DNA of 42,769 nucleotides from positions 1-42,769 of the forward strand of contig CAIWCT010000219.1 in assembly GCA_903911225.1 (NCBI GenBank), written 5' to 3'. This stretch comes from an uncultured delta proteobacterium. GTDB lineage: Bacteria > Desulfobacterota > WTBG01 > CAIYCZ01 > CAIRTM01. Both the position numbers and the translations under genes were made by a program. Positions 1-42,769 of this stretch are shown piece by piece. The notes under the pieces were generated by a model that did not search any database, was not told where the DNA came from, and saw nothing but the letters and a program-made list of their open reading frames with translations. The first letter of the stretch is position 1; each line of letters starts with the position of its first letter.

Positions 1-46
1 AACTTGAAAAAAACAGGTAATTTTTTTTTGGCAAAGGAGTAGGCGA

Positions 47-2203
47 ATGAAATCGAAAAGCGGAAATTCACGTGCCGAATCGAGCGAAAAAGCCAGTGGC
101 ACACCGTTTAGAAGCATCAAAAAAAAGCTCTACCTTTCATTCGGTGTCCTGATTCTGATTTTCCTTCTGGTCAGTCTGGGCGCCGTCAGCAGCCTTTTAT
201 TATTTGACAGCAGAGTCTCCAATCTTCTGAATACACAAATCAGCTTTGCCGAGCTGGTAAAAGCTTCGGAGTCTGCGCTGCTTGAAGTACAGGTGCTTGA
301 GCGTGACTTTTTCGTCAATTACCGCGAACGCGGGATCGACACGGCAAGGGACCTGCTCAATGAGTCGGAAAACCAGTTTCAAACCATCCGTAAAAGCCTG
401 CTCGACATTCGGCAACTCAATGTCGGGCAGGAAAATATCAATATGGCAAAAGAGTTTGATCTGGCGGTAACAAGCTACCAGAAGGGGCTGCGCAGCGCCG
501 TAGCCATTATTGAAAAACGTGTTGCCCCTGACGGGGTTGAATCTCAGCTGCGAACCGCAGGCCAGGCCCTGGAAAATTTTTTTCGTGAACGCAGCATGAA
601 TGCCGCAGGTATTCAGCTGATGCGCATGTATGAACAGCGCTACCTTCTGGGTGAAAGCAAGGCCGGGGGAATACTATCCGATGGGATTGCACAAATCAAG
701 GATCAGATGGAATCGGCGCGGCTGTCTGAGGATGACAGGGCGCAGCTCAACCGGCTGCGCACCGACTATGCCTCTATACTCGAAAAAGCCAGGGAGCTGG
801 ATGCGCAGCTGCAGAAAACGATAGCAGAGTACCGCAGCATCGACAATAAAATAAAGCCTATGCTCTGGTCCTTTTATACCGCCGGCACCCGCGAAAAAAA
901 CACGGCCATCGACGAGATGAAGAAATTGGCCCGCAACATACTGATCGGCAATGCTATCGCGTTGTTGTTCGTTCTTTTTATCGGCATTGCATCCGCCGGA
1001 CAGCTCTCCAGGGGAATCACCCGTCAGGTGCAGCACATTACGGATATTTTTAAAAAAATAGGCGTCGGCGACTACAGCGCCCGCACCCAGGTAACCTCCA
1101 ATGACGAGCTGGGCAATATGGCCCGTTCGCTCAACAGCATGCTCGACAATATTTTCGAACTTATTCAAACCCGTGAAGAGCGCAACACCATGCAGGCCTC
1201 GCTGATGAAGCTGCTTGACGATGTGAGCGGCATCGCGGACGGCGATCTCTCCAAGGAGGCTGAGGTGACCCAGGACTTCACCGGAGCCATCGCCGATGCC
1301 TTCAACTTTGCCATCATACAGCTGCGGCAGATCGTCCACAGCGTGCAGGACTCGACCATCAAGGTCGGCGCGTCGGCAAGCGAAATTTCTTCAGCCGCTG
1401 AAAAACTCGCCAAAGACAATGATGCGACTGCTACGCGCATCGTTGCGGCCACCGCGACACTTGAAGAAATGGCCCGTTCGGCGCGTGGCGTTTCCGAAAA
1501 CGCCTCCCAGTCGGCGGCCGTATCCGATCAGGCCCTTGATGCAGCAAAGCAGGGCGCGCAGGCCGTGCTTGACACCATCGACGGCATGAACCGCATCCGC
1601 GACAGGGTGCAGGCAACAGCAAAGCGCATTAAACGGCTCGGCGAAAGCTCGCAGGAAATCGGTGATATCGTCCAGATGATCAATGACATAGCGGACCGCA
1701 CCAGTATTCTGGCCATGAATGCGTCAATTCAGGCCGCCATGTCCGGCGAGTCGGGCCGGGGCTTTGCCGTTGTTGCAGAAGAAGTTGAGCGACTGGCTCA
1801 GCGCTCGGCTAAAGCCACAAAACAGATTACCGAGCTTGTCAAAGCGATTCAATCGGAAACCAATGAAACAGTTATTGCCATGGAAGAAACAACGCATGAA
1901 GTGGTGTCCGGCTCTGATCTGGCAAATGATGCCGGGCAGGCACTCAATCAGATTGAAACCATTTCCGGCACCATGGCCGATATCATCAGGTCGATTTCCC
2001 AATCGGCCCGGAATCAGGCTCACAGCTCAAATCAGGTCGCGCAGATCATGCACCAGATATCTGATGCTACGCAGCAGGCTGCAGCAGGAACCAGACAGGC
2101 ATCTCTTTCCATTACCACTCTTGCCCGCATGGCCGAAGATCTTCGCGGATCGGTAAACGTATTTAAACTCCCGGAAGATGAAAAGCCACGCCTGAACGCA
2201 TGA
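47..2203 (+). CDS. PilJ-like methyl-accepting chemotaxis protein
   Basis: Inner-membrane chemoreceptor that would control an associated CheA kinase. Seen: membrane segments at about residues 28-52 and 296-317 with a periplasmic helical sensor between them, and a HAMP domain at about 320-372. A second HAMP-like segment at about 388-440 carries ADGDL and TGAIADAFNFA, which is typical of PilJ. The coiled-coil signalling domain has ILAMNASIQAAMSGE (about 553) and GRGFAVVAEEV (about 570). AAGGAG seven bases before the ATG fixes the start; 718 aa is close to PilJ. The hybrid CheA lies 85 bp downstream on the same strand. In PilJ systems this pair governs type IV pilus behaviour and second-messenger output. 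No pil genes are in view, so that output is inferred; an ordinary chemoreceptor is the alternative. Confidence 0.9.
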   Translation: MKSKSGNSRAESSEKASGTPFRSIKKKLYLSFGVLILIFLLVSLGAVSSLLLFDSRVSNLLNTQISFAELVKASESALLEVQVLERDFFVNYRERGIDTARDLLNESENQFQTIRKSLLDIRQLNVGQENINMAKEFDLAVTSYQKGLRSAVAIIEKRVAPDGVESQLRTAGQALENFFRERSMNAAGIQLMRMYEQRYLLGESKAGGILSDGIAQIKDQMESARLSEDDRAQLNRLRTDYASILEKARELDAQLQKTIAEYRSIDNKIKPMLWSFYTAGTREKNTAIDEMKKLARNILIGNAIALLFVLFIGIASAGQLSRGITRQVQHITDIFKKIGVGDYSARTQVTSNDELGNMARSLNSMLDNIFELIQTREERNTMQASLMKLLDDVSGIADGDLSKEAEVTQDFTGAIADAFNFAIIQLRQIVHSVQDSTIKVGASASEISSAAEKLAKDNDATATRIVAATATLEEMARSARGVSENASQSAAVSDQALDAAKQGAQAVLDTIDGMNRIRDRVQATAKRIKRLGESSQEIGDIVQMINDIADRTSILAMNASIQAAMSGESGRGFAVVAEEVERLAQRSAKATKQITELVKAIQSETNETVIAMEETTHEVVSGSDLANDAGQALNQIETISGTMADIIRSISQSARNQAHSSNQVAQIMHQISDATQQAAAGTRQASLSITTLARMAEDLRGSVNVFKLPEDEKPRLNA

Positions 2204-2288
2204 GCAGGTATGACGTTTGACGGACGATGCCCGCAAGGGGCTTCCCGTGCTGACATGACACAAAACGCCTCCATATAAGCGATACGGT

Positions 2289-5204
2289 ATGACATACAAG
2301 GTTCAACAGGAAGTTCTCGATGGATTCATAGCGGAAGCGCAAAGCTATTTACCTTCAATCCGCGAAGGAATATTTGCGTTTCAAAGCAGCCCGGACAACA
2401 CAGGGCTGCTTGACGAAGCTTATCGCCAGGCGCACATCATTAAAGGCGCGGCCTCCATGGTCGGCCTGCCCGAGCTGAGCTATCTGGCGGGCTTTATCGA
2501 GCAGATCCTTGAAGACATTCTCAACGGGACCATCAGCCTGAACATGCAGGCACTTGCCGTTCTTGACAACGGCCTGTCCTGTATTGAAGCCTGCCTTGAT
2601 AGACTCGGAGAAAATCTCGACGATTTAAGAACCATTGTCAGCGCGCTCTACATTGCCTACCGGCGGCTGACAGGTCTTCCTGCAGATGAAGACAGCGACG
2701 CGGTGGCGGAGATAATGGATGCCATCACCGCGTATTATGAAAAAATGGAAGCCGAGGTGCTTGAAGAAGATGCCTTTGCTGAGCAGCCGGAAGAAACAAG
2801 CGCCCCTGAACCTATTCAGGAGCCCATATTCCCCGCACTTGCTGAAATACCTGCCGAGCTGCTTGAAGTGTTCATGCTTGAGGCCGAAGATCACTTAAAA
2901 AACATCTCTACTTTTCTCTCGTCTCTGAAGCATAACCCCGATCAAAAGGACGTCATTCAGAGCCTTCGACGCAGCGTCCATACGCTCAAGGGTTCGGCTG
3001 GAGCCGTCGGGTTCCGCGCCGTATCGACGCTTTCCCACCGTATGGAGGACATGCTTGACAGACTTTTTGAAGGAACGCAAACACTCGACCAGAACATACT
3101 CGAACTACTCACGACATCCTCTGAAGTCCTTGAAGATCTGGCCTCCAACACGGCAGACGAAGCCTTTGTGAAAAGCCTCTACGACAAGTATTCGCGCCTG
3201 CTTCAGTCGGAGGAACAAAAAGCAGCTCCAGCAGAGAAAAAACCGAAAAAAATACCGGCAGCGCCCAGTGAACCCAAGCAGCCTGCTGCGACAACTGGGC
3301 AGGCAGCCGTTGCCGAGCAGGCCCATAGTAAAGCCGAAGATATGGTACGCATCGGGATGGACCGTATCGATGAAATCATGCGGCTCATGGGGGAGCTTGT
3401 CATCAGCAGAAGCTCAATAGAGCAATATATCACGGATCTCACCAGCGCGGTTGAAAACATGGCGCCGACCATCGAGCGCCTGAAAAAAGTCTCCGATCGT
3501 CTCGAGACGGAGTATGAAGTCAGCGCCCTTGGCGATGGCCTGGCCACCCGGCGCGGCAATACAATGCCCGGTGGGCGCACAGCAATGCCTGTTTTCACCG
3601 AACATGATTTTGATGAACTTGAGCTTGACCGTTATACGGAATTTCATCATCTGCTGCGTCAGCTCGCAGAAACGATCGCCGACATCAAGCTGATCAACAC
3701 CGATTTGGGCAATATGACCAGCGATTTTGAAACAATGTCGCATCTGCAGGGACGGCTATCAAGCGACATGCAGGACAAGCTCATGAAAATCCGCATGATG
3801 CCGCTGTCATCAATTGCAGCCCGCATGCGGCAAATCGTTCGCGTTATCGCTCTGGCGCAGAATAAGCTCGTAGACATGGTAATTGAAGGCGAGCAGATGG
3901 AAATTGACAAAAAAGTGCTCGATAGCATGATTGATCCGCTCATGCATATCCTGCGCAACAATGTCGATCATGGAATAGAGCCGCCCGAAGAACGCAAGGC
4001 GAAGGGCAAACCCGAAAGGGGCATCATCCGGCTGCGCGCATACTACTCGGGCAACAAAATAGTGCTTGCCATCAGTGATGACGGCAGAGGCCTTGATGCC
4101 GACAAAATCCGCCAAAAAGCCGTTAACGCAGGTTATATCGATGAAGAAGCAGCAGCCCGGCTGACCAGCCAGGATATATTTCAATATGTGCTGTTGCCGA
4201 ACTTCAGCACGGCCGATAAAATAAGTGAGTTTTCCGGACGCGGCGTCGGCATGGATGTGGTAAAAACACAGGTAACCAGCCTTCAGGGAACTGTGGAAAT
4301 AGAATCAGTCAAGGGCCAGGGAACGCTGGTCATCATCCGTCTGCCCATGTCACTTGCCGTGACACGATCGCTGCTGATAAAATCCTACAATAACACCTTT
4401 GCAGTGCCCCTGGGGTTCATCAAGCAGGTCTTGCGCCTTGAGCCCGGCGAAATCGAGCAGACCCGAGACGGTGGGATCGTTCATGTTGAGGACATTCCCT
4501 ATCCCCTTCTTCGTCTTGGCGACGTGCTGGGGCTGCCGCGCCCTCTGGACTATGAAGAATCACAAACACCTTTGGTGCTTCTGCTGGATATAGGCGCACA
4601 ATATATCGCCATGACCATTGATGAGCTACAGGGTGAACGTGAAATCGTCGTCAAAAATCTAGGGACACACCTGCGGCGCGTAACCGGCATTGCAGGCGCG
4701 ACTCTTCTTGGTGACGGATCGGTCGTGCTGATTCTCAATCCGCTTGATCTTGCCTCGCTCCAGGCCCAAAACAAGGGAGTGAGAAAAACCGCTGCAGAAC
4801 AGGAGAAGGCCCCTGCTGAACAAATGCTCTCAGTGCTCATCGTAGACGATTCCGTAAGTGTGCGCATGATCATGACAAACTTCATAAAAAGTTCAGGATG
4901 GCTTCCCATAACGGCAAAAGACGGCGTCGAGGCGCTGGAAATGCTTCAGGCTGTTTCTCAGCTTCCCGACATCATTCTGCTTGATGTTGAGATGCCCCGC
5001 ATGGACGGCTATGAGCTGCTGTCACGCCTCAAAAGCAATGCTGTCTACAGAGATATTCCCGTTGTGATGATTACGTCGCGATCAAGCGAAAAACATCGCA
5101 TGAAAGCCCTTGAAATGGGCGCCGCTGATTATGTTATAAAGCCCTACCAGGATGACATGCTGCACAATCTTATAGAGCACCTGCTGCTTCTGCCAACGGC
5201 CTGA
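2289..5204 (+). CDS. ChpA-like hybrid CheA kinase (two Hpt, kinase, CheW, REC)
   Basis: Cytoplasmic chemotaxis-type histidine kinase that would phosphorylate response regulators under control of the PilJ-like receptor just upstream. Domains in order: Hpt1 with AHIIKGAASMVG (H49); Hpt2 with VHTLKGSAGAVG (H231); an Ala/Pro/Lys-rich linker; the dimerisation and catalytic core with HILRNNVDHGIE (about 553), DDGRGLD (about 597) and GRGVGMD (about 651); a CheW-like domain at about 690-825; and a C-terminal receiver with LLDVEMPRMDG (D899) and KPY. Two Hpt domains plus a terminal receiver resemble a reduced ChpA rather than classical CheA; no P2 domain is recognisable. The start has no clear ribosome site, so translation may depend on the upstream gene. 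Confidence 0.92.
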   Translation: MTYKVQQEVLDGFIAEAQSYLPSIREGIFAFQSSPDNTGLLDEAYRQAHIIKGAASMVGLPELSYLAGFIEQILEDILNGTISLNMQALAVLDNGLSCIEACLDRLGENLDDLRTIVSALYIAYRRLTGLPADEDSDAVAEIMDAITAYYEKMEAEVLEEDAFAEQPEETSAPEPIQEPIFPALAEIPAELLEVFMLEAEDHLKNISTFLSSLKHNPDQKDVIQSLRRSVHTLKGSAGAVGFRAVSTLSHRMEDMLDRLFEGTQTLDQNILELLTTSSEVLEDLASNTADEAFVKSLYDKYSRLLQSEEQKAAPAEKKPKKIPAAPSEPKQPAATTGQAAVAEQAHSKAEDMVRIGMDRIDEIMRLMGELVISRSSIEQYITDLTSAVENMAPTIERLKKVSDRLETEYEVSALGDGLATRRGNTMPGGRTAMPVFTEHDFDELELDRYTEFHHLLRQLAETIADIKLINTDLGNMTSDFETMSHLQGRLSSDMQDKLMKIRMMPLSSIAARMRQIVRVIALAQNKLVDMVIEGEQMEIDKKVLDSMIDPLMHILRNNVDHGIEPPEERKAKGKPERGIIRLRAYYSGNKIVLAISDDGRGLDADKIRQKAVNAGYIDEEAAARLTSQDIFQYVLLPNFSTADKISEFSGRGVGMDVVKTQVTSLQGTVEIESVKGQGTLVIIRLPMSLAVTRSLLIKSYNNTFAVPLGFIKQVLRLEPGEIEQTRDGGIVHVEDIPYPLLRLGDVLGLPRPLDYEESQTPLVLLLDIGAQYIAMTIDELQGEREIVVKNLGTHLRRVTGIAGATLLGDGSVVLILNPLDLASLQAQNKGVRKTAAEQEKAPAEQMLSVLIVDDSVSVRMIMTNFIKSSGWLPITAKDGVEALEMLQAVSQLPDIILLDVEMPRMDGYELLSRLKSNAVYRDIPVVMITSRSSEKHRMKALEMGAADYVIKPYQDDMLHNLIEHLLLLPTA

Positions 5205-5205
5205 G

Positions 5206-5220
5206 GCTGCAGTGTGCAGC
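5206..5220. other. Perfect hairpin just after the CheA stop
   Basis: GCTGCA-GTG-TGCAGC is a perfect 6-bp stem with a 3-nt loop, starting two bases after the hybrid CheA stop codon. No T-run follows, so it is not a standard terminator. It may protect the 3' end of the message (inference). Confidence 0.5.
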
Positions 5221-5226
5221 AAGGCT

Positions 5227-5296
5227 CTGCATATGCCAAAACGGTGGGGCCGCAAAGTTTAATGAATAAGCAAAAAGGGCGGAAGCAGATATGCAG
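5227..5296. other. Structured intergenic element closed by an 8-bp inverted repeat
   Basis: CTGCATAT (5227-5234) is perfectly complementary to ATATGCAG (5289-5296). They enclose 54 nt containing GGTGGGGCCGCAAAG and GGGCGGAAGC. The element sits between the hairpin after CheA and the bidirectional terminator, so it would be part of the CheA 3' untranslated region. I compared it by memory with GEMM-type c-di-GMP riboswitches because of the GCAAAG string; the remaining consensus is absent. Function unknown. Confidence 0.4.
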
Positions 5297-5348
5297 CTTA
5301 AACAGGAATTTACATAGGGTAAATATCGAGGCAATCACCTTGGTTTAG

Positions 5349-5381
5349 AAAAGCCGCAGGCTCAGCTATGCGGCTTTTTTT
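5349..5381. terminator. Bidirectional rho-independent terminator
   Basis: AAAAGCCGCA (5349-5358) pairs with TGCGGCTTTT (5369-5378) around a 10-nt loop and runs into a stretch of T. It lies between the convergent hybrid CheA and lytic transglycosylase genes and can end both transcripts, since the other strand also has a T-run. Confidence 0.88.
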
Positions 5382-5404
5382 ACAGTCACAAGACATGCTA
5401 TGCA

Positions 5405-6373
5405 TCAATGTTTTTTTTCTTTAACTGTGGTTGTACTGGTGCTGAGGGACTTGAGAACCCGGAGTGCCTTTTCCCCAAGCCCTTCGGGCACTTTCAATGT
5501 ATAGATCCCGCTCGGCAACTGGTAGCCGGTAAGCTCAGGGTTAAGCTCTTTCACAATTTTAAAGTCCGTACCGATGCCTTGAGCCACATCGGTTATATGC
5601 ACGGGATGCTCCAGCTGCACGGAGATCAAATCGTTCTTAATAGGTTTATACAAATGCTCTTTGGGAATATCATAGCCGTACCTCTCTGGATGCTGCAAAA
5701 TCAGCTTTATAGCCGCAATGCGGAAAACAAACCGCTCGGTTTCAAGAGGCAAATTCAAGCGGTAATAATCAGCGACTTTCTGAATTTCTATTTCACGGCG
5801 CAGGCGGGCTTCGCCGCAGTTATAGGCAGCAAGGGCAAGCGTCCAGTGCCCGAATTCCTGCTGCAACTTTTGCAGATACCGCAGCGCCGCGCCGGTTGAG
5901 CTTTCAAGGCTGTAGCGCTCGTCAACAAGCTCTTCTTTGCGCAGGCCATTGCGAACACCAGTCTCCTCAATTATCTGCCAGGTTCCAACCGCTGCCTTAT
6001 TTGACTCAACATAGGGCAGCAGCGAGCTTTCGGCAACGGCAAGGTATTTCAGGTCATCAGGCATCCCGAGCTCTGCAAGGCGCTTTTCAATAACAGGAAA
6101 CACCCTGCCAGCCCGCTTGATCCACATAAACACTTGTGCCTGATCCCAAACCGATATCGTCAGCTCCCGGTCAAGCATTTCACGCACGGCGGGCACTCCC
6201 AGAGGCAGTGCCTCACCGCAGAGGGAAAGACTGTCGGGCACATCCATATCGCGATACACTGGCAGTGCGGCCTCTCGTGCTGCCACCACCGTGCCTGTAG
6301 CACTAGCAATAAAAGCGAACACTCCGGCTGTTAAAATGAATCGCTTTACGCAATAAGCATAAACCTTCCGCAT
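5405..6373 (-). CDS. Family 1 lytic transglycosylase (MltD-like)
   Basis: Periplasmic enzyme that cleaves the MurNAc-GlcNAc bond of peptidoglycan to give anhydro ends. The ATG at 6373 gives a clean signal peptide (basic start, then FILTAGVFAFIASATG), while an upstream in-frame ATG would bury it. The SLT domain has the catalytic glutamate in LAVAESSLLP (E115), the GTWQI block and LALAAYNCGEARL. The C-terminal part (VAQGIGTDFKIVKELNP) looks like one degenerate LysM-type peptidoglycan-binding module. Length is 322 aa. It starts 11 bp after the sensor kinase stop, so it is probably the last gene of the kinase/SPOR/two-component run and may be a target or effector of that system (inference). It ends at the bidirectional terminator. 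Confidence 0.9.
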   Translation of the reverse strand: MRKVYAYCVKRFILTAGVFAFIASATGTVVAAREAALPVYRDMDVPDSLSLCGEALPLGVPAVREMLDRELTISVWDQAQVFMWIKRAGRVFPVIEKRLAELGMPDDLKYLAVAESSLLPYVESNKAAVGTWQIIEETGVRNGLRKEELVDERYSLESSTGAALRYLQKLQQEFGHWTLALAAYNCGEARLRREIEIQKVADYYRLNLPLETERFVFRIAAIKLILQHPERYGYDIPKEHLYKPIKNDLISVQLEHPVHITDVAQGIGTDFKIVKELNPELTGYQLPSGIYTLKVPEGLGEKALRVLKSLSTSTTTVKEKKH

Positions 6374-6384
6374 GGGTACATCCT

Positions 6385-7791
6385 TTATACCTTCGCATGA
6401 ATCGGCAGCATCACGATGAACGTAACGCCGCTTCCCGCATTTTGTTCGACGCTGATCTCGCCGCCATGAGCATCTACAATACGCTTGCAAATCTGCAGGC
6501 CAAGACCCGTTCCGCGTGCGATACCTGAACGGGATGCATCAACCTGATAAAAACGATTGAATATGTGCGGCACTTCACTCCTCGGAATGCCTATGCCAGT
6601 GTCACGCACCTGCATTTGGACGCCATTGCTATTCTTAAGAAGCATGGTTATTACCTGCCCGCCTTCAGGGGTGAACTTGATGGCGTTGTCCAACAGATTG
6701 CTCACCAGCTGCAATATACGCGTTCTATCCCCGCATATCACCACATCATCGCATCGCTCACAGGTAAACTGCAACTGCTTCTCCTGGGCCATGGGTAAAA
6801 AGAATTCATAAATATCACGAATTACTTCTCCCATGTTAAAAGTGGTCAAATCAAGGTTGACCTTCTGCATCTCGAATCGGGAGATCAAAAACAGATCATT
6901 GACTATTTTTATAAGAAAGTTGATGCGTTCCAGGCAATCAGCAATGCTCTCACGGTATTCACTGGTATCGCGCTGCTCCGCAAGCGCTACCTCCATGGTG
7001 CCCTTGAGGGAGAACAGAGGATTGCGCAACTCATGGGATACATCGGCAGTGAACTGTTTGATCTCGCCGAAAGATTTCTCAAGGCGTTCTATCATGGAGT
7101 TGATGGTCGTGGTAAGCTCATGTACCTCGTCATGGGCCGGCGGCACAGGAAGCCGCTCCTGCAGGTTCTGCGAGTTGATTCTGCTGGCAACCCGGGCTAT
7201 GCCTTTAATGATCTGCCGTGGTTTGTTTGCCGCAAGCATGCCGCACAGCAGGCTCAGCACCATCACCACGGGAAACGCAAGCAGCAGGTTTTCGTAAAAA
7301 CGCTGCAGGAGCTCCCTGTCCTGGCGTTTTTCAGTAAATATCTGCACATTCAGGTCAGGCATATCGTCAATGAAAATTTTGCGCTCATACAGCCGGTACA
7401 GCATATATCTGCCGGGTATCCTCAAGGTGCTGAATTCCCGCTGATGCTGTAACTCGGGGAAAGGCAATTTTGCCGCCTTTTTTGACTGATAGAGCATCTC
7501 CCCTGAAGTTGAGCGCACCCGAAAATCAAAGGGATAGTATTTGCGCCGGGAAACGTCGGCCTCAAATACCTGGCAGCCGACGATAACACTTTTATTTTCA
7601 GCGATATCGTCGGCCAGTTCACGGGTTTCATCCACCAGAATTTTATCAACCTGCTTGTCCAGAAGATGTTCAAGCCTGATATAAGAAAAAACACTTACTC
7701 CGATAGCAAGAACAAGCAGGATAAGGGTTGAAGAAATGGTGAGCCTGACGTCCAGCCGGGAAAAAAAACTAGTCTTCAGCTTTGAGAACAT
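6385..7791 (-). CDS. Two-component sensor histidine kinase (CusS/QseC-like)
   Basis: Inner-membrane sensor kinase and partner of the OmpR-type regulator that it overlaps by 23 bp. With the ATG at 7791 it is 468 aa. Membrane helices lie at about 17-40 and 168-190 with a periplasmic sensor of about 125 residues between them, followed by HAMP (about 191-245). The HisKA motif VSHELRNPLFSLKG has the phosphorylated H253. The HATPase shows NLLDNAIKFTPEGG, DTGIGIP, FNRFYQVD and GTGLGLQICKRIV. All catalytic boxes are intact. An ATG at 7833 is also possible but lengthens the overlap. The signal is unknown; a transglycosylase and a SPOR lipoprotein in the same run suggest cell-envelope state. Confidence 0.92.
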   Translation of the reverse strand: MFSKLKTSFFSRLDVRLTISSTLILLVLAIGVSVFSYIRLEHLLDKQVDKILVDETRELADDIAENKSVIVGCQVFEADVSRRKYYPFDFRVRSTSGEMLYQSKKAAKLPFPELQHQREFSTLRIPGRYMLYRLYERKIFIDDMPDLNVQIFTEKRQDRELLQRFYENLLLAFPVVMVLSLLCGMLAANKPRQIIKGIARVASRINSQNLQERLPVPPAHDEVHELTTTINSMIERLEKSFGEIKQFTADVSHELRNPLFSLKGTMEVALAEQRDTSEYRESIADCLERINFLIKIVNDLFLISRFEMQKVNLDLTTFNMGEVIRDIYEFFLPMAQEKQLQFTCERCDDVVICGDRTRILQLVSNLLDNAIKFTPEGGQVITMLLKNSNGVQMQVRDTGIGIPRSEVPHIFNRFYQVDASRSGIARGTGLGLQICKRIVDAHGGEISVEQNAGSGVTFIVMLPIHAKV

Positions 7792-8446
7792 ACCCGACGC
7801 CCTTAATGGTTTTGATAAGTTTGACGGCTGCATCAGAGTCTATCTTTCCACGCAGCCGATTGATGTGCACATCGATGATATTGCTTGAGGTATCGAAATC
7901 ATAACCCCAGACGCATTCAAGTATCATGGTGCGCGTTAGAATCTGCCCTGCATTGCGCATCATATATTCAAGCAGCGCGAACTCCTTGCCCGAAAGCTCT
8001 ATCACCTGCCCTGCCCGCTCGGCGGTGCGTGTAATAAGATTGAGTGTCAGGTCTGCAAGTGTCAGCCGCGAGCTCTCGTTATCTTTTTGGCCCCGCCGCA
8101 AAACAGCCCTGATGCGGGCCAGCAGCTCGGGAAAAGAAAAAGGCTTTATAAGATAGTCATCAGCGCCAAGCTCCAAACCATGCACCACATCGCTTTTCTC
8201 ATCGCGGGCTGTTAGAAAAATAACAGGGGTCGCAATGCCAGCCCGGCGCGCAGCCTTTAAAAGCTCAAACCCGCTCATCTCGGGAAGCATAATATCAAGA
8301 ATTATGAGATCATACACTTGCGATGTCGCCAGATACAGCCCTTCCTCGCCGTCAAAAACTGCGTCAACGGTATAACCGACTTCGGAAAGCCCTTTTTTTA
8401 AAAAACGAGAAGTGCTTCGATCATCCTCAACAAGCAAAATGCGCAT
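7769..8446 (-). CDS. OmpR/PhoB-family response regulator
   Basis: DNA-binding response regulator. The receiver has EDD at 7-9, the phosphoacceptor in LIILDIMLPEMSG (D51) and the KPF lysine near 101. The C-terminal winged helix has RAGQVIELSGKEFALLEYM and TSSNIIDVHINRLRGKID, typical of the OmpR class. Length is 225 aa, standard. AAGGGG lies upstream of the ATG. It precedes the sensor kinase with a 23-bp coding overlap, so the two are translationally coupled. A 44-bp gap separates it from the SPOR lipoprotein gene upstream. Target genes cannot be read from the window. Confidence 0.94.
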   Translation of the reverse strand: MRILLVEDDRSTSRFLKKGLSEVGYTVDAVFDGEEGLYLATSQVYDLIILDIMLPEMSGFELLKAARRAGIATPVIFLTARDEKSDVVHGLELGADDYLIKPFSFPELLARIRAVLRRGQKDNESSRLTLADLTLNLITRTAERAGQVIELSGKEFALLEYMMRNAGQILTRTMILECVWGYDFDTSSNIIDVHINRLRGKIDSDAAVKLIKTIKGVGYVLKAED

Positions 8447-8490
8447 AGCATGTGCCCCTTAACTTTTTAAATTTTAAAGCCGTTTGCTGC

Positions 8491-9396
8491 CTACCTTGCA
8501 TAAATCAACACGGGACGCATCGCAGAATCAACGGCAAGCTGCTGCCTGGTCCTTTCGGCATCAGAATGGGCATAAGGGCCTACCAGCACCCGATGCCAGT
8601 CGACGCCTTTGATACGAACGCTTTCAATCCGCGCCTCATAGCCTTTAGCCTGAAGCGAGCTTGCCATGTGCTGGGCCCGGTCTGCGCTGCTGAACGAAGC
8701 TACCTGAATATCGGCGCTGAAACAGTTTTTGTTCTCGCTGGCAGGCTCGGGTACTTGCTGGGCAAGCTCACGGCATATGCGCTCAATCAAATCCTGCATG
8801 CGCTCGTCGCTCACATCCGCCCCTGTATGCACAGCCGCAGACACCAGCGATAAGGGATGCAGCGGCAGATCACCGCTGTGCAGACGTTTCTGGACCGCTG
8901 TCTTCCAGACTGTCATGCCGTGCCGGGTTTCGACAATACGGACCTCCACCTGCATGGCAATTTGCGAATAAAAAATAAAAAAAAGACGCCTGGTGCTCAA
9001 GACTCTGCCGTAGACGAGATAGTCGGCCTTAAAGCATCTACCCAGCTCTATGGGCGAAAGACTGCTCCATCGCTGCCCGGATAAAGCATCAAGGGTGTCC
9101 AGCATGCCATCAATATCGCGCAACTCGACATCATAGTATGTTTTTGGACAAAAATGGCTGTAAAAACTTTGCCGGACTTTAGAAGCAAGCTGGGGATTGT
9201 CATCATCGCCATCAAAAGGCAAAACAACCACACGCCGGTTCTGCCCGATATTCTGCGCAAAACCTGACGGGGCTTGGCTATCTACGGCTTGCGTCCCTCG
9301 GCCTGCACACGAAACAATGCCCGCCAAAAACAACCCTGCGCCCAAAACCATGTACAAAATCGCCGCCATCTTCCGCCCCATGCAAAGCAAGCGCAT
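8491..9396 (-). CDS. Lipoprotein with C-terminal SPOR domain
   Basis: Predicted outer-membrane lipoprotein. A hydrophobic N-terminus ends in the lipobox IVSC (C30 if the first ATG is used; ATGs at residues 6 and 10 are also possible). The middle part, starting RRVVVLPFDGDDDN, resembles the CsgG/GNA1162-type fold of periplasmic lipoproteins that assemble envelope machinery; this match is by pattern only. The last 75 or so residues (FSADIQVASFSS to GVDWHRVLVGPY) form a SPOR domain, which binds peptidoglycan stripped of stem peptides. It starts 9 bp after the kinase-like gene and lies upstream of the two-component pair and the lytic transglycosylase, whose products SPOR domains recognise. Confidence 0.8.
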   Translation of the reverse strand: MRLLCMGRKMAAILYMVLGAGLFLAGIVSCAGRGTQAVDSQAPSGFAQNIGQNRRVVVLPFDGDDDNPQLASKVRQSFYSHFCPKTYYDVELRDIDGMLDTLDALSGQRWSSLSPIELGRCFKADYLVYGRVLSTRRLFFIFYSQIAMQVEVRIVETRHGMTVWKTAVQKRLHSGDLPLHPLSLVSAAVHTGADVSDERMQDLIERICRELAQQVPEPASENKNCFSADIQVASFSSADRAQHMASSLQAKGYEARIESVRIKGVDWHRVLVGPYAHSDAERTRQQLAVDSAMRPVLIYAR

Positions 9397-9405
9397 CCCG
9401 AAGCA

Positions 9406-10026
9406 CTAATGCTGCGATGCGCTCCTCTTTAGTGCACGCACAAAACGCTTCAATAATTTCAAGCACCGGTAGATAAAACCGAATATGCCGGACGGTACGG
9501 GCTTTGCCAATCCCACGAAACGCGCCTTCATGCGGCTAAATGCATACCTGTCAAGCTGCATTGCAAGGCGCGCGATGATGCCGGGATGTTGAGGGTCGCG
9601 GGCGATGACGGCATGGGCAAAATCAATAACATGCACATCGCCGTCATCTGACACAAGGACATTTGAACGGTGCAGATCCATATTTGCAACACCACGGCCA
9701 TGCATGGCCTTTAGAATAATTTCAAGTTTCTCAAAAATATGTTCCGGTACGCTACGGCGCTTGAAAAGCCCCAGATGCTGTCCTGCCACAAAATCAAGCT
9801 CAAGGCAGCCTGCTTGCGTCATGCCATGGCATACCGGAATGCCAGGTATACCTGCAAGCCGCTTATAGGCCCGAGCCTCATTACGAAGCGTCATAACGCC
9901 ATAGAGCCGCACGAGCGGATTTACAACCCCGCCATAGTCCTTGATGACGATCTTCCGGCCAGCCCGCATCTCAACCAGGACTCTGCCTTTGCTTTTATTG
10001 CGCGGCTGCATACGATCACGTCTCAC
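9406..10026 (-). CDS. WaaP/RIO-like small kinase of lipopolysaccharide-kinase type
   Basis: Small protein-kinase-fold enzyme of the WaaP/Kdo-kinase group, which usually phosphorylates lipopolysaccharide core sugars. Seen: a short N-lobe with VIKDYGG (ATP lysine) and LRNEARAYKRL (helix-C glutamate), the catalytic loop NMDLHRSNVLV, and VHVIDFAHAV in place of DFG. No membrane segment. The GTG at 10026 is preferred because CAGGGGGT lies upstream; an ATG at 10011 is the alternative. It is only 206 aa, shorter than WaaP. The substrate is not determined by sequence. It is first in the run leading to the SPOR lipoprotein, two-component system and transglycosylase. Confidence 0.75.
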   Translation of the reverse strand: MRRDRMQPRNKSKGRVLVEMRAGRKIVIKDYGGVVNPLVRLYGVMTLRNEARAYKRLAGIPGIPVCHGMTQAGCLELDFVAGQHLGLFKRRSVPEHIFEKLEIILKAMHGRGVANMDLHRSNVLVSDDGDVHVIDFAHAVIARDPQHPGIIARLAMQLDRYAFSRMKARFVGLAKPVPSGIFGFIYRCLKLLKRFVRALKRSASQH

Positions 10027-10334
10027 GGCGCCATAACCCCCTGCTTAAAACAGCCACCAACAGGCCCCTGGCGCTTCTTGTCCGCAACAAAACATACCTT
10101 TCCATGAGCAGTGACGGCACCCTGTCTTTGATTGACTGCATGCCATACTTTAGTTGTAATGTTTCTGCCAGCTTATACCTGTTATGGCAAAAAAACCGTT
10201 AACCGGAGGCTTCGAAAAATGATACTCGATCATCAGCATCCTTACTGGTAATGATCGGACGAGCAGCATAAAATGTAAAGGTTTAATTTTTAAACCGGGA
10301 GAAAATGCCGGGGCGGCAGCCTTGCCGGAATGCT
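10027..10334. other. Intergenic region with two inverted repeats
   Basis: About 308 bases without a supported gene, between the secreted nuclease and the WaaP-like kinase, both on the minus strand. It contains a perfect hairpin CGGCA-GCCT-TGCCG at 10314-10327, seven bases beyond the nuclease stop codon, and a perfect repeat GGTTTAA-TTT-TTAAACC at 10280-10296. The first could help end the glycolipid operon transcript, though no T-run follows it directly. On the minus strand CCG-GTTAA-CGG followed by seven T (about 10191-10205) is a weak terminator-like element. No clear promoter for the kinase was seen. Confidence 0.5.
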
Positions 10335-11045
10335 TTATTTTTTTAACAACGAGGCGGGCTTCGGCTCGCCATTATCGGCCCCGGCAGAAGCCTGTTCAGA
10401 TTTTTTAAACAACGGGCAGCACAGCCAGTCCTGGCTGTACCCGCTGGCAAGCACCTCAGCTTTACTTCTGAAGATCAAGCGGTCATCGAAGGCAAGCCCC
10501 TTCATCTGCGGACATGACGGACGGTGAAAAATTTTTTCGCTTTTCGATCCCACGTAATATGGTTCATCGCTTTGATCTTCAAATGCCCATAGGCCACGCC
10601 GGTTTTTTTGCGCTTCCTGCTGAAGCGTTAAAAAAAACTCCCGGTGCTGCACATTGCCCTCAGGTGCTGCGACCAGACCGCAGCCGTTTTTAATAAGTTC
10701 GGCATTCACAAACACATCTCCCGCATAAACATACACCAGAGTCCTGCCGCTAGAATCGGTTGGCACGGCATCGGATTGCACACGCACTTTTTTGTTTTCG
10801 ACCAGAGCCGTGTTGGCATTGCGGCATAGTTCAAAAAAAGGGCTGCCCCTGTCAGGAGCATCAACGCCGATATAGCGTGCTTTGACATCCTTGTCTTTTG
10901 ACGTTTTTGCCTGCAGCTTGACGACATTGCCGCTGTGAACCTTTATTACTGTTCGAAGTTCGTCGGCTGCCCATGCCGGTGCAAGAACCAGGAGGGTAGC
11001 CGCAAAAAAACCGATGCCGTGCCGGTACGCCTGACGCGTGTTCAT
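10335..11045 (-). CDS. Secreted thermonuclease-like (SNase) protein with Ada-type metal-binding tail
   Basis: Exported nuclease-fold protein. The signal peptide runs to APAWAA. The SNase OB-fold shows ARYIGVDAPD and SSGRTLVYVY, matching the staphylococcal nuclease segments that hold Arg35, Asp40 and Arg87. The Glu43 position is Asp (DAPD instead of the usual PE). The last 60 or so residues, with FHRPSCPQM, GYSQDWLCC and YYVGSKSEKIF, form a small Cys/His module like that on other SNase and ComE-type proteins, possibly zinc-binding. The ATG overlaps the ArnT-like stop as ATGA (4 bp), so it is translationally coupled to a glycosyltransferase operon, an odd partner for a nuclease. Confidence 0.85.
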   Translation of the reverse strand: MNTRQAYRHGIGFFAATLLVLAPAWAADELRTVIKVHSGNVVKLQAKTSKDKDVKARYIGVDAPDRGSPFFELCRNANTALVENKKVRVQSDAVPTDSSGRTLVYVYAGDVFVNAELIKNGCGLVAAPEGNVQHREFFLTLQQEAQKNRRGLWAFEDQSDEPYYVGSKSEKIFHRPSCPQMKGLAFDDRLIFRSKAEVLASGYSQDWLCCPLFKKSEQASAGADNGEPKPASLLKK

Positions 11046-12673
11046 GGCGCAACTCCTTTGGCTGCAAAGTTTGAAAGCAGTACTTTGCCGTATTTTGCCG
11101 CCGTCAAATAGGGGGCAAAAAGCTCTCTATTATGGTTATAGCGCTTGTCGCTGGTGAATACAAGACAGCGCGCAGTTCCCTGCAGCTTCTGCACGAGAAG
11201 TTCCTCTTCCGTGTCCATAACAACCTGGCGGCGCAGATAAAAAGGAAGTCCGTTGAAAATCTTAACACCGGCATAGATCTCAGTTGCACGGGAAATAACA
11301 GCTTCGTTCTCCTGTAAAAACGCCTTTATCGAGTGCTGCTTCTCCACCCAGGCCGTGCCATAGCTGACAGCGGGTACAAGGCTGAGCAAGGTCACAAGAC
11401 TCAACGCAACAAGCGCGCTGCGTGCATGGCCACGGGCCGCCAGCCAGACCGAGGCCAGGGCAGGCACTATGAGCGTAAGACCAATGCCCATACCGCCAAC
11501 TATCAGATCCGGCTGATTTTTTGAAAGCCAGGTAAAGCCCCTGGACGCTCCTACGATCGAAACAGCCAGAAAAACAAATAGCGATACAATAAGGCCAATA
11601 TCTCGCCGGCCTGAAGACACGCGCAAAGCATCAGTGACGACCGTTGCTAACCATGCGGCAAAAACGCAGGAAAGCATCACGACATACTGCGGTTTTTTGA
11701 TGGCGCACAGAGTAAAAAATACAAAAACAAAAACGAACCAAACTTCCAGAAAGGTTCTCAGGCGGCTTGGCTCAAGCATCCGGAAGCGCTTATAAAGCGC
11801 CCAGGGCAGAAGAAAAGTCCAGGGGAAAATGCCTGGCAAAACAACAATAAAATAGAAATAAAGCGGATCGAAAACATGGCCGCTTGAGCCGAAAATTCTG
11901 CCCACGGTTTCCTTCGTTGACATTGCAGCCATGGTTGACTGATCGACACAGAAGTAAATATATGCATACCACGGGACTGATGCAACAAGCACAAGCGGTA
12001 TACTCCAGGCAAGGCGCAGGGCTTTCAGCTCTTGCAGATCCCGCGTGAGCCACAGACTCGCAGCAGCCACCGCAAGGGGGATGAGAATACCAATAGGGCC
12101 TTTGATCCAGGCTGCAACCACCTGAAAAAAATAGAAAAGAAGATACCAGCGCTTTTTGCTCGACTGGTTCTGCTCCTGCCATCCCAGATAGAAGCTGAAC
12201 AATGACAGCACCATAAAGAGCCCCAGCACCATGTCGGGCATGGAGAGCCTGCCGGGCACAAAAAAAAGCGGGCTTGAACCCATAATAAGACAGGATAATG
12301 CAGCCGCTGCAAGGCCGCAGAAGCGGTTCATGAAAAAGAAGGCTACGATCATCACGGCAAGGGCTGCGAGGGCTGAAGGCAGGCGCGCGCTGAATTCCGA
12401 AACGCCCAGCGCCATGTAGCTTGCGCAGATGCTCCAATAATACAAAACGGGCTTGTTGATTCTCGGCTCGTAGTTGAAATAGGGCACCATATAGGAGCCA
12501 AGCTCTATCATCTCGCGACCCGATTCGGCATAGCGGGGCTCATCGGGATCGGCAAGGGGGACGGCGCCCAGTTTATAAAAAAGTCCGAAGCCTACGATAA
12601 GAACCAGGCACAAAAGAATTGCTGTACGTTTCATGGGACTACTCATGTATGCTGCGCTCACAACGGAGGTCAT
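11042..12673 (-). CDS. ArnT/PMT-family membrane glycosyltransferase
   Basis: Polytopic inner-membrane GT-C transferase that would move a sugar from a polyprenyl-phosphate donor to a periplasmic acceptor; ArnT itself adds aminoarabinose to lipid A. The first periplasmic loop has ADPDEPRYAESGREM with the acidic pair (about 42-45) and INKPVLYYW, hallmarks of this family. About 12 hydrophobic helices follow, and the soluble C-terminus ends in a periplasmic-looking domain. The ATG at 12673 forms TGATG with the LAB_N stop (coupling); ATGs at 12646 and 12634 are alternatives. The DPM1-type transferase two genes upstream could make the lipid-linked donor. The sugar is unknown; no arnA, arnB or arnD is in view. 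Confidence 0.88.
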   Translation of the reverse strand: MTSVVSAAYMSSPMKRTAILLCLVLIVGFGLFYKLGAVPLADPDEPRYAESGREMIELGSYMVPYFNYEPRINKPVLYYWSICASYMALGVSEFSARLPSALAALAVMIVAFFFMNRFCGLAAAALSCLIMGSSPLFFVPGRLSMPDMVLGLFMVLSLFSFYLGWQEQNQSSKKRWYLLFYFFQVVAAWIKGPIGILIPLAVAAASLWLTRDLQELKALRLAWSIPLVLVASVPWYAYIYFCVDQSTMAAMSTKETVGRIFGSSGHVFDPLYFYFIVVLPGIFPWTFLLPWALYKRFRMLEPSRLRTFLEVWFVFVFVFFTLCAIKKPQYVVMLSCVFAAWLATVVTDALRVSSGRRDIGLIVSLFVFLAVSIVGASRGFTWLSKNQPDLIVGGMGIGLTLIVPALASVWLAARGHARSALVALSLVTLLSLVPAVSYGTAWVEKQHSIKAFLQENEAVISRATEIYAGVKIFNGLPFYLRRQVVMDTEEELLVQKLQGTARCLVFTSDKRYNHNRELFAPYLTAAKYGKVLLSNFAAKGVAP

Positions 12674-12975
12674 CAGGAATTATGCTCTATCTCGCGGCGC
12701 GCGGCCAAGGCCTGCGACTGCTTTTTTTTAATCAGGACCAAATTGCGGATATATACGAAAAGCCCCGATCCCTGGCCGATCACAAAAACGGGATCTTTCT
12801 TATAAATTGCATAAACAAAGAGGATCAGACCGCCGACGAGACTTAAATACCAGAAGACAACGGGAATTGTGCTCTCCTTGTTCTTTTCCGATACGATCCA
12901 CTGCACAATAAAGCGAGCAGAAAATGCGGCCTGCCCCAGAAAACCGAACAGGACCCAGCCATTTATAAAATCCAT
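12673..12975 (-). CDS. Lipid A biosynthesis N-terminal domain (LAB_N) membrane protein
   Basis: Small integral membrane protein of 100 aa with three hydrophobic segments. The pattern GFLGQAAFSARFIVQWIVSE, together with VVFWYLSLVGG, is characteristic of the LAB_N family, first named from a fusion to lipid A disaccharide synthase. Stand-alone forms usually sit beside DPM1-type glycosyltransferases and ArnT-like enzymes, exactly as here. Its molecular role is not established; a flippase or scaffold for the polyprenyl-phosphate sugar is a common guess. The gene starts directly at the glycosyltransferase stop (TAA then ATG) and its own TGA overlaps the next ATG, so the three are translated together. 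Confidence 0.9.
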   Translation of the reverse strand: MDFINGWVLFGFLGQAAFSARFIVQWIVSEKNKESTIPVVFWYLSLVGGLILFVYAIYKKDPVFVIGQGSGLFVYIRNLVLIKKKQSQALAARREIEHNS

Positions 12976-13695
12976 TTATTTCTGCTCCTCAATTATATAG
13001 GCGAGATAGCGTTTTTTCATCCAGCATACCGCCAGCAGGTCGAGAAACGACCGCATAATTCGATTGCTGATACCGTATTTGGGCGTTCCAAATTTTCGAG
13101 GCCTATGATTGACTTTTACCTCAGCAACTCTCCCCCCTTCAAATTTCACCAGCGTGGGGAAAAACCGGTGCATGCCGGTAAACAGTTTGAGCCGTTGGGC
13201 ATACTCACGCCGAAAAACCTTGAGCGAACAGCCCACATCCTGGATATCCTCGCCGCTCAGTTTATTGCGAATACCGTTTGCAATACGCGATGAAACCCTG
13301 CGTACGAAATTGTCGTTGCGCTTATGCCGCCAGCCGCAGACAAGATCATACTGCCCGATAAAGGGAAGCATGGCGGGGATATCATGAGGGTCGTTCTGTA
13401 AATCGGCATCCATGGTGATGACAACCTCTCCACGGGCCGCCTTGAATCCCGCGTCAAAGGCAGACGTCTGCCCGCAGTTCTTTTTAAAGCGCAGTAGCCG
13501 AATGCAGGCATTCAGCTGCTGCAGCTCTTCGATTTTCTGCGGGCTTGCATCCGTTGAGCCGTCATCGACAAAAATAATCTCATAGGGCCGGTCGACGCCC
13601 GCAAGAACCTCGGTAAGCTCACGGGTGAGGGGTTCAAGATTTTCCTGTTCATTATAAACGGGAACTACAACGGAAACATAGGGCAATGCACTCAT
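12976..13695 (-). CDS. Family 2 glycosyltransferase (DPM1/ArnC type)
   Basis: Cytoplasmic glycosyltransferase expected to transfer a sugar from a nucleotide donor to a polyprenyl phosphate. Seen: a GT-A start VSVVVPVYNEQENL, nucleotide-binding FVDDGSTDAS, the metal-binding segment ITMDADLQNDP, GCSLKVFRREY and the conserved RPRKFGTPKYG. At 239 aa it lacks the two C-terminal helices of ArnC and so resembles soluble DPM1. It begins one base after the ICMT-like stop and ends directly before LAB_N. With LAB_N and the ArnT-like enzyme it forms a donor-synthesis, membrane-handling and transfer set. The sugar is unknown. Confidence 0.92.
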   Translation of the reverse strand: MSALPYVSVVVPVYNEQENLEPLTRELTEVLAGVDRPYEIIFVDDGSTDASPQKIEELQQLNACIRLLRFKKNCGQTSAFDAGFKAARGEVVITMDADLQNDPHDIPAMLPFIGQYDLVCGWRHKRNDNFVRRVSSRIANGIRNKLSGEDIQDVGCSLKVFRREYAQRLKLFTGMHRFFPTLVKFEGGRVAEVKVNHRPRKFGTPKYGISNRIMRSFLDLLAVCWMKKRYLAYIIEEQK

Positions 13696-13696
13696 A

Positions 13697-14275
13697 TCAT
13701 ACTATCCCTTCTAGTATACCCTTTGGGAAAAGGGTGTATACCAGCAGCATTCCTGCCAAAATACCCAGCACGATCAGTATGAAATACTGCTCGCGGTTTT
13801 CCTTCCAGAAAAGCTCCGAGCTCCAGGGGAGGCGGGCGGAGTGAGGGTACGGGGTCAGCCGGGGAATGAGGCTGTGCACCTCGTCGGCATAGCGGGTGTA
13901 CTCTTCTCCAAAAATATCGGTCAGCCAAGTCATTTCCTTTTTATATTTTCTGGGCATGTAGCTCAAAAAGAAAACCGCGAGGCCCGCCACCAGCAGCGCA
14001 ATGCACCAACGACCGCCCATAATGCAGAAGCCTATCAGCAGGAACAGGCGGCCGAAATAGAGGGGATCCCGCACATAGGCATAGGGGCCTGAGGTTGCCA
14101 GCTCTTTTTTCCGCTTCAAATGCCCGGCTGCCCAGCACCGGACCGCCTCACCGATAATGACAAAGACCAATCCGGCCAGAATGGTTGTCTGCGAGGGCCG
14201 GGCCAAAAAAACAGCGAGCAAAATGGCGATGATAAGGCCGATGGTTTTAAGAATTTTCGCATGTCGTGTCTTCAA
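13697..14275 (-). CDS. ICMT/PEMT-like membrane methyltransferase
   Basis: Integral membrane protein of 192 aa of the isoprenylcysteine carboxyl methyltransferase and phospholipid methyltransferase group, which use S-adenosylmethionine. Seen: VFVIIGEAVRCWAAGHL, GPYAYVRDPLYFGRLF (the typical PYxxVRxPxY motif) and, near the end, EMTWLTDIFGEEYTRY. Four to five membrane helices. The start is a TTG with GGAG six bases before it. It is the first gene of the five-gene glycolipid run; one base separates it from the family 2 transferase. The substrate is unknown; methylation of a lipid, isoprenoid or surface sugar is inferred from its neighbours. Confidence 0.85.
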   Translation of the reverse strand: MKTRHAKILKTIGLIIAILLAVFLARPSQTTILAGLVFVIIGEAVRCWAAGHLKRKKELATSGPYAYVRDPLYFGRLFLLIGFCIMGGRWCIALLVAGLAVFFLSYMPRKYKKEMTWLTDIFGEEYTRYADEVHSLIPRLTPYPHSARLPWSSELFWKENREQYFILIVLGILAGMLLVYTLFPKGILEGIV

Positions 14276-14577
14276 TTTTAGCTCCTAATCTATTAATTAC
14301 AATGTGTCCATCAGCATATCCCGGCGATCAAGCAGGTCAGATGAAGCACTGTCCCGTAAGGATAACCACGTCAGGCTTTTAGAAACTTTTATGCAGAATA
14401 AAGAATTACAGAGGAGGGTAAGCTGCTGTCTCGAGTAAAAGCCATATAAAATCTATTATTAATATAAAAAGACGTCAAAGTAAACATAAAATAAACCGGA
14501 TGAATTTTTTTTAATCCGCAGTATTTCCGATCTTTCGCGGGCGCCATGTCCCTGTTGAAAGGCCTGCAAAAAAATTT
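14276..14577. other. Intergenic region between nrdG and the ICMT-like gene
   Basis: About 302 bases without a supported gene. It is AT-rich at 14430-14500. It holds a candidate minus-strand promoter (listed separately) and an inverted repeat CGGAT (14497-14501) / ATCCG (14514-14518) around a T-rich loop. No convincing terminator was found directly after nrdG, so read-through into the glycolipid genes is possible. Confidence 0.5.
14450..14478 (-). promoter_or_regulatory. Candidate promoter for the glycolipid operon
   Basis: On the minus strand TTGACG (14478-14473) is followed after 17 bases by TAGATT (14455-14450), 5/6 and 4/6 matches to the sigma-70 boxes. It would start a transcript about 165 bases before the TTG of the ICMT-like gene. 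The area is AT-rich, so chance matches are likely. Confidence 0.3.
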
Positions 14578-15279
14578 TCAGTGCGCCAGTATATCGTCGA
14601 CCTGCTGCTGAAAACTATTGATAAGCACATCATCAAAGGGTTTAAGGCTTTGCAGCGAAGAGTCAAGTACCGAAGCGGGGTTGAAGTTCTGGATGCGCAG
14701 CCTGGAGGCGCCATTAAGATCACGGGCCACCTGCAGAATCTCCTCCGATCCATGATAGGATGGCACGACCGTCAGGCGAAACTCATGTTCAACAGGGCTG
14801 TCCATCAAAATTTTTATGCTTTCCTTGACTCTGTCTAGCACACGCGCAGACTGCGTGATAGCGCAATAGCTGCGCTCATCAAGAGCGGCTTTTACATCCA
14901 TGGCTACATAGTCGACAAGCCTGTCATCAATTAAGCGCTTGAGCAGTTCGGGATTGCTGCCATTTGTGTCAAGTTTGGTGAGGAAGCCCTGAGCTTTGAT
15001 ATAGGCAATAATTTCCGGCAGCTGGGGCTGCAGAGTTGCCTCGCCTCCGGAGAAACAGACCCCGTCGATCCATGCCCGCTCGCGCTGCAGATAGGCCATG
15101 ATATGGCTGAACTGAATATCCTCAAGCATATCGGGCTTGGTCACCAACGGGCCGTTGTGGCAGTAACGGCACCGGAAATTACAGCGCGGGAAAAAGATGA
15201 CCGAGCAGAGCTTGCCAGGCCAGTCCACAAACGATGCTTCTATAAAACCCTTGATTGAAAGGCTTGCAAGTGATTCCAT
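14578..15279 (-). CDS. nrdG: Anaerobic ribonucleotide reductase activating protein
   Basis: Radical SAM activase that installs the glycyl radical on NrdD. The iron-sulphur motif CNFRCRYC (C33, C37, C40) sits in FFPRCNFRCRYCHNG, followed by GVCFSGGEATLQP and TNGSNPELL typical of this family. The opening SIKGFIEASFVDWPGKL is the usual N-terminus, so the ATG at 15279 is chosen; AGGGG lies four bases before it. A longer in-frame extension would run through the redoxin gene and is not used. Length is 233 aa. It is the third gene after nrdD and the redoxin, with a 16-bp gap, so activase and enzyme are co-expressed. Confidence 0.93.
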   Translation of the reverse strand: MESLASLSIKGFIEASFVDWPGKLCSVIFFPRCNFRCRYCHNGPLVTKPDMLEDIQFSHIMAYLQRERAWIDGVCFSGGEATLQPQLPEIIAYIKAQGFLTKLDTNGSNPELLKRLIDDRLVDYVAMDVKAALDERSYCAITQSARVLDRVKESIKILMDSPVEHEFRLTVVPSYHGSEEILQVARDLNGASRLRIQNFNPASVLDSSLQSLKPFDDVLINSFQQQVDDILAH

Positions 15280-15295
15280 GTAACCCCTGCCGGCT

Positions 15296-15559
15296 TTACT
15301 TGCCGGTAAGCATATCCCGCAATGTCTCGACCGACGGCACCACGCCCCGGAAATCGCCGATAATTGTTTCATTCTGATCTTCGATAATAACGGTCGGTGT
15401 TGCCTGCACGCTGTAGTAAGCTCCTTCTGCAAGCCCGTCTGTGGTCCCCACGTCAAACTCCGTAACGCTGAACCCTTCATCTTTGAGCGCTGCGCCAGCC
15501 TGTTTTGCCTGCGGGCACCTGGAGCAACCGGCCTTTATAAAAATTTTTACTGTGCGCAT
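15296..15559 (-). CDS. Glutaredoxin/thioredoxin-like small redoxin
   Basis: 87-aa thioredoxin-fold protein with the redox pair in AGCSRCPQAK (C12, C15) and the cis-proline segment QATPTVIIED. This is the minimal Grx/NrdH-like size. It lies between nrdD and nrdG, with gaps of 12 bp and 16 bp, so it is most likely the electron donor for the reductase. Class III enzymes of the E. coli type use formate, whereas other subtypes use thioredoxin or glutaredoxin-like donors. The dedicated redoxin suggests the second kind here (inference). AAAGG precedes the ATG. Confidence 0.87.
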   Translation of the reverse strand: MRTVKIFIKAGCSRCPQAKQAGAALKDEGFSVTEFDVGTTDGLAEGAYYSVQATPTVIIEDQNETIIGDFRGVVPSVETLRDMLTGK

Positions 15560-15571
15560 AGTAAGAACCTT

Positions 15572-17683
15572 TTATTTCGCAAAAAACCCCTTGTTTCTGT
15601 TACGCTCCCGCAATTCGCCGATCTTACCCTTATTCCAGCTGGAAATCTTGGTGAAGTAGCCGGTAATGCGGGTTATGCCGTCAACCTTATCCGACCCGCA
15701 ATGGGGGCAGGTCGGCTGAAGGCCACGAACAGTTCTGCCGCAGGCAAGGCAGTTGGTAAACTCAGGTGAAAACGCTATCTGGTCATTCTGCGTTTCCCGA
15801 AAAACCTTGATAACAAAATTTGACAGCGACTCCTTTGCCGGCTTGGACTCCCCAAGCCAGATATGGGTGATCGAACCCGCCTCAATAAGAGGATGGAAAA
15901 GCCCTTCGGTGCGCACGCGCTCTATTGGATTTTCGTTTGACCCGACAGGCAGGCAGGTAGAGTTGGTATAATAAATATGGCCTGTTGCGACGTCGCCGCG
16001 CACGAAGTTCTGGGCATGATCTCGGTAGTCGCGCAGGTCGAGTTTGGCAAAACGGTAGGCCGTGCTCTCGGCAGGTGTCTGCTCCAGTACGAAATGCATA
16101 TTATACATCTCGCTGTACTTTTTGCACAGCAGGCTCATCTCGGAGATAACCTTGAGCCCGAATTTGATGGCCTGCTTTGATTCCTGCAGGCCCTCGCCGG
16201 TGTGTATTTTGACAAGCTCATTCAACCCGACCATGCCGATCAGATATGATGCCCTGTGCATGCGCAAATAAGGCGATCCGTCGGTCGACATGGTCAGCAG
16301 CGCCAAGGGCCCGGTATCGCCAAGAGCAAGCAGGCTTTCTATGAAATATTTCTTCTGCAGATGGGCCTTAACAGCAAGTTCCATCATGGTGCGCAGGTTG
16401 TTAAAAAGGGCCGTATCATTGCCCTTGCTGCGGTACCCGAGGCGCGGCAGATTGACAGTCACATTCTGCAGCGCGCTGAAGCGCATCTTCCAGGGAGACT
16501 TAGCGTCCTCTATATCACTTGCATTGAGCTTGAAGCTCAAACGGCAGCACTCGGATATTTTTGCAGTCTCGCCGCGGTCGAAGACAAAATAGGTTGTGCC
16601 TTTTTCGCTTGCCACATCGCAGATATGATGCAGGAAGTCCTGCCATCCTTCGGTGCGGAAAAGCTTTTCAGTAATATGCACCAGCGGCTTGGGAAAGAAA
16701 AAAGGCCGGCCCGTGCCATCGCCCTCCTTGTACACGTCAAACAGCGCCCACACAAAGCGCTGCGCATCTTTTTCATACTCGCCGTAGGTTTTTCCCGTAA
16801 ACTCACCGCCCGGCCCGATGGCCGGCACATTCTCAAAATGTTTGGGCACTTCCCAATACAGATTGATATCAGTAAATATCGCCTGACCGCCCCGCGCCAC
16901 AGCCTGCTGCGAGAATTCATATATCAGCATCTGCGCAAGCTGTTTGACCTCCCGGTCGCTGCGGCCTTCAAGATAGGGGGCAAAAAAAAGATTCACGGCG
17001 TCCCAGCCGATGGCCCCGGCAAAATGGCTCTGAAGTGCTGCGGCAAACTTTACCATATGCGCCAGCAGCACTTCAGGCTGCCGGGCGGGTTTGGCAATAG
17101 AAAGAGAATTGGGCAGGCTCAAGCCGAAACGCTTGATGTACTCAAGTGACTGGCCCGAGCAGTATGGCCGGTCGATAAAGCCGAGGTCGTGCAGGTGAAT
17201 GTCGCCGCGCATATGGGCATCGCCCACATCAGCAGTAAACACCTTGAGCAGCGCATATTCCTTTTTAATGCCTTCGGCAAGGGTCAGATTAGTGGCCTCG
17301 GGACAGTGGGGGACATTGGCGTTTTCCTTATTGGGATGCAGTATCATCTGATCCACATCATAGAGCGGCACACCCAGGCGGGTATGTTTTTTGCGGGCTT
17401 CTTCAAGGCCGCATTCGATAAGCTTGGCGTCAACCAGTTCGCGGATCAGGGGCGCTGTGACGAATTTAATGCCTGCCTTGACAATTATATCCTCAACTTC
17501 AAGACTAATCCGGTTGGCCACATCACTGGGAACATCAGCCTCGCGAACCATAGCGTCCACGATTTTTTGCCGGTCCCAACCTGTCAGATTTTCGCTTGAA
17601 GTCCGGACAAAAAGAGTCAAATCCGTGGTTTCGTGCACATCCACAGGCGCCTGTCTCTCTTTTAGCTCAACCAGAGACCCCAT
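15572..17683 (-). CDS. nrdD: Anaerobic (class III) ribonucleoside-triphosphate reductase
   Basis: Oxygen-sensitive glycyl-radical enzyme that makes deoxynucleotides from ribonucleotides. The N-terminal ATP-cone (about 20-100) has SENLTGWDRQKIVDAM, a regulatory site. The barrel contains HLHDLGF, GAIGWDAVN and SECCRLSF with candidate active-site cysteines. A zinc site CLACG ... CPHCG lies near the end, followed by RITGYF, whose Gly (about residue 675) would carry the radical. The ATG at 17683 is chosen because GGGGGAGGG stands directly before it; an ATG 30 bases upstream has no ribosome site and would leave almost no leader after the predicted promoter. Length is 703 aa. First gene of nrdD-redoxin-nrdG. 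Confidence 0.95.
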   Translation of the reverse strand: MGSLVELKERQAPVDVHETTDLTLFVRTSSENLTGWDRQKIVDAMVREADVPSDVANRISLEVEDIIVKAGIKFVTAPLIRELVDAKLIECGLEEARKKHTRLGVPLYDVDQMILHPNKENANVPHCPEATNLTLAEGIKKEYALLKVFTADVGDAHMRGDIHLHDLGFIDRPYCSGQSLEYIKRFGLSLPNSLSIAKPARQPEVLLAHMVKFAAALQSHFAGAIGWDAVNLFFAPYLEGRSDREVKQLAQMLIYEFSQQAVARGGQAIFTDINLYWEVPKHFENVPAIGPGGEFTGKTYGEYEKDAQRFVWALFDVYKEGDGTGRPFFFPKPLVHITEKLFRTEGWQDFLHHICDVASEKGTTYFVFDRGETAKISECCRLSFKLNASDIEDAKSPWKMRFSALQNVTVNLPRLGYRSKGNDTALFNNLRTMMELAVKAHLQKKYFIESLLALGDTGPLALLTMSTDGSPYLRMHRASYLIGMVGLNELVKIHTGEGLQESKQAIKFGLKVISEMSLLCKKYSEMYNMHFVLEQTPAESTAYRFAKLDLRDYRDHAQNFVRGDVATGHIYYTNSTCLPVGSNENPIERVRTEGLFHPLIEAGSITHIWLGESKPAKESLSNFVIKVFRETQNDQIAFSPEFTNCLACGRTVRGLQPTCPHCGSDKVDGITRITGYFTKISSWNKGKIGELRERNRNKGFFAK

Positions 17684-17725
17684 AAGCCCTCCCCCTTTAA
17701 TAGTATCGGTCATTTTGTATGAAGC

Positions 17726-17757
17726 ATTATATAAACCACAAGATATGGGGCTGTCAA
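17726..17757 (-). promoter_or_regulatory. Sigma-70-type promoter of the nrdD operon
   Basis: On the minus strand a perfect TTGACA (17757-17752) precedes an overlapping -10 region TATATAAT (17733-17726). The spacer is 18 bases to TATATA and 20 to TATAAT. Transcription would begin near 17719, about 35 bases before the ATG at 17683. Confidence 0.7.
17737..17750. promoter_or_regulatory. NrdR-box-like operator
   Basis: CACAAGATATGGGG matches 11 of 14 positions of the NrdR consensus core (CACWATATATWGTG) as I remember it. It lies between the -35 and -10 of the nrdD promoter, where NrdR repressor boxes often sit. A second, weaker AT-rich match starts 30 bases further upstream at 17767. NrdR boxes usually occur as pairs about 31 bases apart. 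No nrdR gene is in the window. Confidence 0.55.
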
Positions 17758-17962
17758 GGAGATTTGTTTAATATTTTAAAGTACTTTTTACCGCAAAAAA
17801 AACATTCTTTTTTCCTAAGATTTTACGGTTAGTTAGTATCCCTAACCAAAAAATTCCTTGAAGAAAAAATTTGCCGTTTCTGGCATAACACGACAATATT
17901 TTGAAACTATTTACAACATAGATTGTTTTTTAAGCTTTAAAATCAATAGAAACATACGATGC

Positions 17963-18001
17963 AACTTCTCAAAGCCTTGCAAAATAAGGCTGAAAGAAGT
18001 T
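17963..18001. ncRNA. Long hairpin, possible small RNA or regulatory structure
   Basis: AACTTCT (17963-17969) pairs with AGAAGTT (17995-18001), and inside it AGCCTT (17973-17978) pairs with AAGGCT (17986-17991). A symmetrical 3/3 internal loop and a 7-nt terminal loop complete the structure. Thirteen perfect pairs in an AT-rich intergenic area are unlikely to be random. No T-run follows on the plus strand, so it is not a typical terminator. No matching promoter or known family was recognised. Confidence 0.4.
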
Positions 18002-18075
18002 CCTTGAAAAAAGGATTCATGTTCGGGATAGTGCAGATATAAAAAAATAAATTAAATCAGACAGTTATAGTCACT

Positions 18076-18204
18076 ATGCGGGAAGGAACGTGTGGAGTTG
18101 TGCAAGCGACAATCGAAAACCTCAAATACATGCCTGCTTCACACTGCGGGCAGACGGCTTGCGGATGTGGGTGGGAGGCAAATCACATACAAATAAATGA
18201 TTAA
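18076..18204 (+). CDS. Possible Cys-rich 42-aa micro-ORF
   Basis: An open frame from ATG at 18076 to TAA at 18204 encodes 42 residues with four cysteines, including the cluster HCGQTACGCGW near the C-terminus. There is no ribosome-binding site and no hydrophobic leader. No family was recognised. It could be a chance frame or the remnant of an older gene; it is listed because the local GC rises above that of the surrounding intergenic DNA. Confidence 0.15.
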   Translation: MREGTCGVVQATIENLKYMPASHCGQTACGCGWEANHIQIND

Positions 18205-18315
18205 AACAACTTTGTTATGTTTGCCGCGGCAACAATAGCGAGCACAGTTTAGCATGATCTCACAATACATTATGCTTTAGTAACAATTCTTTTCAATTAC
18301 CTGCCATAGTTAAAG

Positions 18316-18687
18316 TTAAGACCGCTTCCAGTATCTAAACCCAACACAATCAAAGGACAGGTTCTCGCACTTATCCAAATATTTAAATCTGATCAAGCCC
18401 AGCAGAGCAAATCCTCTGCCCGGCGAATCGCAGTCATTGGAAAATTTGATCCAGGGGCCGAACTTTGAATAATTAATGCTGCCTTGCACATCATAATGTT
18501 CCGTCTCTACCGTTGCAGTAAGATCTGTAAAGAAAGTAACAAAAGTCCAATCCTGTACGGAATAGCCAATATCGTCAGGCTTGGTAATCACACAATTACA
18601 ATAATAGGTGGCATCACGCAGATATTCTGTTTCCATAGCAAAGCTGAGTGTCGGCATAAGCAGCAGCACAATAAATATTTTTTTCAC
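18316..18687 (-). CDS. Small secreted Cys-containing protein of unknown function
   Basis: Not recognised. The GTG at 18687 is chosen because AGGAGG stands four bases before it and because the product then begins with a clean signal peptide (KKIFIVLLLMPTLSFA). The mature part is about 105 residues with six cysteines (YYCNC, NDCDS, DKCENLSFDC) and many aromatics, suggesting a disulphide-stabilised periplasmic or secreted domain. An upstream in-frame ATG at 18720 would spoil the signal peptide. It is AT-richer than its neighbours and stands alone between nrdD and rnhA with its own probable promoter, so it may be acquired or fast-evolving. Confidence 0.65.
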   Translation of the reverse strand: MKKIFIVLLLMPTLSFAMETEYLRDATYYCNCVITKPDDIGYSVQDWTFVTFFTDLTATVETEHYDVQGSINYSKFGPWIKFSNDCDSPGRGFALLGLIRFKYLDKCENLSFDCVGFRYWKRS

Positions 18688-18772
18688 ATCACCTCCTGTG
18701 GGGTACCCATTTAGGCACATCTCTTAACAACATAATAACCAGCAAGCTTAAAGCCCTTCAATATACAAATAT

Positions 18773-18781
18773 ATTATAACA
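18773..18781 (-). promoter_or_regulatory. Extended -10 promoter for the small secreted protein
   Basis: On the minus strand TGTTATAAT is a perfect extended -10 (TGnTATAAT). Transcription would start about 80 bases before the GTG at 18687. No -35 match is visible, as is usual for extended -10 promoters. Confidence 0.45.
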
Positions 18782-18857
18782 GAAAAAATAGTGCGAGGGA
18801 AATGCATTGAGCTGTGCTTGTGTCGTGGTTTAATAATCCTGTCTGCGCATATTAAAA

Positions 18858-18891
18858 TTTACATCAGCTGCCGGCAATGCTAACCTAGCAT
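18858..18891 (+). promoter_or_regulatory. Candidate rnhA promoter with overlapping palindrome
   Basis: TTTACA (18858-18863) and TAACCT (18881-18886) are 17 bases apart. The perfect repeat ATGCTA-ACC-TAGCAT (18877-18891) overlaps the second box, as an operator would. The -10 match is poor, so the palindrome is the firmer observation. Confidence 0.35.
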
Positions 18892-18951
18892 ACCGATGAT
18901 GCATAACATAGCGCCGTATCAGTGCAGAAACCTCACCAGCAGGGAGTACCC

Positions 18952-19692
18952 GTGGAAACAAAGAAAAAATTTTATGCTGTAGCGCGGGGCCGCAATAAAG
19001 GCATATTTACCGCCTGGTTCGGACCCGGCGGTGCTGAAGTGCAGATAAAAGAATTTCCCGGCGCCCGCTACAAGGGGTTCCCAACTATTGAGGAAGCCCG
19101 CCAGTGGCTTGCGGATATGGCTTCCGGGGCGCTGTCTGTCGGAAAATCAACAGCCGAAAAAAAAAGCCCTGCTGCTGCAAAAGCTGCCCATGTGCCGACA
19201 GCTGCTGAGGGACGAATCATTATCTACACCGACGGCGGCTGCAGCTACAATCCCGGGCCTGGCGGCTACGGCGCAGTAATTCTTGATGGCGATGCCAGGC
19301 GGGAACTTTCAGGCGGCTTTCGCCTCACTACTAATAACCGCATGGAACTCAGCGGCTGCATCGAGGGGCTCAAAGCCCTGCCCGCCCCTGCATCAGTTAC
19401 CCTGATCTCAGATTCGAAATATGTGGTTGATGCCGCAACAAAAGGATGGGCAAAAAAATGGCGCAAAAATGCCTGGATGCGCACTGCTACAGACGCGGCT
19501 GAAAACTACGACCTATGGGGACAGCTGCTTGATCTGTGTGACAAGCACAGCGTTGAATTTATGTGGGTGAAAGGCCATGCCGGCACGGCGGAAAACGAGT
19601 GCTGCGACCGGCTTGCAACCACCGCGGCAGCAGGCAAAAACCTGCCTGCAGATACAGCGTATGAAAACAAAAAAACCAGGATTAAGCAGTAA
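18952..19692 (+). CDS. rnhA: Ribonuclease HI with N-terminal hybrid-binding domain
   Basis: Degrades RNA in RNA-DNA hybrids. The N-terminal module (KFYAVARGRNKGIFTAWF, FPGARYKGFPTIEEA) is the caulimovirus-viroplasmin/RNase H1 hybrid-binding domain common in eukaryotic RNase H1. It is followed by an Ala/Lys linker (about 62-85) and the catalytic domain: YTDGG (D94), NRMELSG (E132), ISDSKYV (D154), VKGHAG (H209) and ENECCDRLA (D219). All catalytic residues are present. The GTG at 18952 is chosen because GGGAGT precedes it; an in-frame GTG at 18922 lacks a site. Length is 246 aa. It is convergent with the MFS gene about 100 bp downstream. Confidence 0.93.
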   Translation: METKKKFYAVARGRNKGIFTAWFGPGGAEVQIKEFPGARYKGFPTIEEARQWLADMASGALSVGKSTAEKKSPAAAKAAHVPTAAEGRIIIYTDGGCSYNPGPGGYGAVILDGDARRELSGGFRLTTNNRMELSGCIEGLKALPAPASVTLISDSKYVVDAATKGWAKKWRKNAWMRTATDAAENYDLWGQLLDLCDKHSVEFMWVKGHAGTAENECCDRLATTAAAGKNLPADTAYENKKTRIKQ

Positions 19693-19792
19693 CTCTGATG
19701 CTCCTGCCGGCACCCTCCCCCGACCTGTCTCACATGCCAGGGCTCTATGCATGAAAGCCTACACAGACAAAGCCGATCTGCGGCAAAGCCTG

Positions 19793-21001
19793 TCATGGAG
19801 AAGTTGATGCTTTGTTAGTAGATGTACCATGCCTGCAATCCGCAGCATCAGTACCTGTTTTATCGTGCAGAAGAGCTATCATTATGCCTGCCGCCATTGA
19901 TGCAATTGCACAGAAATTGAACGCTGCAAGATAATTCCGGAAATAATCAATCGCAAAGCCCAGACCAAAAGCAAAGACCATCATTCCGCCGTTAAAAACG
20001 GCAGAAAAAAAGGCATTGGCCCGGCCGCGCTCCTGCAGCGGTGCAAGATTAACCACATGGGCATTGAGCACAGGATAGAGAACGCCATGGGTGATTCCGT
20101 AGAGAATCCCCACTGTCACGAGCCATGCAACAGTCCCGTGGAAATTCAAAAGCATATTCATCACCGCTCCCACAAAAAAAATCGCCCCAACCAGCAGATT
20201 CGTCTGTGCCGTTGCGATAGGCTTCATAAAAAAAAGCCTTATAGCCACCAGCATAGCAGTATAGGTCACGAAAAACCATGAATAATTGAGAGCTGTATCG
20301 GTTCTGATAAAGTTGGGCAAAAAGGTGATAATGACGCCGAATCCGCCGCCAAAAATAAATGTCGCCAGAATATAGGCTGCAAATGTCGGCTGCCTGAAAA
20401 GCAACACCATGCTGGCCCACGTTTCTGTATCGTCCGCACGCCCCTGGCTGAGCAGCGGCATGCGGAAGGTAAGAACGAGGCTTGCGGCAATAAAGGCGCA
20501 GGACAGCATAAACAGCACCTGGTGGGGGCAGCCCCGGCTGAGAAGCAGCTCTCCTACTGCCGGGCTCACGGCATTTGTGATGGCGCCGGTGATACCGTAG
20601 ATGCCGATGGCCTCGGTTGCATCCTCCGGGGCTACGCTCTCAAACACGATGGTGGAGCCCATGATCATTGCAACCGAAAACCCGATGCCGTGCAGCACTC
20701 TGATAAACGGTATATACCAGGCAAGCGAGTCGATAAAAAGATAGGAGCCATAGGTGCACAAAAGCAGCACATAGCCCTGACGAAGCATGCGCACCCGGTC
20801 ATGCCCCCTGATGAGAGAGCCCAGGGCAAAGGCTGCTATGATGAAAAAAATTTTGTCGATATTATTTATGATGCCGATATAGGTTTCCGATGCGCCTAGA
20901 TTTTTTAGATAGACCGGCAGCAGGATGAAAAACGAGTTGCCCAGAAAAAAGCACAGGTTGGAAAGCGAAACGACATAGAATATGGGCGCATATTTTTTCA
21001 T
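19793..21001 (-). CDS. Major facilitator superfamily transporter
   Basis: Inner-membrane secondary transporter with about 12 hydrophobic helices and the usual two-fold layout. Seen: an opening helix YVVSLSNLCFFLGNSFF, a charged loop after helix 2 (LIRGHDRVRMLRQG, the MFS A-motif position), a mid-protein cytoplasmic loop with RADDTETW, and a short His/Thr-rich tail. It resembles drug or sugar-efflux-type members, but the substrate cannot be read. The ATG at 21001 is preferred; a GTG at 21010 is an alternative. The mscL gene starts the minus-strand run upstream and ends about 50 bp away. Confidence 0.85.
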   Translation of the reverse strand: MKKYAPIFYVVSLSNLCFFLGNSFFILLPVYLKNLGASETYIGIINNIDKIFFIIAAFALGSLIRGHDRVRMLRQGYVLLLCTYGSYLFIDSLAWYIPFIRVLHGIGFSVAMIMGSTIVFESVAPEDATEAIGIYGITGAITNAVSPAVGELLLSRGCPHQVLFMLSCAFIAASLVLTFRMPLLSQGRADDTETWASMVLLFRQPTFAAYILATFIFGGGFGVIITFLPNFIRTDTALNYSWFFVTYTAMLVAIRLFFMKPIATAQTNLLVGAIFFVGAVMNMLLNFHGTVAWLVTVGILYGITHGVLYPVLNAHVVNLAPLQERGRANAFFSAVFNGGMMVFAFGLGFAIDYFRNYLAAFNFCAIASMAAGIMIALLHDKTGTDAADCRHGTSTNKASTSP

Positions 21002-21050
21002 CTGCACCACGCTACAGCTGCATACCGCTCAGGCTCAACGTCACCCAGCA

Positions 21051-21473
21051 TCACCGGCTCGCCGGCTCCAGTTCCGACGTACAGTGCGGACACCGGTTTG
21101 CCTTGACCGGAATACTCAGGCAGCACCTGGGGCAATCCTTTGTTGTCGGTGCGTCTTCCTGCTTCATGAGTGCCACTGCCTTATTGACCGCCTTGATCAG
21201 CATGAAAATAGCAAAAGCCACTATAACAAAATCCACAACCGTTTGCATGAAGACGCCGTATTTAAGTGCTGCAGCTTTGTCGCTTGCTCCCAGCTTAAGC
21301 ACCAGGTCGGCAAAATTCATACCCCCCAGCAGCATGCCGATTGGCGGCATGATAACATCGTTTACCAGCGAGGTGACGATTTTACCGAATGCACCGCCGA
21401 TGATGATCCCGACAGCCATATCAATTAGATTTCCGCGAAGGGCGAATGTTTTAAATTCCTTCAGTATTGCCAT
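21051..21473 (-). CDS. mscL: Large-conductance mechanosensitive channel with C-terminal zinc ribbon
   Basis: Pore-forming inner-membrane channel that opens on membrane tension to release solutes after osmotic down-shock. Seen: N-terminal helix [17 protein letters not shown], pore helix [30 protein letters not shown] and a second membrane helix [19 protein letters not shown]. The usual short C-terminal helix bundle is replaced by a Cys4 tail (CPRC ... RCPHCTSEL), a probable zinc ribbon also known in some other bacterial MscL. The ATG at 21473 is chosen because GGAGGAGG lies just before it. Length is 140 aa. It lies 33 bp downstream of the YihY-family gene. Confidence 0.95.
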
Positions 21474-21506
21474 CTGTGCCTCCTCCAAAATAAATTATTG
21501 AAAAAA

Positions 21507-22826
21507 TCACAGGTCCTTCAAACATGCATTGTCCGGCGACTCTTCAACAAGTCTTTTAAAAGAGGTGAGCCGCCGTTGCAGATCATCAAGCTCCGGACTT
21601 TCGGCCATATGAACCGGTGAGATACCGTACCCGTCAAAGGCCTCTGTCACAGCTGCAAGGGTCAGGTCGGCCGTGCTTTTTGCAGGCCGGTAAAAAACCG
21701 GGCCGGCACCACTATCCTGCGTTTGGGCAAGCATGCCGCAGGCGACAAGATCGTCAAGCAGCCCCTGCAGCAGGCGCCGCGGAACCTCAAGCAGGGATGC
21801 CAGGCCGTCAGCTGTGGGAGGCTGATCGCCATGCTCAAATTTTTTAACTATCACCTGTACCGCCCGTAGTGCCAGCACTCTTTTGACTGTACAACTCACC
21901 GCCCATTGATCGGTATCGTAGTCATACATATGAACAGCCTGACAGGCCCAGGAAATTGCAGCCCCCAGCAGCACAATGGTCCAGCTCATCTGGAGCCATA
22001 CCAGGAACAGCGGCAGCGCGGCAAAACCGCCGTACACGGCATTGTAGCCTGCTATGCCTATCTGAAATTTTATATATACCCACTGCATTATCTGGTAGGC
22101 GCTGCCTGCTATGATGCCCGCAATCACTCCCGGCACAAGCCTGACCCTGGTATTGGGCATGAAGATATACAGAAAGCTGAACAGCCCCCACATAAAAAAA
22201 TACGGCAGAAGCCCCAGACATGCCGAAATGAGCGGGCCTGCGCTTTCAAGCAGGGCCAGCTTTTTTGCAATAAGCTGGGCTTGGGCTGCTATGGTCACGG
22301 TGAGACTGCCGGACATGATAACAAGCAGCGGGCAAATGAGCATGGCAGACAGGTAGTCTGAAAACTTGCGGTTCATGGGCCGCGCCCTGACCACGCCCCA
22401 GATCGCATTAAACGAATCCTCTATATTGCCCAGCATCTTGATGACGGTCCAGAGCAGGGCCGCAACGCCGATGCCCGCAACAAGCCCACCCCGGGTGCTT
22501 TCAATCATGGCATGGGCAAATTCGATGATGCGCCGCACAGCCTCCTGCTGGCCCTGAAGGTTGTCAAGCAGCTGACGCTCCAGCAGCGCCTCAACCCCGA
22601 ATCCCTTTGCAATCCCGAAAAGCAGAGCTGCAACCGGCACAATCGAAAGGAGGGTGAAATACGTAAGGGCCGAGGCTTTCTGCTGGCACTGCGTCCGCAT
22701 GAAGACGCGCACCGACAGCATGGCAACCCGCACAGCACGGAGCCACAGGGCCCGTGCCCCATGAAGATCTTTCAGCGCCATGTTCCAGATATCTACGGAC
22801 AAATAAGCACTGATCTTTTTTATCAT
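21507..22826 (-). CDS. YihY/UPF0761-family membrane protein with winged-helix-like tail
   Basis: Inner-membrane protein of the YihY (once called RNase BN/BrkB) family. Seen: the conserved N-terminal KASALTYFTLLSIVPVAALLFG and about six membrane helices with AGIIAGSAYQIMQWVYIKFQ and GYNAVYGGFAALPLFLVWLQ. A C-terminal cytoplasmic part of about 120 residues (TADGLASLLEVPRRLLQGLL) looks like a winged helix. The ATG at 22826 is used, with AGAGGG upstream; a TTG seven codons earlier is possible. The RNase BN name is historical and should not be read as function. The transported molecule or role is unknown. Confidence 0.88.
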   Translation of the reverse strand: MIKKISAYLSVDIWNMALKDLHGARALWLRAVRVAMLSVRVFMRTQCQQKASALTYFTLLSIVPVAALLFGIAKGFGVEALLERQLLDNLQGQQEAVRRIIEFAHAMIESTRGGLVAGIGVAALLWTVIKMLGNIEDSFNAIWGVVRARPMNRKFSDYLSAMLICPLLVIMSGSLTVTIAAQAQLIAKKLALLESAGPLISACLGLLPYFFMWGLFSFLYIFMPNTRVRLVPGVIAGIIAGSAYQIMQWVYIKFQIGIAGYNAVYGGFAALPLFLVWLQMSWTIVLLGAAISWACQAVHMYDYDTDQWAVSCTVKRVLALRAVQVIVKKFEHGDQPPTADGLASLLEVPRRLLQGLLDDLVACGMLAQTQDSGAGPVFYRPAKSTADLTLAAVTEAFDGYGISPVHMAESPELDDLQRRLTSFKRLVEESPDNACLKDL

Positions 22827-23340
22827 AGCAGAGCCCTCTCTTATCAATTGACACTCCTGCCTTCAGCGGCTGCGCGCTCATGAAAGTCTGCCATGCGCAT
22901 CAAAGCTCCATATCCTGCTGCGCCATTATGGCTCATTGCAAAACATGAGATACTGCAAGGTGAAGATGCACGAAATATTGCATACCATATAGTACAAAAC
23001 ATTTCGCAATTAAATACAAAAAACACCATGCTTTACTGGCTGATTCACACACCGCTCTGTTCCCAAACCCTTACGCATCAGAGAATCAGTCAGACACCTT
23101 CTACATGATTGCAGTCTGCACGGCAATGCAAACAATAGCTGCCTCACCCTCTTTTTTACATTTACCTTGACACACAAACGCCCTTAATTTATATTCTGCC
23201 CATCCTAAAGAGTTCCCGTCAACGACAACCTTGACCAGCAGGATGCAGCCAGGTATCTTTACTTGTACCCGTTGCAAATCAGCGCATCTCTGATCCTTGT
23301 ACCCTTTAAACCCCTATGCCGACATTTAATTGTAGAATCA
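22827..23340. other. Intergenic region with a strong plus-strand promoter
   Basis: About 514 bases between the divergent YihY-family gene and the B12-binding radical SAM gene. It holds the promoter at 23167-23195 and about 140 bases of leader before the ATG at 23341. No RNA gene, repeat or supported open frame was seen in 22850-23160, which is likely to hold the opposite promoter. Confidence 0.5.
23167..23195 (+). promoter_or_regulatory. Near-consensus sigma-70 promoter
   Basis: TTGACA (23167-23172) and TATATT (23190-23195) are separated by exactly 17 bases, 6/6 and 5/6 matches. It would drive the B12-binding radical SAM gene with a leader of about 140 bases. Confidence 0.75.
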
Positions 23341-24732
23341 ATGAAAGTCATCATCACAACAATAAACGCGCGTTTCACCCACAGCTCACTGGCTCTGAGG
23401 TATCTTAGGGATTCGATTGAAACTGAGTGGCAGGGAAAACCCGGCAGAACGGTAGAATTACGGGAATATTTTATCAGCCAGAAGCATCTGGATATTCTCT
23501 ATGACATGGTGCTCGCAGAACCCGATGTGCTTCTTTTGTCGGTGTATATATGGAACAGCAGGCTCATCGAAAACCTTTTACCCGACATCCATGCCCTGCT
23601 TCCAGACTGCATACTAGTCCTCGGAGGACCCGAGGTTTCCTATTATCCCCAAAAGTGGTTCGAACGTTTTCCTTTTATTAATGCTATCGTATCGGGAGCA
23701 GGGGAGGAGGCTGTACGATATTTGTCCTCTATTGACTTCAATATCCAGGGGGCTTTCCAACAGACGATCAACATGCCGGTTCATGATTTTTCCCATGTAC
23801 CCTTTCCTTACCGGGATGAGGATTTTATCAATCTGGAAAACCGCTATCTTTACTATGAATCATCACGGGGGTGTCCTTTTTCATGTTCCTATTGTCTGTC
23901 GTCACGGGAGGACAATCCGCTTTCTTTAAAAAATCTTACAACCACGTGCGCCGAGCTTGATATGCTGCTCAAGCACAAACCCATGCTCATTAAATTCGTC
24001 GACCGGTCATTTAATGCCAATCCTGAACGCGCCAGAGGAATCTGGAATTATTTGATGCTGCATCACGGTACGTCGGGGACCCGCTTTCATTTCGAAATCC
24101 ATCCCCTGCTGCTTGGTGAAGCAGATTTTAAACTCTTAGCCAAAGCCCCTGATGGATTATTCCAGTTTGAAATCGGCGTACAGTCCATTCATCAGCGTAC
24201 CCTTGATGCCATTCACCGCCCTTCGGACTGGCAAAAGACCAGAAGCAATATTGAACGATTGACAGTCGGGAACAATATTCATATTCATCTGGATCTCATT
24301 GTCGGCCTTCCTTTTGAGGGTATCAAAGAAATCGCAGAATCATTTGACGAAATCATCAGCTTAAAAAGCGGCCATTTCCAGTTGGGCTTTCTCAAAGGCC
24401 TACCGGGGACAGAACTTCTTGCAGCATTTTCAGATGCGAAGGCTCATCACAATGATATGATTTTTATGCATGAAGCGCCTTACGAAATAATACGTTCGCG
24501 CTGGCTTACAGCTTTAGAGCTGTCAGAATTAAAAAATATTTCTACATTGGTCGAAAATATCACCAACACGCACAGGTACGACGCGCTCATGCAGGCAGGG
24601 GCGATTCGCCACGGCGGGCATTTTCCGGCTTACACCCATCTCTTAAAGTTTTGTGAAAAAACCGGATTTGACATCAAGACGCGCAATGAAGAAAAGGTCA
24701 GGAAAATGCTGGAATCATGGTTGGGGAGGTAA
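23341..24732 (+). CDS. B12-binding radical SAM protein (DUF4080-type)
   Basis: Radical SAM enzyme with an N-terminal cobalamin-binding-like Rossmann domain (VLLLSVYIWNSRLIENLL, LVLGGPEVSYYP) and the iron-sulphur motif CPFSCSYC (C178, C182, C185). Later blocks such as FEIGVQSIHQRTLDAI and LIVGLPFEG are normal for the barrel. The C-terminal 90 or so residues match what I know as DUF4080. The ATG at 23341 begins the usual VIITTINARFTHSSLALRYL; a longer upstream frame adds unlike sequence. Length is 463 aa. Such proteins methylate or rearrange unactivated carbons; the substrate is unknown. It stands alone behind a good promoter, next to but on the opposite strand from another radical SAM gene. 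Confidence 0.87.
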   Translation: MKVIITTINARFTHSSLALRYLRDSIETEWQGKPGRTVELREYFISQKHLDILYDMVLAEPDVLLLSVYIWNSRLIENLLPDIHALLPDCILVLGGPEVSYYPQKWFERFPFINAIVSGAGEEAVRYLSSIDFNIQGAFQQTINMPVHDFSHVPFPYRDEDFINLENRYLYYESSRGCPFSCSYCLSSREDNPLSLKNLTTTCAELDMLLKHKPMLIKFVDRSFNANPERARGIWNYLMLHHGTSGTRFHFEIHPLLLGEADFKLLAKAPDGLFQFEIGVQSIHQRTLDAIHRPSDWQKTRSNIERLTVGNNIHIHLDLIVGLPFEGIKEIAESFDEIISLKSGHFQLGFLKGLPGTELLAAFSDAKAHHNDMIFMHEAPYEIIRSRWLTALELSELKNISTLVENITNTHRYDALMQAGAIRHGGHFPAYTHLLKFCEKTGFDIKTRNEEKVRKMLESWLGR

Positions 24733-24760
24733 CCCTTTACTGCTCATGAATGGATTGTTG

Positions 24761-24797
24761 CCATGCGCTCCCCTATTTCCAACAGGGGCAAGCAGAT
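24761..24797 (+). repeat. 37-nt direct repeat, copy 1 (left of SPASM gene)
   Basis: Identical to 26091-26127 at 32 of 37 positions, same orientation. Core hairpin CCCC (24770-24773) / GGGG (24785-24788) with loop TATTTCCAACA. The two copies bracket the minus-strand SPASM gene. Confidence 0.8.
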
Positions 24798-24865
24798 ATT
24801 CGTTATTGGTAGACGAATGAACAGCTATCCGATCCTGCGTTCGCTCATGAATAGCAGAGAGGCTA

Positions 24866-26008
24866 TCATGATTTCCACATCGAAATGTTGCGAAATAAAA
24901 AACCGTATTTTTTTATCCGGGACGAATCATCCATATAACAATAATTACAGCCATGGAGATCCTTTCGGTTTTCGCGTAACATTTTTCTGAAATTCCGATA
25001 TTGGCTGTTATTCCAGATTTGATCGAATGATTGTTGTAAAACATTACCCATAACGTAGTATTCGTCGGTAAGGTAGCAACACGGCATCACATTGCCGTTA
25101 GCTGCAATATAGGTCGAATACCAGGGAATCAGGCATGGCTTGCCACTTTTTTTCTCAATAGCCGCACTGTTTTGCTTAATCTGACCAATTGTAGTCTTCC
25201 ACCGGAAATAAAAAAGTTTCTCTTTTTCATCAGTACACAGGCTTATATCTTTCTCTATTTGCTCGATGGCCGTTTCCTTTTCTTCGTCGGTCGGGATTAT
25301 TCTCCGGCTTTCATCTGCATCAAAACCGTAGTCGTATACCGGCAGCAAATAAAAATCATCCAGTAAATTCAAATCTTTCAGCAGGGCATACATGTTTTTA
25401 TATTCGAGCAGGTTTTTGGCCTGTAAAGCACATAATATCCGGACCTCTGTTTGTTTTTTATTGCGATGAGCCATAAAATCCCGGAGCGCTGCCATACATG
25501 CGTCAAATTGAGCGTTTCTGCTGATTGTGTTAAACACTTCTTTTGATGCTCCATGGACTGAAAATGTAATAATGTTAGGAGGGCATTGGACAATTTGCGT
25601 ATTAAGCACTTTTGCAAGAGAAAGATTGCAGGGCATATTGGTTGTAATATTCCGCTCGCGACAGACAGCAATGATGGCGCCAATTTCTTTATTTAGCAAG
25701 GGCTCACCGAGTCCGTTGAGGGTTATGTAAAAAGGATTTATAGTTTCTGCGATGGGTAAAAAGTCATCTTTGTTGATATCACTATTAAGTGTGCGGTTGA
25801 TTGTATCTCTGGCGCCTCTATTGCACATGATACAATCGAAATTGCAGCGATCGGTAACTTCTATCTGCAATCGAACCGGCATTTTAACGGAAGCGGTATC
25901 CTTGCCTTCCATCATTGCTTTGAAAACCATACAACCTTTATAGAACCGCTTCCATACGGTTTTCACATCAGTGCCGAAAACATTTTTGAATTCATACATA
26001 AAGCTCAT
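24866..26008 (-). CDS. Radical SAM/SPASM-domain protein
   Basis: Radical SAM enzyme with a C-terminal auxiliary-cluster (SPASM) domain. Seen: CNFDCIMC (C55, C59, C62), TLNGLGEPLLNKEI, and a C-terminal Cys set (KPCLIPW, VMPCCYLTDEYYVMGN, HGCNYCYM) for one or two further clusters. Length is 380 aa, with AAGGAA before the ATG. SPASM proteins modify peptides or enzymes; others act on sugars or lipids. No obvious precursor peptide is adjacent. The gene is visibly AT-richer than its neighbours, stands alone, and is flanked on both sides by the same 37-nt sequence, all of which suggest acquisition. The substrate is unknown. Confidence 0.87.
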   Translation of the reverse strand: MSFMYEFKNVFGTDVKTVWKRFYKGCMVFKAMMEGKDTASVKMPVRLQIEVTDRCNFDCIMCNRGARDTINRTLNSDINKDDFLPIAETINPFYITLNGLGEPLLNKEIGAIIAVCRERNITTNMPCNLSLAKVLNTQIVQCPPNIITFSVHGASKEVFNTISRNAQFDACMAALRDFMAHRNKKQTEVRILCALQAKNLLEYKNMYALLKDLNLLDDFYLLPVYDYGFDADESRRIIPTDEEKETAIEQIEKDISLCTDEKEKLFYFRWKTTIGQIKQNSAAIEKKSGKPCLIPWYSTYIAANGNVMPCCYLTDEYYVMGNVLQQSFDQIWNNSQYRNFRKMLRENRKDLHGCNYCYMDDSSRIKKYGFLFRNISMWKS

Positions 26009-26090
26009 AAAGATTCCTTACTGCAAACATTGACATTCAAAAAACTAATTACACAATCAGCCCATGTCTTTGAGAAAAAAAAATACGTGG

Positions 26091-26127
26091 CCATGTGCTC
26101 CCCTATTCCCAACCGGGGCGAACAGAT
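26091..26127 (+). repeat. 37-nt direct repeat, copy 2 (right of SPASM gene)
   Basis: Second copy of the sequence at 24761-24797, with hairpin CCCC (26100-26103) / GGGG (26115-26118) and loop TATTCCCAACC. It lies between the SPASM start and the rarA stop. A 31-codon frame runs through it but its codon changes argue against coding. Confidence 0.8.
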
Positions 26128-26184
26128 GGTACATGACCTTGCCGAAAATCGGTTTTTCCCAAGCGTACTTCTAAATCCTGGTTA

Positions 26185-27489
26185 TTAGCAGCTTTCCTTC
26201 TTTTTCTTCGCAACATACTCCATGCGCTCCTTAATGATCTTTTCATAGCCCCGGTCACTGGGTGTATAGAACTTTTTGCCCTGCAGCTCTTCGGGAAGGC
26301 AGTCCATATCGACGACGGCGCCAGTGTAATTATGAGCGTATTTGTAGTCTTTGCCGTAACCCAGGTTCTTCATGAGCGAAGTTGGGGCATTTCGGATATG
26401 CAGGGGCACGGGCAGGGCGCCGGTCTGCTCGACAGCCTGCGCAGCCCGGAGGTAGGCAGTATACAGGGCATTGCTTTTCGGGGCGGTAGCCATGTAGATG
26501 GTTGCCTGCGCAAGGGCAAGCTTGCCTTCGGGAAGTCCTATGAAATGAAAAGCTTCTTTTGCTTCAAGGGCTATCTGCAGGGCCCGGGGATCGGCATTGC
26601 CGATATCTTCACTGGCAAACCGCACCAGCCGCCGGGCGATATACAGCGGGTCTTCGCCAGCCTCAAGCATGCGCACAAGCCAGTACAGTGAGGCATCGGC
26701 ATCGCTGTTGCGCATGCTTTTGTGCAGCGCGGAAATAATATTATAGTGCTCTTCGCCCGCCTTGTCATAGATGAGCATCTTTTTCTGCTGCGCCTCTTCC
26801 ACAATCTCCTGCGTAAGCTCACGAATGCCGCCGCTGCCCTTCGGGGCTATACCGGCGGCTATTTCAAGGGTGTTGAGGGCAACTCGAGCATCGCCCTGTG
26901 AATAGGCGATAATATGCTCAAGCACGTCATCTTCAGCCAGAAGGGCAAGGCGCCCCAGGCCCTTTTCAGCATCGGAGAGCGCCCGCTTGAGAATCTTTTT
27001 CAGGCTCGCATCGGTCAGGGCCTTGAGCACCAGAACCTTGGTGCGGGACAAAAGAGGTGAGATCACTTCAAATGATGGGTTTTCCGTTGTCGCGCCTATG
27101 AAAACTATATCGCCGCGCTCCACATGAGGCAAAAAAGCGTCCTGCTGCGCCTTATTGAAGCGATGAATTTCATCCACGAATAATATGGTCTGGCGGCCAT
27201 TTTCCTTTTTATCTTTTATAGCCTGCGCGATAATTTCCCGAACTTCTTTAATGCTCGACGTGACAGCGCTCAGTGGCATGAACAGCGATTTTGACGCAGC
27301 TGCGATTATGTGTGCAAGAGTTGTTTTTCCCGTGCCGGGTGGTCCCCACAAAATGATAGAATACAGCTCATCGCCCTCCATCATGCGCCGCAGGAGCTTA
27401 CCCGTGCCCAGCAGATGATCCTGCCCGACAAACTCCTCCAGTTTCTCAGGCCGCATTCGCTCGGATAGAGGTGTTTTTGTGTCAATCAT
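26185..27489 (-). CDS. rarA: Replication-associated recombination protein A (AAA ATPase)
   Basis: Clamp-loader-related AAA+ ATPase that acts at stalled replication forks (RarA/MgsA, eukaryotic WRNIP1). Seen: [17 protein letters not shown], Walker [10 protein letters not shown] (about 49-57), Walker [16 protein letters not shown], sensor 1 [12 protein letters not shown] and the C-terminal tetramerisation part with [13 protein letters not shown] and [11 protein letters not shown]. The ATG at 27489 is used because conserved sequence begins right after it; 32 further upstream codons are unlike the family. Length is 434 aa. It is divergent from the LysE-type gene across a 109-bp region that contains an inverted repeat. 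Confidence 0.95.
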
Positions 27490-27514
27490 GAACGTCTCGC
27501 CAGTACGAAAATAT

Positions 27515-27536
27515 GGTTGCGATTTGTACCGCAACC
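27515..27536. promoter_or_regulatory. Inverted repeat in the rarA/lysE-type divergent region
   Basis: GGTTGCG (27515-27521) and CGCAACC (27530-27536) form a perfect 7-bp inverted repeat around 8 bases, between the two divergent starts. It could be an operator or a 5' hairpin of the rarA message. No known regulator motif was recognised. Confidence 0.4.
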
Positions 27537-27598
27537 GGTTATCTACCTTGTAACAGATTTGCCGGCATGAGTGCAAGCTCTTCAATAAGGACTCTTCT

Positions 27599-28225
27599 AT
27601 GCTTCTTTACCTGCTTCAAGGCCTAACCCTTGGCCTGTCGGCAGCGGCCACACCCGGGCCGTTTCAGGCCTTTCTGCTCAACCAGAGCGCCCGTATCGGC
27701 TGGCGCCGCAGCCTGCCTGCAGCATGCGCCCCGCTTCTGAGCGACGGACCCATCATTGTGCTGGTCATGCTCATTCTCACCAGCATGCCCGGCTGGTTTC
27801 TTGAAACGCTGCGGTTTGGAGGCGGCCTTTTTCTGCTCTATCTCGCACGAGCAGCTTTTATGGCCGTAAGGCAAAAGTCTGATTTCGAACATGTCCTGCA
27901 CGAACCGGCTGCAAACAGCATTCTGCAGGCAACGATTCTAAATCTGCTCAACCCCAATCCCTATATTTTCTGGAGCCTTATCGGAGGCCCGATACTTCTG
28001 CAGGCATGGCAGCAGGGCCTGGGCTGCAGCCTTGCCTTTCTGGGAGGCATGTACGCAGCCCTGATCAGCGGCTGCGGCTGCCTTGTCATACTCTTTGCAA
28101 CAGCCGCACGCCTGGGCGCATGGGTCAACCGGGCACTGCTGTCAATCTCCGCTGCGGCCCTTGCCCTGTTCGGCGGCTATCAGCTCTTTGCAGCCCTCAG
28201 CATAATTATGCGCCGTTTCTCATAA
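27599..28225 (+). CDS. LysE/RhtB-family exporter
   Basis: Inner-membrane exporter of the LysE superfamily, whose characterised members export amino acids. 208 aa with about six hydrophobic helices. Seen: the N-terminal [18 protein letters not shown] (the family's AxPGP motif) and [20 protein letters not shown] (G-x11-D motif), then [15 protein letters not shown] (typical NPK/NPY block). The substrate cannot be inferred. The start follows TAAGGA. It is divergent from rarA, and 70 bp separate its stop from the next plus-strand gene. Confidence 0.85.
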
Positions 28226-28295
28226 AAAATTAGGTATCCGGTCGACTCTTAGGCTATAATAACAGTTTTATTAACCCTCCTCTGCGAAAAACCCT

Positions 28296-30806
28296 ATGAA
28301 AAGCGATCTGGAACAGTTATTGCCCTTTGTCAGCAAAGCAAGCCGGTATCTGGGCAATGAAATAAACGCCGTCAAAAAAGACCCCGAAACGGTCGACCTG
28401 ACATTTGCCTTTGCCTTCCCCGATGTGTATGAGGTCGGCATGTCGCACCTGGGGCTGCAGATACTCTACCATGTGCTCAACAGCATGCCGGGCATTGCCT
28501 GCGAACGCGCCTTTGCACCCTGGCCCGACGATATGGAAGCTGAAATGAAGGCTGCGGGCCTGCCACTTTCTACCCTTGAATCGGGCATACCCCTGCGGCA
28601 GTGCGACATGGTGGGCTTTTCACTTGAATACGAGCTTTGCTACGCCACAGTACTGCGCATGCTGAGCTTGTCGGGCATACCGCTCAAAGCCGCCGAGCGC
28701 GACCGTTCGTGGCCCCTTATCATTGCAGGCGGCCCAAGCACCTGCAATCCTGAGCCGGTAGCCGACTTCTTCGATGCCTTTGTGATCGGAGAGGGTGAAG
28801 AGGTGCTTCCGGAACTCTGCCGGGCATACCTGAGCTGGAAAAAGTCGGGCAGGGATAAAACAAGCCTTCTTGAAGCCCTCGCCGGTATTCCCGGCATCTA
28901 TGTCCCCTCATTTTTTTCCATCTCCTATAATGATGACGAAACCATACGGCAGGTCATCCCTCTTAAAAAAGGATATGATCATGTCGATAAACGTATCATC
29001 ACCGATTTTACGCACGGGCCCTGGAGTTCAAAACCCGTTGTCCCCTATATGCAGATCATCCATGACCGGGCAGGCATTGAAATAGCCCGCGGCTGCACGC
29101 GTGGCTGCAGGTTTTGCATGGCTGGCATGATCTACCGGCCGGTACGCGAAAAAAGCATCGACCGCCTCTGCGAGCTCAGCCGTGAAACCCTTGCGGGCAG
29201 CGGGTATGAGGAGCTGGGGCTTCTGTCTCTCAGCTCGGGCGACTACAGCGGCATACAGCCACTGCTGGGGGCGCTGATACGGGAGCACCGCAGCCAAAAA
29301 ATTGCCATGTCGCTGCCGTCGCTGCGGGTCGAGTCTCTCACGCGGGAGCTGATTGAGGAAATCAAGCAGATCCGCAAAACCGGTTTTACCATAGCCCCCG
29401 AAGCCGGCACGCAGCGCCTGCGCGACGCCATCAATAAGGGATTTACCGATAAGGATATTTTTTCAACGGCTACACGGATATTTGCCGCCGGATGGAACCT
29501 CATAAAGCTCTACTTCATGATAGGGCTGCCCACTGAAACCAGTGAAGACATTGATGGCATTGTGGAGCTGTGCCGCGCAATAGGCCGCCTTGACCGGCAC
29601 AAAAACCTGAATATCAGCATCTCCACATTTGTCCCCAAGCCCCATACTCCCTTCCAGTGGGACGCCTTTGAGCCTGCCGGCAGCATCCTTGAAAAACAGC
29701 ATTATCTCAAAGACAGCCTGCGCAGCAGAACCATCAAAGTTACCTATCACGATCATCGCCTGAGCCTTCTTGAAGCGGTTTTTTCCCGCGGGGACCGGCG
29801 CCTGGCCAACGTGCTTGTGCAGGCCCATAGACTTGGGGCGGGCTATGATGCATGGAGCGAGCATTTCAACCATCTGCTGTGGGAACAGGCATTTAGCGAT
29901 GCCGGCATTGATACGGCATTCTACCTGAAAGAGCGCTCCACAGATGAAATACTGCCATGGGATCATATCAGCTATGGCGTCACGAAGTCCTTTCTTCTGA
30001 GCGAGCGTGAAAAGGCCCGTCACGGTGAGACAACCCCCGACTGCCGCAGCGGACAGTGCAGCGGCTGCGGGGTGTGCGACGGGGAAGCGGTGAAGCCTGA
30101 AATAAATCCTGCCACCACTGAGACACCGCCGCATGCAGCCCTGGAAATGCTCCCTGAGCCCGACCCTTTCCGCTACCGCCTTACCTATACAAAAGAAGGC
30201 ACGGCTCGCTTCATAAGCCATCTTGAATTCAGTTCAAGCTTTTCCCGCGCCCTGAGACGGGCGGGACTGCCGCTGCGGTATTCGCAGGGATTTCACCCTC
30301 TGCCCCGCGTGACCTTTCACGAGGCGCTGCCCGTTGGCCTGGAGAGCAGCTCTGCATTGTGCGATATTGAATTGACGAAGCCTGTGCCCGCTGAAGAAAT
30401 ACTTGAAAGGCTTAACCGCGAGCTGCCCGGCGGCATTACTATCCTTAAGGCTACGGAAAATGTTTTGAAAAGCGGCGCAGCCCCTGCTACAATAAAAAAA
30501 TACAGCATCACACTACCTGACCATCCGGCCCTGCACTTTCCCGACACTGTCGGGCTTGCCCGCAGCATTGCTGATTTTCAGGCCTGTGAGACCTGTATGA
30601 TTCAAATTGAGAAAAAAGATAAAACCATAGAGATCGACCTAAAAAAAATAATTGCGAATATCTCCCTGAACTCTGACGGCACGCTCTTTCTGGCCGTTGA
30701 CGCTGATGGTCACAGCATGCCAAAAATTACAGACATTATGGCCGCTCTGTTTGGACTTGGCCCGCGGGAGCAAAAATCACTGCGCATTATGAAAATAGCC
30801 TTATGA
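28296..30806 (+). CDS. B12-binding radical SAM protein fused to DUF2344 (TIGR03960 + TIGR03936)
   Basis: 836-aa fusion. Residues 1-600 or so are the TIGR03960 radical SAM protein: FPDVYEVGMSHLGLQILYHV, IIAGGPSTCNPEPVADFFD, the cluster motif CTRGCRFC (about 268-275), TIAPEAGTQRLRDAINKGF, and a later CRSGQCSGCGVC set that may bind another metal or cluster. Residues 625-836 are the TIGR03936/DUF2344 domain: YRLTYTKEGTARFISHLEF and RYSQGFHPLPRV. The two parts are separate genes in some genomes. Function is undefined, but the gene is constantly found beside RNase G, suggesting an RNA- or ribosome-related modification (inference). It overlaps rng by 4 bp. A TATAAT stands 36 bases before the start without a good -35. 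Confidence 0.93.
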   Translation: MKSDLEQLLPFVSKASRYLGNEINAVKKDPETVDLTFAFAFPDVYEVGMSHLGLQILYHVLNSMPGIACERAFAPWPDDMEAEMKAAGLPLSTLESGIPLRQCDMVGFSLEYELCYATVLRMLSLSGIPLKAAERDRSWPLIIAGGPSTCNPEPVADFFDAFVIGEGEEVLPELCRAYLSWKKSGRDKTSLLEALAGIPGIYVPSFFSISYNDDETIRQVIPLKKGYDHVDKRIITDFTHGPWSSKPVVPYMQIIHDRAGIEIARGCTRGCRFCMAGMIYRPVREKSIDRLCELSRETLAGSGYEELGLLSLSSGDYSGIQPLLGALIREHRSQKIAMSLPSLRVESLTRELIEEIKQIRKTGFTIAPEAGTQRLRDAINKGFTDKDIFSTATRIFAAGWNLIKLYFMIGLPTETSEDIDGIVELCRAIGRLDRHKNLNISISTFVPKPHTPFQWDAFEPAGSILEKQHYLKDSLRSRTIKVTYHDHRLSLLEAVFSRGDRRLANVLVQAHRLGAGYDAWSEHFNHLLWEQAFSDAGIDTAFYLKERSTDEILPWDHISYGVTKSFLLSEREKARHGETTPDCRSGQCSGCGVCDGEAVKPEINPATTETPPHAALEMLPEPDPFRYRLTYTKEGTARFISHLEFSSSFSRALRRAGLPLRYSQGFHPLPRVTFHEALPVGLESSSALCDIELTKPVPAEEILERLNRELPGGITILKATENVLKSGAAPATIKKYSITLPDHPALHFPDTVGLARSIADFQACETCMIQIEKKDKTIEIDLKKIIANISLNSDGTLFLAVDADGHSMPKITDIMAALFGLGPREQKSLRIMKIAL

Positions 30807-32326
30807 ACTCAGAACTGATCGTCAATGTCACCTCATCTGAAACGCGCGTAGCACTTCTTGAAAACGGCATTCTGGCCGAACTGCATATCGAGCGCGAATC
30901 AGATAAGGGAATAGCAGGCAATATCTATAAAGGCCGGGTGCAAAGGGTTCTGCCCGGCATGCAGGCCGCCTTTGTCGAAATAGGCCTTGCACGTTCTGCA
31001 TTTCTTTATGTCGATGACGTGTATACCAACAACAGGGAATACACCTCCCTGTTTACCGTGTTCCAGGAGGAACAGGAAAACGCAGAGGTCGGAGATACGC
31101 CCGCGGTTCGCGAGCATATACCCTCCAAGCCCATCGAGGATATGCTCTCGGATGGCCAGGAAATAATGGTACAGGTCATAAAAGAGCCTCTGGGCACCAA
31201 GGGTGCCCGCCTTTCAACTCATATTTCCCTGCCCGGACGCTATCTTGTCTATCTGCCGACCATTTCCCATATAAGCATCTCCCGGCGCATAACCGATGAA
31301 ACTGAACGCAACCGCCTGAAGGAAACAGTGGAGCGCATCAAACCGGCCGACAGCGGATTTATCATCCGCACGGCAAGCGAGGGCGCCACAGAGGAAGAGC
31401 TGGCATCGGACATTGACTTCCTTGTCAAGCTCTGGGCGAACATTCAAAGCCGCATGAAGGCAGCGCCGGCGTCGACAATGCTGCACGAAGACCTGAGCAT
31501 CGCCCTGCGCGCTATAAGAGATCTCTACAGCAAAAATGTGCGAAAGCTTGTAGTCGACTGCCCCGAAACCTATGCCGGCATCATCCGTTTCATCGAAACC
31601 TTTATGCCGCAGCTTAAATATTCCGTAGAGCTGTACGAAGGAGATAAGCCGATTTTTGACAAATACGGCTTTGAGGTGGAAATCAGCCGGGCTCTGGGCC
31701 GAAACATCTGGCTTAAATCGGGAGGCTATATTGTTATTGAAGACACTGAGGCGCTGGTGGCCATTGATGTCAACACAGGCAGGTATGTGGGCAAAGGCAA
31801 CCAGAACGACACGATAGTAAAAACCAATCTTGAAGCAGTCAAGGAAATTGCCTACCAGATTCGACTGCGCAACCTTGGGGGCATCATTATCATTGATTTC
31901 ATCGACATGGAGCGCAAAGCAGACCGTGACGCGGTTCTCAACTCGCTGCAGGAAGCGCTGAAAAAAGACCGCGCAAAAACAAATGTTGCCAACATATCGG
32001 AGCTGGGGCTTGTTCAGATGACACGCAAGCGGGTACGGGAAAACTTAAGTGCCCATCTGTGTGACCCATGCCCGTACTGCGAAGGCAGGGGCCACATCAA
32101 GGGTATTCCGGCCATAGCATATGAAATTCTGCGAACCATCAGGAAGGAAGTGCGCACACCTCTCATACAGACAATAACGGCGGTCGTGCACCCCGATGTT
32201 GCAACATTCCTCTATGATGAGGAACGCACGGCTATTGAAGACCTTGAAAAAAAGCTGAAGAAAAAAATCAACATCAAGGCAGACCCCGCCTACCACCACG
32301 AAAAATACAGCATACTTTCCGCATGA
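30803..32326 (+). CDS. rng: Ribonuclease G
   Basis: Endoribonuclease of the RNase E/G family for rRNA 5'-end maturation and mRNA decay. Seen: the N-terminal S1-type RNA-binding fold (GNIYKGRVQRVLPGMQAAFV, FLYVDDV), the catalytic region with VAIDVNTGRYVG and IIIIDFIDMERKADRD holding the two metal-binding aspartates, MTRKRVRENL, and the zinc-link CDPCPYCEGRG. Length is 507 aa with no long C-terminal scaffold, so it is RNase G rather than RNase E. The ATGA overlap with the upstream radical SAM fusion indicates coupled translation. No ribosomal protein genes follow here, unlike in many relatives. Confidence 0.95.
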   Translation: MNSELIVNVTSSETRVALLENGILAELHIERESDKGIAGNIYKGRVQRVLPGMQAAFVEIGLARSAFLYVDDVYTNNREYTSLFTVFQEEQENAEVGDTPAVREHIPSKPIEDMLSDGQEIMVQVIKEPLGTKGARLSTHISLPGRYLVYLPTISHISISRRITDETERNRLKETVERIKPADSGFIIRTASEGATEEELASDIDFLVKLWANIQSRMKAAPASTMLHEDLSIALRAIRDLYSKNVRKLVVDCPETYAGIIRFIETFMPQLKYSVELYEGDKPIFDKYGFEVEISRALGRNIWLKSGGYIVIEDTEALVAIDVNTGRYVGKGNQNDTIVKTNLEAVKEIAYQIRLRNLGGIIIIDFIDMERKADRDAVLNSLQEALKKDRAKTNVANISELGLVQMTRKRVRENLSAHLCDPCPYCEGRGHIKGIPAIAYEILRTIRKEVRTPLIQTITAVVHPDVATFLYDEERTAIEDLEKKLKKKINIKADPAYHHEKYSILSA

Positions 32327-32530
32327 TTGGCATTTTTCTTTTTACTATAGATAGTTTACCTTTTCTGACATCTCGACCGCAGGGAGAGATCTTGGACTAA
32401 AGTAAAATACAGGTGTTAAGATTTTTCATCCCGCTTGCAGCGGTATTCAAAATGACAAAGGGCTACACCATTTAAAAAAATGCATTATGGCCGGACACGT
32501 GTCTTGCCTTTACCTGCTGGAGCTTTAACC

Positions 32531-33508
32531 ATGCCGACTGATACAAACCACTATGTACAGGCAGTGCTTGAGCGCAACCGGCGCATGGTAGCTAAAACTA
32601 TAACCCTTGTCGAAAGCGCACTGCCCGAGCACCAGGCACAGGCGCGTGACATTCTCAACGAGCTGCTGCCCCATACCGGCTCTGCCATCAGAGTCGGCAT
32701 TACGGGTGTACCCGGCGCAGGCAAAAGCACCTTCATCGAAAGCCTGGGTATACTGCTCATTGAAAAGGGGCGCCGGGTGGCGGTGCTGGCTGTGGATCCC
32801 AGCAGCAAACGCAGCGGCGGCAGCGTGCTTGCCGATAAAACCCGCATGGAAAAACTTGCCGCGCGGCAGGAGGCATTTATCCGCCCATGCCCGTCAGGGG
32901 GGACGCTCGGGGGCGTAGCGCAAAAAACACGTGAGGCGTCCCTGGTATGTGAGGCGGCCGGGTTTGATATCATCATCATTGAAACGGTTGGCGTCGGGCA
33001 GTCGGAAACAGCCGTTGCCACCATGGTTGATTTTTTTCTACTACTTATGATTGCCGGCGCCGGCGATGAACTGCAGGGAATAAAAAAGGGGATTCTTGAA
33101 CTGGTGGATGCAATTGTCATCAATAAAGCCGATGGCGACAATATCCCGAAGGCGCAGCGGGCACAGCATGATTATGCAGCGGCCATGCATTTTCTGCGGC
33201 CTTCAACACCCACGTGGTCACCACCGGTACTGACCTGTTCAGCCCTTGAAACAAGAGGTATCGATACGCTCTGGCAGACGGTTCTCGATCACCGCAGAAA
33301 GCTTTCCGAAACAGGTGAAATGAAAGAAAAACGGCGCTCTCAGGCACTGGACTGGATGTGGATGCTGATTGAAGAAGGCTTGAAGGAAAAATTTCGCGCG
33401 AACTCAAAAATCAAAAAACTGCTTCCCCGCATCATACGGGACATTGAAAAGGGCATTGCATCGCCAACGGAGGCGGCAGGAGAACTGCTAAAGCTGATGG
33501 ACAATTAA
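32531..33508 (+). CDS. meaB: MeaB/ArgK GTPase, chaperone of methylmalonyl-CoA mutase
   Basis: G3E P-loop GTPase that protects or loads the B12 cofactor of methylmalonyl-CoA mutase-type enzymes. Seen: GITGVPGAGKST (about 56-67), VLAVDPSSKRSGGSVLADKTRM, FIRPCPSGGTLGGVA, ETVGVGQSE, INKADGDN (base recognition) and the C-terminal dimerisation arm. Length is 325 aa. The ATG at 32531, with GGAG eight bases before it, is chosen over an upstream ATG at 32480. No mutase subunit is in the window, so its partner (methylmalonyl- or isobutyryl-CoA mutase) is unknown. Confidence 0.93.
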   Translation: MPTDTNHYVQAVLERNRRMVAKTITLVESALPEHQAQARDILNELLPHTGSAIRVGITGVPGAGKSTFIESLGILLIEKGRRVAVLAVDPSSKRSGGSVLADKTRMEKLAARQEAFIRPCPSGGTLGGVAQKTREASLVCEAAGFDIIIIETVGVGQSETAVATMVDFFLLLMIAGAGDELQGIKKGILELVDAIVINKADGDNIPKAQRAQHDYAAAMHFLRPSTPTWSPPVLTCSALETRGIDTLWQTVLDHRRKLSETGEMKEKRRSQALDWMWMLIEEGLKEKFRANSKIKKLLPRIIRDIEKGIASPTEAAGELLKLMDN

Positions 33509-33522
33509 GCCGCCACCACGGT

Positions 33523-33543
33523 AAAACCCGAAGGCTCGCCGGG
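33523..33543 (-). terminator. Weak terminator between convergent meaB and the exonuclease gene
   Basis: On the minus strand CCCG and CGGG flank a 9-nt loop and are followed by TTTT. The stem has only four pairs, so this is tentative. Confidence 0.35.
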
Positions 33544-33557
33544 CTGCGCCCCTTGCT

Positions 33558-34352
33558 TCAGGCGCTCAACTGCATGGGCATGCATAAATTACTAGCAGCC
33601 GCAAGACCCGACTGCTCCTTGAGCATGACGTAAATAAGATCGGCAAGAGCAAACAGATTCACCGTATCGCAGCGGTTATATTTAATCAGCAGATCAAGGG
33701 CCGCGGCATCGCCTTTTTTTGCAATTTTCCAGAGCTTGATGGCATCATAGCCGTTCAGTCCCCGAACAGAGTCCTCACGGAGTATGCCAAACTGGTCTTC
33801 AAGCTTTTTAAGACCCCCTTTGAGCCCTGCCCTCTTGCCCGCAAAAGAGAGATCAAAATGCGGCATGGTAAACCTGACGCCCAGTGTCTGATTCAGAAAA
33901 GGGATATCAAAGCCGGAGCCAAAAAACGTGATAAGATATTTGTAGCGAGACAGCTCATGTTCAAGCGTTTCTTTGGTAAGGTCATGCCCCTTCACCAGCG
34001 CCTTATAGGTAACGCCGTCATATAAACCGACGATGGTGGGATAGCCTCCTGCGGCAGGCGTGTACCCGTTGGACTCGATGTCCAGGGCTACGGCATGCTT
34101 GCGAAAGTCAGGAAACAGGCGCCAGTGCTCCTTGCCGCGCAGAGCTTTTGCAAAAAACTGCTCATCCACCCGGTCAAGATGATCTGCAGCCTGGTGCACG
34201 CGCTCATCATAAAACCTTTTTCTTTCAAGCCCTAAAAACACTATTTCATCAGCCGCCAAAAAATCCTCCCAGCAGCGTATGCCGTTTTCCCAAAGCCTGC
34301 GTTCGAGCTTTTCGCCGATCCCCTGAAATATGCTGAAACTGTTTTTTATCAT
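33558..34352 (-). CDS. RNase H-fold 3'-5' exonuclease (YprB-like)
   Basis: 264-aa protein of the ribonuclease H-like/DEDD exonuclease group found as YprB in many bacteria. Seen: an N-terminal helix-hairpin-helix-like segment IFQGIGEKLERRLWENGIR; then the DEDD acidic residues in VALDIESNG, TFFGSGFDIPFL and IKYNRCDTVNLF, with LKGGLKKLEDQFGI between the last two. This order matches DnaQ-like nucleases. The substrate, probably nucleic acid, is not known. It ends convergently with meaB; no partner gene is adjacent. Confidence 0.82.
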   Translation of the reverse strand: MIKNSFSIFQGIGEKLERRLWENGIRCWEDFLAADEIVFLGLERKRFYDERVHQAADHLDRVDEQFFAKALRGKEHWRLFPDFRKHAVALDIESNGYTPAAGGYPTIVGLYDGVTYKALVKGHDLTKETLEHELSRYKYLITFFGSGFDIPFLNQTLGVRFTMPHFDLSFAGKRAGLKGGLKKLEDQFGILREDSVRGLNGYDAIKLWKIAKKGDAAALDLLIKYNRCDTVNLFALADLIYVMLKEQSGLAAASNLCMPMQLSA

Positions 34353-34455
34353 GAAGACAGTACCTCTTTCTTTTACTGACTCTATAGAAGCCGACCGGAT
34401 GTGTCAAGCTCATAGACTCTCACAGCAGCATATAGGCACTCCGCACATAAGGAAT

Positions 34456-34484
34456 TTGACCCGTTCATATAAAAATGTTATAGC
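34456..34484 (+). promoter_or_regulatory. Sigma-70-type promoter of trpS
   Basis: TTGACC (34456-34461) and TATAGC (34479-34484), 17 bases apart, match 5/6 and 4/6. The long leader that follows carries the third copy of the dispersed hairpin repeat. Confidence 0.55.
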
Positions 34485-34528
34485 TTTTATACTTTATTGA
34501 AACATGCGACAGGACAGAACACTGGTAG

Positions 34529-34560
34529 CCATCCTTGACTCCAATTCCAACCGGAGGCCT
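34529..34560 (+). repeat. Degenerate third copy of the 37-nt hairpin repeat
   Basis: CTCC (34539-34542) pairs with GGAG (34553-34556) around AATTCCAACC. Compared with the CCCC/GGGG stems of the two copies near 24761 and 26091, one C-G pair has become T-A on both sides, a compensatory change, and the loop ATT(n)CCAAC is kept. Confidence 0.5.
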
Positions 34561-34737
34561 GACGAGGAGTCTCCAGTCGGCTAAAACAGCGGGCACTTTC
34601 GCCATGCTTCCATTTTAGAAGTTATGATTTGAAATTTTTGATTTAAATCGTCCAGTTAATACTCGGATTCAAACGCTGCCTGAACTTGATCGTTCAGCAA
34701 ACTGCCCTGAAAACAACAATAAGGAAACGGAACTGCA

Positions 34738-35718
34738 ATGAACAAAAAACGGATTTTAAGCGGCATTCAACCAACGGGAATAGCTCATATCGGCAATTAT
34801 GTGGGTGCCATCAAGAACTGGGTATACCTCACCGAGCGCTACGACTGCCTGTTTTTCATCGCCGACCTGCATGCCATGACCATTGAATATGAGCCTGCAG
34901 AATATCTTCAGGGCATCATCAACACGGCGCGCACCCTCATCGCCTGCGGCCTCACACCTGAGCGTTGCACGCTGTTCGCCCAGTCGCATGTGCCGGGGCA
35001 TACCGATCTTGCCTGGATATTCAACTGCCTGACACCTCTTGGGGATCTTGAGCGCATGACGCAGTTTAAAGACAAGTCTGACCAGCACCGCGAAAACATC
35101 AATGCCGGACTTCTCACCTACCCCATTCTACAGGCCGCCGATATCCTGCTGTACAAGGCTGAAGTCGTGCCGGTCGGAGAAGACCAGGTGCAGCACATAG
35201 AGCTGACGCGCCGCACAGCACGAAGATTCAACAACAGATACGGTGAAACCTTCCCCGAGCCCAAATGGGAGCTATCAGTCACGCCGCGCATACTGGGACT
35301 TGACGGACAGGCAAAAATGTCAAAATCGCTGAATAATTATATTGGCATACTGGATCCCCCCGAGATAATCTGGGAAAAGCTGCGCACAGCGGCAACCGAC
35401 ACGCAGCGCGTACGAAAAAAAGACCCGGGAGATCCGGACCTGTGCAATCTGTTTACCATCCATAAGGCTTTCTCTGCGCCCGATCTGTTGCTGGATATAG
35501 CCCGGCAGTGCAAAAGCGCCGAGATAGGCTGCATCGAGTGTAAAAAAATGCTCTATGAAAACATGATGCAGGAGCTCGCGCCCATTCAGGCTCGCGCAGC
35601 AGACCTTGAAAAGAAACCAGATGAAGTGATGGCCGTGCTGAAAACCGGAGCCGGGCGGTGTGAAAAGATAGCAGTGGCGGTCATGGAAGAAGTACGCAAG
35701 AAAGCCGGGCTGCGATAG
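34738..35718 (+). CDS. trpS: Tryptophanyl-tRNA synthetase
   Basis: Class Ic aminoacyl-tRNA synthetase that charges tRNA-Trp. Seen: SGIQPTGIAHIGNYVGAI with the HIGH-like HIGN signature, DLHAMTIEY, YPILQAADILLY, VGEDQVQHIELTR and the KMSKS motif in AKMSKSLNN. Length is 326 aa, standard for the short bacterial TrpRS. AAGGAA precedes the ATG at a somewhat long distance of 11 bases. It is expressed from its own promoter with a long, structured leader, and the phosphatase-superfamily gene follows after 188 bp. Confidence 0.97.
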   Translation: MNKKRILSGIQPTGIAHIGNYVGAIKNWVYLTERYDCLFFIADLHAMTIEYEPAEYLQGIINTARTLIACGLTPERCTLFAQSHVPGHTDLAWIFNCLTPLGDLERMTQFKDKSDQHRENINAGLLTYPILQAADILLYKAEVVPVGEDQVQHIELTRRTARRFNNRYGETFPEPKWELSVTPRILGLDGQAKMSKSLNNYIGILDPPEIIWEKLRTAATDTQRVRKKDPGDPDLCNLFTIHKAFSAPDLLLDIARQCKSAEIGCIECKKMLYENMMQELAPIQARAADLEKKPDEVMAVLKTGAGRCEKIAVAVMEEVRKKAGLR

Positions 35719-35786
35719 ATTTTGGATTGCCGATTTTGGATTTAAAAGCATGTATGAATAAAATCCAGCTATGAAATTGCATGAAA

Positions 35787-35800
35787 TCCTTTGCAAAGGA
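35787..35800. promoter_or_regulatory. 14-bp perfect palindrome upstream of the phosphatase gene
   Basis: TCCTTTGCAAAGGA reads the same on both strands. It lies 107 bases before the ATG of the phosphatase-superfamily gene and contains an AAAGGA string. It may be an operator; no regulator family was recognised. Confidence 0.4.
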
Positions 35801-35906
35801 GATAATCATTCTCTGTCGCAAGTTGCCTGCAAACCGCGAAGGCATGTTGATCGGCAACCAGATATTTCGTTCAGGTCCATCCGTGGCTGCAAACTAAAAT
35901 AATATC

Positions 35907-37265
35907 ATGAGCATCCTTGATCTGTTCAAAAAGAAAAAAGAAGCCTATGACCGCGCAGCCGTCATCGGCCTTGACGGTGTGCCGTACCGGATGATCAGGA
36001 GCCTTACGGCACAGGGTGTCATGCCCGTTATGGCAAAACTGCTGGAGGATGGGTATGCCTGCAAAATGGATTCATCCATGCCCCCGGTATCGTCTGTTGC
36101 CTGGACCTCGTTTATGACCGGCACGAATCCGGCCAAACACAATATTTTCGGTTTCATGGATCGGCGGCGCGAGTCCTATGGCATCTACTTCCCCAATGCA
36201 ACACAGATAAGATCTCCCACACTGTGGGATATACTTACCGATGCAGGCAAAAAGACCGTGGCGGTCAATATCCCGCAGACCTATCCGGCTCGTGAAACCA
36301 ACGGCGTCATCATATCCGGATTTGTCGCCCTTGACCTTGAAAAGGCTGTGTACCCGCACAAGCTGGTGGAAGCTCTGAGGAAGATGGATTACCGGATAGA
36401 TGTAGATTACCAGAACGCTGATGAGCGGAAAGAAGAATTTTTCAAAGATCTGTTCTTTACGCTCAAAAAAAGGCGGGATACGTTTCTGTACCTCCTTGAA
36501 AAAATTCCCTGGGATCTGTTTATCGGCGTCTTCACGGGCACGGACCGGCTCCAGCATTATTTCTGGGACGATTATGAAAACACCGATTCCCCCTGGAACC
36601 AGACCGTGCTCGATTACTACCGCGCAATCGATACGATCATCGGTGAAATGACGGACAAAATGGGTGGCGACACGGCGCTTTTGATGCTTTCAGACCATGG
36701 TTTTGCTCACCTCGAAAAGGAGGTTTTCATTAACTCCTGGCTCAAGCAGCAGGGCTATCTGCAGATAAAAAACGACCCCCCTAAATCATTTGAAGACATC
36801 GATCCTGAGAAGACCAAAGCATTCGCCCTTGACCCCAGCCGGATATATATAAACGTCAAAGGCATCATGCCCTGTGGCATTGTCAATCAGGGGCTGGAAT
36901 ATGATCAACTGATAAAAACGCTCGGCGAAGGAATACTTGCGCTTTGCGATGAAGAAACCGGGAGGCCTGTGGTTTCACGCGTTTTCCGGAAAGACGAGCT
37001 CTACAAAGGCCCGTTTATGGATAAAGCGCCCGATCTTGTCCTGTTGGGAGCACCGGGCTATGACCTGAAGGGCGCCATTTCAAAAACAGCTCTGCTCGGC
37101 CCCAGCAAATTCACCGGAATGCACACATATCACGATGCGTTTTTCTATATGAAGGGGCTTGCGCCCCTGAAGGTTAAACCAAACATCCAGGATCTTGCCC
37201 CAACGATACTCCAGCTTCTGGGCATGCCCGTGCCCCCAGATATGGACGGCAGACCCCTTGTCTGA
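35907..37265 (+). CDS. Alkaline phosphatase superfamily protein (phosphodiesterase/NPP type)
   Basis: 452-aa enzyme of the type I phosphodiesterase/nucleotide pyrophosphatase branch. Seen in order: GLDGVPYRMI (metal D23), MPPVSSVAWTSFMTGTNP (nucleophile Ser/Thr region), FTGTDRLQHYFW (Asp and His ligands), LMLSDHGFAHLEKEVFIN (Asp-His) and TGMHTYHDAFF (last His). No signal peptide or membrane segment is visible, so it appears cytoplasmic. Such proteins hydrolyse or transfer phospho-groups on nucleotides, lipids or surface polymers; the substrate is unknown. The start has no clear ribosome site. It is convergent with the flavoprotein gene across a terminator. Confidence 0.88.
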   Translation: MSILDLFKKKKEAYDRAAVIGLDGVPYRMIRSLTAQGVMPVMAKLLEDGYACKMDSSMPPVSSVAWTSFMTGTNPAKHNIFGFMDRRRESYGIYFPNATQIRSPTLWDILTDAGKKTVAVNIPQTYPARETNGVIISGFVALDLEKAVYPHKLVEALRKMDYRIDVDYQNADERKEEFFKDLFFTLKKRRDTFLYLLEKIPWDLFIGVFTGTDRLQHYFWDDYENTDSPWNQTVLDYYRAIDTIIGEMTDKMGGDTALLMLSDHGFAHLEKEVFINSWLKQQGYLQIKNDPPKSFEDIDPEKTKAFALDPSRIYINVKGIMPCGIVNQGLEYDQLIKTLGEGILALCDEETGRPVVSRVFRKDELYKGPFMDKAPDLVLLGAPGYDLKGAISKTALLGPSKFTGMHTYHDAFFYMKGLAPLKVKPNIQDLAPTILQLLGMPVPPDMDGRPLV

Positions 37266-37286
37266 AATCGTATTCGTATACTCATT

Positions 37287-37314
37287 AAAAAACCCCGCCT
37301 ATACACAGGCAGGG
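37287..37314 (-). terminator. Rho-independent terminator after the FabK-like gene
   Basis: On the minus strand CCCTGCCT pairs with AGGCGGGG (one mismatch) around a 6-nt loop and is followed by six T. It ends the minus-strand fatty-acid side and, being nearly symmetrical, may also slow plus-strand transcription from the phosphatase gene. Confidence 0.85.
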
Positions 37315-37346
37315 CCTTGTTTATTCTAATTAAAACCGCAGCAACC

Positions 37347-38300
37347 TCAAGCCGGGACAGACTCAAGCTCTCCGAGCAATTGCCGGAAAATTTCCGCAAC
37401 AGGGAGGATCTCTTTTATTTTCCATGCATTTGCGCCGGAAAAAACAAGCCCGTTCTCAACATCTCCCTGCATGGCAAGCATCAGCCGTTCATAAATGCAA
37501 TACAGCCGCGAACAGGACTTCAGGCACTTTATCTCGCATCGCTCTCTTTTCACCGTGCCGTCTTCGATTTCCCGGATAAGTTTATTGCGGATAGCACGGC
37601 CGGGCATACCAACCGGGCTCTTCATCTCGACAATGTCTTCCTTGTGCGAATTCATATACATTTGTTTAAATGCATGAGCCGCCGAGCATTCATTAGAGCA
37701 CACAAAGCGCGTGGCCATCTGCACGCCATCTGCGCCCATTTTAAGATATTTGGCAATGTCAAATCCGTTCATTATGCCGCCTGCGGCAAGAACGGGAATT
37801 GTCTTTACTGCAGCGCGGACTTCCGGGAATATTTCATCGATTGAACGATCCGTTCCCAGGTGGCCGCCAGCCTCGGTGCCTTCAACCACGACAGCCTTGG
37901 CGCCAAGTTTTTCGGCAAGAAGACCGGCCCTTGCTGATGATACGATAGAGACGACCTGCGTTTTCGTACCCTCAACCATTTTATACACTTCGCGCGAAAA
38001 CCCGGCTCCCGTAAAAATCAAATCAGCACCGGCTTGAATGGATGCTTCGACAATTTCAGCAAAACGTGTCAAAACATACATAATGTTGACGGACACGATG
38101 CCCGTTGTCAGCTCCCGGCACCTCCTGATTTCAGCCATCACCGATTCGGCATCAATGCCTGAAGCGCCGATCACGCCTATGCCGCCGGCATTGGAAACAG
38201 CTGCTGCAAGGGCCGCCATTGAGTTGCGAACGGACATACCGCCCTGCACAATCGGTATGAGCGCCGTAGAGGCCCCTATTTTAAGTTCCTTGAAATTCAT
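37347..38300 (-). CDS. Nitronate monooxygenase/FabK-like FMN oxidoreductase
   Basis: TIM-barrel FMN enzyme of the 2-nitropropane dioxygenase/FabK group. Seen: PIVQGGMSVRNSMAALAAAV, GGIGVIGASG, VVVEGTEAGGHLG (catalytic-loop region), PVLAAGGIMNGFDIAKYL and GADGVQMATRFV (phosphate binding). A C-terminal Cys-rich stretch, CEIKCLKSCSRLYCI, is typical of the anaerobe subfamily annotated as nitronate monooxygenase. Length is 317 aa, and TGGAG stands before the ATG. The adjacency to fabF, acpP and fabH makes an enoyl-ACP reductase (FabK) role plausible, but a terminator separates it from fabF, so it is a distinct transcription unit or controlled by read-through. Confidence 0.87.
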   Translation of the reverse strand: MNFKELKIGASTALIPIVQGGMSVRNSMAALAAAVSNAGGIGVIGASGIDAESVMAEIRRCRELTTGIVSVNIMYVLTRFAEIVEASIQAGADLIFTGAGFSREVYKMVEGTKTQVVSIVSSARAGLLAEKLGAKAVVVEGTEAGGHLGTDRSIDEIFPEVRAAVKTIPVLAAGGIMNGFDIAKYLKMGADGVQMATRFVCSNECSAAHAFKQMYMNSHKEDIVEMKSPVGMPGRAIRNKLIREIEDGTVKRERCEIKCLKSCSRLYCIYERLMLAMQGDVENGLVFSGANAWKIKEILPVAEIFRQLLGELESVPA

Positions 38301-38314
38301 GATTTACTCCATTT

Positions 38315-38367
38315 AAAATAAAAAAATCCTCCAGCAACAGCTAAACATCAAGTATGCCAGCTGAAGG
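38315..38367 (-). terminator. Rho-independent terminator between fabF and the FabK-like gene
   Basis: On the minus strand CCTTCAGC (38367-38360) pairs with GCTGGAGG (38335-38328), eight pairs including one G-T, followed by ATTTTTTTATTTT. The 24-nt loop is long for a terminator. The strong T-run, and the position right after the fab genes, support it. Confidence 0.65.
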
Positions 38368-38405
38368 TCCAACAGCATATATATAATTTTATGCTATTGT
38401 TATCA

Positions 38406-39656
38406 TTATAACTCATATTTTCTGAATAGCAAGGTCGCATTTGTACCGCCAAAACCGAAGGAATTGCTCATGGCGACTTTAATGGACTTTTCACGTGCCA
38501 CATTGGGCACATAGTCAAGGTCGCACTCAGGATCCTGATTGTCATAGTTGATAGTCGGCGGCAGCACGCCGTGCTTCAGGGCAAGCGCACTGAAAATCGC
38601 CTCAACGCCTCCCGCAGCGCCCAGCATATGCCCGGTCATGGACTTGGTAGAGCTGACAGCCACCTTTTTTGCGCAATCTTTTAAAACCGTTTTCATGGCC
38701 TGAGTCTCGGCCAGATCATTTGCAGGTGTTGAGGTTCCATGAGCGTTAATATAATCAATCTGGTCATAGGTCAGCCCGGCATCTTTTAACGCTAGGTTCA
38801 TGCAGCGTGCAGCTCCCTCGCCGCCCGGAGACGGTGAGGTAATATGGTGGGCATCACCATTGCAGCCGAAACCAGCCATTTCTGCGTAAATGGGAGCGCC
38901 GCGCTTCTTTGCATGCTCAAGCTCCTCAAGCATCAATAAGCCTGCGCCTTCTGCAATCACAAAGCCGTCACGGTCGCGTTCAAAAGGGCGGCTCGCCCTG
39001 GCAGGCTCATGGTTGTGCGTGGCCGAGAGCGCCTTCATGGCGCTGAACCCCCCGACACCAAGAGGTGAAATGGTGGATTCGACACCGCCGGTGATCATGG
39101 CGTCGGCATCGCCGCGCTGAATGATTCTAAAAGCAGTGCCGATGGAATGGTTTGCGGTTGCGCATGCCGTCACCGCGCTGCTGTTAGGCCCCTTGCAACC
39201 GAAATACATGGATATATGGCCTGGAGCGAGGTTGATGATAAGCATTGGTATAAAAAAGGGCGATATCTTTTTCGGGCCATTATTAAGATAAATCTCGTGG
39301 TATTTCTCTATTGTCGAAAGACCGCCGATTGCAGCCCCCACCAGCACGCCCACACGCTCAGCGTTGTGTTCGGTGATTTCAAGGCCCGAGCTCTTCACCG
39401 CCATTTTGCCTGCGGCAAGTGCATAGTGAAGAAAGGTATCCATCTTTTTTATTTCTTTTTTGTCCTCAATATAATCCTCGGGGTTAAAGTTTTTCACCTC
39501 GCCGGCAATTTTCACGGGGAAATCGCTTGTATCAAACCTGGTGATATAGCCAATTCCCGAACGACCGTTTGTGGCGGCATCCCAATTGGCTTCAACCCCG
39601 ATTCCCAGCGGACTGACCATGCCAAGCCCCGTAACAACAACTCTTCTGTTTTCCAA
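38406..39656 (-). CDS. fabF: Beta-ketoacyl-ACP synthase II
   Basis: Condensing enzyme that elongates acyl-ACP with malonyl-ACP. Seen: [31 protein letters not shown] (catalytic C165), [13 protein letters not shown] (His), [15 protein letters not shown] (Lys/His) and the ending [16 protein letters not shown]. The start is taken as the TTG at 39656: GAGGGAG lies nine bases before it and the usual N-terminus (LENRRVVV) follows. Length is 416 aa. It follows acpP closely (about 23 bp), in the common acpP-fabF order, and ends before a terminator. Confidence 0.96.
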
Positions 39657-39679
39657 TGCTTGTATCTCCCTCAAGAATA

Positions 39680-39922
39680 TTATTTCTTGTGCGCTTTGAT
39701 ATAGTCAATGGCGTCCTTTACAGTCTGAATCTTCTCGGCCGCCTCATCAGGAATCTCCTGCCCGAACTTCTCTTCAAACACCATGATAAGCTCAACCAGA
39801 TCAAGGGAATCAGCCCCAAGATCATCAACAAATGAAGCTTCGGAAACAACTTCTTCTGCGCTGACGGACAGCTGCTCCACGATAATTTCCTTCACCAGTT
39901 CTTCAATAGATTTATCTGCCAT
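39680..39922 (-). CDS. acpP: Acyl carrier protein
   Basis: 80-aa acidic carrier protein that shuttles acyl chains in fatty-acid synthesis. The 4'-phosphopantetheine serine is in [11 protein letters not shown] (S39), followed by [17 protein letters not shown] as usual. The ATG at 39922 is chosen because AAGGAGA stands eight bases before it and ADKSIEELV is the normal start. It lies between the acyl-CoA dehydrogenase gene and fabF. Confidence 0.97.
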
Positions 39923-39998
39923 GATACTAATCTCCTTGTGTTCGCAGTTATTCTTGTTTAACACACTCAGCAATAAAACGGTTCTCGAACGAGGTACA

Positions 39999-41165
39999 TC
40001 AATCTATCTTATGCCCGGCCGCTTCCTTAATAAGGTGCTGGCCGATCACGGTGCGCTGAATCTGGTTGGCGCCTTCATAGATCTGCAGAATCTTGGCATC
40101 GCGCATCATCTTCTCAACGGGATATTCGCGCATGTAGCCATAGCCGCCGAATATCTGCACGGCATCGGTTGTGACGCGCATGCACATATCGGTTGCAAAC
40201 AGCTTTGCCATGGAGGAGTACTTCGACATATCTTTTGCCCCTGAATCCGCATAGCGGGCTGCCTGATAGGTCAACGCGCGGGCGGCTTCAATTTCGGTTG
40301 CCATATTTGCCAGCATATGCTGCACGGCCTGATGAGAGATAATGGCCTTGCCGAATGTAACGCGCTCATAGGCATACTTGATCGACTCATTGAGAGCGCC
40401 GGTTGCAAGGCCGACTGCCTGAATTGCAATGCCTGAGCGCGTCATATCAAAAGTCCTCATGGCGACCATGAAGCCCATGCCTTCCCTGCCGAGCATTCTG
40501 TCTTTGGCTACCTTGCAATCTTCAAACACCAGCTCGCGGGTTGCCGATGCTCGAATGCCAAGCTTTTTTTCCTTCTTGCCGAAAGTAAACCCGGGCTGAT
40601 CCTTTTCAAGAATGAAAGCGCTTGCGCCGCGGGGGCCTTTTGAGGGATCGGTTTTGGCAACAACTGAATAAGTCTCTGCCTCACCGCCATTGGTGATCCA
40701 CTGCTTTACGCCATTAAGGATATAGAAGTCTCCATCCTTTTTAGCTGTCGAGCGAATATTAGCAGCATCGCTGCCGGCTCCGGACTCGGTGATGCCGAAT
40801 GCAGCAAGCTTTTTGCCTGCGGCGATATCGGGCAGGTACTTCAGCTTCTGCTCATGGCTGCCAAAAAGCAAAATCGGATAGGCGCCAAGACCGCTTGCAG
40901 CAAAACTGAGAGAAATGCCGATGCAATATTTGCTGAGTTCTTCAACAACAAGGATATTGTCGAAACTGCTAAAGCCCATCCCGCCATACTCTTCGGGGAT
41001 ATAAATACCGAACAGACCGGCATCAGCCAGCACCTTCATCACGCCCCAGGGAAACTCTTCCTTCTCATCAAGCTCGGCCCGCACGGGGATGATCTTTTCC
41101 CTGGCGATTTTGCGCGCCAGTTCTACCATTTGCTTTTGTGTTTCAGTTAATCCATAATCAAGCAT
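39999..41165 (-). CDS. Acyl-CoA dehydrogenase family protein
   Basis: FAD enzyme that forms an alpha,beta double bond in acyl thioesters. Seen: [86 protein letters not shown] and the catalytic base in [10 protein letters not shown] (E364). Length is 388 aa, fully standard; AAAGGTGG lies six bases before the ATG. It sits between fabH and acpP-fabF in place of the usual fabD and fabG, which raises the question whether it works on acyl-CoA or acyl-ACP. The specificity (short-chain, branched or medium) cannot be read from sequence. Confidence 0.95.
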
Positions 41166-41197
41166 ATTCTTCCACCTTTCTTGTCTCTTTGTAAATG

Positions 41198-41703
41198 CTC
41201 AGGGTTCAGGATTTAGGGTTCAGGGTTCAGGGAATCCACAAGGGCAGGCTCCATAGCCCTCGACATCCTCCCGCACCGACAAATTGGGCCAGCGGCGATC
41301 AGCCTCCGGTAACTGCTTCTCAAGGGTACGTTCCATGCCATTGAGCATCCGGATGCACTCCTGGTATCGAACTCGATACTCCTCGTAAGTCGTCTGAGCA
41401 TCATAACCTTTCAGATGTGCCATGTAAAGATGATGCACAGTCTCCGCGGCCTCTCCACGGCTTCGATTAACGCCTTCGATTTTGTTGCGAACATGTCGAT
41501 CATCGTACTTCTCGGCAAGTTGGGCAGGAGCGCTGTTTGATGAGCGTCTAGCCTGTGATCCCAACTCGTACTTCTCCTCGGGTGGCCAGCGATGGGTAAG
41601 TTCGCCTATCTCAATGTGCAGATGACAAAGCTTCTGATAGACTACCAAATCCTCCAACCGTCGATACGCTTCCAAATCTCTCTCCTGAACCCTGAACCCC
41701 CAG
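41198..41703. mobile_element. 506-bp cassette with inverted heptamer-repeat ends carrying a four-helix-bundle gene
   Basis: The left end CTCAGGGTTCAGG (41198-41210) matches the inverse of the right end CCTGAACCCCCAG (41691-41703) at 11 of 13 bases. On the left GGGTTCA occurs at 41202-41208, 41216-41222 and 41223-41229 with a degenerate copy between the first two; on the right TGAACCC occurs at 41686-41692 and 41693-41699. The only gene inside is the IVP-type one. No target-site duplication or transposase was seen, so it would need mobilising in trans. Confidence 0.5.
41220..41675 (-). CDS. Four-helix-bundle (23S rRNA IVP / S23-family) protein
   Basis: 151-aa helical protein of the family encoded by 23S rRNA intervening sequences and often found alone; related Avd proteins serve diversity-generating retroelements. 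Seen: LEDLVVYQKLCHLHIEI, then RWPPEEKYELGSQARRSS (the FPxxExyxLxxQxRRA signature, slightly changed), the LAEKYDD segment after it, and further amphipathic helices to about 135. The start is a TTG with AGGAG before it. The stop codon lies inside the left heptamer repeat. It interrupts fabH and the acyl-CoA dehydrogenase. The molecular role is unknown; no reverse transcriptase or variable repeat is in the window. Confidence 0.85.
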   Translation of the reverse strand: MEAYRRLEDLVVYQKLCHLHIEIGELTHRWPPEEKYELGSQARRSSNSAPAQLAEKYDDRHVRNKIEGVNRSRGEAAETVHHLYMAHLKGYDAQTTYEEYRVRYQECIRMLNGMERTLEKQLPEADRRWPNLSVREDVEGYGACPCGFPEP

Positions 41704-41725
41704 TACCTTAATACTTATCTAACGA

Positions 41726-42706
41726 TTACCAACGAATAAGCGCCGAACCCCAGGTGAATCCGGCTCCAAATGCCTCAAGAAGCAGCAAGTCGTTCTTCTT
41801 GAGACGGTGCTGACGATTGGCCTCGTCAAGGGCTATAGGCACGGATGCCGAGGAGGTATTGCCGTACTTTTCAATATTGAGGAACACCTTCTCCTGCGGC
41901 AGCTTCAGCCGCTTGGCGATGGCATTAATGATGCGGACATTGGCCTGATGGGAAATAAGAAGATCTACATCATCCCCTGTGAAATTATTTTCCTCAAGGG
42001 CTGACAGGGCCGCCTCTTCAAGATACTTAACCGCCACTTTAAAAACCTTATGCCCGTCCATCTTTAAAAAGTGCCGGCGTTTCTCTATCGAATCATGGGA
42101 AGCAGGGTACAGGGATCCGCCGCCGGGAATCCAAAGGCTATCGGTATACGCCCCGTCGGCATACAAATGCGTTGATAATATGCCGCGCTCACCCTGCTCT
42201 GCCGCAAGCACAATAGCGCCGGCGCCGTCCCCGAACAGCACGCAGGTCGTGCGGTCCTGATAATCGGTAAATCTTGAAAACGTTTCAGCGCCGATAACCA
42301 GAATTTTTTTATATGCTCCCGCCTTTATAAATGCGTCTGCGACGCTCAGCGCGTAGAGAAAACCCGTGCAGCCTGCCGACAAATCCAGCGCTGCAGCCTG
42401 CGATGCCTTAAGCCGCTTCTGCACCTGGCATGCAACCGATGGCATAGGCATGTCGGGCGTGACCGTCCCGACAATAATCATATCAAGTTGATCAGCATCC
42501 GTACCTGCCATTTCCAATGCATTAAGAGCTGCCCGATACGCAAATGTTGAACTGGTTTCATCATCTGAGGCCATGCGGCGCTCCCGGATGCCCGTGCGTT
42601 CAAAAATCCAGGCATCGCTGGTGTCGACCACCGCCTCAAAATCCTTATTTAGAACAACCTTCTTTGGAAGGCTTGAGCCCGTGCCGATGATTCGAGATTT
42701 AAACAT
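41726..42706 (-). CDS. fabH: Beta-ketoacyl-ACP synthase III
   Basis: Starts fatty-acid synthesis by condensing acetyl-CoA (or a branched primer) with malonyl-ACP. Seen: DTSDAWIFERTGIRERR, DLSAGCTGFLYAL (catalytic C113), LISHQANVRIINAIAKRL (His) and EKYGNTSSASVPIAL (Asn). The ending LLEAFGAGFTWGSALIRW is normal. Length is 326 aa. There is no strong ribosome site, and the start overlaps a likely upstream gene by 8 bp, so coupling is probable. It is the first fab gene of this minus-strand cluster and is followed by the inserted four-helix-bundle gene. Confidence 0.96.
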   Translation of the reverse strand: MFKSRIIGTGSSLPKKVVLNKDFEAVVDTSDAWIFERTGIRERRMASDDETSSTFAYRAALNALEMAGTDADQLDMIIVGTVTPDMPMPSVACQVQKRLKASQAAALDLSAGCTGFLYALSVADAFIKAGAYKKILVIGAETFSRFTDYQDRTTCVLFGDGAGAIVLAAEQGERGILSTHLYADGAYTDSLWIPGGGSLYPASHDSIEKRRHFLKMDGHKVFKVAVKYLEEAALSALEENNFTGDDVDLLISHQANVRIINAIAKRLKLPQEKVFLNIEKYGNTSSASVPIALDEANRQHRLKKNDLLLLEAFGAGFTWGSALIRW

Positions 42707-42769
42707 TGTGACTGGCGCCTGACGAGTTACTCTTTTCCTGGCAGCCGCTGTTGCGCGCCGGAGCTTCAG
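42699..42769 (-). CDS. Possible 3' end of an upstream gene, perhaps plsX
   Basis: An open frame entering from the window edge gives 22 residues (Ser/Asn/Ala-rich) and stops with TAA at 42699, overlapping the fabH ATG by 8 bp. PlsX commonly precedes FabH in this arrangement, but its C-terminus is poorly conserved, so the identity is inference from position only. Confidence 0.35.
   Translation of the reverse strand, partial: EAPARNSGCQEKSNSSGASHNV

Follow-up and report, generated by a model that had tools for sequence, protein, structure and literature searches.

How genes of the IVP/S23 family move, and how they came to lie in the 23S rRNA genes of some bacteria, is a decades-old question, and transposition is still one guess among several for their spread (PMC4990558). 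In the Coxiella 23S intervening sequence, tandem heptamers (GACAGAT) precede the start codon of S23p, and a 28-bp terminal stem is cut by RNase III (PMC4990558). Here we analyze an IVP gene in a 42,769-nucleotide stretch of DNA from an uncultured delta proteobacterium (hereafter the window). The 23S rRNA intervening sequences with S23/IVP genes (Coxiella, Leptospira) resemble the cassette in this window in their protein family and inverted terminal sequences, and in Coxiella also in the presence of heptamers; they lie in rRNA, however, whereas the window cassette lies between protein genes and its sister copies have outer ends and 8-bp duplications. A pentameric four-helix-bundle fold like that of IVP is also found in Avd of diversity-generating retroelements.

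Insertion sequences and their dependents offer a second comparison. IS66-family elements have GTAA-starting ends and 8-bp duplications (PMC11946415), and the sister copies of the cassette are like them in both respects; the cassette differs in lacking a transposase, and the sole autonomous element that we found adds a DruA-like gene. With IS-mobilised cassettes and miniature inverted-repeat elements (MITEs), IVP cassettes with recognised outer ends share IS-matching ends, target duplications, a transposase-free passenger, and amplified internal-deletion derivatives. They differ from these in that the IVP passenger lies between inverted tandem arrays absent from the IS, and in that two IS families (IS66 and ISL3) are involved.

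An IVP cassette inserted in a fatty-acid gene cluster

The features of the locus, in window coordinates, are as follows.

39999..41165, minus strand: acyl-CoA dehydrogenase (ACAD) gene, downstream neighbor of the insertion
41191..41718, minus strand: whole inserted cassette, 528 bp; no counterpart at the fabH-ACAD junction in 9/9 matching relatives; ends placed by alignment with other copies
41191..41203, plus strand: outer inverted end, 3' of the IVP gene, GTAAATGCTCAGG, a degenerate GYAACTAYTCAGG with 2 mismatches to the motif
41202..41231, plus strand: 3'-side heptamer array, 4 GGGTTCA-type units, inward-reading
41220..41675, minus strand: IVP (four-helix-bundle) gene, 151 aa, TTG start; PF05635 (1.2e-21), TIGR02436
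41684..41699, minus strand: 5'-side heptamer array, 2 units, adjoining the ribosome site
41706..41718, minus strand: outer inverted end, 5' of the IVP gene, ATAAGTATTAAGG, degenerate with 3 mismatches; from alignment with copies C324, C70, C76, C440, and C399
41726..42706, minus strand: fabH, upstream neighbor of the insertion; adjoins the ACAD gene without the insertion in relatives

The IVP gene lies outside rRNA, between fabH and the ACAD gene, and all three are on the minus strand. Its product matched PF05635 over profile positions 1-106 of 106 (77.3 bits, profile search) and TIGR02436 at 75 bits, bearing out the first-pass annotation, in which an IVP/S23-family gene split a fatty-acid cluster. 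The IVP open reading frame alone fills 41191-41718, and there is no transposase inside the cassette. The 3'-side array consists of GGGTTCA, GGATTTA, GGGTTCA, and GGGTTCA followed by GG, and positions 41684-41699 are the exact inverse of 41216-41231 (16/16 bp), a closer match than the 11 of 13 originally claimed for these repeats. With up to 3 mismatches allowed, this 16-mer has 7 matches in the window compared to 0.2 expected, a number reached in 0 of 100 shuffles. The IVP stop codon (41220-41222) falls inside the left array and the ribosome site (AGGAG) overlaps the edge of the right one, as had also been described.

To the proposal that this is an inserted cassette, the joined flanks gave a direct answer: in a search of 10 relatives, an uninterrupted fabH-ACAD junction was recovered in nine, including a same-genus genome, at 69-80% identity, and the tenth had no match. 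The window IVP cassette, absent from all nine matching relatives, is an insertion. In seven of the nine the fabH-ACAD spacer is shorter than that of the window by 528 bp plus 5-11 bp, which is weak support for an 8-bp duplication because spacer length varies. The window copy itself has no recognisable target duplication, and both of its outer ends are degenerate. We also considered whether pre-existing heptamers had served as the insertion target, and rejected this, since identical units accompany related cassettes at unrelated sites, and the cassette is missing from the empty sites.

Sister copies place the ends outside the heptamers

Searching the cassette against its own genome recovered further, shortened copies of the same IVP gene, the ends of which run past the heptamers to GYAACTACTCAGGTAGC. 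In three of these copies the ends are near-intact and the 8-bp target duplications exact (C324, GATGAGCA; C70, TATTTCTT; C76, GTTTTTGT), and in a fourth (C353), as in the related elements C142 and C385, the flanking duplications match at 7/8 positions. The single internal deletion that C324, C70, and C76 have in common is characteristic of the amplification of a miniature element in trans. Wherever duplications are readable they abut the outer ends and not the arrays, and the sister copies thus led us to reject the heptamers as the true ends. The inverted arrays that had been taken for exact bounds are real, but their boundary role is not, as other copies put the ends at ~41191 and ~41718; the unit, first given as 506 bp, is 528 bp in the alignment with these copies.

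The genome also contains elements without an IVP gene. One of these MITEs (C204) has ends as in the sister copies and an exact duplication, CAATTTTT, and belongs to an IVP-free family of ~325 bp with GTAACTATTCAGGTAAC ends that is also found on C117, C370, C422 (two), C39, and C112 (loci L103, L100, L105, L107, L108, L111, and L099). REP-like palindromes (e.g., TAGGGGCGACC...GGTCGCCC) lie beside the heptamer sites L027, L017, L011, and L025.

GGGTTCA-type arrays are found at 51 sites in this genome compared to 0 in the reversed control, and about half of them have a recognisable element end nearby; sites where none was recognised include L009, L013, L017, and L020. These counts bear on the possibility that the heptamers form a genome-wide microsatellite and lie around the IVP gene by chance. 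The abundance of the arrays, and the half of the sites where no element end was recognised, would fit such a repeat, and to this extent the concern that GGGTTCA is a widespread repeat was justified; that it is unrelated to IVP genes did not hold up, as most IVP genes lie between arrays built of other units (137/187 vs 2/109 in ordinary short genes; see below). Furthermore, the cassette and its arrays are missing from the empty sites of relatives, and the same arrays recur at unrelated sites in deletion derivatives whose IVP gene is no longer intact. We consider the microsatellite explanation highly improbable.

GGGTTCA ends are not a property of all IVP genes in the genome, a candidate that we rejected: the ends of the other four differ from those of the window cassette. 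When three of the four were checked for their own flanking inverted repeats, two exceeded the shuffle level. The search for the same ends around other IVP genes of this genome, which the first-pass annotation had proposed, thus found none at these four.

Autonomous elements with matching ends

A search of 148 genomes from the phylum for the end motif GTAACTAYTCAGG found it in 31. The window's own genome has 15 copies, and three congeners belonging to another family have 149 (G054), 125 (G121), and 48; the reversed motif gave 0 in all of these. In several genomes, paired copies form MITEs of 45-330 bp, many with exact 8-bp duplications. In G054 and G121 (e.g., L410, L412, L428, and L430), the more than 120 copies per genome are mostly short MITEs, with AGGCACA-type arrays in those that were read.

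In one genome, G086, a GTAACTAYTCAGG-type pair 3.3 kb apart encloses an IS66 transposase (PF03050, 1.5e-31), a DruA-like protein, and a third open reading frame (L414:1170-4502; ends GTAACTATTCAGGGGTA). The DruA-like gene between the ends of this element matches PF14236 (Druantia), and no matching target duplication was found for the element. G086 also encodes an intact IVP cassette (L415) with ends GTAACTACTCAGG and GTAACTGCTCAGG and a duplication matching at 7/8 positions (CATCTTGC/CATCTTGT); in order, it comprises CATCTTGC, GTAACTACTCAGG, a GGTTCAC array, the IVP gene (intact, 130 aa, 103 bits), the inverted array, the end, and CATCTTGT. A MITE in a third genome (L424) holds a fragment 88% identical to the L415 IVP protein over 25 residues. 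The outer ends that match the autonomous IS66 element are near-intact in the sister copies and in L415, and degenerate in the window copy.

The trans-acting transposase that the first-pass annotation proposed to look for is thus present in a relative, G086, in an IS66 element with matching ends, but PF03050 was not found in the window's own assembly (G000), which is 85.5% complete and in 455 contigs. Multi-copy IS elements are often missing from assemblies as fragmented as this one. A first IS66 screen of the own genome and 18 relatives recovered one unrelated element; 17 of the 18 relatives had no IS66 transposase, and neither did the same-genus genome. Searches for terminal inverted repeats in plasmid records gave nothing meaningful.

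A second type of end is found in other IVP cassettes. In two of them (L172 and L182), the outer ends are GGTTCWTCTCCCAA and the 8-bp duplications are exact (AAATTAAT and ATATTTTT, respectively); these ends, together with those of L156 and L272, where the duplications match at 7/8 positions, correspond to GGTTCWTCTCCMAA. A congener of the L172/L182 genome, G121, encodes a 1344-bp ISL3 element whose ends match those of L172 and L182, with an exact duplication (ATAAATTT). Taken together, the IS66-type and ISL3-type cases indicate that IVP modules have travelled with two IS families that are unrelated to each other. Of 205 IVP loci, only 2, one of which is the degenerate window copy, have clear ends of IS66 type at both sides, and 4 have ISL3-type ends; for most of the 205 no IS-type outer end was recognised. 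A general scan for target duplications gave 10/120 at a score of at least 11 compared to 2 expected, a figure that is confounded by the tandem arrays.

For IVP cassettes with ends of these two types only, the sequence comparisons support their being non-autonomous elements moved in trans. The window feature itself is very probably a decayed non-autonomous DNA transposon, or mobile insertion cassette, that was mobilised in trans by IS66, with the arrays forming part of the IVP module. The complete layout would be an 8-bp duplication, a GYAACTAYTCAGG-type end, an inverted array, the IVP gene, an inverted array, an end, and the duplication. An IS66-family transposase supplied in trans would recognise the outer ends, and the cassette would have inserted between fabH and the ACAD gene along the direction of transcription. 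That IS66 moved the window copy itself we infer from the sister copies and from another genome. Neither autonomous element (the IS66 element L414 or the ISL3 element of G121) has arrays at its ends, and because of this the transposases probably do not need the arrays, which probably serve the IVP gene or its RNA.

Inverted tandem arrays across the IVP family

To examine arrays throughout the family, we took the highest-scoring inverted match between the 220-bp flanks on either side of each gene and counted a score of at least 13 as an array. Inverted tandem arrays were found at 137 of 187 IVP genes from Bacteria and some archaea compared to 2 of 109 ordinary short genes. Among 109 IVP loci of the phylum, 75% reach this score, compared to 4.6% when flanks are paired across loci and 0/27 mock genes; among 78 named loci elsewhere (Bacteroidota, Clostridia, Cyanobacteria, Planctomycetes, Proteobacteria, CPR bacteria, and Methanophagales archaea), 70.5% do, compared to 2.6% of cross-paired flanks and 2/146 mock genes, with p-values that are indicative only because the loci are not independent. 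Inverted tandem arrays with units of 7-9 bases are thus a general property of IVP genes across Bacteria. In the literature that we searched, IVP genes and tandem arrays were linked nowhere beyond the Coxiella heptamers, and rRNA signatures around sampled IVP loci were limited to isolated weak matches, none of them convincing.

The period is 7 in 171 of 244 arrays, 8 in 51, and 9 in 16, with 4-5 units per array being the most common. The unit differs from cassette to cassette: cassettes whose proteins are more than 70% identical mostly have units in common, while below 60% the agreement is at background level. Within a single cassette, the 5' unit agrees with the 3' unit in 69%. C makes up 13% of the inward strand, which is enriched in AG.

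Orientation of cassettes and differences at shared sites

Where the neighbors are co-directional, 144 of 149 IVP genes are oriented in sense (144:5), compared to 58 of 74 (58:16) short control genes; out of 185 cassettes overall, 144 are both inside a co-directional gene run and in sense. Transposition alone does not predict a strong sense bias, and one of this size requires selection for transcription or an RNA step.

Several sites differ among related genomes. The same IVP cassette (94% identical) occupies the same site in opposite orientation in two congeners (L145 and L149), and different cassettes with their arrays occupy the same site in congeners (L169/L179 vs L192; also L222, L247, and L225). 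Three different IVP cassettes (L170, L173, and L233) lie at an apparent gmd-fcl junction in three families, which suggests that this junction is an insertion hot spot.

Such patterns could also be produced if the arrays themselves functioned as the ends and the array-gene-array module were moved, perhaps via RNA, by the IVP protein and an unknown partner (e.g., a reverse transcriptase), with IS ends acquired only in a few lineages. Most IVP cassettes have arrays and no recognised IS ends, whole cassettes including their arrays differ at the same site (L179/L169 vs L192), one cassette is inverted between L145 and L149, and orientation is almost entirely in sense; moreover, the 5' and 3' units within a cassette match each other like those of close relatives, despite the fast change of units between cassettes. 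This explanation is at odds with the readable duplications, which abut the outer ends rather than the arrays, and with the spread of internally deleted copies that have no intact IVP gene; for array-only cassettes, neither a target duplication nor a partner gene was found. We therefore regard movement by the arrays as unlikely, and retain IS66-driven movement as the preferred reading of the window cassette.

Possible roles of the arrays

If the transposase can do without the arrays, their most likely function is as stems of paired RNA (or DNA), as repeated binding sites for a ring-shaped IVP oligomer, or as both. In one explanation, which is compatible with IS-driven movement, they are RNA processing stems: once transcribed as part of the host operon, the arrays would pair, and RNase III would free the IVP message and leave the host operon in two usable pieces. 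Consistent with this, the arrays are exact inverses, most cassettes (144/185) are in sense inside co-directional gene runs, the array stem of the window cassette appears in both the minimum-energy and the centroid fold, and the Coxiella intervening sequence, with its heptamers and 28-bp stem, is excised by RNase III (PMC4990558). The fold of the whole cassette is, however, only 1.5 sd better than shuffles, and a plain stem leaves the tandem period of 7-9 bases, the C-poor inward strand, and the AG enrichment unexplained. As a full account of the arrays, processing stems are a real possibility that falls somewhat short of probable.

The arrays could alternatively be repeated binding sites for an IVP ring, one unit of 7-9 nt per subunit, by which each IVP protein would recognise both ends of its own cassette or of its own transcript in a TRAP-like manner. 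Bearing on this are the prevalence of 4-5 units and the C-poor, AG-enriched inward strand, together with the homopentamer formed by a Xanthomonas relative of IVP (PMC4990558) and the five chains of structure 2gsc. We put this proposal forward speculatively, as one with perhaps a modest chance of being right. For the role of the arrays overall, we favor some combination of transcript stem and IVP binding sites.

Implications for the IVP family

The IVP cassette can now be defined physically, by its ends, its target duplications, and the empty sites, to which two lineages add an autonomous transposon that matches. Given the shared layout and the transposase-type ends in relatives, the spread of IVP genes is therefore now testable. 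The arrays could account for some of the short tandem repeats in intergenic regions that have lacked an explanation, and they point to a possible nucleic-acid target for the IVP family, whose function is not known. If the IVP-ring reading were true, IVP genes, including those in 23S rRNA genes, would be a bacteria-wide class of mobile modules that recognise themselves and move with borrowed IS transposases or other machinery.
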